From a virus, in the IMG/VR virus record IMGVR_UViG_3300034523_000184, positions 1 through 39,031 of that record: 39,031 nt of DNA; one strand, 5' to 3'. A program made the position numbers and the translations under genes. This document shows positions 1 to 39,031 of the stretch, piece after piece. The notes under the pieces were generated by a model. It made no database searches. It was not told where the DNA came from and was given only the letters and a program-made list of their open reading frames with translations. Each line of letters opens with the position of its first letter. Positions within the stretch are counted from its first letter, which is position 1.

Positions 1-1
1 G

Positions 2-178
2 GAGCTGAACCTGCGCCTGTTGTTCGAGGCACCGACCCTGCAGGGTTTTGCCGCACAGGTCGCGCACCTGCAACAGGACGGCGGGGTGGCTCAAGGGGCC
101 ATCCGCGCCTTGCCTGCGCACGACGATGATGCGCGGCGCGAAAAATGGAATGGAGTTGTTGAGATAAATCGAATTTGA
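2..178 (+). pseudogene. NRPS fragment: end of a thiolation (carrier) domain, interrupted by the prophage
   Basis: The + strand frame starting at base 2 reads ELNLRLLFEAPTLQGFAAQV, the typical last helix region of an NRPS peptidyl-carrier domain (FEAPT...A), followed by a linker ending ALPAHDD. The frame then runs into a stop at 176-178. The matching downstream part of the gene, the start of a condensation domain, is at the other end of the window in the same frame. Host coding sequence probably ends near 126, so the last codons (about DARREKWNGVVEINRI) would be prophage DNA read through. The product would be a synthetase truncated at a module boundary. Pyoverdine-type synthetases of Pseudomonas have similar sequences, but the peptide made cannot be told from this fragment. 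Confidence 0.85.
121..126. repeat. Target-site duplication, left copy (CGACGA)
   Basis: CGACGA here is repeated at 38908-38913, within an 8-bp identity CACGACGA (119-126 and 38906-38913). Immediately inside lie TG (127-128) and CA (38906-38907), the usual termini of Mu/IS21-type elements. Removing the prophage and one repeat copy restores an open NRPS frame reading RALPAHDELPQSLAQNRLW, a plausible carrier-to-condensation linker. Duplication length (5, 6 or up to 8 bp) is not certain. Confidence 0.6.
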
Positions 179-202
179 ATCTGTTGCAGTGGCTGCAACA
201 GA
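127..202. repeat. Prophage left end with transposase-site-like motifs
   Basis: Starting at TG (127), this end contains TGAGATAAATC (160-170) and AGTGGCTGCAA (188-198). Both 11-mers recur inverted at the right end (38887-38897 and 38817-38827). Inverted motifs at unequal distances from the two termini are what is expected of end sites bound by a Mu-type transposase. The first bases, TGATGCGCGGCGCGAAAAA, also resemble the Mu right end as I remember it (TGAAGCGGCGCACGAAAAA); this should be checked against a reference. Confidence 0.6.
180..202 (-). terminator. Perfect 10-bp inverted repeat after the reverse transcriptase gene
   Basis: TCTGTTGCAG-TGG-CTGCAACAGA forms a perfect 10-bp stem with a 3-base loop, 37 bases beyond the stop of the reverse transcriptase gene on the - strand. 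It could end the leftward late transcript before the host gene. It lacks a clear U-tract (TTCAAATT follows on the - strand) and it overlaps the end motif AGTGGCTGCAA, so it may instead, or also, be a transposase site. Confidence 0.45.
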
Positions 203-238
203 ATAACGGAATTGCGGCCTTCCGTGACCGCTTGAGAC

Positions 239-1288
239 TTAAAGCCTTTCTGACGCAGCACTTCCTCTTACCAGCCTCAGGTCACCCAGCACGCCAATGA
301 CAGTGCGACGCGCATCGCAGTGCTTCGCGTAGGCCAGGAAGCTGCACACTCTCTGCCTCACATGCTTCTGATCTACCAACCCAGCTCGATACCTCAAGCT
401 CAGCGTCCTGAAGGACGCCCTCGCACGCTTGATGTTCCGCTTGCGCGGCAGAATGTGAGTGGGCCAGATGCGGTAACCGCAGAAGTCCAGCCCGCGCTGC
501 CAGGGGTGGATCGCCGTCTTTGGGTTAAGCTCCAGGCTCAACCCTTCAACTACTGATGCCAGATCACCCAGGATGGATGCTGCTGACGCCTTGTTGGGCA
601 ACACCGCTATGAAGTCATCCATGTACCGCACGTAGTGCTTGATACCTAAGTCATCCTTGGCCACATGATCCAGACGGTTTAGCAGGATGTTCGCCCCGAG
701 CTGACTGGTGAGCGCCCCAACCGGCAGGCCGACGCCGGTCTCGTTGCCATAGCCACAGATGATCTGCTGCCATAGCCACAATACATCTCGGTCGGAGATG
801 GTCCGCGAGATCTCTCCAAGCAGCACGCTATGCCTAATACTGGCGAAGAACTTGCTGATATCAGCCTTGAGCACGTAAACCTCTGGCCCATGGTTACGCT
901 TGGCTACTCGGATGAAGCGCTGAGCACGCGCCACAGCAGCCTGAGTACCCATCCCTACGCGGCAAGCGTAGGAGTCGGAGATAAACTTACGCTCGAATAT
1001 CGGGTTAACCACGCGCACCAGCGCGTGATGGATGACGCGATCTTCGAACGGAGGTGCCTGTATCAGGCGTAGCTTGGGCTCCTTGACGACAAATTCACGA
1101 GGCTTGCCAGGCGCCCAGCTTTTCCATAGAAGGTGGTTTTGCAGATTAACCAGGTTCTCTTCAACGTTCGCCGAGAAACGCAGTACAGAGGAGCGATCGC
1201 GCTTGCCGCGCCGCGCCTCTAGGTAGGCCTGATATAGGTTATCGAAGTCGGTTATCTGGCCCCAGAGGCCAGTGGTGGTGATAGGCAC
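239..1288 (-). CDS. DGR reverse transcriptase
   Basis: A 349-residue reverse transcriptase that should copy the template-repeat RNA into adenine-mutagenised cDNA for transfer into the fibre gene. Visible motifs are the first catalytic Asp in KADISKFF (D143), the DGR-type GLPVGALTSQ (187-196; Ser-Gln in place of the retroviral Gln-Gly) and the catalytic YMDD (222-225). LNPKT and GLDFCGYRI follow in the thumb-proximal region. The length suits DGR enzymes, and there is no group II intron maturase or HNH domain. It is the last gene of the leftward late block, after the template repeat and Avd gene. A retron is unlikely because the template repeat has a matching variable repeat in a lectin-fold gene. 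All key residues are intact. Confidence 0.95.
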   Translation of the reverse strand: MPITTTGLWGQITDFDNLYQAYLEARRGKRDRSSVLRFSANVEENLVNLQNHLLWKSWAPGKPREFVVKEPKLRLIQAPPFEDRVIHHALVRVVNPIFERKFISDSYACRVGMGTQAAVARAQRFIRVAKRNHGPEVYVLKADISKFFASIRHSVLLGEISRTISDRDVLWLWQQIICGYGNETGVGLPVGALTSQLGANILLNRLDHVAKDDLGIKHYVRYMDDFIAVLPNKASAASILGDLASVVEGLSLELNPKTAIHPWQRGLDFCGYRIWPTHILPRKRNIKRARASFRTLSLRYRAGLVDQKHVRQRVCSFLAYAKHCDARRTVIGVLGDLRLVRGSAASERL

Positions 1289-1588
1289 AACATAAGCCTT
1301 AGCCCTCGCCGAGGGCGGAAAATTAGGGCGGGCACCGCCACATTCCCCGAAGGTACTAGCCGCGACGCCCTATAAATCTTTGACTACATGGTCTGGAGAG
1401 GGGCTCCAAAGGAAGCGCGCTGGACATAGGCCCTTGAGCCTAATGCCTTCTGGCGATAATCGTTTGCGAGGCGGCCGCCGACATTCGTGTTCGCGTTCGA
1501 CGCGGCGTTGTTGACGTTCAGATAGAACAGCCCGGCGTTCGAGCCGTTGCCGTAGTTGCCACCGTAATAAGCCTCCCCCCAATGCTCT
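1289..1588 (-). ncRNA. DGR template RNA region (Avd end - TR - spacer)
   Basis: This 300-base stretch between the Avd and reverse transcriptase genes has no convincing gene. It holds the template repeat (1463-1565) and a spacer of about 175 bases leading to the reverse transcriptase start. In the Bordetella phage BPP-1 system, the RNA spanning the end of avd, TR and the spacer is folded and bound by the RT-Avd complex and primes cDNA synthesis. The same order here suggests the same role. An open frame exists on the - strand through the repeat (1370-1582), but it is not in the frame of the variable protein and has no recognisable product. Confidence 0.7.
1463..1565 (-). repeat. DGR template repeat (TR)
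   Basis: These 103 bases match 2900-3002 with 90 identities and no gaps. On the - strand, 12 of the 13 differences are at TR adenines; the exception, at 1527, is T in TR and G in VR. Read in the fibre frame, TR has Asn codons (AAC or AAT) at 1555, 1546, 1537, 1516, 1510, 1507, 1495, 1489 and 1483 (lowest base of each codon), and all nine encode a different residue in VR. The last 21 bases of the 3' end (1463-1483) are identical and GC-rich, like an initiation-of-mutagenic-homing region. Weak similarity continues to about 1573 (Tyr-Tyr versus Phe-His codons), where differences are no longer adenine-biased, so the active repeat probably stops near 1565. Confidence 0.95.
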
Positions 1589-1945
1589 TTATTTCTTAAC
1601 CGGTGCAGGGCCTTCGTGCTTGATCCATGCGCCTACGATGCGCCCGATCTCATTGACGTGCCGCATCCAGACATCAAGGCGATGAGTGTTGATATAAGAA
1701 AGCCGGTGCGCCTTACGCACCAAGTGGCGGAATACTTCGATCTCTACGTCCAGATCAAACAGTGCCGCAGCTTTCTGGCGGCGCTTCCAAGCCACCACCG
1801 TCAGCCGCAGGAGATGATTCGTTACAGCCCGGAGTTCCGAGCAAAGCAGGTGCCGCTCAAGCTTGGGGAACTGGTGCAGCACGGTGTGCGTGTAGGCATC
1901 CAGCTCTTCAAGCTTGGTCAGCAGATTCAAATGGACATCACTCAC
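1589..1945 (-). CDS. avd: Avd-like accessory variability determinant
   Basis: A 118-residue, basic, all-helical protein with the pattern of the Avd four-helix-bundle family (about 120 residues). Its N-terminal part reads LLTKLEELDAYTHTVLHQFP, followed by KLERHLLCSELR, and LVRKAHRLSYINTHRLDVW lies in the second half. In BPP-1, Avd is a pentameric barrel that binds the reverse transcriptase and template RNA and is essential for retrohoming. The start is GTG (1943-1945), overlapping the stop of the upstream membrane-protein gene as GTGA, which implies translational coupling. It lies directly upstream of the template repeat, as in the canonical avd-TR-RT order. The family call rests on length, composition and context. 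Confidence 0.88.
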   Translation of the reverse strand: MSDVHLNLLTKLEELDAYTHTVLHQFPKLERHLLCSELRAVTNHLLRLTVVAWKRRQKAAALFDLDVEIEVFRHLVRKAHRLSYINTHRLDVWMRHVNEIGRIVGAWIKHEGPAPVKK

Positions 1946-2253
1946 GCCGACATCTTCCCTTCATCTGCCTCGATATTGCTTTCGCAATGATTAGGCTCGA
2001 ACCAGTCCAGCAGCTTGCATAGCACGCAACCCCAACGCTTACCCTTGCGGGCTGCCTTACCTGCACGAGAACTGATCGTTTCGTCCTCACTGCCGCCGAA
2101 GGCGGTGTTGGCCAGTTGGTCGAACGACACACCCAGGCGCCAGGCCCGATCGCTGTTCCCCAATACCGCGAGGAGCATCCAGCACAATCCAACCAGGGCG
2201 ACAAACGCGCAGAGCAGAAACAAGGCCAGCCCTAGCGCCATACGCTTCACCAT
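1942..2253 (-). CDS. Small membrane protein within the DGR cassette
   Basis: A 103-residue protein with a long hydrophobic N-terminal segment (about residues 5-32), probably one long or two short membrane helices. A cytosolic tail follows with the sequence GKRWGCVLCKLLDWFEPNHC, which has three Cys and one His spaced like a possible metal site. I recall similar small proteins with this tail near tail-fibre genes of Pseudomonas prophages, without known function. It overlaps the preceding gene by 7 bases and the Avd gene by 4 bases, so the three are translated together. It may have no link with diversification. Confidence 0.75.
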   Translation of the reverse strand: MVKRMALGLALFLLCAFVALVGLCWMLLAVLGNSDRAWRLGVSFDQLANTAFGGSEDETISSRAGKAARKGKRWGCVLCKLLDWFEPNHCESNIEADEGKMSA

Positions 2254-2816
2254 ACAATGCCCGCCACTTCTTCCAGGGACTCAGCCTTGTCGAGCAGATC
2301 CTCGGCGGCTTGGCGTTTTCCGATGATTGCGCCCGAGTATGCGGCGTAGCCGACGGCTTTTGACTGTACACGACCCGCCAGATCCTCGACGGTCAAGCCG
2401 CGCACCTCGGCGATGGCAGAAAGCAGCGGCGTGGCCGCCTTCGGATCCAACTGCAGACCCGACGCCTCCTGCACCTGTTGCGGCCAGCTCTGCAGTTCAC
2501 CGGGCGGGTAAGTGCTGGTCAGGGCTGCCAAAGCCAACTCACAACCAGCGTTCAGCTCAACCAGCTTGGCCACCTTCGCGGCCTCCAGCTTGTGGGAGTC
2601 CGCAGCTGCGTATTTCAGCTCCCCCAGGTAAACGGTGTCACCCAAAGCGCAGGCGGGAACCTCGTCCGGCTCACCTGGCAGGATTACCGCGACAAACAAG
2701 CCGTCTTCACGGTAGTCGACCGGAACCGACCAGACACGAACCAAGGCGTCAGCCGAGACGAGCGGCAGTGTTACGGATGCGCCTAGCGCGCTCAGGATTC
2801 CATCTTCAATCTTCAT
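2247..2816 (-). CDS. Probable tail-fibre assembly chaperone
   Basis: A 189-residue acidic protein directly after the fibre gene. It has a good ribosome site (AGGAG, 7 bases before ATG). The N-terminal half is beta-rich and mentions a display of substituents (YREDGLFVAVILPGEPDEVP). The C-terminal half is helical and ends with LLDKAESLEEVAGIVW. Position after a fibre and the N-terminal beta, C-terminal helical layout suit a fibre-assembly chaperone of the DUF4376 kind, but I see no diagnostic motif. In BPP-1 the gene after the variable protein is avd, so this is an extra gene in the cassette. Confidence 0.55.
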   Translation of the reverse strand: MKIEDGILSALGASVTLPLVSADALVRVWSVPVDYREDGLFVAVILPGEPDEVPACALGDTVYLGELKYAAADSHKLEAAKVAKLVELNAGCELALAALTSTYPPGELQSWPQQVQEASGLQLDPKAATPLLSAIAEVRGLTVEDLAGRVQSKAVGYAAYSGAIIGKRQAAEDLLDKAESLEEVAGIVW

Positions 2817-2841
2817 AGCACTCTCCTAAAAAGCAAAGGGC

Positions 2842-2856
2842 GCCCGCTTGGCGGGC
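2842..2856 (-). terminator. Hairpin downstream of the variable repeat
   Basis: GCCCGC-TTG-GCGGGC forms a 6-bp GC stem with a 3-base loop, 43 bases past the end of VR and between the fibre and chaperone genes. On the - strand it is followed by GCCCTTTGCTTTTT, so it may be a partial intrinsic terminator that lowers expression of the genes beyond the fibre. DGRs such as BPP-1 also have a hairpin or cruciform just past the homing region that stimulates target recognition; this one lies farther from the repeat than in BPP-1. Confidence 0.5.
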
Positions 2857-2892
2857 TAGCCCAAAACAACATGACTCAAGTCACAGGACCCA

Positions 2893-5454
2893 TCACACCT
2901 TTGCGAGGCGGCCGCCGACACTCGTGTACGCGTCCGACGCGGCGTAGCTGACGCCCAGATAGACCAGCCCGGCGATCGAGCCGGAGCCGTAGGAGCCACC
3001 GTGGAACGCCACACAATTGGCGCTACCGTAGAAGTAATCGCCATAACTGCCATTGCTTGCCGCCGAATCAGCCGTAGCCGCAGCGAACATGTCGCGCAGG
3101 TCGTAATTTGCCCCCGCATCCTCAGCCATGGTCACCGGGTAGCCGTTAGCAGGAACGGTTCGAGTCGTGGTCTGGTAGGTCTTGTTCCCGTTTCGATCCC
3201 AAACAATGAACCTGCTCGATGCATCGGTCTGCAGGCCATCAACCATTTGGAAGACGTTGCCCCACAGCCCGACGATGCCTCGCCAAGTAGCTTGCGCAAC
3301 CGTAGCGCTATCGACCGCCTGCACAGCGCTGGTGCTGACGTTGCCTTGGCCGATGAGCGCTTGAGAGTCGGCACCACCCATTTCGATCATCGCTAGCGTC
3401 TGGATTGCTGACAGTTGGTAGATCGACCACAACGCAAAACCGCTGACGCCCGCCGTGTTGCGCGCAGCTGCGCGGGCCTGCATGGTCGGAAAGTCGATAC
3501 TGGCCAGAGGCATCAGGCCTGGCTTGGAGCCGAGCTTTGCGCCGTCAGTCGTGCCCTGGTATTTGCCCACCCAGAACTGCGCGAGATCCGCGCCCGCATT
3601 CTTGAATGCTGGGTGCAAGGTGAAGCCTGCCGCTGGCTGGTCGGAAATCCATACCGCCTTCTTGCCGACGTTCGCTCCAGAGGCAATGGTTCCGCGCTTC
3701 ACATAGAAGGCAGGGATTCTGACCATGTTCTGGCCGTCGACCACTTGATCCTGAATCGCGCCGTATGTGGCGTGCGAACTGAAAAACGATGCGTCCGTCA
3801 CCTTGGTTGCGCCGTTTTCATCCACGCGAGCCCAGGTGCCAGCGCCGCCGCCCGTGGCTAGCATCGCAATGCCGATCACGTTGGCGAACTGCGCCTTGGT
3901 GGTGATCTTGCTTTCGGTCGACCACTCCGACCAGCCCTTGGCGGTGCCCTGATGGCGCACCTGCAGGTAATAGCTCAGCTGACCTGGCAGCAACTTGCCA
4001 ACAGGCACTACCACCGTCAGCTTGTTCACCGCGTCGGTACCGCTATCCCATGCGGGGGCTGCATAAGTACCTGCCGCCGTGCGAATCCGCCATTGGCTGG
4101 CCGCATGCGTATCTGCGCCGCCCGAAACGACAAAGGCCGAACTGGTCAGCGTTGGCTGCTCAGGCACGTCGACGGCGTTTGCGGCAGGTCCGGTGATGCT
4201 AGGCGCAGCTACATATACGAACGAGGCGGCCGTGGCAAAGCTGGAAACAGCCGAATAATCCGACCACAAGCCCGCCACGTCCTGGACGCGAGCACGCCAG
4301 TAATAAGTCGTTCCAGCGACCAGCACGGCAGCAGGCAAGGCATACGACAGCCCGGAGCCGAGCACGCCAGAGTCATGCAGGATCGACACAAAGGCGGCAG
4401 TCGTCGACAACTGGAATTGCACAGCGGCCTGCGTGTTGCCAGATGGCGAGCTGTAGCCCGTCAAGGCCAGTGTTGGACGCTCCATCACCCCAGCTGCAGC
4501 GGCGGCAGGCGTGCTGATCAGCGGCGTTGCCGGGCGCAGATCCGGGTTGATAAAGCCGCCCAGGCCGGTCGGCGTGCCCAGGGCCACCAGGTGGGCAATG
4601 CTCATTGCCTCGCCCGAGATGTCGAGCCGCAGCCAGCCATCACCGCGCATCGGCAGGATGTATTCGTAGTCGGCGTAGCCAGTCGGGATATCGCCATCGG
4701 TACGGCGCAACGACCAGCCGGTTTCTTTCCACGTCGGCTGGTAGCCGTCGCGGTAATACAGGCGGGCCATGCCCGAGTTGAGCGAGCGGCGAATCACGAC
4801 CGCGCCACCGGCAGTGTCGGTGCCGATATTGACCGAACGAGTCAGGTAGATATCGCCCGGCATGGCAGCGGCGCGGGAAGCGCCCAGCACCTTGATGCTG
4901 GAGCGACGCAGAGTTGCTGATGGGCCCCAGTCGCGTGACAGGTTGGCCGCGAGACGGATGCGGGCCGCTGACAGTACGGTTTGCACTTGCACCAGGGCCG
5001 ATGCCGGGGCCGGGTCGCCGTTGGCATCAACCGCAGCCGGATCACTTAGGACATAAAACTCGCCAGGGCGCAGCTGGGCCGTGGACGCCAGATCGATAGA
5101 GTCATCGCCGTTGACGCCCTGGACAACAGTGATCGGCTCCAGATCGATCAGCGTGTAGCCAGGAACGAACATTTCAAAGCGCACTACGTTGTTGCGGTAC
5201 AGCCAGTCGAGATCAACTGCCTTTTGCACCGAGACGGCGCTCGACGACTCAACGTCGCCAAGGCGCTCATCCAGCGAGTCGATGGCCAGATCCGCTGCGG
5301 CCTTGTTATCGCCAACTGCCTTATTAATAGCTGCGTCATTGTCCAGCAGCGCCTGGTGAATCGGATTCCACGTGTCCGGGTGGGCGACACTGGAGGTTGT
5401 CAGCGCCGGTACGCTGGCGGAGAAAACCGGATTTGGACTTGGGGTCAACGGCAT
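2893..5454 (-). CDS. DGR-diversified tail fibre with C-type-lectin-like tip (receptor-binding protein)
   Basis: An 853-residue fibre that should bind the host receptor at the tail tip. About residues 1-120 form an N-terminal attachment and coil part (DERLGDVESSSAV). A beta-rich region follows, then two fibronectin-III-like repeats at about 330-410 (TTYYWRARVQDVAGLWSDYS) and 417-522 (LSYYLQVRHQGTAKGWSEWS). The C-terminal 330 residues (523-853) form a formylglycine-enzyme/C-type-lectin fold like DGR variable proteins: GLWGNVFQMVDGL (729-741) matches the GN-WEW-DG signature, and GGSYGSGS starts the variable segment. Codons under diversification lie in the last 33 residues. It is preceded by the tail-collar and gpI-like genes. 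Two GN motif positions are Phe and Gln rather than Trp and Glu, as is common among these proteins. Confidence 0.93.
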   Translation of the reverse strand: MPLTPSPNPVFSASVPALTTSSVAHPDTWNPIHQALLDNDAAINKAVGDNKAAADLAIDSLDERLGDVESSSAVSVQKAVDLDWLYRNNVVRFEMFVPGYTLIDLEPITVVQGVNGDDSIDLASTAQLRPGEFYVLSDPAAVDANGDPAPASALVQVQTVLSAARIRLAANLSRDWGPSATLRRSSIKVLGASRAAAMPGDIYLTRSVNIGTDTAGGAVVIRRSLNSGMARLYYRDGYQPTWKETGWSLRRTDGDIPTGYADYEYILPMRGDGWLRLDISGEAMSIAHLVALGTPTGLGGFINPDLRPATPLISTPAAAAAGVMERPTLALTGYSSPSGNTQAAVQFQLSTTAAFVSILHDSGVLGSGLSYALPAAVLVAGTTYYWRARVQDVAGLWSDYSAVSSFATAASFVYVAAPSITGPAANAVDVPEQPTLTSSAFVVSGGADTHAASQWRIRTAAGTYAAPAWDSGTDAVNKLTVVVPVGKLLPGQLSYYLQVRHQGTAKGWSEWSTESKITTKAQFANVIGIAMLATGGGAGTWARVDENGATKVTDASFFSSHATYGAIQDQVVDGQNMVRIPAFYVKRGTIASGANVGKKAVWISDQPAAGFTLHPAFKNAGADLAQFWVGKYQGTTDGAKLGSKPGLMPLASIDFPTMQARAAARNTAGVSGFALWSIYQLSAIQTLAMIEMGGADSQALIGQGNVSTSAVQAVDSATVAQATWRGIVGLWGNVFQMVDGLQTDASSRFIVWDRNGNKTYQTTTRTVPANGYPVTMAEDAGANYDLRDMFAAATADSAASNGSYGDYFYGSANCVAFHGGSYGSGSIAGLVYLGVSYAASDAYTSVGGRLAKV
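2900..3002 (-). repeat. DGR variable repeat (VR) in the fibre gene
   Basis: The last 35 codons or so of the fibre gene. Against TR, the substituted residues are S821, S824, I827, V831, G834, S836, Y837, D841, Y843 and S845. Nine of these replace TR-encoded Asn; V831 replaces Phe through the single non-adenine change. The final bases, encoding VGGRLA before the stop, are identical to TR and set the fixed 3' boundary. Confidence 0.95.
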
Positions 5455-5465
5455 GACGGTGTTCC

Positions 5466-5831
5466 TCAGTATTCAAAATCAAGATCGAGTTCGATCTCGC
5501 TGGTGGACTCGAACTCTTTTGGCTTAACAACGCGGCGACCCATCAGTACGCCCGACTCGGTAAACACACCGAACTCACGCAGGACGTTGTCTGCAGCCAG
5601 GATTCCGCTCATGTTGCCCCTGACCGTCAGCACAGCGCCTGCCACGATGTTGGTCACGGGCACGCGGGCGAACTCGGCCGCGAGGGCGACGTCTTCGTCC
5701 GGCGAATACGCCTTGCTACCCGACCCGAAGGCCATCCAGGCGGCTTTGGAAATGGCTGCACCAGTTGCGGCGCTAACCGCGACCTGGTGCCGGTAGGCCA
5801 GCGTGGTGGGTATGGCGGTCGGGTTGCTCAT
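5466..5831 (-). CDS. Tail-collar-fibre-like protein
   Basis: A 121-residue protein similar in pattern to the N-terminal domain of P2-type fibre proteins (tail-collar fibre family). It has a small-residue-rich start, FGSGSKAY, an EFARVPVTNI segment, then REFGVFTESGVLMGRRVV and an acidic end LDLDFEY. In P2 this domain is fused to gpH and joins the fibre to the baseplate. Here it is a separate gene just before the diversified fibre and overlaps the gpI-like gene by 4 bases. It likely forms the connector between baseplate and fibre. Confidence 0.65.
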   Translation of the reverse strand: MSNPTAIPTTLAYRHQVAVSAATGAAISKAAWMAFGSGSKAYSPDEDVALAAEFARVPVTNIVAGAVLTVRGNMSGILAADNVLREFGVFTESGVLMGRRVVKPKEFESTSEIELDLDFEY

Positions 5832-6958
5832 AGCGGTTCCTGTGTCGTTATGCCGTTGTGTTTAACGCGCAGGGTGGCGCGGAATCTGATGTTTGGTCCG
5901 CCCAGTTCGCCGCCCAGCAGCCAGGTGCCGTCGAGACGATGCAGGCCGACGCGGCCGAGCTGGGCATCGGCAAGGCTTCGGCCTTCGTCCATCGGCCAGC
6001 CCTGAAGTGTTTGGATGCCCAGATCCCAGCGGCCATCCAGCGCACGAAAGCGATCGCCTAAGAGGACCGGCTCAGAAGCACGCGCCCCGCCCATGGCCAT
6101 GGCTGCACGCAGCGTGATCTTTTGGTGGGTGGTGATATGGCTGTTGTCCAGGGTCGCGCCGGTCGGCGTGTGCCCATTGAGGAGCCGCCCATTAAGGGAC
6201 CAGCTACCGTCGAGCAACACGGCGGCATATCCACCGTTGAGCTTCCAGCAACCATCCAGCGTGCGGCGCGCTGCAGGCTGGAACCGCTGGCACTTGGAGT
6301 ACTTCAAACGCAGGCGTGCAGCCATCGACTTGATGGTGATCCGCGAATCGAACCTGGCCTGCAGCGCGATGATGATGCCGACCAGCTCGTCACGAGTTGG
6401 CGCGTAGGCCTCTGCGACCTGGCGAATTCGTTTCTGTTGGTCGCGAGACCAGTCGCCTTCGGAGGCGTTGAGACGGATCGCGTATTGGGCCCAGTGGCTC
6501 ATGGCAATGCGCTTCATGACTTGGCCGTTGATGCCGGTCGCGGGCGGCGTGAGACTGACGCTGCCATCGAGCAGCCAGGTGCCATCCAGGGTCTTGCCAC
6601 CTGCAGCAATCCATTCGGCCTGGTAAGTCTTCTGCTCGATCAGCTCTAGGACCGGATAACCGATGGTGGCCAGCGCCTGCTTGACTGCCCAGGGCGTGCC
6701 TTTGTAGCGGTGCAGCATGATTGCGGTCTTGATCAGCGCTCGCCGGTCGTCATCGGACCTGGCCACCGGCCAAGTAGCCTCTTCCAGCATCGAAAACTGT
6801 TCGGCGAGGATCGGCAGCAGCGAAGGCGGCACCAGGTCGACCAGGTAGACGAGCATCGAGTTGAGATTGAGCCGCTGCAGGTTCTCGTTGAGCAGCTCAT
6901 TCAGCCAGACGAATCGTTCGTCACCGGCCAGTGCTGGCGGCAGCTGTTGATCAGCCAT
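5828..6958 (-). CDS. I: P2 gpI-like baseplate wedge protein with C-terminal LDG repeats
   Basis: The first 200 residues match the P2 tail protein I family: LPPALAGDERFVWL, then ATWPVARSDDDRRALIKTAIMLHRYKGTPWAVKQAL. This is the usual wedge component that carries the fibres. The rest, about 175 residues, is an extension with recurring LDGTWLLDGS-like units (LDGTWLLDG, LDGCWKLNG, LLDGSWSLNG, LDGRWDLG, LDGTWLLGG), probably a repetitive beta structure. I chose ATG at 6956-6958 (MADQQLPP), which overlaps the gpJ-like gene by 8 bases and has GCAGGT upstream. An earlier in-frame ATG at 6973 is possible. P2 gpI is about 176 residues, so the extension is additional. Confidence 0.85.
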   Translation of the reverse strand: MADQQLPPALAGDERFVWLNELLNENLQRLNLNSMLVYLVDLVPPSLLPILAEQFSMLEEATWPVARSDDDRRALIKTAIMLHRYKGTPWAVKQALATIGYPVLELIEQKTYQAEWIAAGGKTLDGTWLLDGSVSLTPPATGINGQVMKRIAMSHWAQYAIRLNASEGDWSRDQQKRIRQVAEAYAPTRDELVGIIIALQARFDSRITIKSMAARLRLKYSKCQRFQPAARRTLDGCWKLNGGYAAVLLDGSWSLNGRLLNGHTPTGATLDNSHITTHQKITLRAAMAMGGARASEPVLLGDRFRALDGRWDLGIQTLQGWPMDEGRSLADAQLGRVGLHRLDGTWLLGGELGGPNIRFRATLRVKHNGITTQEPL

Positions 6959-8072
6959 TGGACGTACCTGCATCGATCAGCTGGATCGAGGAGCAAACTG
7001 CCCATTCGTTGCCCAGCAATTCACGCGGCACAGCTGGTTGTTCGACAAAAGCCCGATACACACCGGCCACTTGAAGCCGTGCGATCAGCTGCTCAGGGAC
7101 GATATCGACACCCAGCCCGGCACTCAACTCAAGCACGTACGCATTGGCGGCGGCTTGCACCTGGGCCATCGTAGTGACGCGATCGGCGCTGTTGAAGAAG
7201 ACGATGCGGGCGCTGATCGCGTAATCAACCTGCACCGGAGGCAGCGCATGCACGGTGTCACACAGGGGGCGAACCTTCTCGCCATTCACCAAAGTCAGCA
7301 CGCGCTGCAGTAGGTCGGCTGTAGGCAGGCCACTGGTGGTCAGCGGAAAGAGCGCGACATGCCCAGGCTGCTGGCCTTCGGCTGGACCATGGACCGCCAC
7401 ATCTTTGATCGACTGATGCACCGCCATGGCGTGATAACGATACGCGCCACGGCTGCCCGCATTGGAGTAAGCCTCCGGGGCAAGAATGATGCGCTCGCGA
7501 TAGCGATCATCGTCCTCATCCTCGGCACCGTCAGCGCTAACCGTAATGCTGGCGGCCAGCAGACCGGCGAACGGTGGATTGGTGATGACGCTGATCTGCC
7601 CGACCGCCCAACCGTTACCGGCTTCGCCGACTGTGCTGCAGGTGGTGGTGACAGTGACCTGAGTCTGGCCCGAGGGTATCAGCACGTCTTCATCGGTGAC
7701 GAATGCCAGCTTGGCGTCCAGGGTGGCCACTCGTGTGCCAACCGGGATCAGCAAAGGCTGAGTTGCTGCCGCTGCAATGGTGAAACGCACCGTGCAACGA
7801 GCGGCTGTTGCCAGCAGTCGAGGGGTGGCGACCAGCTCACCCAGGTAATCCAAGATCGGGCCGCTGCTGCGCCGCACCAGCAGCTGCTCACCAGCATTCT
7901 GAATGGACATCTGCAGGCCGGTGGTGGCGTAGGCAATCTGATCGATGAAAAGACGTTCGATCTGCGCCGGATACAGGGTTTTGCCCGACTTCTCTTCATA
8001 GCGCGCAATCAGATCCGCTTCGGTGGCGGCAGGATCGATCACGACAAATATTGGCTTAGGCAGCTCGCGCAT
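6951..8072 (-). CDS. J: P2 gpJ-like baseplate protein
   Basis: A 373-residue baseplate J family protein (P2 gpJ is about 300). Typical features are the N-terminal RELPKPIFVVIDPAATEADLIARYEE, the central YRYHAMAVHQSIKDVAVHGP block and the repeated LPPVQVDYAISARI strand near the C-terminus. It polymerises with gpI and gpW into wedges around the hub. The start ATG has GGAGGT 7 bases upstream and overlaps the gpW-like gene by 17 bases. The chain gpW-gpJ-gpI is the P2 order. Confidence 0.93.
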   Translation of the reverse strand: MRELPKPIFVVIDPAATEADLIARYEEKSGKTLYPAQIERLFIDQIAYATTGLQMSIQNAGEQLLVRRSSGPILDYLGELVATPRLLATAARCTVRFTIAAAATQPLLIPVGTRVATLDAKLAFVTDEDVLIPSGQTQVTVTTTCSTVGEAGNGWAVGQISVITNPPFAGLLAASITVSADGAEDEDDDRYRERIILAPEAYSNAGSRGAYRYHAMAVHQSIKDVAVHGPAEGQQPGHVALFPLTTSGLPTADLLQRVLTLVNGEKVRPLCDTVHALPPVQVDYAISARIVFFNSADRVTTMAQVQAAANAYVLELSAGLGVDIVPEQLIARLQVAGVYRAFVEQPAVPRELLGNEWAVCSSIQLIDAGTSNG

Positions 8073-8433
8073 ACGGCACCTCCGTCAACTGAGGCACACC
8101 GTCTGCGACCCGCCATACGACCGTCAGCGTGACCTGGGCCGCTTCAATGGCTGGATTGACCCGCACCACTGTCACCCGAGTTTCCCAAAGGCGAATAGCG
8201 TCTACGGCTTCGCGCACCAGGTGCGGCACAACCCGATTAACAGGCCAGTCGATATAGAGGTGGATGTCACTGCCAAAGGTCGGGCGGTGTGGGTCGCTAC
8301 CCTTGGGCGTCGTGAGGATGATGCGAATAGCCTGGTCAATATCACGCAGGCCTTCCACGACCGCACCGGCAGTGCCAAGTGCTGGCTGCCAGTGGGCTGC
8401 GGTGATGCTGGTATAGGAGATAGGCGTCGTCAT
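8056..8433 (-). CDS. W: P2 gpW-like baseplate protein (gp25 family)
   Basis: A 125-residue protein of the GPW/gp25 family. It has the signature EGLRDIDQAIRIILTTPKGSDPHRPTFGSDIH, where the RP-FGS-I motif marks the fold shared with T4 gp25. It links sheath and baseplate and starts sheath assembly. It is the first gene after a copy of the 19-bp late element (8466-8484) and begins the baseplate-fibre-DGR block. No strong ribosome site is visible before ATG 8433, and the distance to the element is only 32 bases, so a short or leaderless transcript is possible. Confidence 0.92.
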   Translation of the reverse strand: MTTPISYTSITAAHWQPALGTAGAVVEGLRDIDQAIRIILTTPKGSDPHRPTFGSDIHLYIDWPVNRVVPHLVREAVDAIRLWETRVTVVRVNPAIEAAQVTLTVVWRVADGVPQLTEVPYARAA

Positions 8434-8465
8434 GCGCCCATATTGAGGAGGTGCGCGCCTGCTAG

Positions 8466-8484
8466 CTTTTAATCTGGTTTAAAG
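8466..8484 (-). promoter_or_regulatory. Late element copy A, upstream of the baseplate block
   Basis: CTTTTAATCTGGTTTAAAG (+ strand). Fifteen of 19 positions are the same in all four copies in the window. It sits in the 99-base gap between the gpV-like and gpW-like genes. It has imperfect dyad symmetry (CTTTTAA / TTTAAAG), as expected for a dimeric activator. A weak hairpin, CCCG-TG-CGGG, lies just upstream on the transcribed side. Binding by the Mor-like protein of this phage is inferred. Confidence 0.75.
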
Positions 8485-8532
8485 CTTCCCGTGCGGGCCG
8501 GGCAGCTGAACATCCTTCTATATATAGGGTGA

Positions 8533-9084
8533 TCAATGACTATGGTGATTCGAGTTGCCGCCACCATCCATCACGGTGCCGCCCGCATTGACGTTACCGC
8601 CGACCTCCACATTGCCGCTCACCTTGAGGTTGCCATTCAACTGAACCTCAGGAACGTCCAGGGTGGCTGATGGGGCCTTGACCGACACCGGCTCACCGCA
8701 TTCGACGCTCAGGTTTTTGGCGCACTTTAAAGTAGTGGCTCCGACGCAATCGAGCGCCATCACATGCGCTGCACGGTCATACGTGAGGGTCGTGCCGTCA
8801 CTGAACCGCACATAGTCAGTGTCTTCATCGACGACTGGGGGCGGCTCGGCGGTGGAATAGATGCCGCCCAGGTAAACACCGCCGACGCCATCGGCATCGA
8901 GCAGCACCGCCACCTGCTCATTTAGCTCAGGCATCAACGGGCGACGTTGCGTGCCCTGGGTGTTGCGCTGAGGCACGTGCAGCCAGTAGCTCTCCACGCC
9001 ATCCCGGTCATCCAAGCGCACGCGGATCCGGCAGGTCTGGTGATCGACCGCGCTCACTTCACCGTATTCCAGTTCAATGCCCAT
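8533..9084 (-). CDS. V: P2 gpV-like baseplate spike
   Basis: A 183-residue central spike that should pierce the outer membrane. The N-terminal OB-fold part (residues 1-80) has RIRVRLDDRDGVESYWLHVPQR. The rest is a triple-stranded beta-helix-like repeat (LNGNLKVSGNVEVGGNVNAGG). It ends with SNHHSH; the HxH tip in P2 gpV binds an iron ion in the trimer apex. P2 gpV is 211 residues. It is the last gene of the tape-measure/hub block and is followed by late element A. Confidence 0.93.
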   Translation of the reverse strand: MGIELEYGEVSAVDHQTCRIRVRLDDRDGVESYWLHVPQRNTQGTQRRPLMPELNEQVAVLLDADGVGGVYLGGIYSTAEPPPVVDEDTDYVRFSDGTTLTYDRAAHVMALDCVGATTLKCAKNLSVECGEPVSVKAPSATLDVPEVQLNGNLKVSGNVEVGGNVNAGGTVMDGGGNSNHHSH

Positions 9085-9110
9085 GGCTGAGGCATCCTGC
9101 TGCTTTGAGG

Positions 9111-10226
9111 TTATGCAAGAGCACCATCCTGCTGTATGCCGTAGGTCGACAGCGCCAGATCGGGCTTGGAGGCGTTGAACGACAGTGATATCGAGGCCGC
9201 AGATACGCGACAGAGGCTCAACTCAACCGTATAGCCGCCACCTCGGGTAATCCGGTGCTGCGCCGACATGATTAAGTAGTTGCCGCCCAGCTTGCCCGCT
9301 GCGACCAGGGCGACGACGTTGCCACTGACCAGATTGGGCTGCCCCATCATCGACCAGCTACCCGTTGTACGTTCCCGGTTGGCTTTAGCCAGATCGGCCT
9401 TGGCCTTGGCCTTGGATTCCTCTTCGGACGCCGAACGTTTGCGCTGCTTCTTGGTATCGGCACTGGTGGTCGCGCCACTGCTACTGCTGGGCACCGCCAC
9501 GGTCTCGCCGTTTTGAATGTCGTAAGAGATCAGCTTCTTGCTGGCCGGATCCTTGTGTTTGACCGACACCTTCTCCGGCACGGTCCTGATCTGGTCCCGC
9601 AAACGCACGTTGCTGAGGTCCTTCAGCATCAACTGGGTGACCGGCTTGCCCTTGGCCAGCTCGCTGATGGCGTGAAAGACCAGGCGCGATCCAGTGACCT
9701 TGAAGGCATAGTCATATTCGTCTGCCAGGTTGCGCAGGAACTCCAGATCTGACTCCTGCTGCGTGAGGCGATCGAGCTTGATCGGCTCGATGCTGCCAAC
9801 AAGCGTCAAGCCAAGGCGACCGGCGACCTCCTGAGCCACGGCGGCGAGCGTGGTGTTTTCGTAGGCCTTGTGCTCGGTGGTGCGCAGCGCCGTGTTGATG
9901 CCTGTTGCGATCGCCCTGATGCCAACCGTGGCAGGGGCGGAGCTGAAGTCGACCTCATCAATCTCCAGGCGGCTCAGCGTGCGCAGCGGCTTGCCCGACC
10001 ATCCCAGGGACAAGGCAAGTGCGTCGCCATGCCCCGGATACCAGGCGTCGAGCCACTTCCCCTGCGTGTCTTCCAGCTCGATGTCCAGGGTGTCTGCCTG
10101 ACCTGTCAGAAAGTCCGAGTAGGAGATCGAGGTCAGGTTTTTGCTGATGTCATGGGTGATGTTGCGCTGCTGATAGGTCAGCACAAAGCGCGCCTCGGGC
10201 ACTTCCCCTGGTACTAACGCATCCAT
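9111..10226 (-). CDS. D: P2 gpD-like tail hub protein
   Basis: A 371-residue baseplate hub of the P2 gpD (late control protein D) family, equivalent to T4 gp27. The N-terminus reads ARFVLTYQQRNITHDISKNLTSISYSD. A TLAAVAQEVAGRLGL segment follows (LysM-like), then the family block LTQQESDLEFLRNLADEYDYAFKV. A low-complexity linker rich in Lys, Ser and Ala (SADTKKQRKRSASEEESKAKAKADLAKA) precedes GNVVALVAAGKLGGNYLIMSAQHRI near the end. It should sit above the gpV spike. The start overlaps the gpX-like gene by 13 bases. Confidence 0.92.
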   Translation of the reverse strand: MDALVPGEVPEARFVLTYQQRNITHDISKNLTSISYSDFLTGQADTLDIELEDTQGKWLDAWYPGHGDALALSLGWSGKPLRTLSRLEIDEVDFSSAPATVGIRAIATGINTALRTTEHKAYENTTLAAVAQEVAGRLGLTLVGSIEPIKLDRLTQQESDLEFLRNLADEYDYAFKVTGSRLVFHAISELAKGKPVTQLMLKDLSNVRLRDQIRTVPEKVSVKHKDPASKKLISYDIQNGETVAVPSSSSGATTSADTKKQRKRSASEEESKAKAKADLAKANRERTTGSWSMMGQPNLVSGNVVALVAAGKLGGNYLIMSAQHRITRGGGYTVELSLCRVSAASISLSFNASKPDLALSTYGIQQDGALA

Positions 10227-10423
10227 GGCGGGAGATCCTCGCTCGACACCGCAGGCTCAAGCACCGGAATAGCCAGAATCACACCCGAAGGCAACGCCCC
10301 GGTGATCGGCACATGAGGGTTGGCCTCAACGATCGGCGGGTAGCGATGGGCGTCGCCATAGTATTTCCAGGCCAACTGGTCCCAGCGCTCGCCCTCCGTT
10401 GTGACATGGGTCAGAAACATCAC
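10214..10423 (-). CDS. X: P2 gpX-like tail protein (LysM fold)
   Basis: A 69-residue LysM-like tail protein X. It has the family features GERWDQLAWKYYGDAHRYPPIVEANP and GVILAIPVLEP. P2 gpX is 67 residues. It overlaps the gpU-like gene before it and the gpD-like gene after it, forming a tightly coupled hub operon. Confidence 0.93.
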   Translation of the reverse strand: MMFLTHVTTEGERWDQLAWKYYGDAHRYPPIVEANPHVPITGALPSGVILAIPVLEPAVSSEDLPPWMR

Positions 10424-11301
10424 GCTCTCCTGGTGATGACTTGAGCGGCCAGGCCGGTCAGGCGCGTTGAAGCCCCATCGAGCCTGTCGTAGGCCTGGGT
10501 AATGTAGTTCCCAGAAGTCTCGAATCGATCGGCCACATTGCCCAGGTCCAGCGGGCTCAGGCTAGAGCGTGCGCCGCTGACGCTGCTATAGAGGCTCTGA
10601 CCCAACTGGGCGATGTCTTGCCCCTCGCGAATAAAGCTCGCAGCCTCAGTCAGGCCGCCAATCGGCCCCAGCGCTCGCTCCGTCAGGGCGGCGAGCTGCG
10701 GTGCCTGGGTCAGCAACGTCATCGGATTGAAGTTCTTCACCGCGTCGTAGATGGTTTTCGCCTGCTGGATCATCGTCCCGGCTTGGCGTGCATAGCCCAC
10801 TACCTGCTGAGTCGCGGTCAGTACCGGCGCAAGTTTAGAGATCAGTGCCGGCGTCGCGATCTTCGCTGCAGATGTGGACTGCACAGCAGAGTCAATCAGG
10901 CCAGACTTGACCGCCTTGGGCGTGAATGGCCCCGTGTATTCGCGCAGGGTCACCTGGACATTCGACGAGTACAGCCGCCCATCGGCAGAGGTGCGGCGCG
11001 GCGTGTTGCTGATGTCCGTAATCACGAAAGCACCCACGTATTCCCCGCTGCCCAGGACGAACGCCAGCGGCTCGTGCTTGCTCTTTGCCTCGCGCAGGGT
11101 GCGCAGGCGAACCTCGGGATCGCCCAGCCATGGATGCAGCTGCATGCTGAATTTAAGTTCGTCGAGGCCGTCGCCGATCCACTCCAGCAGCGGCTTTCCC
11201 TGGATCAGCGAATGCTCAGCCCAATCGGCAGTGCTGCTCTGCTCCATGCCAGTGATGCCGCTGGCCACTTCGAATTCTATCTTTCCCAAGACGGCATACA
11301 T
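10420..11301 (-). CDS. U: P2 gpU-like tail terminator/baseplate protein with C-terminal extension
   Basis: A 293-residue protein whose first 135 residues fit the phage gpU family: MYAVLGKIEFEV at the start, then ADWAEHSLIQGKPLLEWIGDGLDELKFSMQLHP and PLAFVLGSGEYVGAFVITDI. P2 gpU is about 159 residues. The remaining 160 residues are helical and Ala-rich with no known motif. It overlaps the tape measure gene by one base and the gpX-like gene by four. In Mu-type phages a longer protein at this place is called a DNA circulation or baseplate protein, so the exact role is unsure. Confidence 0.82.
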   Translation of the reverse strand: MYAVLGKIEFEVASGITGMEQSSTADWAEHSLIQGKPLLEWIGDGLDELKFSMQLHPWLGDPEVRLRTLREAKSKHEPLAFVLGSGEYVGAFVITDISNTPRRTSADGRLYSSNVQVTLREYTGPFTPKAVKSGLIDSAVQSTSAAKIATPALISKLAPVLTATQQVVGYARQAGTMIQQAKTIYDAVKNFNPMTLLTQAPQLAALTERALGPIGGLTEAASFIREGQDIAQLGQSLYSSVSGARSSLSPLDLGNVADRFETSGNYITQAYDRLDGASTRLTGLAAQVITRRA

Positions 11302-13994
11302 CAGGTGCGTCCCCCAGCTGGTGGTCCGTAACTGCGGCGACCCTGGTCATGCTGGAAGCGCTCCATGAACCTGACGAACTCGGCATAGCTGGTGTTCAAT
11401 GCCTGGGAGACCTGGTTGCCAACACCTTCGCCGCCCGGCACGTTGATGACCGGAGAGAAAGTCACTTGTAGAGGCTGCGCGCCAGCTCCGCCGCCCATGG
11501 CGTTCGCGCCCGAAAGCCCGTCAGCACCCGCCATGTTGGCGCTTGTGAGAGCAGCCAGATTCGGAAGTCGCATCGGGACACCTGTCTGGTCGGCCATGCC
11601 CAGCGCTGCCTGGCGAACGAGGCCGGACTGCGAGGCAATACCGATCGCGGCACCTTCGCTGATGTTGGCACCGTAGCCCATGAACACGCGGCTTGGTGAC
11701 TGGATGCCGAGCGTCTCGGTAAACCAGCCTTTAATCGAGGTGCCAATGCCGACAACGGTTTCCTTCGCACTTTCAAGCTTGGCGCTGATGCCGCTGATCA
11801 GGCCGCTGATGATGTTGCCCCCGAACTCACTGAACTTGCTCGGCAACTCAACTCCGAAGTAACTCATGACTCCGGCGAAGGCCCGATAGAACAGGCCCAG
11901 CGGGGAGAAGTTCAGGATTAAAGCGGATACCCCGGCCAGTCCTCCACTGAATGCGCCGGGGATCTCCCCGATACCCTCAAGCACCCAGCGCAACGGAGCC
12001 AACAATCCAGACAGCACCGACCCTACGGCCTGACCAAAAGCGATGCCTGCACCGCCGACGCGACCAAGGGCATCACCCGACATTTCAACCGGGGTAAGCA
12101 GTTCGCTGAACCACTGGATGACCGGCCGGATGAACTCTCCGATTTTGGCAAGCACTGGCGCAAATGGAGCGAAGGCTGCGGAAAATGCATCGCCAATGGG
12201 GCGCAGGCCATCCACCAGGCCAGTGAAGAATCCACCGATAAAGGCCTTGATAGGCTCCCAATACTTGTAGATAAGCAGGCCTGCAACCGCAACTGCGGCT
12301 ATACCGGCAATAATCCAGCCGATGGGCGTCGCAGCGATCGTGCTACCCAGGAGCGCCATTCCACCTGACAGACCGGGTAATGCGGCGGCCCCCATCTGAA
12401 ACGAGCTTCGAAGCAAGGTCATCTTCGCCGACATCAAAGTCACGGCAGTTCTGGTCGCTACAAACGGAGCCATAACCAGGTTGGCACCGTACGCCAGGCC
12501 GATGAACGCTAACTTGCTAGCTAGCAGGCCTCCGACCAGGGCGACCAAGCCTTTAACCAGAGCCGGGTTTTCGCCAGCCCAATTCGAAAACGCCTGGACG
12601 AACGGAAGCACCGCCTTAGTTATGTCTACAAGTGCGGGCAACAGGACGCTGCCAACAGTGATACCCAGCTCGGACAGATTGACTGAGAGAGCTTTCAACT
12701 GCTCCCTCGGGCTTTCCATCCGCTTGTTCCAATCCTGATCAAGAATGCCCTGATCGGCAGCTGCGGCACTGCCTTTCTGAATATCCGCACCTTCATTTCG
12801 GTTTGCGATAGCGGGACGAATAAAGGCAAGCGTCTGCTGGTCCGCGAACAACTCGCCGAGCTTGTATGACTCATTCAGCCTGGCTAATGCCGTCTCGCGC
12901 TCCTTGTCATCCTTGAGCCCCATCACTTTCTGAAACTCACCCGCTGCCTTTGGGCCCTTCGTGCCCATGTAGTCAGTGATGATGTTGAGCATGGCCTGCA
13001 TTGGCGTCAGGCCTTTCCCGACCATGTTCTTCATGGCGTCCTGCAGGTCAATGCCCGCATCCTTGAATGACTTTAATGTGTCCTCTGAAGTCATTTTCGA
13101 AAGGAAGTTTTTAAAGTTATTGGCAGCCTCATCGTTACTGCCCGCGCCTTTGCGCGCAATTTGCAGCGACGCACCAATCTCAGCAACTGCCCGCTCGCCC
13201 GTAATGCCCAGGGCGGCGAACTGAGGAGTCAGTTGAGGTAGCCATTTTGCCATGTCAGCCAGTTCAAACTGGCCCCGCTTACCGGCATAAGCCAGCATGT
13301 TCATCGAACGTTCGAGCCCCGCCGCACCAATGCCCAGGTTGTCATTGAGCGCGATGGCCACCGACCCCAGATCATCCATGCTGGCCCGCGTAGCGGTCGC
13401 CGTCTTGGCCATGATCGGAGCATAGGCAGCCAACTCTTTAGCGCTAGAAATGCCGCCAGCAATTAACACTGCCGTGCCCTTGGCCACCTCGCTCTGCGTC
13501 TGATTCCACTTCAGCGCCGCGCCGCGCATAACGCTACTGATTCCCTCTTCTTCGGCGGCATTGAAGCCCCCGGTGATGGCGATATCGTTGGTCTGGTCTT
13601 TAAAATCGATGGCGGTTCGCATGGACTGGACGACCGGCGCGCCCAGCACGGCGGCAGTGCCGATAGTCTCCATGGCCTGTCCGCGCAACTCCCCGCGTCG
13701 ATTTTTGAGGGTTTCGCCGCGAGCGATGCTGGTGTTGAGCTGCTCCTGCTTGATCTTCAGCTGATCGAGAGTGCGGCCGACCTGCGTGTACTGGTTGCGC
13801 AGGCGCTCGATACCAGTACCGCCACGCGCAAGGGACGCGGCAAGCTCTGTACCAATGAGTTTTTGTCGGGCGGTCAGGCTGTCGGTTGCTCGCCCGAGCT
13901 GCTGGACGGTGGAGCGTGCAGACCCGAACGCGGTCTGCAAACTGCCGGAAACAGCCGCGCCGATCCGGAGCCCGACAAGAACTTCATTCGCCAT
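11301..13994 (-). CDS. Tape measure protein
   Basis: An 897-residue tail-length protein, the largest gene of the window. A coiled N-terminal region (QLGRATDSLTARQKLIGTELAASL..., about 20-95) leads into a TP901-type tape-measure core: EEGISSVMRGAALKWNQTQSEVAKGTAVLIAGG, then LAYAGKRGQFELADMAKWLPQL. Hydrophobic membrane-like segments occur at about 455-590 (LVKGLVALVGGLLASKLAFIGLAY; IGWIIAGIAAVAVAGLLIY). The C-terminal part has FSPVINVPGGEGVG. I chose ATG at 13992-13994 (MANEVLVGL), which starts the conserved block; a TTG start at 14027 is possible. The length predicts a medium-length contractile tail. It follows the tail chaperone genes, as is usual. Confidence 0.95.
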   Translation of the reverse strand: MANEVLVGLRIGAAVSGSLQTAFGSARSTVQQLGRATDSLTARQKLIGTELAASLARGGTGIERLRNQYTQVGRTLDQLKIKQEQLNTSIARGETLKNRRGELRGQAMETIGTAAVLGAPVVQSMRTAIDFKDQTNDIAITGGFNAAEEEGISSVMRGAALKWNQTQSEVAKGTAVLIAGGISSAKELAAYAPIMAKTATATRASMDDLGSVAIALNDNLGIGAAGLERSMNMLAYAGKRGQFELADMAKWLPQLTPQFAALGITGERAVAEIGASLQIARKGAGSNDEAANNFKNFLSKMTSEDTLKSFKDAGIDLQDAMKNMVGKGLTPMQAMLNIITDYMGTKGPKAAGEFQKVMGLKDDKERETALARLNESYKLGELFADQQTLAFIRPAIANRNEGADIQKGSAAAADQGILDQDWNKRMESPREQLKALSVNLSELGITVGSVLLPALVDITKAVLPFVQAFSNWAGENPALVKGLVALVGGLLASKLAFIGLAYGANLVMAPFVATRTAVTLMSAKMTLLRSSFQMGAAALPGLSGGMALLGSTIAATPIGWIIAGIAAVAVAGLLIYKYWEPIKAFIGGFFTGLVDGLRPIGDAFSAAFAPFAPVLAKIGEFIRPVIQWFSELLTPVEMSGDALGRVGGAGIAFGQAVGSVLSGLLAPLRWVLEGIGEIPGAFSGGLAGVSALILNFSPLGLFYRAFAGVMSYFGVELPSKFSEFGGNIISGLISGISAKLESAKETVVGIGTSIKGWFTETLGIQSPSRVFMGYGANISEGAAIGIASQSGLVRQAALGMADQTGVPMRLPNLAALTSANMAGADGLSGANAMGGGAGAQPLQVTFSPVINVPGGEGVGNQVSQALNTSYAEFVRFMERFQHDQGRRSYGPPAGGRT

Positions 13995-14060
13995 ATTGGT
14001 TACGCCTGGAGCGTGAAACTGTGCCAACCGAGCCGTAAGGCCCGGCTCCCGCGATGCCCC

Positions 14061-14231
14061 TCATTTCGAGCGCATCTTTTCTGCCGCTTCGATGCGCCTG
14101 TCGATCTCTCGACTGCAGGCATCAACCCAGCGCAGGTATTCCGGCATCTCTAGGTTCGCTATTTCCGATGGCTGCATCTTCAGGACCATCAACAACGCTT
14201 CGTCCCAAGAGTGCAGCCAGGTCTCGTCCAT
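14061..14231 (-). CDS. Small tail-assembly chaperone, downstream frame (gpE'/Mu gp42-like)
   Basis: A 56-residue frame overlapping the end of the tail-assembly gene. It reads MDETWLHSWDEALLMVLKMQ at the start and then NLEMPEYLRWVDACSREIDR, a pattern typical of the second tail-chaperone frame (a tryptophan-containing acidic stretch, then YLRW). It could start at ATG 14229-14231 with GGGGA 10 bases upstream. It is also the -2 frame of the upstream gene, reachable by slippage at CGGGGAA (14238-14244 on the + strand as TTCCCCG). The Mu tail-chaperone pair is known for a -2 frameshift, so a fused product is likely. It lies just before the tape measure gene. Confidence 0.65.
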   Translation of the reverse strand: MDETWLHSWDEALLMVLKMQPSEIANLEMPEYLRWVDACSREIDRRIEAAEKMRSK

Positions 14232-14478
14232 CAGCCATTCCCCGAAACACCTCGGTGACGGTTTTGGAGTCGGCGATATCCAGATCGTTAAGATCCTCGA
14301 TGGTCATACCGGTCATTTTGGCGAGGAGAAAATCTTCAATCACGCCCTCGTCTTTGCTGTAGGACTGGGCCTTGCCGATGTCCTTACGCTTCAGCCGGAT
14401 CACGGGCAGAGCGGTCAGGCGAGCGCCCGCTGCGGTAGTGAAGGGAAACTTGAGGGGAATGCTGAGGGAGGCGGCCAT
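14122..14478 (-). CDS. Tail assembly chaperone (Mu gp41-like)
   Basis: A 118-residue protein of the Mu gp41/phage tail-assembly chaperone type. It reads PLKFPFTTAAGARLTALPVIRLKRKDI, then a helical part MTGMTIEDLNDLDIADSKTVTEVFRG. Together with its frameshifted product it should coat the tape measure during tail assembly. I start it at ATG 14476-14478 (MAASLSIP), with GGAG 9 bases upstream. An upstream extension to 14622 would run through a terminator and late element B and is rejected. The last 40 or so codons overlap the second chaperone frame. Confidence 0.85.
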   Translation of the reverse strand: MAASLSIPLKFPFTTAAGARLTALPVIRLKRKDIGKAQSYSKDEGVIEDFLLAKMTGMTIEDLNDLDIADSKTVTEVFRGMADGRDLAALLGRSVVDGPEDAAIGNSEPRDAGIPALG

Positions 14479-14548
14479 CGATAATGCTCCAGGTGAAGTG
14501 GGAGAGCTCTGAAAGAGTCCAGAGGTTCGCACCTGGTGAGCGTTACGG

Positions 14549-14567
14549 CTTTTAATACGCTTTAAAG
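14549..14567 (-). promoter_or_regulatory. Late element copy B, upstream of the tail-chaperone/tape-measure block
   Basis: CTTTTAATACGCTTTAAAG (+ strand). It lies 70 bases before the chaperone start and immediately after a strong terminator on the transcribed strand. A new transcript therefore seems to start right after the previous one ends. Confidence 0.8.
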
Positions 14568-14568
14568 A

Positions 14569-14594
14569 GAAGCCCCGCACGATGGCGGGGCTTC
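14569..14594 (-). terminator. Intrinsic terminator of the protease/capsid/tail-tube block
   Basis: GAAGCCCCGC and GCGGGGCTTC form a perfect 10-bp stem with a 6-base loop. It lies 64 bases past the stop of the tail-tube gene. On the - strand it is followed by TCTTT, which merges into late element B. It closes the leftward transcript of the block from 20179. Confidence 0.85.
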
Positions 14595-14658
14595 GGGGGT
14601 GCATCCTTGCTGCCCCGTCCATGGGGCTGTTTCAGATCAGGCGCATCCAGCGCAACGG

Positions 14659-15180
14659 TTAAGCCTGGCCGATGTTCTTCCTGTATTTGGCCAGCTGATC
14701 TTCGCCATTTACCTTGAAAATGTTTGCCTGGTAATCCAGCAGTAACACTTCGTTCCCATCGAGAACCTGGCGCACGTAGGTGGCCGAGAATGGGGATTCG
14801 TATGCCGCTGGAGTGCGAGGCTTGTGGCTGCCCAGTTTGTACTCCTTGAAGGTGACGGTCATCATCGTGACCAGCGGGACCTCGTCTACCAGGCCCGTGC
14901 TGTCAAAGACCTGCACGTTCGACCGACACTGCAGCGCAACGCTTTTGAAAGGCGTTGCAAGCTTGGTGGCGGCATCCCCGTACAGGCTGTTCCAGTTAAT
15001 TTTGCCCTCGATCTTGTCGAAGCCATCCGGCAGTTCGATCAAGCCGATCATGCCCAGCCCCTGGAAGTCCGACATCACCGCTTTCACGGAGCCAAGGTCG
15101 ATTTCTTCGGCCTTGCCGAAAAAGCTGGCGCCGTCCAGATAGATGTTGGCGTTGGAAATGCGGTGCGCACTGAAGGCCAT
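14659..15180 (-). CDS. Major tail tube protein (P2 FII-like)
   Basis: A 173-residue tail tube protein. It has the P2 FII family pattern: HRISNANIYLDGASFFGKAEEIDLGSVKAV, then IGLIELPDGFDKIEGKINW and the C-terminal part VTMMTVTFKEYKLGSHKP. P2 FII is 172 residues. Rings of it form the inner tube under the sheath. It is the last gene of its block and follows the sheath gene with no gap. Confidence 0.95.
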   Translation of the reverse strand: MAFSAHRISNANIYLDGASFFGKAEEIDLGSVKAVMSDFQGLGMIGLIELPDGFDKIEGKINWNSLYGDAATKLATPFKSVALQCRSNVQVFDSTGLVDEVPLVTMMTVTFKEYKLGSHKPRTPAAYESPFSATYVRQVLDGNEVLLLDYQANIFKVNGEDQLAKYRKNIGQA

Positions 15181-16604
15181 TATGGTGCTCCCAGGTTGAC
15201 CAGGTATTCGCTGGTGATTTCGGTTTCGAACGTGCCTCGCTCAAGCGGCAAAGGCACGGTCAGCTTGTAACTGAACAGCGCGTGACCGAGCTGCAGCTCT
15301 GTCTGAGGGTTGCGGGCCGGGTCATACCAGCACTCCCCGCCGATCAAGGCCTGATCGCCAATCAACTTGCGAAACAGCAGATTGACACTTTCGGTGATGC
15401 TGTCGATCAGCGAATCGGTGATCGGCATGTCAACGAATTGCAGTGAGCTGTAGCGGATCGATTCGTCGATGATGTCCTTGGTGCGACGGACGTTTTCGAA
15501 GTTGCGCATCTCCGTGACGGTTGGCCAGGCAGCAGTGCGGTTCCCCCACAAGCGCAGCCCGGTACCGAAGGAGTTGAACACGGTGGTGATGCCGTTTTCG
15601 TTGAGCAAGTTCACTTCGCTGCTTGCATCGTCAACACGAGCGGTCAATGGCCGCTCCAGCCCGATTACGCCAATCAGCTCCTGGTTGGAGCTGCTCCACC
15701 AGTAACCCTTGTCGTTGTCGATCTTCGCCCGAAGTGCAGCGGCACGGATCGATAGGGGCTCTAGGCGCTCCAGGCTTGTAGCCGTATCGAGCACTTTCAC
15801 ATGCGGATAGCACAACCGCACCCGGTCACTGCTGGTGTTGAAGTTGATCGCTCCTGCAGGCCCGCGACCGGCAATGCACTGCTGCACCGTGGTGCCGATC
15901 GGCGCATCGATGTAAGCGATCCCGCCAACCTGGGTGGCAGCAGCGATCAGCTCGACACTGACCGAGTTAAGCTGGCTGAACCCCGGCGCAATGAAGATCT
16001 TCGCGAAGAAACCTAGGGTGTTGTAGCTGTCCTGGAACGCTTTGAGCCCGCTCCGCTGACCTGCAATGTTGATCGCGCCGACGATATCGGCAGGCGTGAC
16101 CTTGCTCGGATCCGCATGGGTGTAGTCGGCGAGGACCGAACCGTTGACCGGGATGGCGCCAGCGGCCAGCCGGGTAACCTTGCCGGTCAGCATGTCGACG
16201 GTGTAGTCGATGCCGACTTCGTAGGCAGCTCCCTCGGCTGGTTTGAGCGTCAAAGCCTGCAGTGCGCCATGGGCCAATCGCAACAGCTCGTTGTCGCCGA
16301 ATGAGCGCGCCTGGCCTACAACATTGGTGCGGTGGATCAACGGATCCAGAACGTTCACCACCAGGACCGTGCCTGCGCCGAAGTCATAGATACCCGACAG
16401 CGCCTTGGGGATGCTGAAGCCGTCCAGATCATCAGGGCCAAACTGAGCGCCGTCGGTCTCATTCAGCGACAGCGTGACCGCATTCACCGCCCCGACCGGC
16501 GCGGTGCCGAGCAACGCAATGACTGCCGACTTCACAATCCGGATGGGTCGCGCCCCTCGGGAGATCTCAAGGGTTTCAATACCGTGCAAATAGTTAGCAG
16601 CCAT
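15180..16604 (-). CDS. Tail sheath protein (P2 FI/Mu L-like)
   Basis: A 474-residue contractile sheath protein. It begins MAANYLHGIETLEISRGARPIRIVKSAVIALLGTAP, the family N-terminus, and ends with strands including RGTFETEITSEYLVNLGAP. The middle contains the AAALRAKIDNDKGYWWSSSN and GLRLWGNRTA signatures of sheath proteins. P2 FI is 396 residues, and Mu L is about 495. It shows this phage has a contractile tail. It overlaps the tail tube gene by one base. Confidence 0.95.
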   Translation of the reverse strand: MAANYLHGIETLEISRGARPIRIVKSAVIALLGTAPVGAVNAVTLSLNETDGAQFGPDDLDGFSIPKALSGIYDFGAGTVLVVNVLDPLIHRTNVVGQARSFGDNELLRLAHGALQALTLKPAEGAAYEVGIDYTVDMLTGKVTRLAAGAIPVNGSVLADYTHADPSKVTPADIVGAINIAGQRSGLKAFQDSYNTLGFFAKIFIAPGFSQLNSVSVELIAAATQVGGIAYIDAPIGTTVQQCIAGRGPAGAINFNTSSDRVRLCYPHVKVLDTATSLERLEPLSIRAAALRAKIDNDKGYWWSSSNQELIGVIGLERPLTARVDDASSEVNLLNENGITTVFNSFGTGLRLWGNRTAAWPTVTEMRNFENVRRTKDIIDESIRYSSLQFVDMPITDSLIDSITESVNLLFRKLIGDQALIGGECWYDPARNPQTELQLGHALFSYKLTVPLPLERGTFETEITSEYLVNLGAP

Positions 16605-16858
16605 CAGGCTTTTGCTCCTTTCTTGGCTTGCGCAGTTGGCGCATCGACCACAGCGCTTTCGGCGACATCGCCTGGAAGCAACTCCAGGTGTTTGAGGGCG
16701 ATCAGTACTTGAACATACTCATGATCTTCAGGTAGCTCGACAGGCTTGCCAGGCATCAGCTGCACTTCGAGCAGCTCGGCAGGGTTGCCGGATTCAGCGA
16801 CCAGACGAAGCGTCGCCGCGCTCTGCGGGCCTTTGTACAAATAGCGGGTCAGTTTCAC
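16604..16858 (-). CDS. Small phage protein of unknown role between sheath and gp37-like genes
   Basis: An 84-residue protein, mostly beta then a short helix, with no motif I recognise: MKLTRYLYKGPQSAATLRLV, then LMPGKPVELPEDHEYVQVLIALKHL. The end is Ala/Lys-rich. It overlaps the genes on both sides by 1 and 4 bases. In Mu the gene in this place (gp38) is also small and uncharacterised. Confidence 0.75.
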   Translation of the reverse strand: MKLTRYLYKGPQSAATLRLVAESGNPAELLEVQLMPGKPVELPEDHEYVQVLIALKHLELLPGDVAESAVVDAPTAQAKKGAKA

Positions 16859-17349
16859 TGGTATTCCTCGAAACGGGTCTGTGTCAGTAGAGGCCCGGTT
16901 TCGGGCTCCATGATTTGCAACTGAGTTGCACGGGTGGAAATGTCGAGGCTGTACTGCCAGATGCCCTGGACTTGGCCGATGAACGCTTCAGCGAGCGGAC
17001 GACAGGCCACATCACAGTGCGGTGCCCTCCAGCCAGTCAGCGCGCCACGTGCTCGATCGAGGTAACTGATCACACCGTCCTTGCCGTTCAGCTGCCGGAA
17101 CACAAAGGTCAGGCGCAGCACGATCTTGCGGGCCTGGAACATGGCATCCGTCGATTCGGAGTCGTCGAAGGATGACTTGCCGAAGGCCACCAGCACCGCG
17201 CCCCGAGGATGGTTAAGCCGGTACTGAGCCGGGCTTTCCGGGAACAACTCGATCATCAGCTCTTTATCGAAGTGCGCTTTCAGGCGCTCTACGATGGCAA
17301 GCATCAGCTGCTCGGTCTGGGTCTTTGGCTGAATCAATGGCTGACTCAT
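16855..17349 (-). CDS. Mu gp37-like protein (DUF1834), head-tail joining
   Basis: A 164-residue protein with the DUF1834 pattern: KTQTEQLMLAIVERLKAHF, NHPRGAVLVAFGKSSFDD, KIVLRLTFVFRQLNG and WQYSLDISTRATQLQI. The family includes Mu gp37, a tail-terminator-like protein, and it normally sits just before the sheath. I start at ATG 17347-17349, where TGATG overlaps the stop of the gp36-like gene. A longer version from 17364 is less likely. Confidence 0.85.
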   Translation of the reverse strand: MSQPLIQPKTQTEQLMLAIVERLKAHFDKELMIELFPESPAQYRLNHPRGAVLVAFGKSSFDDSESTDAMFQARKIVLRLTFVFRQLNGKDGVISYLDRARGALTGWRAPHCDVACRPLAEAFIGQVQGIWQYSLDISTRATQLQIMEPETGPLLTQTRFEEYQ

Positions 17350-17780
17350 CAGTAGCTTTTCCATAAATCGTTGCCGAACTGCTGGCGACGGGACCGGACC
17401 CGGATCTCGCCGGGCTCGGGAGCCGCCTTGCCTGACGGCATGCCCAGGGTGACGACACCATCACGGATGCTTTCCAGCAGCTTGATGGTGTCCTTGCGGC
17501 TGTCCTTGACCGGATCCGGCAATGAGCCTTCAGGCCGACGCTGATACAACCAGTGCCGTGCCAGGTAGACCACGGCATCGCGTAGCACCGTGGGGACCGG
17601 ATCGAGCGGCAAGGTGTAGCGCCCGCGCAGATAACCGTCGACCAGCTCCTCGGCCTGGCGCACGCCGTCCTCGATCACAGACTCGTTCGGCTGCATGGCC
17701 GAGGGGTCATCGTTGGAGAGCTGAATCAGCGCCAGCTCAGGGATGGCATTGCCGATATCGGCGCGGGTGCAGTAACGCAT
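17349..17780 (-). CDS. Mu gp36-like protein (DUF1320), head-tail connector
   Basis: A 143-residue protein of the DUF1320 family. It starts MRYCTRADIGNAIPELALIQLSND and continues RQAEELVDGYLRGRYTLPLDPVPTVLRDAVVYLARHWLYQRRPEG, the helical signature of adaptor proteins of HK97-type connectors. It follows the major capsid gene, as in Mu. It overlaps the gp37-like gene by one base. Confidence 0.92.
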   Translation of the reverse strand: MRYCTRADIGNAIPELALIQLSNDDPSAMQPNESVIEDGVRQAEELVDGYLRGRYTLPLDPVPTVLRDAVVYLARHWLYQRRPEGSLPDPVKDSRKDTIKLLESIRDGVVTLGMPSGKAAPEPGEIRVRSRRQQFGNDLWKSY

Positions 17781-17783
17781 GGC

Positions 17784-18761
17784 TTAGAACGACAGTTCGA
17801 CGAGGGCTTCAGGGAACAAGCACATCGCCAGCGGGTTAGCCTGGGCTTCCACGTCCCAGCCCTTGCCCAGCTTGCGTTCTTCAGCCTTGCTATAGAACGG
17901 CAAGCCGACCGAGTTAACCGTCTCGTTGTAGTTGGCTGGGGCGTTAAACATCTTGAAAATGCCTTTGCCCACCGGGAATACCTGGGCAACGTTGGACGGG
18001 ATATAGCGCTGGCCGCTGACTGTCACGTCGTACTCGATGAACTCAATGCCGCCGAACGTGAAGCCCGAGCGAAGATCGCCGCCGATCTTGTCCTGGGCTT
18101 CCTGGTAGCCAGCAAAAGCCGCCTTGACCTTTTCATGATCGGTGAAAGCATCGAACCAGTCAGGGCCGCAGAACGAGCGGAAGCCCGTGACCATGACGCC
18201 GCCAAGTTTCGATTCGGCGTAGCGCTTGGCATCCAGACAGGCCTTGCGGACGTTGGTCCCTGCCACGCCCAGGGCGACGGTGACCTTTTTCTGCGTAACA
18301 CCGAACTCACTGAACAAGTCGACAATGACTGCGCCGTCTGCATCCAGAAGCTTGCCGCGCAATGCACCGACACGCTGGAATTCACGCGTGGATTCGATGC
18401 TGTTCTTCAACTCCTGCAGGTGGTCGTTGATCACTGCGGCCACAGGCGTTGAAGCCGTTTCCTGACCAAAGGACGCAATGCCTTGCAGCTGGCTCGGAAG
18501 CAGCGGGCGACCCAGTGGCAGGTGCAACGTTTCGAAGATGCGGCGGGCTCGCTTGCCGCCTTTTACGGCTGCCGGATCGGCGTCGCGGGAGGTGTTAGGG
18601 ACCAGCACCAGGCGACCTTCGTATTCGTCGATGGCCACCGCCGTGGTGGTGACACCTTTTTCTTCGAAGATGCCCATCGCACCCACTTTGCTAGGGATGA
18701 CGGGCAGCTTGTTGATGGATGCGCTAAGACTGGCAACGGTGAAGAGGTCTTGAAGATTCAT
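17784..18761 (-). CDS. Major capsid protein (lambda gpE family)
   Basis: A 325-residue HK97-fold capsid protein. It has the lambda gpE family pattern: EKGVTTTAVAIDEYEGRLVLVPNTSRD, then RRIFETLHLPLG and a C-terminal LFPEALVELSF. GFTFGGIEFIEYDVTVSG forms the P-domain part. It differs from Mu gpT, the capsid of Mu. A lambda gpD-like gene lies directly upstream in the operon, as in lambda. The ribosome site AGGAG is 7 bases before ATG. Confidence 0.92.
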   Translation of the reverse strand: MNLQDLFTVASLSASINKLPVIPSKVGAMGIFEEKGVTTTAVAIDEYEGRLVLVPNTSRDADPAAVKGGKRARRIFETLHLPLGRPLLPSQLQGIASFGQETASTPVAAVINDHLQELKNSIESTREFQRVGALRGKLLDADGAVIVDLFSEFGVTQKKVTVALGVAGTNVRKACLDAKRYAESKLGGVMVTGFRSFCGPDWFDAFTDHEKVKAAFAGYQEAQDKIGGDLRSGFTFGGIEFIEYDVTVSGQRYIPSNVAQVFPVGKGIFKMFNAPANYNETVNSVGLPFYSKAEERKLGKGWDVEAQANPLAMCLFPEALVELSF

Positions 18762-18773
18762 GTAAAGCTCCTA

Positions 18774-19142
18774 TCAGAGCGCCGCACGAGCGACGATGCC
18801 CAGGGCGTTCAGTTCGCCCAGGGCGATGGTTTTTTCCGCATCGGTGATGCCTGCGGGCCACAGCAGTTCCGCCGAGTCCACGACAGCGCCACGGGCAATG
18901 ACAACGCCAGGTGCGTCGCCGTCGGTGGCATCAACCGCTTCGCCAAGAACAGCGACGGCTTTTTCAGCATCGCCAACTGCAACAGGATCGAGCGCTGTGT
19001 ACTTGCCATCGACCTTGGCCAACACAGTGCCAATCACGTAGACGGTGCCAGCGAGCAGCAACCCTGTTTCCTTGGTCCAGCCGGGTGCGACTTCGACCAG
19101 GAGCAAATCACCCAATGTTTTTGGCGGTGTGTAAGTAGGCAT
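18774..19142 (-). CDS. Head decoration protein (lambda gpD family)
   Basis: A 122-residue head-decoration protein. It fits lambda gpD: LLAGTVYVIGTVLAKVDGKYTALDP, then VAVLGEAVDATDGDAPGVVIARGAVVDSAELLWP. Lambda gpD is 110 residues. Trimers stabilise the capsid after expansion. It is between the protease and capsid genes and has GGAGG just before the start. Confidence 0.92.
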   Translation of the reverse strand: MPTYTPPKTLGDLLLVEVAPGWTKETGLLLAGTVYVIGTVLAKVDGKYTALDPVAVGDAEKAVAVLGEAVDATDGDAPGVVIARGAVVDSAELLWPAGITDAEKTIALGELNALGIVARAAL

Positions 19143-19150
19143 GGAGCCTC

Positions 19151-20179
19151 CTATCGTTTCGAACGGGCTTCGGCGTCAGCCACAAGCGGGTTAATGGATT
19201 TGTCCACGGTCTTGCCAGCGCGGTGCTTGGAGGCCTGCTCGCCGAAGCTGACAGCGCCGGTCAGCTCCTTGAACACAGACTTCAGGCCTTCGCTGAGTGG
19301 CTGGCGGTCATCGGCTTCGCCAAACTCCAACGGCTTATCGCCTTTGTCACCGGTCTCGGCGTAGTCCAGCGCGGCGACCACGGCAGCGACGTGGGCAGGC
19401 TTCATGCCGCTGGCCACCAGCTGCTCGGCGAATTCGGTGTTGCCGGTATGGATCGCTTCCTGGGTCGCGGCTTTGTCGGCCTTGTCGCGGCGGGCGATCT
19501 GGGCTTGAAGACGCTCGTTGTCCGCTTTCAATGCGGCCTGTTCTTCCTCGGTCACGGGATTTACCTCAGTGGTGGGTTTGGGTTCTGAATAGGAAGGGCC
19601 TGCGTCCAGCTCGGTGCGGCGCGCCTGCTCGGCAAGGCTGTCGATCTCCCAGGAAGGCGCCACCTTGTCAGCAGTCTCAGCGCCGAACTGGCCGATGAGG
19701 AACTCGCGGAACTTGCGCCACAGGCCCGAGCTGATCTCGTGGCCGTAGTCGCCGAACTCGATGACGCCTTCATCGGTGTCAGCCAGGTCGATGGAGCGCA
19801 GGCCTTTGATCGCAGGTGGCTGGGCTCCGAGAAAACCGACATGGCGCAGGTAATACACGCCTGGTACAGGGTTGCTCGGTGAGTCGGGGTGATAAAACGA
19901 GGCGGAGATCTTCTTGTAGCTGCCTTTGCTGACCAGCTCGGCAAACGCCGGGTCGACCTGCTGGGGCTCGGCGATCAACCCCTCAGCCGTTGCCTGGAGA
20001 GACTTCACCCAGCCTGCTGCCGGTGCATCGTGTTTGGGATGGCCGATTACCAGCGGGGCTTCATGCAATGCCGGTGAGTACGCACGCACGGTGGCGGCCA
20101 GATCACTTTCGCTGAAGTTGAAGCTGGCACCGCTCATGGCGGTGTGGGTACCCGGCTTGAAAATATGGAGTGGCTTCAT
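19151..20179 (-). CDS. Capsid maturation protease/scaffold (Mu gpI-like)
   Basis: A 342-residue protein like the Mu gpI protease with a fused scaffold. The N-terminal 150 residues contain MKPLHIFKPGTHTAMSG, PLVIGHPKHDAPAAGWVKSL and SYKKISASFY (a candidate catalytic Ser-containing segment). The C-terminal part is a coiled coil (about 205-250, EEEQAALKADNERLQAQIARRDK) followed by a basic end. It cuts the scaffold and processes the capsid. It is the first gene of the block and lies 60 bases past late element C. No strong ribosome site is visible. Confidence 0.85.
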   Translation of the reverse strand: MKPLHIFKPGTHTAMSGASFNFSESDLAATVRAYSPALHEAPLVIGHPKHDAPAAGWVKSLQATAEGLIAEPQQVDPAFAELVSKGSYKKISASFYHPDSPSNPVPGVYYLRHVGFLGAQPPAIKGLRSIDLADTDEGVIEFGDYGHEISSGLWRKFREFLIGQFGAETADKVAPSWEIDSLAEQARRTELDAGPSYSEPKPTTEVNPVTEEEQAALKADNERLQAQIARRDKADKAATQEAIHTGNTEFAEQLVASGMKPAHVAAVVAALDYAETGDKGDKPLEFGEADDRQPLSEGLKSVFKELTGAVSFGEQASKHRAGKTVDKSINPLVADAEARSKR

Positions 20180-20239
20180 GGCTATTGGCGTGCGCTTGAT
20201 GGGGTAAGCACACAGCCTGATGCAATGGACTGCCAGAGA

Positions 20240-20258
20240 CTTTTAATCGGCTTTAAAG
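20240..20258 (-). promoter_or_regulatory. Late element copy C, upstream of the protease/capsid block
   Basis: CTTTTAATCGGCTTTAAAG (+ strand), in the 236-base gap between the protease and morphogenesis (gpG-like) genes. Nothing else that looks like a gene is in this gap. Confidence 0.8.
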
Positions 20259-20380
20259 AGTTGTCGCGAGGGAATGTGATGAAGTGTCCGGGATATACAC
20301 CCGATCAACAGGCGCGAAGGACGGCAGCGGGGATTTATAAAGCATGCACAGCGGATTTCAGGGGTGCAGTTCGATGAACC

Positions 20381-20397
20381 GGGGCGCTTAACGCCCC
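20381..20397 (-). terminator. Hairpin after the virion-morphogenesis gene
   Basis: GGGGCG and CGCCCC pair with a 5-base loop, 19 bases past the stop of the gpG-like gene on the - strand. The stem is 6 bp and there is no T-tract after it, so it may be a weak terminator at the end of the lysis-to-head block. Confidence 0.5.
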
Positions 20398-20415
20398 TAA
20401 TCGCTTCCTACGGCC

Positions 20416-20892
20416 TTACACGCGGGCCGCTTTTCCCAGGTGCATCATCGCCAAATCTAGGATGGCTTCCTCGGCTTCGGGTTGTACCGCACCCTCAGCG
20501 TCCATTGGAAGATAAGGCCGAGCGGGAATATCACCCCAGAGGTGAGGGAATTCTGCCTTGGTGCCGCCAAAATGCATCATGGCCGCATAGGGCTTGTTAC
20601 TGCCAACCACGGCTGAGCTATCGGTGGCGTAAGTAGTGATGGACGCTGCCAAGCCAGCGGAACTGACCTGCAGCATCTGACCTGGCCACGTCCCATCCTT
20701 TTCGCGCTGGCCGATACGCACATCAGACAGATCCGTCCAATCTGGGCGGCCTTGCTCCTCCAGATTCTCCTCGGTGATGCTGCCCAGCTCTGCGGCGACC
20801 GATCGCATCAAAGGGGCCAGATCGCCTACCGCCCATTCAACCTTGCGCAGCACATCCTGCAAACGCTGCTGATCCAATTCGATGGTGAACAT
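20416..20892 (-). CDS. Virion morphogenesis protein (Mu gpG/P2 gpS-like)
   Basis: A 158-residue protein of the phage virion-morphogenesis family. It begins MFTIELDQQRLQDVLRKVEWAVGDLAPLMRSVAAELGSITEENLEEQGRP and later reads AASITTYATDSSAVVGSNKPYAAMMHFGG. Mu gpG and P2 gpS are tail-completion proteins of similar length. It ends the block started by late element D and begins one base after the MuF gene. Confidence 0.92.
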   Translation of the reverse strand: MFTIELDQQRLQDVLRKVEWAVGDLAPLMRSVAAELGSITEENLEEQGRPDWTDLSDVRIGQREKDGTWPGQMLQVSSAGLAASITTYATDSSAVVGSNKPYAAMMHFGGTKAEFPHLWGDIPARPYLPMDAEGAVQPEAEEAILDLAMMHLGKAARV

Positions 20893-20893
20893 G

Positions 20894-21739
20894 TCATTGC
20901 TCCTTTTGGGCGGAGGCCGCTTGCTTACGCTTCAGCGCTTCGGCCAGACCTGCACCAGGTGCGTGATTGAAACCGGGATCAGTACTGAACACAGCGACCC
21001 GACCGTCGCTATCGGTGGTGCGCAAGGATGTCACCTGAGCGGTGCGGATCTCGCCCGTGCGCTTGTCCGCGCCGGTTTCAACCGTTCGTGTCTCCATGCG
21101 GCCCGCGCTGCTATCGACCGTAAATCCACGACGCTTCAGGGCGGCCTCAGTCAGCGAGGTGACACGACAGCGACAGTTGAACCCGTTGGGCGGATAGATC
21201 GACGACCACACAGGATCATCGTGGCGATAGACCTTGCCACTCAGTGCGCGATGGCTGGGCCGAGTCATGCCGTCCAGGATGGCGACATAACGCCAGTAAG
21301 GGTGGGTATCTGCCGTCTCTTCCATGCTGGCCTTGCGACCAGCCATGTAGGCGCTTTGCAGGTTGGTCTGGTAGATCGTCTTCAAACGACGAGGGCTGCC
21401 CAACTGCACCATCTCCGCGCCGCCGCTGCTGTCGACTATCACTTGCTTGCCCCACCAGCCTTGCGCCTCCAGGACGGGCTGCATCGCCTTGGTGAACTGC
21501 TTAAGGGTCTGACCATCCTGCAACGCCGTTTCCAATGCGCCGCGAATATCCGACAGCAGATCCAGGCGCATGGCCTTGGCAACAGTGAATGCCTGGTCGT
21601 GCGCCTGATCGAGCATCTCCTGCCAGTTCCAGGTAATCGCATAACCCTTCGACTTCATGTACTCGACCGCATTCTCCGGCTCCAGGCCAAAGATGGCTTT
21701 GAGGTCAGCAGGCGACGGCATCTTCGATGAGGTGGCCAT
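20894..21739 (-). CDS. MuF-type head morphogenesis protein (Mu gpF-like)
   Basis: A 281-residue minor head protein. The SPP1 gp7/MuF core is visible: TNLQSAYMAGRKASMEETADTHPYWRYVAILDGMTRPSHRALSG, then the end PPNGFNCRCRVTSLTEAAL with CRC signature. These proteins bind the portal and are ejected with DNA. Some MuF proteins carry C-terminal toxins, but here the tail after the core is only about 80 residues, with no toxin visible. Confidence 0.93.
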   Translation of the reverse strand: MATSSKMPSPADLKAIFGLEPENAVEYMKSKGYAITWNWQEMLDQAHDQAFTVAKAMRLDLLSDIRGALETALQDGQTLKQFTKAMQPVLEAQGWWGKQVIVDSSGGAEMVQLGSPRRLKTIYQTNLQSAYMAGRKASMEETADTHPYWRYVAILDGMTRPSHRALSGKVYRHDDPVWSSIYPPNGFNCRCRVTSLTEAALKRRGFTVDSSAGRMETRTVETGADKRTGEIRTAQVTSLRTTDSDGRVAVFSTDPGFNHAPGAGLAEALKRKQAASAQKEQ

Positions 21740-21740
21740 A

Positions 21741-23240
21741 TCAGTCCTCCCGATCTGCAGCGGCCGTCAAGCGGCCCCACATATCTGCCATGAACACCAA
21801 CTTGGTGAGTGTCTGCTGCAGCGCCTGGTCATCCATCAGCGGATAGGCTTCAGCCAGCAACCCCAATGCCTCGGCTTCAGTTCGGCCTTGCTGCAAGGCT
21901 TCGATCAACGGTGCGATCGCTTTTTCGGCTTGCTCCTGCAGCAGCTGCGCGGGCAATGCATCAATCACCTGGTCAAGTGCGACCTGGTCGAGAATCGGCT
22001 TGAGCGCTGACTCGGCAAACTCTGCCGTGGGTACGGTGGCCGCCTCTGGCGCAGCAAGGTCGCCTTCCTGCAGGTTGTAGGTACGCATCCAGTAAGCCGG
22101 GGTGAACTTGACGCCTGCATCGGTGAGGTTCTTATCACGCTCGGCCAGCGTTTTATCGATCTCGTCCTGCTCCCACAGGTCGTACAGGGGAGCCGCCACG
22201 GATTCGCCGAAGTTGAGATCCACGATCCGGCGGATAATGCCGTTCATCGCAGCGGCCACGATACCTGCGTCGCCGTCGCGAATATCGTTGGTAACTTCGG
22301 CACCGGCCGTCGCGCTGGCGCGGTTGCTTTCTTTCTCGGTTGTCTGGTTTTGCCCGAGCATGGCCACGTTGATTTCACTGCGGCAGTACTCCAGCAGCTC
22401 GCGATACACGTCGGCGCTGTCGGCCTTGCCTGCAGCCTCAACGATGGACACGCTGGAATCATCCGGGATCGCGGCAACCGCGTCCTGGACCATGGCTTCC
22501 AGGCTGTCGAGCAGCAGATCAGTTTCTTCGTTGGTCGCGCCGCGTGGGTGTTTACCGATCACCCAAGGGCTGCCGTATTTCTCGGTGAACTGCACCCAGA
22601 ACTTCAAGCCACCCTTCATGAACACCGCAGGCCAAAAGCACATGGACAGGTCGGGGAAGCCGTAAGGGTTCGCGTAGGTCGCGTCCTGGCGGGCCACGAC
22701 GAAGCGCATCGGGTCGCACAGTTCGCCGTCCTGGCCAGCCTCTTTGGAGCGAAAGCGCAGCGCGTTGTCCTGGTCGTAGAAAAACCATTCGGCCGGTTTG
22801 CCCAGCACATCCTCTGGCACAGTGAACAAGCCGACTGGCTGCCACATCAACTCGACAGGTTGGTACCCGAACAGCGGTGCATCGAGCAGCTCGCGAATGA
22901 TCCGGTCCAGGTCCAGGTCGGTGAGCCAGTCACGGATGAATCGGTCGACCTTGGTCGGTGCATTGGCGCGCTTCAGGTCGCGCTCCAGGGCTAGCACAGC
23001 GGACTTGCGCCGACGGACGTTGCCGCCGACCAGGGCGGCGCTACGCAGATCGCGATACACGGTAATGTCTTTGCCCTGGGCCTTGAGGATCGGGTCAGGG
23101 TTCGGCAGGTTGACGCCGCCCATGCTGCCCGCATCGATGCGACCGCGTGTGGCGATGTGATTGGTGAGACTGGAGGACCGCTTCGTTTCGGAGAAACGGA
23201 CAAACTCGGTGGGACTGACCCACACACCTTGGTTTTTCAT
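21741..23240 (-). CDS. Portal protein (Mu gp29-like, DUF935)
   Basis: A 499-residue portal protein of the DUF935 family. Conserved parts are DLDLDRIIRELLDAPLFGYQPVELMW, PYGFPDLSMCFWPAVFMKGGLKFWVQFTEKYGSPWVIGKHPRG and QNQTTEKESNRASATAG. It forms the 12-fold DNA gate at the capsid vertex. It overlaps the terminase gene by 4 bases and is followed by the MuF gene, in Mu order. Confidence 0.95.
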   Translation of the reverse strand: MKNQGVWVSPTEFVRFSETKRSSSLTNHIATRGRIDAGSMGGVNLPNPDPILKAQGKDITVYRDLRSAALVGGNVRRRKSAVLALERDLKRANAPTKVDRFIRDWLTDLDLDRIIRELLDAPLFGYQPVELMWQPVGLFTVPEDVLGKPAEWFFYDQDNALRFRSKEAGQDGELCDPMRFVVARQDATYANPYGFPDLSMCFWPAVFMKGGLKFWVQFTEKYGSPWVIGKHPRGATNEETDLLLDSLEAMVQDAVAAIPDDSSVSIVEAAGKADSADVYRELLEYCRSEINVAMLGQNQTTEKESNRASATAGAEVTNDIRDGDAGIVAAAMNGIIRRIVDLNFGESVAAPLYDLWEQDEIDKTLAERDKNLTDAGVKFTPAYWMRTYNLQEGDLAAPEAATVPTAEFAESALKPILDQVALDQVIDALPAQLLQEQAEKAIAPLIEALQQGRTEAEALGLLAEAYPLMDDQALQQTLTKLVFMADMWGRLTAAADRED

Positions 23241-24856
23241 GCGTACCCCTGGGTAATTTTCCGGCCCTGACGGGGGCTGCGAGATTTGACGCTGACCGGC
23301 CCGGAGGTCACTTCAAGCGTGGCGAAGTTGGCGAGGGAGCCTGCACCTGCAAAGTCGCCGTGGCGGTACAGGTCAGGGTCTTTAAGGTCTTGAGAGCGGG
23401 CTTTGACGATCATCGGAATGCCGTCCACCGTTTCGATGGAGCGTATGTCCTGGTGCAGCGAGTCGTCCCTGGGCATCGTTATCGTGGCGTCTTCGAACAG
23501 CTGCACGAATTTCGGCATCCATGCGCCGTACCAGGCCCGGCTGATCTTCACCTGGTGAATGCGGTTACGGCCAAATTCATCAGCCGTATCTTCGGCAAGG
23601 GTTTCGCCACTGCCGGTGGCATCCAGTGCGGCACCCACGAACTGGGGAAGACGCCGCAAAATGTAGAACAGGATCTGCTGCTGTTGGCGGGTCGGCACCT
23701 TGTGCATCTCGACTACGAAAGGCACGTCACGGTGGCGCGCCTGATCGACCGACATGGGACAGATGATCGAAAAGTCACGGTGCCGGGCGTAGTCCATGCC
23801 CAGAAAATGGCGCAGTGAGCCATTGAGCGTCGTGATCAAAGGAGCCAGATAACGCTCGATCCAGTCGTCAACGTAGGCTTCGCGGCGATAAACAGGCTGC
23901 AGCGTGAAGTCGTCATCGAGCGCCAGTCGCAGCACGGTGCGGTCAGGACGCATGGCTTCCTCGATCCAGACACCAGGGATACAGACGCCATTGCCATCAC
24001 GCGGGATCGCGTCAAGCTCCTCACGCATCTGCGCCTTGCGCGGTCCATACGCATTGCGGATCTTCTTGTACCAGGCCTCTTTGCCTTCCGGCGTAGGTTG
24101 TTCGCCAGTCATGAAGCAGACGCGCTCGTACAGCCCATTGGCAACCGCATCGTCGAATGTTGCTCGATAGACCTTGGCGGTGTCGCCATAGCGGTTGTCG
24201 CGGATGTCGCTGGCCATCTGGTTGAAGGGGTTTGACTTGCCGTTGTGGGTGCTGATGATGACGATGCAGCCTCCCCAGATCAGCAAGGCGGTTGCGGCAT
24301 CGAGCACGGCGGAAACGTCACGGTGAAAGGCCGCTTCGTCGATGATCACCTTGCCTTGTAAGCCACGCAGGCTGGCCGGGTTACTGGACAAAGCGACGAT
24401 CTTGAAGCCTGAGGCGAAGCGAATGCGGTAGGCGTTGATTTGCCGCGTACTGCCGCTGATGTCCTGATCCTCGAAGACAAACTCCTCGATCGCACTGACA
24501 CCGGACGACTGAGCCTCGGCCATCACCCGGCTGAACTTGGCGCAATAGCCAATGAACTCAAGACCCTTTTCCTTGGTGTCGCCGATGTAAAAGCCATCCA
24601 TGCCCCCAGCGCTTTTCTGCGAGGCGGCAGTAATGACGGTGTCCAGGGCTTCGGCGAAGGTAATGCCGGTGCGTCGGCCTTTCTCGCACAGTTTGATCTG
24701 CGCCCGAATACCCAGCCACTCGGCTTGGTGAGCCATCAGGACACCGTCACCCAGCGGGTCGTACCCGTCAGGAATGAGCCGAACGCTTTCGGGCAGCTCG
24801 TCCCACTCGATGACGCGCAGAGTGCTGCCGGACGGCTTGATCACTGAGGCGCTCAT
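23237..24856 (-). CDS. Terminase large subunit (Mu gp28-like)
   Basis: A 539-residue packaging ATPase-nuclease. The Walker A-like motif CEKGRRTGITFAEAL lies at about 57-71. The Walker B motif is VIIDEAAFHRD (170-180). The nuclease half has LDATGSGETLAEDTADEFG and FLGMDYARHRDFSII. Mu gp28 is about 550 residues. It should package headfuls beginning at the phage left or right end and including host DNA. It overlaps the genes on each side by 4 bases. Confidence 0.95.
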   Translation of the reverse strand: MSASVIKPSGSTLRVIEWDELPESVRLIPDGYDPLGDGVLMAHQAEWLGIRAQIKLCEKGRRTGITFAEALDTVITAASQKSAGGMDGFYIGDTKEKGLEFIGYCAKFSRVMAEAQSSGVSAIEEFVFEDQDISGSTRQINAYRIRFASGFKIVALSSNPASLRGLQGKVIIDEAAFHRDVSAVLDAATALLIWGGCIVIISTHNGKSNPFNQMASDIRDNRYGDTAKVYRATFDDAVANGLYERVCFMTGEQPTPEGKEAWYKKIRNAYGPRKAQMREELDAIPRDGNGVCIPGVWIEEAMRPDRTVLRLALDDDFTLQPVYRREAYVDDWIERYLAPLITTLNGSLRHFLGMDYARHRDFSIICPMSVDQARHRDVPFVVEMHKVPTRQQQQILFYILRRLPQFVGAALDATGSGETLAEDTADEFGRNRIHQVKISRAWYGAWMPKFVQLFEDATITMPRDDSLHQDIRSIETVDGIPMIVKARSQDLKDPDLYRHGDFAGAGSLANFATLEVTSGPVSVKSRSPRQGRKITQGYA

Positions 24857-25401
24857 CGAACCCCCAGAAACTTCTGACGCCAGAACAGTGCCTGCTCTTC
24901 AGTCATGCCCTTGGCCTTGACCGTGCTGTCCAGCTCGGCGGCTTGCTCCTGGAGGATCCGCTCACGAGTGGCTTTCTCGATGGTCTGGCGCTCCTTGACG
25001 CTCATGGTGCGCGCTTCCATGGTGGCCTTGGCGGCACGCGCCAGGGCCGTCACTTCGGCGATGGTCACGTCATCCTTCTCATGCGCGCCCATGGCTGCCT
25101 GATAGGTGAGCGTCGAGATCGCCTCAACCAGCAGCACGCCGGTCTTGTCCGAAGCGTCCTCACCAAAGGCGCCCACGAAAGCCTCCGCCATTTCGCGCTG
25201 CTGGCGAGCCTTCTGCGTCAGCTCCTCGAACCCTTGCCTGAAACGTCCCAGGGCGCTCCGGCTCGGGGCTTTTTCATTAGGAAAGCGAGCCCGAATATCA
25301 TCGAGCATGTCATCCAGGGTGAAGCGGTCTTCGCGCAGCAGCTTCTGGATGTAGCTTTTGACCATCGGCTGCAGACGATCGATTGAGGACTTGCCAGCCA
25401 T
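24853..25401 (-). CDS. Terminase small subunit-like protein (Mu gp27, DUF3486)
   Basis: A 182-residue protein of the DUF3486 family. It begins GKSSIDRLQPMVKSYIQKLLREDRFTLDDMLDDIRARFPNEKAPSRSALGRFRQGFEEL, a helix-turn-helix region suited to recognise the packaging site. A helical C-terminal half ends with ALFWRQKFLGVR. It precedes the large subunit, as in Mu. Confidence 0.92.
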   Translation of the reverse strand: MAGKSSIDRLQPMVKSYIQKLLREDRFTLDDMLDDIRARFPNEKAPSRSALGRFRQGFEELTQKARQQREMAEAFVGAFGEDASDKTGVLLVEAISTLTYQAAMGAHEKDDVTIAEVTALARAAKATMEARTMSVKERQTIEKATRERILQEQAAELDSTVKAKGMTEEQALFWRQKFLGVR

Positions 25402-25404
25402 GAG

Positions 25405-25698
25405 TCAGGCCCCCGGCCGCTTGATGCCTGGAACGCGGGCACGTCCTGCAGCAATGTCCTGGCCGCGCTCAGTCAGGGTTGCCACGACCACTGGACCCAC
25501 ATCGGAAAGCGTCAGTGCTCCCTGTTCGGCCAACCAGTGCAGCTCGGTCTTGACCTGGTCACGACTGAGCGTGTGGCCGTAGTCGTCCAGGGCCATGGTC
25601 AAGACTGAGCTGTTAGCCCGATAGGCCGTCATTTCGACCAGCAGGCGCAGTACTACCAGACGGATGTCATGGCGAAGAAACTCGGAATAGGCTGTCAT
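25405..25698 (-). CDS. Mu gp26-like winged-helix protein
   Basis: A 97-residue protein with a winged-helix pattern: RHDIRLVVLRLLVEMTAYRANSSVLTMAL, then DQVKTELHWLAEQGALTLSD and VVVATLTERGQDIAAGR. It matches the small phage family near terminases sometimes labelled VpaChn25_0724. The role is unknown; a packaging or regulatory role is possible. It is 4 bases from its neighbours. Confidence 0.85.
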   Translation of the reverse strand: MTAYSEFLRHDIRLVVLRLLVEMTAYRANSSVLTMALDDYGHTLSRDQVKTELHWLAEQGALTLSDVGPVVVATLTERGQDIAAGRARVPGIKRPGA

Positions 25699-26000
25699 TT
25701 TTTATCTCGCAGCAGGTAATCGTTAATCCGGTCCAGCGATCGGGACAAAGGGGCCAGAGCATCCTTGACCCCCGTCAGTTCGGATCGCATGGCTTTCATG
25801 TCGCCGAGTAGATCGGTCACTGCCGAATGGTCTGGCAAGTGCCGAACGTGCTCCTCAAGAGCGATGATGCGGGTGCGCAAGACCATCATTTCCTGAGCAC
25901 TGGCGGCCTGGCGGTTGGTGAACCAGGTGTAAACCCCCAGCACGGCCATAACGACCCACTGAACGGTCTTGAGGCTGAAGCTGGCTTCGTCAAAGTTCAT
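25695..26000 (-). CDS. Mu gp25-like membrane protein (DUF2730)
   Basis: A 101-residue protein with one N-terminal membrane helix (about 10-27, TVQWVVMAVLGVYTWF) and a coiled-coil part (MVLRTRIIALEEHVRHL). This is the DUF2730 layout. I use the ATG at 25998-26000 (MNFDEASF), which overlaps the zinc-finger gene. A start at 26012 is possible. In Mu it sits before the terminase genes. Confidence 0.88.
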   Translation of the reverse strand: MNFDEASFSLKTVQWVVMAVLGVYTWFTNRQAASAQEMMVLRTRIIALEEHVRHLPDHSAVTDLLGDMKAMRSELTGVKDALAPLSRSLDRINDYLLRDKK

Positions 26001-26214
26001 CACATGCCTCACTCAACAGTTGCAGGGTGCAAACACATTCAGCGCAATGCTCCGTACCGGGCTCTGCCTGACGACGATCTTCCGGGATCGCATCACCACA
26101 TTCCTCGCAGCGATACCCGGAGTTGCCCGAGCGGTGCTGCAGCGCATTGCGCCGCACGTGCTGTATCGCCTCAGCTTCGTCGGTGTCATCCATGACGGGT
26201 TCTACAAAATCCAT
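25990..26214 (-). CDS. TraR/DksA-type zinc finger protein
   Basis: A 74-residue DksA/TraR-like protein. The four-cysteine finger is visible in YRCEECGDAIPEDRRQAEPG and TEHCAECV, with C-x2-C and C-x2-C pairs. Short phage members bind RNA polymerase in the secondary channel and change promoter choice, as TraR of F does. The N-terminal helix has the acidic DDTDEAEAIQ tip. It overlaps the Rz1 gene by 13 bases and is in the lysis cassette. Confidence 0.9.
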   Translation of the reverse strand: MDFVEPVMDDTDEAEAIQHVRRNALQHRSGNSGYRCEECGDAIPEDRRQAEPGTEHCAECVCTLQLLSEACDEL

Positions 26215-26519
26215 GCAGGTTCAGTCCTTTTGCAGGTCGAGCAGCGAGTTGAGTTGAGCCAGGTTGTCTCGGGCCCAGCGCCCGTAGTCCTGGGCATGAG
26301 CAAGAATGTCTGCGGGGGTAACGCCACTTTCCAGTAGCTCGGCGTCAGTGCCGGGGGCGGCGCTGGCCGCTTTTGCAGGAGCACTGGAAGCGGTAGTCGA
26401 ACTGGCGGCGGGCACACCAAGGGCGGCGTTGTAGTCGCGCAGCCAGCCAGAAGTGAAAACGCAATGAGGGATAGGCTGAGGAGCCGACGCCACTGATGTT
26501 TTGTATTGAGTGGTGACAT
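26202..26519 (-). CDS. Rz1: Outer-membrane spanin subunit (Rz1-like lipoprotein), nested in Rz
   Basis: A 105-residue frame within and beyond the inner-membrane spanin gene. It has a lipoprotein signal: LLSLSLIAFSLLAGC with lipobox LAGC at about 23-26. A proline-rich part follows, with PPLVCPPPVRLPLPVLLQKR and PAPPPAL. Rz1-type spanins are short, proline-rich lipoproteins encoded out of frame within Rz. The C-terminal half is likely tail sequence, as it overlaps the end of Rz in another frame. Confidence 0.85.
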   Translation of the reverse strand: MSPLNTKHQWRRLLSLSLIAFSLLAGCATTTPPLVCPPPVRLPLPVLLQKRPAPPPALTPSYWKVALPPQTFLLMPRTTGAGPETTWLNSTRCSTCKRTEPAWIL

Positions 26520-26835
26520 GGGGGATTCGCTCCTGCAGCTGCTTCACGTCGTTGGCGTGCATGCCGAATTGTTGGAATAGGGATTCCTCGGCAGCCTGGG
26601 CGCGAGTGACCTGGCGCAGCAGATCGCTCTGGGTTTGAGTTGCGGCCTGCAGGGCAGCTTCCGCGTGCTTGGTTTCCAGCTGACTGAACTTAGCTGCGCC
26701 TTCCGCTTCCGCTTTTTTGTAGCCGTCAGTCCACTTCGATTGGCCGTACAGGTTCACAAGCACCACGACGACAATGACCAGGGCAATCTGCCAACGCTCC
26801 AGCAACCATTTCAAAGCGGCTTCAAGGGCGACCAT
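26221..26835 (-). CDS. Rz: Inner-membrane spanin subunit (Rz-like)
   Basis: A 204-residue protein with an N-terminal membrane helix (about 15-32, WQIALVIVVVVLVNLYG) and a long periplasmic helical part (AEGAAKFSQLETKHAEAALQ...). An Ala/Ser-rich stretch (AASSTTASSAPAKAASAAPG) precedes the C-terminal helix. This is the Rz layout; it should fuse outer and inner membranes at lysis with the nested Rz1. Start is ATG 26833-26835, with GGGAG 6 bases upstream. An upstream extension to 27057 is rejected. Confidence 0.9.
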   Translation of the reverse strand: MVALEAALKWLLERWQIALVIVVVVLVNLYGQSKWTDGYKKAEAEGAAKFSQLETKHAEAALQAATQTQSDLLRQVTRAQAAEESLFQQFGMHANDVKQLQERIPHVTTQYKTSVASAPQPIPHCVFTSGWLRDYNAALGVPAASSTTASSAPAKAASAAPGTDAELLESGVTPADILAHAQDYGRWARDNLAQLNSLLDLQKD

Positions 26836-27106
26836 GACCGTCTCCCTGCCAAAATCGAGCCTTCCGTGCGCGGCGCTTGGCACCCGCTGTCCCGGTTTTG
26901 GCGAGACGGTATTGAGGGAGTGGTGAGTGGTGTCCCCATGGCCCCGGCGCGGCAATACCAGGTGAGGCAAATGGCCTTCCGGCACCGGCAAGCGGGCAGA
27001 CCTCTCGGCAAGGGGCGGGAATGACGAGCTCGACGCATGACCGCGCCAGCTCGACACACGACCGTGCCAGCATCCCCAAAGCGACTCCTATCAAGAGGAT
27101 GCGCAT
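26822..27106 (-). CDS. Small protein of the lysis cassette, unknown function
   Basis: A 94-residue frame between the holin and Rz genes. It starts MRILLIGVALGMLARSCVEL, a possible membrane or signal segment, with a direct repeat ARSCVELARSCVEL. The rest is Pro/Gly/Arg-rich. Its ATG overlaps the holin stop as TAATG, and its end overlaps the Rz start, so it is placed like a coupled gene. The composition is unusual enough that it may not be functional beyond its first 30 residues. Confidence 0.5.
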   Translation of the reverse strand: MRILLIGVALGMLARSCVELARSCVELVIPAPCREVCPLAGAGRPFASPGIAAPGPWGHHSPLPQYRLAKTGTAGAKRRARKARFWQGDGHGRP

Positions 27107-27321
27107 TAAGCGAACTCCTGATCTGGGCCTTGCTTGACCAGGCGCACGACGAAAAGCAGCAAAGCCAGGAGGCTGTTGGCAGTCGCGTATGCATCGGGCG
27201 AAAGCTGGGCCTGCCACATGGGCAGCAGCGTTACCTGGGCGAAGCCGAAGAAGGCGATCAGCACCCCCAGCTGGACGCTGTACAGGCGATAGCAACGCTT
27301 CCACTCAGGGATGAGCTTCAT
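27106..27321 (-). CDS. Probable holin
   Basis: A 71-residue membrane protein with two hydrophobic segments: LYSVQLGVLIAFFGFAQVTLL (about 13-33) and ATANSLLALLLFVVRLV (about 46-62). A short charged C-terminus (KQGPDQEFA) follows. This is the size and layout of a class II-like holin, and the gene is directly downstream of the endolysin gene and overlaps its stop by 4 bases. An upstream extension to 27411 is rejected. Confidence 0.8.
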   Translation of the reverse strand: MKLIPEWKRCYRLYSVQLGVLIAFFGFAQVTLLPMWQAQLSPDAYATANSLLALLLFVVRLVKQGPDQEFA

Positions 27322-27818
27322 GCTGGACCACCTGCCTGCCGACCGTGCTGCGCGCCACGGACAATACCCGCTAGCTGCAGGCCATCGGAGATGATTGGGT
27401 AGCCGTACCACAGACCCTCAGGCAACGGGCCTGGGCCATTTTCATGACGAATGATCGCCACAACCAGGTCGCGCATCGTTTCGAAGTTGTACACATCGAC
27501 GACAGCATCGTCGGGGCCGATCCCCAGCACACGCGAAACGGTGGCGACGTAAGCCTTGGTATCGTTTTCGTTAGGTGGAGCCCAGCGCTCAATGATCTCG
27601 CGAACAGTATCGATCTGACTGCCGTCACCAGCGCGCCGCTTGTCCTGGTACGTGATGAGAACGCGGGCGAGCGCCCGAATACCCCAGCGTGGGCCATTGA
27701 ACTGGACGAATGCGGTGTCAGCTTGAACTTCGGCTTGACCCTGCCAGCGGACGCCACGGGCGTGGCGGATGTTGCCGGGATTGAAGTTGCGGATACCACG
27801 GGGGTTTTCGGGTCGCAT
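27318..27818 (-). CDS. Putative endolysin/virion glycosylase-like protein
   Basis: A 166-residue protein with the pattern RGIRNFNPGNIRHARGVRWQG, AFVQFNGPRWGIRALARVL and WAPPNENDTKAYVATVSRVLG. It is found in many Pseudomonas prophages and is annotated either as structural protein or endolysin. The place before holin and spanins supports peptidoglycan cleavage; no catalytic residues are proven here. Start ATG 27816-27818 has AGGAG 9 bases upstream. It is the first gene after late element D. Confidence 0.75.
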   Translation of the reverse strand: MRPENPRGIRNFNPGNIRHARGVRWQGQAEVQADTAFVQFNGPRWGIRALARVLITYQDKRRAGDGSQIDTVREIIERWAPPNENDTKAYVATVSRVLGIGPDDAVVDVYNFETMRDLVVAIIRHENGPGPLPEGLWYGYPIISDGLQLAGIVRGAQHGRQAGGPA

Positions 27819-27867
27819 ACACGTCTCCTGCCGGGCACCCGTCGTGATTGCGGATGCCAGAAATACA

Positions 27868-27891
27868 CACGCCGCCATAATCGGCGGCGTG
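27868..27891 (-). terminator. Hairpin between late element D and the endolysin gene
   Basis: CACGCCGCC and GGCGGCGTG form a perfect 9-bp stem with a 6-base loop ATAATC. On the - strand it is followed by TGTATTTC. It could be the terminator of the leftward gene at 27951-28370, or part of the endolysin leader. Its closeness to the late element, 12 bases, is odd for a terminator and leaves little room for a promoter between them. Confidence 0.55.
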
Positions 27892-27902
27892 GGTCAGGAG
27901 TG

Positions 27903-27921
27903 CTTTTAATCGCGTTTAAAG
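27903..27921 (-). promoter_or_regulatory. Late element copy D, upstream of the lysis block
   Basis: CTTTTAATCGCGTTTAAAG (+ strand). It lies 85 bases upstream of the endolysin start, at the head of the lysis-terminase-head block, and is the copy nearest to the regulatory centre. Confidence 0.8.
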
Positions 27922-27950
27922 AGATACGTGCGTGCGGAAGCTCTAGCTAA

Positions 27951-28370
27951 TCATTTAACAATGCCCGTGGCACGGTAAAGCCCCCGTGCGCCAGCTACCG
28001 CATCCGAATGAGTACCCCCGGCGATACGATTCACAGCATACAGAGACATTACCTCAGTGCAGTCCTGCTTGGCAGTTGCTCCCAAAAGCGCTGCGTTTAC
28101 GCCTTCGATAACATCCGTCGCCTCCGCATACTGATCCTTCTCGCGAATTTTTTTGGTGATAAACCAAGCGACATTGGCAAGCTTCTCCTCTGTCTCGAAA
28201 TCGCAGACGGTCAGCCCCCTTGTGAGCGCGGCCTGCGTACGCTTTACCTCTGGCGAGCTGTCTTTCACGCTTCTATCCAAGCTCAGCTCCGTAAGTTTTT
28301 CCGCGATGTTTGTCTGTGCACTCGCCGCCATCGACACAAATGAAGCCAGAACTAAAACTAATACTTTCAC
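27951..28370 (-). CDS. Secreted (periplasmic) protein of unknown function
   Basis: A 139-residue protein with a clear signal peptide (VKVLVLVLASFVSMAASAQ; cleavage probably after ASA). The mature part is mostly helical with two Cys (in TVCDFET and KQDCTEV) that may pair. I chose GTG at 28368-28370, with GGGAG 9 bases upstream; the longer frame to 28625 overlaps the next gene. It has no known relative I recognise. It lies outside the late elements and next to the repressor group, so it may be made by the lysogen, as a conversion or exclusion factor. Confidence 0.75.
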   Translation of the reverse strand: MKVLVLVLASFVSMAASAQTNIAEKLTELSLDRSVKDSSPEVKRTQAALTRGLTVCDFETEEKLANVAWFITKKIREKDQYAEATDVIEGVNAALLGATAKQDCTEVMSLYAVNRIAGGTHSDAVAGARGLYRATGIVK

Positions 28371-28386
28371 AGGAGCTCCCAGGGAA

Positions 28387-29001
28387 TTATGAAAACCAGT
28401 ATCTGCTAACGATGATGCCAGACATAAACAGCCAGAAGGCATTTGCTTTATAGATGATAAGGAACTCGATAAGCGGGAGTCGAAGTGTCGTTGCCGAGTC
28501 TGGCTGGATTGCGCTTTTTCCCGCAGGGAGGGGGCGCAATTGAAAGCCCTGGATAAATTCCAGAACCCGCTGGAGGTCGGCCCTCGCGAAATTGTTGAGG
28601 TGGGTGCGACCGAAGGCCAGATCACAAAAGTTGTTCAGCTCAGCTTTCGCGTCTTTTTCGGTTGCCGCACGAAGAATTTTGCCGACCAGCCTGCGCTTGT
28701 TCTCCTCATCCACCAGCATGTCCAGCCGAGCCTGTAGCACGGCGCGAGCATCCTGAAATTGGCTGGCAGTGATCTCGTCGATTTGCTTAACGCTCAGCTC
28801 TGCAAAAACGCGACGCCAGATATCCTTCGAATCAGCTCCCAACTCAACGCATTTCAACCCGAGCTCGTAAAGACATTGCTTCTGGGCAGGCACCAATCCA
28901 CGCGACTCCAACTTACCGGCAACACTGATCTGGATGCCGTAGTTGTTTATGTCGCCCTCGGTGTACTGGCCGATACCTTCACGAAACTCCCTTCTCACCA
29001 C
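28387..29001 (-). CDS. Repressor-linked protein with C-terminal membrane helix, unknown function
   Basis: A 204-residue protein that starts at GTG, overlapping the repressor stop. Residues 9-30 read GIGQYTEGDINNYGIQISVAG, and the repressor C-terminus has a related motif. The middle is helical (KQCLYELGLKCVELGADSKDIWRRVFAEL, then DEITASQFQDARAVLQARLD), distantly like the C-terminal parts of phage antirepressors. The end (about 175-200) is a membrane helix LIIYKANAFWLFMSGIIVSR. The shared motif and coupling suggest it acts with the repressor; this is an inference. Confidence 0.7.
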   Translation of the reverse strand: MVRREFREGIGQYTEGDINNYGIQISVAGKLESRGLVPAQKQCLYELGLKCVELGADSKDIWRRVFAELSVKQIDEITASQFQDARAVLQARLDMLVDEENKRRLVGKILRAATEKDAKAELNNFCDLAFGRTHLNNFARADLQRVLEFIQGFQLRPLPAGKSAIQPDSATTLRLPLIEFLIIYKANAFWLFMSGIIVSRYWFS

Positions 29002-29429
29002 TACTTCTTCCTTCTACTGGTACCGCCTACATTCAAGGTCAGTCCGGACTGGTCAACAGAGCCTTCGATGTACTGGCCCACCTCTTTGAAATTGCGCACC
29101 AGCCCCTGCGGCGGCGCCCCACCAAGTAAAACACGCAGCGCCGCGTCCCTTAGCGTTGACGGGCTCTCACGGTAACGGGCCACCAGCAATGTCTCTTCAG
29201 CCGTCAACGGGGTAGCCCAAGGCTCAGGACTGATGTCGCCCAGGAGCACCCAGCTGGGAGATGTTCCAAATTGCGCGTGAAGCGTCATCAGTGATGACCC
29301 GTCAGGCAATGCCTCGTTTGCCTCCCATCTAGTGATTGTCTTCCGGTTAACCCCCAAACGATCAGCAAAAGCTCCAATTTTCATATCGCCGCGAATGTGA
29401 GCGATGCGACTGCCAACGCTATCAGACAT
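29001..29429 (-). CDS. Prophage repressor (HTH)
   Basis: A 142-residue repressor. The helix-turn-helix is IGAFADRLGVNRKTITRWEANEALP (about 18-42), of the Xre type. A helical part (TAEETLLVARYRESPSTLRDAALRVL) and a Gly-rich C-terminal motif VGQYIEGSVDQSGLTLNVGG follow. It ends in basic residues. I start at ATG 29427-29429 (MSDSVGSR). It is divergent from the early gene at 29540 and should bind the 110-base region between. It lacks a LexA-type self-cleaving domain, so induction would not be through RecA cleavage. Confidence 0.88.
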   Translation of the reverse strand: MSDSVGSRIAHIRGDMKIGAFADRLGVNRKTITRWEANEALPDGSSLMTLHAQFGTSPSWVLLGDISPEPWATPLTAEETLLVARYRESPSTLRDAALRVLLGGAPPQGLVRNFKEVGQYIEGSVDQSGLTLNVGGTSRRKK

Positions 29430-29438
29430 AAAAGTCCC

Positions 29439-29468
29439 TTGACTCTGAGACGTTAATGTCCCAATAAT
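29439..29468 (+). promoter_or_regulatory. Early promoter and operator candidate
   Basis: TTGACT (29439-29444) and AATAAT (29463-29468) are 18 bases apart, close to sigma-70 consensus, and point to the early gene at 29540. The spacer contains the imperfect palindrome GACGTTAATGTC (29449-29460). Farther along lie GTCG-N6-CGAC (29489 region) and CTAA-CTGA-TTAG, possible repressor or gp16-like binding sites. Confidence 0.6.
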
Positions 29469-29539
29469 CGCCACACACCAATCAGTGTCGCACTAACGAC
29501 TAACTGATTAGCAATCTAAGCGCCCATAGGAACCCGCCC

Positions 29540-29779
29540 ATGAACGTCCCTTATCCGCCGCCTAAAAAGAAACCCTACACCGCCGATCGGGTCCGAGAGC
29601 TTTTCAGTGCTGCGGGCGTATCCATTTCAAGCTGGGCCGAGGCAAATGGCTATACCCGGCACCAGGTGTACTGCGTAATCGGAGGCCAATACAAAGGCAA
29701 TCGCGGGAAGTGCCACGAAGTCGCCTTAAAGCTGGGCATGAAGCTTTCTGTCGAACAACTCGCGGCGATAGCGGCATGA
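29540..29779 (+). CDS. BcepMu gp16-family DNA-binding regulator
   Basis: A 79-residue protein that I recognise as the small phage family named after BcepMu gp16. It reads YTADRVRELFSAAGVSISSWAEANGYTRHQVYCVIGGQYKGNRGKCHEVALKLGM, a helix-turn-helix where SWAEANGYTRHQVYCVI binds DNA. It is the first early gene and probably acts like Ner or Cro against the repressor. AGGA lies 9 bases before the start. Confidence 0.88.
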   Translation: MNVPYPPPKKKPYTADRVRELFSAAGVSISSWAEANGYTRHQVYCVIGGQYKGNRGKCHEVALKLGMKLSVEQLAAIAA

Positions 29780-29824
29780 ACGGCACCTCACCATACGAGT
29801 TCGGCTTCGACATGCACCGCGCCG

Positions 29825-30085
29825 TCATCGGTCATGACTACGCTCGCCATTCTTCAGGTATCGGAAGTCAGCAAGTAACTGATCAGCAACCTGCTCCAGG
29901 GTCTTCACCACGACCTCTCGATTCGGCACCTCTGGACCAAGTCTTTCACCAGCTCTCCGAAGATTTGCCTGCAGCTTCTGCTCATCCAAAAGGCCCTGAC
30001 GCTGAAGCGTCGCACCCAGAATCATCACGCTGCGGGCAATGCCCTCAATGCGGCCAGCCAATTCATCAAATTCCTGCGTGGTCAT
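29825..30085 (-). CDS. Small helical protein on the opposite strand of the early region
   Basis: An 86-residue helical protein, the only - strand gene in the early arm: MTTQEFDELAGRIEGIARSV, then QANLRRAGERLGPEVPNREVVVKTLEQVADQLLADFRYL. Its amphipathic pattern is far more protein-like than the Pro/Ser-rich frame on the other strand. I chose ATG at 30083-30085, with GGAG 8 bases upstream; ATG at 30091 is also possible. Being opposed to the early transcript, it could be made in the lysogen. Function unknown. Confidence 0.7.
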   Translation of the reverse strand: MTTQEFDELAGRIEGIARSVMILGATLQRQGLLDEQKLQANLRRAGERLGPEVPNREVVVKTLEQVADQLLADFRYLKNGERSHDR

Positions 30086-30120
30086 TGTCATGACTCCGTT
30101 TGTCAATTTACCCCTAAACA

Positions 30121-30155
30121 TTGCATCCAGTGCAAGCACTTTGCATAGGCGCAAA
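30121..30155. promoter_or_regulatory. Phased operator-like array (TTGCA half-sites every 10 bp)
   Basis: TTGCA at 30121, TGCAA at 30131, TTGCA at 30141 and GCAAA at 30151 alternate in direction and are exactly 10 bases apart, one helical turn. The array lies in the gap between the divergent genes at 29825-30085 and 30197-30676, so it suits an operator for a dimeric regulator controlling both. The HTH protein encoded next is a candidate binder. Confidence 0.6.
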
Positions 30156-30196
30156 CACGGACTTTGTTTGGAAGGGCTGTTTTTGGAGGCTTACCA

Positions 30197-30676
30197 ATGA
30201 GTAAGCGTCGCTGGAAATTGATTCGCCCAACCTCTTTGCGCAACGCCATGGAGCTATGCAAGGAGTACGCACGGGAAGTGCACAACAAGGGCATGCAACG
30301 CATCTCCGACGAGATGGGCGTCACTGATCACTGGACCGTTTACAAATGGCTGCAAACGGCGCGCATGCCAGCCTGCATGATCCGCCCCTACGAACAGGCT
30401 TGCGGCTGCGACTACATCACCCGCTGGATCGCTGCCAGCGCTGGACGCCTCACCATCGAAATCCCGTCGGGCCGCAAATGCGCAGCCGAAGACATGCAGG
30501 CTCTGCAGGAGCTGCTGAACACTGCGGCCGGAAAGCTGATGGCGTTCTACGCCAAAAACAGCGAAGCCGACGAGACCCTCTCGGCCATTCAGTCGGCCAT
30601 GGAATCGCTTGCCTGGCACCGGGGCAACGTAAGCCAGAGCAGCAACCCTCAGCTCGACTTTGGAGAGCAGCCATGA
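30197..30676 (+). CDS. Phage HTH protein of the early region
   Basis: A 159-residue protein. It has a helix-turn-helix (EYAREVHNKGMQRISDEMGVTDHWTVYKWLQTARMP, about 15-50) in which the MGVTDHWTVYKWL part would read DNA. The C-terminal half is helical with AEDMQALQELLNTAAGKLM. I recall similar proteins in Mu-like Pseudomonas phages before the transposase. The start ATG 30197-30199 has GGAGG 8 bases upstream. It overlaps the next gene by 4 bases. It may regulate the phased array just before it. Confidence 0.75.
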   Translation: MSKRRWKLIRPTSLRNAMELCKEYAREVHNKGMQRISDEMGVTDHWTVYKWLQTARMPACMIRPYEQACGCDYITRWIAASAGRLTIEIPSGRKCAAEDMQALQELLNTAAGKLMAFYAKNSEADETLSAIQSAMESLAWHRGNVSQSSNPQLDFGEQP

Positions 30677-30975
30677 GCGCAACCATCTCAGCATCAGCAC
30701 GTGTCTTGCGCGTACTGAAAGCGTTGAAAGGCCACACCGTCACAGGGCTCAGCAACACGGAACTCGCGAAGCTGACCGGCGACAGCCCGAGCAATATCAC
30801 TCGCGCCATGCAAACCCTTATTGAAGAAGGGCTGGCGATGAAGCTCGACAACGGACGGTTTGCACACTCGGTTGGAATGCTGCAGATCGCCCAGGCTCAT
30901 GCCGAGCACATGGCACGACTGCAAGGACGGATGCAGGAAATTAACCAGCGCATAGCCGCTGGCTCGACGAACTAA
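30673..30975 (+). CDS. IclR-type winged-helix protein
   Basis: A 100-residue protein with an IclR-like winged helix: SASARVLRVLKALKGHTVTGLSNTELAKLTGDSPSNITRAMQTLIEEGLAMKLDNGRFAHS. A C-terminal helix follows (MARLQGRMQEINQRIAAG). It lacks the effector domain of full-length IclR regulators. ATGA overlap with the gene before shows coupling. It lies upstream of the transposase module. Confidence 0.85.
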   Translation: MSATISASARVLRVLKALKGHTVTGLSNTELAKLTGDSPSNITRAMQTLIEEGLAMKLDNGRFAHSVGMLQIAQAHAEHMARLQGRMQEINQRIAAGSTN

Positions 30976-30985
30976 GGGGAATACC

Positions 30986-31918
30986 ATGGCGCGCACAAAA
31001 TTGGATGCAACAGCTGAGATCGAACTTCCCGCTCTGGATGGCGAAGCGCTGACCGCAAATCAAAATATTATGGCGACGATGCTCGGCTCACATAGCGAGG
31101 AGCGCGACCTCGTTAATCAGCTTCTTGGCCAAACGCAGATGGCAGGTGCGTTTGAAGAATTTTCCCGCACGGTGCGGACTTCAAAATTAGCTTACGTCAA
31201 AGAAAACAAGCTTTACCGAGCCCTCGTTGGACGGAAAAGTCCGCACGGTGCGGAAATCATGAGTGGTTCGTGGGAGGAGTTTTGCGGACTTCTAGGGCGC
31301 TCAGTTGATCAAGTCGACCGTGACATCGCTAACCTTCGCGCCTTCGGCGAAGAGGCCCTCGACTCAATGTCTCGCATGGGCATCGGCTACCGAGAAATGC
31401 GTCAGTATCGCCGCCTGCCGGAAGACCAGCAGGCAGCGCTGATCGAGGTCGCGAAAACCGGCGACAAGGACGCATTCATTGACCTGGCCGAAGAGATCAT
31501 CGCCAAGCACGCCAGGGAAAAAGAAGCGTTGACCCTGCGCCTGGACGAAGTGAACGCGGACTACGACGCCCAGGGCGAAGTAATGGCAGCGAAAGCCATT
31601 GAGCTGGATAAAACCAAGATAGAGCTGGAGAAAGTTCGGGGCCACATTCAAAAGCTGGCTCCGAACGAGGTCACTGAAATGATTCGGCAGGAAGCGGGCA
31701 GACAAGCCTTTGCCGTCGAATCGAGCATTCTTGGTGAGCTACGCGAAGCCCTCACAGAGCTTTCGAAGCATGCCGAAGAAACCGGTGAAGACCAGCGCAC
31801 ATTCCAGGCTGGCTTACTTCAGAACCTTGAGCTGACCCTCGCCGCCGTCCGCAGCGAGTTCTATCTGACCGACGCCCTGGTTAGTACGCCCGTCTGGCTG
31901 AACACGGCCGAGGCTTAA
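30986..31918 (+). CDS. Early coiled-coil protein (BcepMu gp11-like position; DUF3102-like)
   Basis: A 310-residue protein directly before the transposase gene. It has an N-terminal segment, then GSWEEFCGLLGRSVDQVDRDIANLRAFGEEALDSMSRMGIGYREMRQYRRLP, a pattern like DNA-binding or DUF3102 phage proteins. A long coiled coil follows (about 165-225, REKEALTLRLDEVNADYDAQG...KIELEKVRGHIQKL). The coding DNA contains two copies of a 13-bp palindrome. The function is unknown; BcepMu-like phages carry a related gene here. Confidence 0.75.
   Translation: MARTKLDATAEIELPALDGEALTANQNIMATMLGSHSEERDLVNQLLGQTQMAGAFEEFSRTVRTSKLAYVKENKLYRALVGRKSPHGAEIMSGSWEEFCGLLGRSVDQVDRDIANLRAFGEEALDSMSRMGIGYREMRQYRRLPEDQQAALIEVAKTGDKDAFIDLAEEIIAKHAREKEALTLRLDEVNADYDAQGEVMAAKAIELDKTKIELEKVRGHIQKLAPNEVTEMIRQEAGRQAFAVESSILGELREALTELSKHAEETGEDQRTFQAGLLQNLELTLAAVRSEFYLTDALVSTPVWLNTAEA
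31165..31177. repeat. 13-bp palindrome CCGCACGGTGCGG, copy 1
   Basis: CCGCAC-G-GTGCGG is a perfect inverted repeat. With its flanks it shares the longer pattern TTTyCCGCACsGTGCGGACTT with copy 2 in the opposite direction. It is in the coding region of the early coiled-coil protein. Confidence 0.8.
31241..31253. repeat. 13-bp palindrome CCGCACGGTGCGG, copy 2
   Basis: The same 13 bases, 76 bp from copy 1 and in opposite flank orientation. A half-site with the same flank, GCGGACTT, follows near 31284. It encodes a different peptide from copy 1, so shared protein sequence does not explain the repeat. Confidence 0.8.
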
Positions 31919-31921
31919 TCC

Positions 31922-33697
31922 ATGACGCCGGTACAAACCCAGCTCTTGGCTCGAATTGCCCAACAGGCAGCCAATGCCCCGCACGGCCAGCGCACCGCCA
32001 TCTACAAGGCAGGCGCAGTCGAGCTGGGCGTATCGATCCAGACCTTACAGCGCAAGCTGAAGGATACCTCCATGACCAAGCCACGTAAGCGCCGAAGCGA
32101 TTCAGGCTGCAGCGCGCTGCCTCTGAACGAAGCGCAACTGATCTCGGCGGTTCTTCTGGAGTCGATCCGGGCCAACAACAAACAATTGTCGACGGTTGAG
32201 CGCGCAGTTGAGCGCTTGCGCAGCAACAACATGATCATCGCCGGGCGTCTGGACGAGAAAACGGGTGCATTCACAGCGCTTTCAACCGGTGCAATCACCC
32301 GCGCATTGCGGGCTTATACATTGCACCCGGAACAGCTGCTGCACGACGCACCCTCGGTATCGCTCGCCAGCAAGCATCCCAACCATGTCTGGCAGGTCGA
32401 TGCATCCATCTCTACCCAGTATTACTTGGCCGATGACGGCGCACGGGCAATGAACCCTGCCGAGTTTTATGACGGCAAGCCCGCCAACCTGAGGAAGATC
32501 GAGCGCCAGCGTCTTTGGCGCTATGTCATCACAGACCACACCAGCGGCACGCTTTACCTGGAGTATGTGCTGGGCGCCGAATCTTCGGAAAACCTGTGCA
32601 ACGTCTTGATCAATGCCATGCAAAAACGGCATGAGTCGGACCCGTTCCACGGTGTGCCCTGGATGCTGATGACCGACCCAGGCGCAGCGATGACAAGCGG
32701 CATTTTTCGCAACCTGTGCCGCGCCATGTCCATCGAGCTGATCATCAATCAGGTAGGCAACGCCCGCGCCAAGGGTCAGGTTGAGCAGGCTCACAACCTG
32801 GTAGAGCGGGAATTCGAAAGCGCCTTGAAATTCCAAGCGGCCACCAGCCTGGAGCAGATCAACGACTGGGCAGGTGAGTGGATGCGTTATTACAACGCCA
32901 CTGCTATCCACACCCGCACTCAGCGTACTCGATACGGCGTCTGGCAGCTGATCAAGGCTGACCAGTTGCGCCTGGCGCCGAGCGTTGCTGTCTGCCGTGA
33001 ACTGGCGGTCAGCACCCCTGAGGAGCGCACGGTCACCACCATGCTGCGCATCTCGTTCCGTGGCGCTCAGTTCGATGTCAGCAACGTGCCAGGCGTGATG
33101 GTCGGCGAAAAAGTGTTGGTGACGCGTAACTGCTGGCGGGACAAGGACGCCGCCTTGGTGCTGCGGATCGGCGAGGACGGCCGCGAGCGCTATCACGTCA
33201 TCGAGCGCCTCGACGTGGACCAGTTTGGGTTTTCCGAGGCTTCCGCTTTGATTGGCGAAAGCTTCAAAAGCCACGCCCAGACTCCTGCTCAGCTATCGCG
33301 CAAGGTGCTTGAACAGCTCGCCACAGGCACAACCAATGAGGAGGACGCAAAGGCAGCACGCAGGGCCAAGACCCTCCCATTTGGCGGCATGATCGATCCT
33401 CACAAGCATGTCACCGACACCGTTCTTCCTGCCTACATGCCGCGCCGTGGCACTTCGTTGAGCGTGAACGTGCCCACCGTTGACCATGCGCCACTCACGC
33501 ATGTGGATGCAGCCAAGCTTCTTCGCGCCCGATTGGGTTCTACGTGGTCAGGCGAAACCTTCTCCTGGCTGCAGAAACGATTCCCTGAAGGCGTGCCCCC
33601 TGAACAGCTCGACGCCATTGAGGCTGAGCTGAACCGACCAGCAGAGGTGATGCGTCAGCCGCTCAGCCTGGTGCGTTCTGCTGCTGGAGGCGAATGA
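31922..33697 (+). CDS. DDE transposase (BcepMu TnpA/IstA-type)
   Basis: A 591-residue transposase. The N-terminal part has HTH segments (about 25-50, AGAVELGVSIQTLQRKLKD). The catalytic RNase H-like core has D160 (HVWQVDAS), D252 (LMTDPGAA) and E288 (AKGQVEQAHNLVE), a DD35E spacing. A beta-barrel-like domain follows at about 370-430. It should join prophage ends to new targets in integration and replication. It overlaps the ATPase gene by 4 bases, like MuA-MuB order. It differs from MuA in sequence, and IstA-type enzymes and BcepMu gp10 are closer. Confidence 0.95.
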   Translation: MTPVQTQLLARIAQQAANAPHGQRTAIYKAGAVELGVSIQTLQRKLKDTSMTKPRKRRSDSGCSALPLNEAQLISAVLLESIRANNKQLSTVERAVERLRSNNMIIAGRLDEKTGAFTALSTGAITRALRAYTLHPEQLLHDAPSVSLASKHPNHVWQVDASISTQYYLADDGARAMNPAEFYDGKPANLRKIERQRLWRYVITDHTSGTLYLEYVLGAESSENLCNVLINAMQKRHESDPFHGVPWMLMTDPGAAMTSGIFRNLCRAMSIELIINQVGNARAKGQVEQAHNLVEREFESALKFQAATSLEQINDWAGEWMRYYNATAIHTRTQRTRYGVWQLIKADQLRLAPSVAVCRELAVSTPEERTVTTMLRISFRGAQFDVSNVPGVMVGEKVLVTRNCWRDKDAALVLRIGEDGRERYHVIERLDVDQFGFSEASALIGESFKSHAQTPAQLSRKVLEQLATGTTNEEDAKAARRAKTLPFGGMIDPHKHVTDTVLPAYMPRRGTSLSVNVPTVDHAPLTHVDAAKLLRARLGSTWSGETFSWLQKRFPEGVPPEQLDAIEAELNRPAEVMRQPLSLVRSAAGGE

Positions 33698-34878
33698 TGT
33701 TGAAGCTAAAGCAAGTACTGAAAGGGCTGGGTCGACCTCAGTCGGCTCTGGCTGAGTCGCTGAAACTCAGCGCAGCCACCATCGCCCAACTGATCAACCA
33801 CGGTCAATGGCCTCGCAGCTTGGACAGTGCGGACTTGCAAGGGCGCATTCGAGCGTTCCTGGTCGAGTCAGGGGCCAATGATTCCGACATCGCCAACGCG
33901 TTTGAAAAAGTGGACCTGCCGTGCGTCAACACGGCAGGTCCGGCCCTAAATGAAGAGCCGTCCGGGGAGGACGAACCCATGCTACTACCAAAACAAACAC
34001 TCAAGGCATCGACCCGCAAGGTATTTGGAATGTTCCGCGACCCCTTTGACGAGCTGCAGAGCGCCAAAGACATGTGGGTCAGCCCCGATATTCGCTACGT
34101 CCGCGAGGCGATGTACCAGGTGGCTCGGCACGGCGGCTTCCTGGCGATCGAGGGCGAGTCAGGTGCGGGGAAAAGCACTTTGCGGCGCGACCTGATCAAC
34201 CGCATTCAGGAAAACAATGACCCGGTGATCATCATTGAACCGTATGTGCTCGCGTCCGAAGACAACGACACCAAGGGCAAATCGTTGAAGAGCACTCACA
34301 TCGCCGAGTCAATGATGGCAGCAGTCGCACCACTGGAAAGAGCCAAAAGCAGCCCAGAGGCACGGTTCGCCCAGTTGCACCGCGTCCTGAAAGAGTCCCA
34401 CTCTGCTGGTTATCGTCACTGCCTGGTCATCGAGGAGGCGCACAGCCTTCCGATCCCGACGCTCAAGCATCTCAAGCGCATCCTGGAGCTGGAGATCGGT
34501 TTTACCAAACTGGTCAGCATCATCATGATCGGCCAGCCGGAACTGGGCGTAAAACTGAGCGAGCGCAACGCTGACGTGCGTGAAGTCGTACAGCGTTGCG
34601 AGCGCGTGACACTGCCCGCGATCGAGGGCGGTCGTCTCGACGAGTTCTTGCGGTTCCGTTTCGAGCGCGCAGGTAAAGACCTGCGCGAGATCATCGACGA
34701 AAGCGGCATCCAGGCCGTCGCCGCTCGACTGTCACAGACCGGGCGCCGTGGCGGCCGTGATGAGTCGATCTCACTTCTATACCCGCTGGCCATCGGAAAC
34801 TTGGTGATTGCCGCGATGAACCTTGCGGCCGAGCTGGGCGTGCCCGTGGTTAACGCCGACATCGTGAAGGGGGTCTGA
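33694..34878 (+). CDS. AAA+ transposition ATPase (MuB/IstB-ExeA-like)
   Basis: A 394-residue target-selection ATPase. An N-terminal helix-turn-helix (SALAESLKLSAATIAQLINHGQWP, about 17-40) is like the DNA-binding part of MuB. The AAA+ core has Walker A GESGAGKS (154-161) and Walker B CLVIEEAH (243-250), then a likely sensor I in SIIMIGQPELG. It should bind target DNA, activate the transposase and give target immunity. It follows the transposase with a 4-base overlap. Confidence 0.95.
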   Translation: MMLKLKQVLKGLGRPQSALAESLKLSAATIAQLINHGQWPRSLDSADLQGRIRAFLVESGANDSDIANAFEKVDLPCVNTAGPALNEEPSGEDEPMLLPKQTLKASTRKVFGMFRDPFDELQSAKDMWVSPDIRYVREAMYQVARHGGFLAIEGESGAGKSTLRRDLINRIQENNDPVIIIEPYVLASEDNDTKGKSLKSTHIAESMMAAVAPLERAKSSPEARFAQLHRVLKESHSAGYRHCLVIEEAHSLPIPTLKHLKRILELEIGFTKLVSIIMIGQPELGVKLSERNADVREVVQRCERVTLPAIEGGRLDEFLRFRFERAGKDLREIIDESGIQAVAARLSQTGRRGGRDESISLLYPLAIGNLVIAAMNLAAELGVPVVNADIVKGV

Positions 34879-34879
34879 C

Positions 34880-35197
34880 ATGACTCATCTTTCCTTGGTG
34901 CCAGCCCGCCCTAAGCCACGATTGAGCCTTCTGGCTCCCGAGTTTCAACCTCTGCTTTCAACGTTCAATGACCTGACCCGCGACATCCGCAACGCCGGTG
35001 TCGCGATCCAGTCGCTTCGCTTTCTCGACAACCGCATCGTGGTATCGACTTACGATATCGACGTCATTGCACGCCGCTTTGCGCACGAGATCCGTAGCCA
35101 GAGCAGCAAGACGCAGGATGGTGAGACGCGTCACTCGGTGAAGATTCGCGGGATCTACGTCAGTTGGTTTTCCCTGGTGAAGGAGCAAGACCAGTGA
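34880..35197 (+). CDS. Early protein of unknown function
   Basis: A 105-residue basic protein without a motif I know. It reads QPLLSTFNDLTRDIRNAGVAIQSLRFLDNRIVVSTYDIDVIARRFAHEI. AAGGGGG precedes its start. It overlaps the next gene by GTGA. It lies between the ATPase and a group of small early genes. Confidence 0.75.
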   Translation: MTHLSLVPARPKPRLSLLAPEFQPLLSTFNDLTRDIRNAGVAIQSLRFLDNRIVVSTYDIDVIARRFAHEIRSQSSKTQDGETRHSVKIRGIYVSWFSLVKEQDQ

Positions 35198-35409
35198 GTG
35201 CCAGCTATCAAACGTTCGTGGTGAAAAACCCGAAGTCTGTCGAACTGCAAACCCCGATCCATGGCGGCCAAGTGGTTGCCTGGGCTGATGGGCACGCATT
35301 GACCGCCATGGGCGCGCTCGAAGACTTCATTCGCAGCCTGTCCTACGGCGATATCGAAAACCCTGAGCAGGCTGCGGTTGAGCTGATGGAGCGTATGAAA
35401 TGGGCGTAA
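35194..35409 (+). CDS. Small early protein, unknown
   Basis: A 71-residue protein starting at GTG 35194 with AAGGAG upstream: VSASYQTFVVKNPKSVELQT, then DFIRSLSYGDIENPEQAAVEL. No known motif. It overlaps the genes on both sides (GTGA and 10 bases), so it is translated in a chain. Confidence 0.7.
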   Translation: MSASYQTFVVKNPKSVELQTPIHGGQVVAWADGHALTAMGALEDFIRSLSYGDIENPEQAAVELMERMKWA

Positions 35410-35654
35410 GTACTAGGCAGACCACCGATCAATATCTCCTGCTTCAGGGGCGCCAGTTCGCGCTCGACCTTGTCGAGTCTTTTGGGCAACAACTTTACAG
35501 CCCTAAGGGGCTCTCGGACGCCGTCAAGCGTCTCGATGCTGCAGCAGAGAACAAGCCAGAGAGCTACGCCCTGGGCATCAACAACATCGTCGACGTGCTC
35601 AACAACGCCATTCGGGGCTTGCCCCAGCCATCACTGGTGAAAAGTCATGACTAA
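35400..35654 (+). CDS. Small early protein, unknown
   Basis: An 84-residue helical protein (DQYLLLQGRQFALDLVESFGQQLYSPKG, then YALGINNIVDVLNNAIRGL). Overlaps both neighbours. No motif known to me. GGAG lies before the start. Confidence 0.72.
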   Translation: MGVSTRQTTDQYLLLQGRQFALDLVESFGQQLYSPKGLSDAVKRLDAAAENKPESYALGINNIVDVLNNAIRGLPQPSLVKSHD

Positions 35655-35871
35655 GACCAATTGGATCTTGTTCGCCGCGTTTCTTGCCATGGTCGTAATC
35701 CAGGGGATTACCGCAGGGCAGCGTGATCGCGCCAAAAGCGATGGTCGCGTTCTGGCTGGGCTCTACAACGGCGTGCTTATCGGTCGTGGATGTGAGCCGA
35801 GCTGGGCGCCAGAGGACGCTTTGCCGGACGAGATGCCCGACCTGAATGGTCCTTTGAGTATTCGCCCATGA
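35647..35871 (+). CDS. Small early protein with N-terminal membrane helix
   Basis: A 74-residue protein with a short membrane or signal segment (WILFAAFLAMVVIQGITAG, about 6-24), then a polar acidic part (EDALPDEMPDL). One Cys. It could be an inner-membrane protein exposed to the periplasm. It overlaps both neighbours. Confidence 0.7.
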   Translation: MTKTNWILFAAFLAMVVIQGITAGQRDRAKSDGRVLAGLYNGVLIGRGCEPSWAPEDALPDEMPDLNGPLSIRP

Positions 35872-36089
35872 AAGCCGATCGATGCGGAACCATGGCGGAG
35901 CAGAAGCGCTTCACCCAGGGCTGGCTCACCGCAACACAGCGCCATCAATGCGGCACTTGCAAGAGCTGCGAGCAGAAGCCCATGCGCCTGATTCAATTTG
36001 AGTCAGTTACCTACCGCTGCACCTTGGGCGACTTTGCCACCGGCAAGACTGCTATTTGTAATCAATATGAGGCTAAACCCCGTGACTAA
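35868..36089 (+). CDS. Cys-rich small early protein
   Basis: A 73-residue protein with a likely zinc site: CGTCKSC (about 28-34) plus CTL and CNQ later. ATGA overlap with the previous gene. The pattern suits a small metal-binding fold. Function unknown. Confidence 0.72.
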   Translation: MKADRCGTMAEQKRFTQGWLTATQRHQCGTCKSCEQKPMRLIQFESVTYRCTLGDFATGKTAICNQYEAKPRD

Positions 36090-36708
36090 ATCCCAACAAA
36101 CAGCGGTACCGGTTGGCTTCTGGCAAGACGCCCAAGGCCGTATGGTTCCAGAAAGCCTGATCAAACCGATCGACATCGAGCGTGATCGGCTGGTTCGCCA
36201 ACTGGTGGGCTCCGCCAACAAGCTCAGCGGCGAATTGGCCAACCTTAAAGCCGCTGCATTCGGCGATATCGAGGCTTTTATTGAGCTGAGTGCCGAGCAG
36301 TACGGCATTGCACTTGGTGGAAAGAAGGGCAATGTCACCCTTTATAGCTTCGATGGCCGCTTTAAAATTCAGCGGTCAGTGCAGGAGTCGATCGCTTTCG
36401 ACGAAAGACTGCAGGCGGCACGCGCCCTGATCGACGAATGTCTGCGTGATTGGACTCAGGGAGCCCGCCCAGAGGTGGCCACACTGGCCAACGACGCATT
36501 CCGTACCGACTCCCAAGGCGAAATCCGCACCGCCCGCGTACTTGCGCTGCGTCGCCTGGATATCAAGGACGAACGCTGGCAGCGCGCCATGCAGGCGATC
36601 GGCGAAGCGTGCCAGGTGGTCGGCTCCAAGTCCTATATCCGCGTGTATGAGCGGATCGGTGATTCGGACCAGTACCGCGCCATCAGCCTTGATATCGCGG
36701 GGGTGTGA
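36082..36708 (+). CDS. DUF3164 family protein (Mu early region)
   Basis: A 208-residue protein of the DUF3164 type, common in the early region of Mu-like phages: FWQDAQGRMVPESLIKPIDIERDRLVRQLV, then KKGNVTLYSFDGRFKIQRSVQESIAFDERLQAARALIDECLRDWTQG. GTG at 36082 with TGAGG upstream is the best start; ATG at 36067 is possible. It is thought to be linked to replication or recombination but is uncharacterised. It is one base from the DUF2786 gene. Confidence 0.88.
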   Translation: MTKSQQTAVPVGFWQDAQGRMVPESLIKPIDIERDRLVRQLVGSANKLSGELANLKAAAFGDIEAFIELSAEQYGIALGGKKGNVTLYSFDGRFKIQRSVQESIAFDERLQAARALIDECLRDWTQGARPEVATLANDAFRTDSQGEIRTARVLALRRLDIKDERWQRAMQAIGEACQVVGSKSYIRVYERIGDSDQYRAISLDIAGV

Positions 36709-36709
36709 C

Positions 36710-37399
36710 ATGGAAGAGAACCGCATTCTCGACAAGATCAAAAAGTGCTTGGAGATGGCCAAGTCCAAAACCAGCAACCCTCATGAGGCTGAGACTGCGC
36801 TGCGCCAAGCACGCCTGCTGATGGAGAAATACAACCTGGAGCAAGGTGATGTTCTTGCCAGCATGGCGTGCGAGGTTTCAATACTCGCAGGCTCTGAAGG
36901 TCCGCCACCTGCATGGCGAGCTCGACTTGTGCAGGTTGCCGCGCTGGCCTTCGGCACCAAGGTGATCATTACCACCAGCAGGTTCGGAGCCGCACGTTTT
37001 CTCCTGATCGGCTGCTCAGCCGCACCAGAATTGACCGGTTACGCCTATCAAGTACTGGCCCGCCAGCTGCAAAAGGCGCGACGTGAGTACCTGGATACTC
37101 AGAAGCGCTGCAAACGATCCACGAAAGTGGCTCGCGGCGATGCATTTGCGAACGCCTGGATCGATGCGGTACTGATAAAAATCGATGCGTTTGCCGGGGT
37201 TGAGGACAATATCGCTGAGGCAATCGAAGCGTTTGTGAAGAAAAACCACCCAGAGCTGGAGAGTTTCGAAGTCAAGCGTCGAAAACTCAAGTCACGCGAT
37301 GAGGTTGCGGCAGATGCTGGCTATCAAGCGGGTCAGTCTGCCCAGCTGCACCAGGCGGTGAATCACCAGCCTCGTGCCCGTCTGACTGCAGGAGTCTGA
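36710..37399 (+). CDS. DUF2786 family protein
   Basis: A 229-residue protein. The N-terminal DUF2786 block reads NRILDKIKKCLEMAKSKTSNPHEAETALRQARLLMEKYNLEQGDV. The rest is helical with WRARLVQVAALAFGTKV and NAWIDAVLIKIDAF. Often found in phages and conjugative elements; biochemical role unknown. The longer frame from 36446 overlaps the DUF3164 gene and is rejected. Confidence 0.88.
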   Translation: MEENRILDKIKKCLEMAKSKTSNPHEAETALRQARLLMEKYNLEQGDVLASMACEVSILAGSEGPPPAWRARLVQVAALAFGTKVIITTSRFGAARFLLIGCSAAPELTGYAYQVLARQLQKARREYLDTQKRCKRSTKVARGDAFANAWIDAVLIKIDAFAGVEDNIAEAIEAFVKKNHPELESFEVKRRKLKSRDEVAADAGYQAGQSAQLHQAVNHQPRARLTAGV

Positions 37400-37400
37400 G

Positions 37401-37958
37401 ATGCGCGTTCAGTGCCCTTGCTGCGGCGAACAGTTCCCACTGGAAGCCGGGTTTCTCGATGACGAGGGTAAGCGTCTGGCTGCTCAGTTTGCCGATATCG
37501 AGCCGCGCCTGGGTCGAGCGATCCTTGGCTACCTGCGTTTGTTCAGCCCGGCCAAGCGCGGGCTGCGCACCACTCGGGCGATCAAGCTGGTTGAGGAGCT
37601 GATGACCGCCGTCAACGCTGGGACGGTTACTCGCGATGCCAGGACCGCCGAGGCGAAACCAGCCAGTCCAGCTATGTGGACGGCCGGGATTGATCAAATG
37701 CTTGCCCAGCGGGAGCGGCTTAGCTTGCCGCTGGACAACCACCATTACCTGCGGGCCGTGGTGTTCGGCATTGCCAATGATCCTGCGCTAGCCGCCAAGG
37801 TGCATCAGTCGGAACCCAAGAAGCTCAGATCGCGCATGACCGCGCAGCAGCTGCACCAGGAGCAAATTGGCAGGATCAACAGCGACATGTTGCTGGGGAT
37901 ACTGAGTAAAGAGGACGGTGAGGGCCGCATCGCTGCACTACTGGGAGCGGAAGCATGA
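37401..37958 (+). CDS. Early zinc-ribbon-like protein, unknown
   Basis: A 185-residue protein with N-terminal CPCCGEQFPLEAGF (about 5-18), like a half zinc ribbon, followed by a helical region (IEPRLGRAILGYLRLFSPAKRGLRTTRAIKLVEELMTAV) and a basic C-terminus. Similar genes precede gemA in Mu-like Pseudomonas phages. Function unknown. It overlaps gemA by 4 bases. Confidence 0.75.
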   Translation: MRVQCPCCGEQFPLEAGFLDDEGKRLAAQFADIEPRLGRAILGYLRLFSPAKRGLRTTRAIKLVEELMTAVNAGTVTRDARTAEAKPASPAMWTAGIDQMLAQRERLSLPLDNHHYLRAVVFGIANDPALAAKVHQSEPKKLRSRMTAQQLHQEQIGRINSDMLLGILSKEDGEGRIAALLGAEA

Positions 37959-38383
37959 AGACCGACGAACGCTTGCGATTGATCAAGCTCATCCACGTGG
38001 CGCGGCGTGAGCTGGGCATGGATCGTGAGACATATGGCCTGATGCTTGCCGGAATGAAGGGCTTGGGCGGAGCGACATCCACGGCCGATCTGAGCGTTCC
38101 AAACCTTAGGTTGGTTTTGGAACAGCTCAAATCGAAAGGCTTCAAGGTCCGTCCAAACAAAAAACCAGCGCGCACCCTGGCGGCTGACCCGCAAGCGCAA
38201 AAGATCCGGTCGCTTTGGCTGGAGCTCCACGAGATGGGTGTTGTTCGAGACCCATCTGAGGCCGCATTGGCGAAGTATGTTATGGCCATGGCCAAGGTCC
38301 AGGCACTGCAGTGGCTAACAGTCGGGCAGGCGAGCCATGTAATTGAAACCTTGAAACAGTGGATGGGGAGAGTCCAGCAATGA
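37955..38383 (+). CDS. gemA: GemA-like regulatory protein (Mu gp16, DUF1018)
   Basis: A 142-residue protein of the GemA (DUF1018) family: LRLIKLIHVARRELGMDRETYGLMLAGMKGL, then QKIRSLWLELHEMGVVRDPSEAALAKYVMAM and WLTVGQASHVIETLKQWM. In Mu it changes host gene expression and DNA gyrase-linked processes. It is followed by the Mor-like gene, as in Mu, and overlaps it by 4 bases. Confidence 0.93.
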   Translation: MKTDERLRLIKLIHVARRELGMDRETYGLMLAGMKGLGGATSTADLSVPNLRLVLEQLKSKGFKVRPNKKPARTLAADPQAQKIRSLWLELHEMGVVRDPSEAALAKYVMAMAKVQALQWLTVGQASHVIETLKQWMGRVQQ

Positions 38384-38745
38384 GCACGATCCGAGCTAGT
38401 GACCTTTTGAGTGAGTCAGTCGCGCCGATTGCGAAGGTAATCCAGCAGACGCTGGGGGTTAACGCGGAATTGGCAGAAGCAACAAGCATTGAAATTACGA
38501 TGCTCTTCGCTCACCTCTGGGGCGGCCAAGTGGTCTATGTCCCCAAAGGCGTTTGTATCCAGGCATCTAAGCTGCATCAGAAGATCTACGATGACTGGAC
38601 TGGTCGTAACCATCATGAAGTGGCAACAAAGCACGGTGTGTCGGTCCAGCATGTTTACGCAGTAGTGAAGCGGATGCGCCTGGCGATTATTGCCCGAGAC
38701 CAGCACGATCTATTCGCGCCACCAGAGGAGGAAGATCTGCCCTAG
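38380..38745 (+). CDS. mor: Mor/C-family late-gene activator
   Basis: A 121-residue activator of the Mor/C family. The N-terminal dimer part includes AEATSIEITMLFAHLWGGQVVYVPKGV, with the GGQ-YVP strand. The C-terminal HTH reads KIYDDWTGRNHHEVATKHGVSVQHVYAVVKRMR (about 69-100). Mu Mor is 129 residues. It is the last early gene. It should activate the late promoters; four copies of a dyad element upstream of late genes are its likely sites. There is no second copy (a C-type gene), so it may do both the middle and late steps. Confidence 0.93.
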   Translation: MSTIRASDLLSESVAPIAKVIQQTLGVNAELAEATSIEITMLFAHLWGGQVVYVPKGVCIQASKLHQKIYDDWTGRNHHEVATKHGVSVQHVYAVVKRMRLAIIARDQHDLFAPPEEEDLP

Positions 38746-38762
38746 ACCAGTAGGATTTGCAC

Positions 38763-38786
38763 CCCGGCCAGCAGCATCTGGCCGGG
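38763..38786 (+). terminator. Hairpin after the early operon
   Basis: CCCGGCCAG and CTGGCCGGG form a perfect 9-bp stem with a 6-base loop CAGCAT, 17 bases beyond the Mor-like gene. No U-tract follows, so efficiency is uncertain. The sequence TTGCACCCCG starts at 38757 and again at 38797 around the hairpin. It would end the early transcript before the right end. Confidence 0.65.
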
Positions 38787-38816
38787 CTCCCCAGAATTGC
38801 ACCCCGCGCAACGTTA

Positions 38817-38898
38817 TTGCAGCCACTATCCCACTCGCAACCACTATCCCTCGCTTTATCCCGCAATTATCTTAGTTTTCCCTGTAGATTTATCTCAG
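38817..38898. repeat. Prophage right-end repeat array (candidate transposase sites)
   Basis: GCAGCCACTATCCC (38819-38832) and GCAACCACTATCCC (38837-38850) repeat with an 18-base period. Related cores continue as TTTATCCC (38855-38862), TTATCTTAG (38867-38875) and TTTATCTCAG (38889-38898). The 11-mers TTGCAGCCACT (38817-38827) and GATTTATCTCA (38887-38897) match the left end in inverted orientation. The array ends 9 bases before the proposed terminus at 38907. Confidence 0.75.
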
Positions 38899-38907
38899 TC
38901 CTAAACA

Positions 38908-38913
38908 CGACGA
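38908..38913. repeat. Target-site duplication, right copy (CGACGA)
   Basis: Matches 121-126 and follows the CA end of the prophage. Confidence 0.6.
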
Positions 38914-39031
38914 ACTGCCTCAGTCCCTGGCGCAGAATCGCCTGTGGATCACCTGGCAACTCGCCCCCCAGAGCAGCGCGTACACCATCCCCGGCGCCCT
39001 GCGCCTGCGCGGCGAACTGGATGAAGACGCG
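38908..39031 (+). pseudogene. NRPS fragment: start of a condensation domain, cut off by the window end
   Basis: The frame from 38909 reads ELPQSLAQNRLWITWQLAPQ then SSAYTIPGALRLRGELDEDA, the well-known first motif of NRPS condensation domains (the L-P-x-S-x-A-Q-x-R-x-W core). It is in the same frame as the carrier-domain fragment at base 2, so the two were one gene. The prophage separates the upstream thiolation domain from this domain and would abolish the downstream modules. Confidence 0.9.

Follow-up and report, generated by a model that had tools for sequence, protein, structure and literature searches.

The window, by which we mean the whole 39,031-nt stretch of viral DNA that was analysed (positions 1 to 39,031 of IMG/VR record IMGVR_UViG_3300034523_000184), carries a functional-looking diversity-generating retroelement (DGR) in a Mu-like temperate phage, a reading in which we place high confidence. 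A reverse transcriptase (RT), an adenine-directed pair of template and variable repeats (TR and VR), an accessory variability determinant (Avd), a C-type lectin target (modelled), a G+C-rich repeat end and a structured spacer RNA were all found. In addition, an array of regularly spaced TG steps was observed beside the VR, and this array may be the part of the analysis that is new.

Reverse transcriptase, Avd and the repeat pair

The enzymes and repeats of the DGR are as follows.
239-1288, minus strand: DGR reverse transcriptase, 349 aa, with TSQ and YMDD motifs
1463-1565, minus strand: template repeat (TR), 103 nt, with 25 adenines
1589-1945, minus strand: Avd, accessory variability determinant, 118 aa
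2900-3002, minus strand: variable repeat (VR), 103 nt, encoding fibre residues 818-852

The initial annotation had placed an RT with YMDD and the DGR-type Ser-Gln motif beside the TR, together with an Avd-like protein, and both identifications were confirmed. The RT contains VGALTSQLGAN and YVRYMDD, is of the bRT type, matches PHROG 1423 (E 2e-124) and shares 39% identity with BPP-1 Brt across 283 residues; its best solved relative is BPP-1 bRT (entry 8ub7, E 3e-49). The Avd scored 92.7 bits against a curated NCBIfam equivalog cut-off of 80, and its bAvd match scored 84.6 against a cut-off of 40. Both genes are under purifying selection (dN/dS of 0.06-0.12), and Avd was present at every related locus with a usable TR/VR pair.

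TR and VR form an ungapped 103-nt direct repeat with 13 differences, located exactly where it had been annotated. On the minus (coding) strand, 12/25 TR adenines and 1/78 other bases have changed (Fisher exact p = 3.8e-8), reproducing the earlier count of 12 differences in 13 at TR-strand adenines. The single non-adenine difference, a T to G change at TR position 39, is probably a private point mutation, since it is absent from the VRs of near relatives. Scanning the TR across the whole window yielded no second VR. Both repeats end 3' in the common G+C-rich sequence GTCGGCGGCCGCCTCGCAAA, which includes an 11-nt run of G and C only (14 nt in BPP-1), and directly after this shared end the two sequences diverge, which is the IMH/IMH* criterion. 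The TR holds ten AAY codons, each of which can give rise to 15 amino acids, and a stop codon can be reached at none of its adenines; with these ten codons and a few others, about 2.5e12 protein variants are reachable.

Target fibre and neighbouring reading frames

The target gene and the reading frames between it and avd were delimited as follows.
2893-5454, minus strand: tail fibre, 853 aa, the DGR target, with a predicted C-terminal C-lectin/FGE-fold domain
2247-2816, minus strand: 189-aa ORF between the fibre gene and avd, kept in 22/22 relatives checked
1942-2253, minus strand: 103-aa ORF between the VR and avd, not found in the cassettes of several relatives

The C-terminal 335 residues of the fibre were modelled by using 24 relatives (pLDDT 89.5, pTM 0.92). 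The closest folds to this model were those of the Thermus DGR protein TaqVP (Z 25.9) and Treponema TvpA (15.4), followed by PvdO (15.0) and BPP-1 Mtd (14.0). The model and these fold comparisons support the assignment of the VR domain to the C-lectin/FGE fold of known DGR targets, and with it the earlier description of the VR as the end of a C-type-lectin-like fibre (residues 818-852 of 853). By analogy with Mtd, these residues would contact the receptor. The two smaller ORFs had been omitted from the first reading, and the product of the 189-aa ORF is possibly associated with the fibre.

Structured spacer RNA

The spacer between TR and RT contains a further element, which is an addition to the first reading.
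1301-1482, minus strand: structured spacer RNA, including the last 20 nt of the TR, supported by covariation (match to model R1 at 1301-1482)

The spacer and the 3' end of the TR fold into nine helices with compensatory changes in 16 of 41 pairs, and covariation was seen in 49 cells (shuffles gave 11.3, slid controls 4-11). A covariance model, R1, was built from 22 spacers; it finds the TR-RT spacer of divergent DGRs outside its building set, including that of BalMu-1, and up to E 1 it matched neither of the two source loci from BPP-1. Against Rfam RT-14 (RF02921) the window spacer aligned over its full length at 34.1 bits (E 0.021; gathering cut-off 48.1). The spacers of BalMu-1 and locus L068 pass the RT-14 cut-off, and model R1 links the window spacer to these two members. 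The BPP-1 spacer RNA belongs to Rfam Phage_DGR (RF03022).

TG array between the variable repeat and the hairpin

Two elements lie 3' of the VR, in a region that the initial annotation did not cover.
2870-2899, minus strand: TG array, four TG steps at an exact 7-nt spacing (2892, 2885, 2878 and 2871)
2838-2862, minus strand: target hairpin, with an inner stem of GCCCGC, loop CAA and GCGGGC (2842-2856) and outer GGGC/GCCC arms

The stretch from VR to hairpin contains TG steps spaced 7 or 8 nt apart, arranged in chains of 4-6 with a mean unit of about GTNATCTG; the window array reads TGTGATG-GGTCCTG-TGACTTG-AGTCATG. The array was first spotted by eye and tested afterwards. CTG followed by CTG at a lag of 7 gave z = 28.6 relative to dinucleotide shuffles, and a chain of at least 4 TG steps at lags of 7-8 occurred at 39 of 95 non-redundant loci (3.2 in shuffles) and in 0 TR flanks. 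The array rule was then fixed before the held-out loci were fetched, and among these it was satisfied by 13/45 VR flanks (0.5 expected) and 0 TR flanks. Over all non-redundant loci, 52/139 VR flanks and no TR flank pass, where 0.5 VR flanks would be expected (0.36% of 55,562 same-locus background windows); the p-value of this count takes no account of kinship and is not to be read literally. Units are more similar within an array (0.46) than between arrays (0.36). The window's array taken alone is weak evidence (shuffle p 0.0055), and the case rests on the whole set.

It seems to us an even call whether the TG array, with its period of 7-8 nt, is a widespread and previously undescribed recipient mark that tells VR from TR in DGRs, with the IMH of BPP-1 as one short case. 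In the counterpart stretch of BPP-1, GTG-ACCACCTG-ATTCTTG, TG steps stand 8 and 7 nt apart inside the 21-bp IMH element. The factor that recognises the array may be a multimer, for example the Avd pentamer, or a protein of the host. Pairing between array and spacer RNA was also considered and rejected, with reverse-complement 5-mers not clearly enriched (44 against 37 expected). The hairpin went undetected in 36 non-redundant loci, 23 of which still have an array under a looser rule. No TG array was found in the Bacteroidetes-type group (L233-L241), and no description of one was found in the searchable DGR literature, with most subscription papers and preprints beyond reach.

It is possible, though we doubt it, that the array has no function and arose from common descent, or from the coding demands on the last part of the target gene. 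The loci are not independent, because all are related DGRs; the corresponding region is coding in the BPP-1 clade, and 87/139 non-redundant VR flanks fall short of the strict rule. Against such an origin, most arrays lie at or beyond the stop codon of the target, and the period is kept as the letters between steps change, even between the two VRs of L041, whose flanks differ between the TG steps while the steps themselves are kept. Units also shift together in lineages (CCG in L095, ACG in L023 and CTT in L136), the two-VR DGRs L019, L041, L050, L053 and L097 have an array at both VRs (one with three steps) and none at the TR, and the array was replicated on the held-out loci.

Probable target hairpin

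The RT clade of the window has a GC-rich hairpin with a C-R-A triloop 3' of the VR. Across 18 distinct hairpins of this clade the loop is invariably closed by a C-G pair, and G-C and C-G replace each other in the five pairs that follow. On the 179-row RT tree, hairpins of the C-R-A triloop type occur in this clade only. They are a minor variant. Phage DGR hairpins have been described with stems of 7-10 bp and GRNA tetraloops, and in BPP-1 both loop size and loop sequence are critical (Guo 2011, PMC3240598); nanoarchaeal DGRs have been described with GRA triloops (PMC4372165). The window hairpin departs from the BPP-1 type (7-10 bp GC stem with GRNA tetraloop, a feature of a subset of DGRs and not DGR-defining) in having a 6-bp inner stem, a CAA triloop and outer arms. 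Switching of loop type within one RT clade, seemingly indicated by GRNA loops in L021, L024, L086 and L089-L091, was rejected: L024 comprises two tandem DGRs in which the pair with the GRNA hairpin belongs to the other RT, and the same layout occurs in the other loci. L029 and L036 are the only possible switches that remain.

Since the hairpin is placed between two genes and is followed by TTTGCTTTTT, it could be a mere transcription terminator that plays no part in DGR targeting. We consider this unlikely, given that a simple terminator scan does not call the window hairpin, that many relatives have the hairpin without a T run, that the loop is invariably C-R-A while stem pairs swap, and that the hairpin sits at the same position as the target hairpin of BPP-1.

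Activity among relatives

Related loci with a repeat pair were scanned on the RT strand, and the free changes fell on A in 132/134 pairs and on T in 2/134, a few of the 134 being other repeats. Because the scan scores down any change outside the one base that may vary, the A share is biased by construction and the fair contrast is that of A with T; when C or G is made free instead, the same pairs are recovered at lower scores with the VR read as template. Nine viral contigs (L004-L011 and L013) share one identical TR and have seven VRs, 7-18 differences apart, and nearly all of these differences are at TR adenines. The window TR is one base from the TRs of L002 and L082, and its VR is separated from theirs by 18 and 14 differences, respectively. 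Repeated mutagenic homing is expected to leave just such a pattern, with the TR constant and the VRs diverging, and the nine relatives therefore indicate that this type of element has been active. The adenine bias on which the initial annotation depended extends to the VRs of relatives, which are not identical to one another.

A decayed or silent DGR, whose TR/VR differences would date from earlier activity that the element in this phage has since lost, is very improbable. The expression of this copy is presumed, one TR/VR difference lies off adenine and the hairpin loop is not the tetraloop on which BPP-1 depends; against this, RT and Avd are both intact and evolve under purifying selection, the spacer RNA pairs are kept, and close relatives that agree in TR and triloop hairpin have many different VRs. 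The functional-looking DGR would presumably act in this particular lysogen as well. An ordinary duplication that diverged by point mutation next to an RT of the group II intron or retron kind, to which a weak, below-cut-off NCBIfam match to a group II intron RT might point, has next to no probability and is already contradicted by the concentration of 12/13 changes at the adenines of one copy, the same pattern in more than 100 relatives, the presence of Avd and the SQ motif, and the BPP-1 DGR RT as best solved relative.

Prophage, insertion site and host

The DGR lies at the right end of the prophage, after the fibre, and the prophage was delimited by the following features.
127-38907: complete Mu-like prophage, 38,781 bp, with TG...CA ends (basis: the ends, and P. 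antarctica homology from base 127)
121-126: 6-bp target duplication CGACGA, copy 1
38908-38913: 6-bp target duplication CGACGA, copy 2
31922-33697, plus strand: Mu A-like transposase
33694-34878, plus strand: Mu B-like DNA transposition protein

The prophage combines the characters of a Mu-like transposable phage, namely a DDE transposase with a B protein, TG...CA ends and a short target duplication. The transposase and B protein are encoded on the plus strand and the structural genes on the minus strand. Translations of the flanks read as NRPS sequence on both sides, and the insertion is therefore within an NRPS gene. From base 127 onwards the window is homologous to a prophage contig of P. 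antarctica, and the P. antarctica genome encodes a transposase 98% identical to that of the window. Judging from the hosts of relatives, the host is most likely a Pseudomonas. The prophage type is rare, occurring in 2/399 Pseudomonas genomes, both already among the known relatives. The window's transposase was not found in 20 viral records of near relatives (several of which are fragments), so the DGR cassette may also occupy other phage backbones.

Comparison with known systems

The DGR of BPP-1 (mtd-avd-TR-brt) shares with the window the order VR, avd, TR and RT on one strand, an adenine-directed VR, Avd, a structured spacer RNA, a C-lectin target and a hairpin after the VR. The window differs in its two extra ORFs between VR and avd, in a fibre of a different family, in its spacer RNA (a weak RT-14 match, against RF03022 in BPP-1) and in its hairpin loop (C-R-A triloop, against GAAA). 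The 21-bp IMH element of BPP-1 is found at the VR only, just 3' of the G+C-rich part and within the TR/VR homology, and sets the direction of transfer; it is shorter and coding, whereas the window array has four steps outside the homology, lies mostly after the stop codon and has a putative function.

Bacillus phage BalMu-1 and Chromohalobacter phage YPCBV-1 are Mu-like, as is the phage in the window, and place the target gene, avd, TR and RT beyond the baseplate genes, at their right end. The window RT is 43% identical to that of BalMu-1 and 39% to that of YPCBV-1, and the BalMu-1 spacer RNA likewise matches model R1. Unlike the fibre of the window, the targets in these two phages are annotated as SUMF1/EgtB/PvdO enzymes, and the BalMu-1 hairpin is of the GRNA type and not C-R-A. 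The hankyphage (PMC6199706) is also a Mu-like transposing phage whose DGR repeats differ at adenines, but it has a Bacteroides host, 117-bp repeats and a place in a different phage group. The nanoarchaeal DUSEL4 DGRs (PMC4372165) resemble the window in having a target hairpin with a trinucleotide loop; their loop is GRA and their hairpin lies inside the target gene, in contrast to the C-R-A hairpin after the stop codon in the window.

Proposed mechanism and significance

With the mutagenesis chemistry of the element modelled by homology on that of BPP-1, RT and Avd would bind the avd-TR-spacer-brt transcript through the spacer RNA, and the RT would copy the TR into cDNA with errors at adenines. 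This cDNA would replace the VR at the 3' end of the fibre gene, the VR being recognised by the G+C-rich end shared with the TR and by downstream elements, a role that the TG array and hairpin would have in this element. Variation at the lectin-fold tip would probably alter the host surface that is bound.

DGRs that target tail fibres, including those of transposable phages, are already well known (hankyphage, BalMu-1 and YPCBV-1). How mutagenised DGR cDNA comes to enter the VR and not the TR is still an open question (PMC12875486), and a repeated motif present only at VRs across distant DGRs, and at both VRs of two-VR elements, provides a concrete sequence to mutate. The prophage provides a Pseudomonas system, with a cultured P. 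antarctica relative, for watching a transposable phage diversify its fibre.

Insertion site and ORFs beside the fibre gene

The host sequence flanking the prophage (window 1-126 and 38908-39031) reads as non-ribosomal peptide synthetase on both sides, which places the prophage within an interrupted NRPS gene of its host. Between the fibre gene and avd, a 189-aa ORF (window 2247-2816) was kept in 22/22 relatives checked, and its product may serve the fibre. The adjoining 103-aa ORF was not found in several of the relatives checked.

Recipient sites

The TG array (TG steps every 7-8 nt directly downstream of VR) was absent from L233-L241, loci of a Bacteroidetes-type DGR group, where GCGAGCGATAGCGAGC-like hairpins were found near VR. 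Therefore, there is more than one kind of DGR recipient site. A separate element, L019, carries a single TR and two VRs in opposite orientations with approximately 8.5 kb between them, and the same TG array follows each VR.

Tandem DGRs

Two different DGRs were observed back to back in a Burkholderiales prophage (L024:4800-9074), each RT having a separate Avd and a separate spacer RNA:

L024:6288-7352, first RT
L024:8001-9074, second RT

The same layout was present in other Burkholderiales prophages (L021, L086, L089, L090, and L091). The second DGR of the tandem pair has a TR, but no matching VR was found within the available locus sequence.

Targets annotated as iron enzymes

Two genes containing a VR were annotated as SUMF1/EgtB/PvdO non-heme iron enzymes:

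L314:3232-4281, YPCBV-1 ORF53
L162:4317-5267, BalMu-1 gp50

ORF53 has been published as an auxiliary metabolic gene. Given that the SUMF1/EgtB/PvdO fold is common to DGR targets, ORF53 is more likely the DGR-varied tail protein.

Follow-up and report, generated by a model that had tools for sequence, protein, structure and literature searches.

The window (the whole stretch of DNA that was analysed, all 39,031 nucleotides of the viral record) holds a Mu-like transposable phage with a contractile tail. Its genes include those for the tape measure, tail sheath, head maturation protease, portal, and terminase. The plus strand also encodes a Mu-type transposase (phrog_310) as well as a DNA transposition protein (phrog_296). 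The host is likely to be a Pseudomonas, as the nearest reverse transcriptase (RT) among named genomes is from Pseudomonas antarctica (86% identical). The minus strand carries a diversity-generating retroelement (DGR), in the order fibre gene with the variable repeat (VR), two small ORFs, avd, the template repeat (TR), and RT, with TR placed 174 nt before RT (Table 1). The fibre gene is adjoined by genes for a P2-type tail protein I and a baseplate J protein. The fibre has an Ig-like domain (amino acids 327-409) and, at its C-terminus, a predicted C-type-lectin-fold domain.

Table 1. Features of the locus, in positions of the window
Feature	Positions	Strand	Basis
Tail fibre gene, DGR target, 853 aa	2893..5454	-	phrog_5302 tail protein, predicted fold
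VR, fibre codons 818-852, 3' end of gene	2900..3002	-	repeat search, frame reading
TR, 87% identical to VR	1463..1565	-	repeat search; 12 of 13 mismatches at TR adenines
TR stretch holding nine AAY codons (VR 2920-2994)	1483..1557	-	frame reading
Codon 831, TR TTC (1525-1527) to VR GTC	2962..2964	-	derived in VR
Probable IMH, GC-rich VR 3' end; IMH* counterpart at TR 1462-1482	2899..2919	-	conserved TR/VR discordance
Probable target-recognition hairpin, 6-bp stem and CAA loop, 3' of VR	2842..2856	-	inverted repeat
avd, accessory variability determinant, 118 aa	1589..1945	-	PF22296 bAvd, phrog_3206
DGR reverse transcriptase, 349 aa	239..1288	-	families, VGALTSQ and YMDD motifs
TR-to-RT spacer	1289..1462	-	conserved among relatives
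Spacer stem-loop, probable piece of the DGR RNA	1422..1447	-	compensatory changes among relatives

The RT matches phrog_1423 (E = 1.9e-124) and Pfam's RVT_1. RTs of the DGR clade have the motifs [ILV]GxxxSQ and YxDD, and this RT has VGALTSQ at 190 and YMDD (within RYMDD) at 221. Its nearest solved relative is 8ub7 (E = 2.8e-49), in which an RT was deposited along with Avd, and which we take to be the RT of the BPP-1 DGR. The protein encoded by avd matches PF22296 (bAvd, E = 8.5e-24) and phrog_3206. Comparing it to PDB sequences with phmmer gave only weak matches (the best, to Bbp7 of BPP-1, had E = 0.15), so we base the assignment on Pfam and PHROGs.

The two small ORFs between the fibre gene and avd belong to families of unknown function. 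The 103-aa ORF (1942-2253, phrog_34710) has, by eye, a hydrophobic N-terminus, and the 189-aa ORF (2247-2816, phrog_2618) lies where a fibre assembly protein is often found. Positions 1-177 look by eye like the end of a plus-strand peptide-synthetase gene, and the phage may sit inserted in such a gene. In the early region, a plus-strand protein of unknown function (36446-37399) has DUF7168 and DUF2786 domains. Positions 1-6000 had no DNA similarity match among described phages, and we found no Rfam matches and no tRNA genes anywhere in the window.

The TR/VR pair and its rewriting among relatives

TR and VR form the only long and close direct repeat in the window (103 nt). They mismatch at 13 of 103 bases, and 12 of these mismatches are on the 25 adenines of TR (P = 3.8e-8 for at least 12 of 13, hypergeometric test). 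Among the changed adenines, 5 became T, 5 became G, and 2 became C. The other mismatch is a T to G change in codon 831 (F831V, TTC to GTC). Searching TR against the entire 39-kb record turned up just the known VR and no second target.

We scanned two sets of loci for similar pairs. Set 1 had 161 loci plus the window, and 132 of these 162 sequences gave a TR/VR pair. The resulting list of 136 pairs, 130 of them with AAY codons, leaves out two copies of the window (L001 and L002) and minus-oriented pairs. We dropped the window, duplicates, pairs without AAY codons, ORFs shorter than 150 aa, and pairs in which VR lies downstream of TR, which left 115 other pairs. Set 2 was fetched separately, with 163 loci, five of which were removed as set-1 contigs, and gave 114 pairs (111 with AAY codons). 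In both sets, at least 70% of a pair's mismatches had to be at A, so absolute rates of change at other bases are biased low; the direction of changes between T and G should be unaffected. Loci L018, L121, L130, and L133 each have one TR and two VRs.

An ordinary gene duplication that diverged without directed mutagenesis would be compatible with 87% identity, but it is refuted by the adenine bias, both in this pair and in the 229 others. In those pairs, which were selected for adenine bias, 56% and 61% of A sites were changed (in sets 1 and 2), as compared to under 1% of non-A sites (in set 1). We see virtually no chance that TR and VR are a mere duplication.

In the fibre frame, TR has nine AAY codons (eight AAC and one AAT), and VR encodes other residues at all of them: S821, S824, I827, G834, S836, Y837, D841, Y843, and S845. 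The original prediction, which was made from the letters of this DNA, had described these nine recodings and had named V831 as the single remaining change, which is not at an adenine; the coordinates and residues are correct in the 853-aa frame. Its count of nine or ten variable residues was too low. TR has three further adenine codons in the tract, TAC822, TAT832, and ACG844, which are unaltered here (Y822, Y832, and T844) and are changed in relatives. This makes 12 amino-acid-changing codons and a theoretical repertoire of 15^9 x 4^3 = 2.46e12 protein variants. A tenth AAC, codon 852 (TR 1462-1464), mismatches VR at its third base, which is not an adenine.

The expectation that AAY sites never reach a stop codon was borne out: in the fibre frame, none of the adenine codons of TR is able to become a stop. 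The same holds for 107 of the 115 other pairs, and each of the other two frames of the minus strand has one stop-capable TR codon. The stop-free logic of AAY codons has already been published (PMC6328139, accessible in part).

It is not exceptional for all nine AAY codons to be recoded. When the window is counted in, the 130 set-1 pairs with AAY codons have 1173 such codons, of which 958 were recoded; across the 115 other pairs, the share was 82%. With a per-codon rate of 0.82, nine of nine would be expected with a probability of 0.16, or about 1 in 6, so this outcome is ordinary. Every AAY codon was recoded in 18 of the 115 de-duplicated pairs, in 12 of the 86 set-1 pairs with at least nine such codons, and in 20 of the 111 pairs from set 2. 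Selection for binding a receptor is not needed to explain the Ser and Tyr outcomes either, because in E. coli, BPP-1's RT converts AAC chiefly to Tyr, Ser, and Asp (accessible part of PMC12875486).

Across these pairs, Cys is nearly missing from AAY sites. There were 9 observed cases versus 60.7 expected in set 1 (L003-L161), and 11 versus 56.1 in set 2 (L163-L325), where the expected counts assume that the two mutated bases are independent. Leu, Tyr, and Gly are in excess over both sets. Either enzyme bias or selection could deplete Cys, and a frame control (AA at codon positions 2-3 and 3-1), which has just 15 sites, favoured neither. These data do make the question testable.

Comparing VR and TR across close relatives shows that VR has been rewritten repeatedly, probably by mutagenic retrohoming from TR. 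Six relatives (L085, L086, and L088-L091) have TRs that are identical over the 105 nt compared, and VRs that are 7 to 18 bases apart, with nearly all of the differences at TR adenines. For example, L085 and L088 differ at 13 bases of VR, all of them TR adenines, and at 13 of 500 bases upstream. Similarly, the window differs from P. antarctica (L003) and from viral contigs L082 and L083 at 1-2 bases of TR but at 14-18 bases of VR, 12-16 of which are TR adenines. When 22 VRs (including the window's) are placed in one gap-free register, between 6 and 10 types of residues occur at each of the nine sites (setting aside one undetermined base), and codons 822, 832, and 844 vary in some of them. The framework is nearly constant, and codons 819, 820, 825, 829, 833, and 847-853 are invariant.

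If this DGR were a relic, then VR would have been rewritten long ago and the system would now be silent, with the residues of VR fixed by drift and selection. The one non-adenine change (V831) could have accumulated since, or at, the last conversion. However, TR and VR agree at 77 of 78 non-adenine bases even though the upstream 500 nt differs at 82-96 positions from the three nearest relatives, which indicates recent conversion. Also, the reading frames of RT and avd are open, and the catalytic motif of RT is intact. We consider a relic to be improbable. The DGR may well be active at present; the point against this is that the record offers a single VR.

Two conserved discordances between TR and VR appear to mark the borders of conversion, which would leave them in place. 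At codon 852, TR has AAC and VR has AAG in all 22 members of the close set, which includes the window. At codon 818, on the 5' side, 21 of 22 VRs have CAC, as compared to just 1 of 22 TRs. The 3' end of VR ends with GCAAAG and that of TR with GCAAAC, and from the conserved discordance, these ends are probably the IMH and IMH*, respectively.

About 43 nt after VR, there is a GC-rich inverted repeat with a perfect 6-bp stem and a 3-nt CAA loop. Stems of at least 6 bp were found in 62 of 113 distinct VR flanks, versus a mean of 7.2 in shuffles, and the sequences of the stems vary between relatives with pairing kept. BPP-1-type hairpins have a 4-nt GRNA loop and a stem of 7-10 bp (PMC3240598, accessible in part). 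The window's hairpin has neither, and neither is needed for membership in the DGRs. Loops of C(A/G)A were found in 23 of the 113 flanks, chiefly in relatives of this RT, and GRNA loops in 30. The window's hairpin is followed by an outer GGGC/GCCC and a T-rich stretch, and it could also act as a terminator. In the alignment that takes in the TR-to-RT spacer (15 of 17 rows were used; L086 and L107 were left out), 39 pairs are predicted over the full stretch and 7 of them have compensatory changes, with the spacer stem-loop among the places where these occur.

The fibre tip

We modeled amino acids 509-853 of the fibre with AlphaFold2, using an alignment of 75 sequences (74 of the 93 listed relatives were used). 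The mean pLDDT was 93.7, and blocks over the variable region averaged 88 to 98. By VIA-align, the model is most similar to TaqVP (Z = 27.6, 250 residues at 2.5 A), followed by TvpA (15.4), Mtd (13.5-14.3), and formylglycine-generating enzymes, which have the same fold (about 13-14). TaqVP also has a profile match at E = 9e-91. In Pfam, the window's own C-terminal domain goes without a named fold; the FGE-sulfatase family matched 35 of the 75 aligned sequences. By its predicted fold, the C-terminus of the fibre is a C-type-lectin-fold DGR variable protein (the Mtd/TvpA/TaqVP class).

From the GG motif through the C-terminus, the fibre is in register with Mtd and TaqVP with no gaps. The nine sites correspond to positions 344, 347, 350, 357, 359, 360, 364, 366, and 368 of Mtd, all of which are AAC in the TR of BPP-1. 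Eight of them coincide with variable residues of TaqVP, which has nine such residues; the exception is S836. This agrees with the original prediction's lectin-like target, for which Mtd was the yardstick. It had also placed the sites along one loop. Instead, the model places them in two loops (821-824 and 841-845), at the end of a short helix (827), and in a strand (834-837).

An AlphaFold model had been proposed as the check on whether these residues share an exposed face. The model is confident and the sites are in register with known variable sites, and exposure is suggested by analogy: the variable residues of these DGR proteins are reported to be solvent-exposed and to form the binding site (accessible part of PMC6328139). 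By the register with Mtd and TaqVP, the nine sites are probably exposed at the surface of the fibre's tip, and the tip would bind a receptor and recognize the host. The 22 gap-free VRs are a clean comparative set, with nine variable sites, mostly constant neighbours, and the crystal structure of TaqVP as a template.

V831 and changes from T to G

In the close set, all 22 TRs encode Phe at codon 831, as do 21 of the 22 VRs; therefore, the change to Val arose in this VR. Drift or selection had been suggested as the cause. We add a third option, a directional T-to-G error by the RT.

Among the 115 pairs of set 1, 47 of 6045 non-A sites differ between TR and VR, and these include 18 T>G but just 3 G>T. 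Having found this excess in set 1, we set it down as a prediction before testing it on set 2 (114 pairs from new scans), where there were 22 T>G versus 8 G>T (P = 0.008, or 6e-4 if site-weighted). Over both sets (229 pairs), T>G is the largest non-adenine class inside the conversion tracts (40, versus 11 G>T), and C>T and T>C are balanced (17 versus 15). Seven of the events in set 2 share near-identical contexts; if we count distinct 9-mer contexts, there are 33 T>G versus 11 G>T (P = 6e-4). Also, an identical Phe-to-Val replacement occurs at the corresponding position in a separate DGR (L254).

The asymmetry between T>G and G>T favours a process that runs in one direction, from TR to VR, and the simplest such process would be the insertion of dC opposite U in the template. 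V831 would be a rarer error of the mutagenic RT at a template U, which we consider somewhat more likely than drift. More broadly, DGR RTs might have a second and weaker mutagenic channel, with dC inserted at template U, that turns T to G at about 1.3% of template T sites (versus changes at about 58% of A sites) and that produced both V831 and the Phe-to-Val change in L254. From these comparisons of sequences, we would put this at even odds. If the channel is real, then variation reaches past the adenine codons into scaffold positions.

Alternatively, V831 might have arisen in VR by plain point mutation or been selected there, independently of the retroelement's enzyme. V831 is a single event, and the identical change in L254 could also be read as selection. 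The silent changes from both sets are weak evidence by themselves (9 T>G versus 3 G>T, P = 0.07, unweighted), and the non-A rate for BPP-1 is quoted as 0-0.5% (PMC6642488, accessible in part). On the other hand, the excess of T>G over G>T (also by distinct contexts), the balance of C>T and T>C, and the recurrence of the excess in set 2 speak against this explanation. It is a serious contender that we would bet slightly against. In its accessible part, the same source, a survey of 948 DGRs, has thymine mostly replaced by cytosine, unlike our count within tracts. Our literature search, which had most subscription papers outside its reach, found no paper that describes a T>G class. Nothing in our analysis is more novel than the T>G signature, which is the point worth following, and these data make it testable whether non-adenine changes stem from the enzyme.

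The DGR in comparison with known systems

Overall, we think (with a probability of about 95%) that this Mu-like transposable phage has a complete DGR that rewrites the C-type-lectin tip of its fibre, where the nine AAY codons serve as variable sites that cannot turn into stops. The locus has an RT of the DGR clade, adenine-limited differences between TR and VR, Avd, an IMH and IMH* that differ (with putative functions), and a GC-rich hairpin beyond VR, and these features of its sequence class it as a DGR. RNA from TR would be copied by the error-prone RT together with Avd, with roughly half of the template adenines misread. The cDNA would then replace VR between the 3' border (codons 851/852) and the 5' border near codon 818, and TR would stay intact. 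With AAY codons placed as they are, mutation would alter surface residues of the tip and would never create a stop. One point against this explanation is the loop of the hairpin: it is CAA here, and in BPP-1 it was a GRNA tetraloop that mattered. We view the locus as a well-preserved further example of a known host-recognition device, not as a new device.

The DGR of the Bordetella phage BPP-1 (mtd, avd, TR, and brt) has the same order on one strand, target-avd-TR-RT, with its avd annotated as bbp7. The two RTs are 38.5% identical (over 80% of the query), and in the gap-free register, the nine AAY sites match 9 of the 10 AAC codons for Mtd. Both have a GC-rich 3' end and, beyond VR, a hairpin, whose loop here is CAA (3 nt) and not a GRNA tetraloop. 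The window also differs from BPP-1 in its Mu-like genome, in the two small ORFs between the target and avd, and in its 853-aa fibre with an Ig-like domain. For the target domain, the closest solved structure is TaqVP, from the DGR of a Thermus aquaticus prophage (PDB 5vf4). S836 is variable here and corresponds to Leu363 in TaqVP, and Y822 and T844, which have adenine codons here, replace the constant Trp349 and Trp371. Additional references, accessible in part, are PMC8144416, PMC4372165, and PMC10907252.

Chromohalobacter phage YPCBV-1 is likewise Mu-like, with bAvd and a DGR RT (PMC9769972, accessible in part). It has another host, and identity is low (39.3% for the RT). The closest systems are those of P. 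antarctica and the viral contigs L082 and L083, which share the fibre family, the nine AAY codons, and nearly all of TR.
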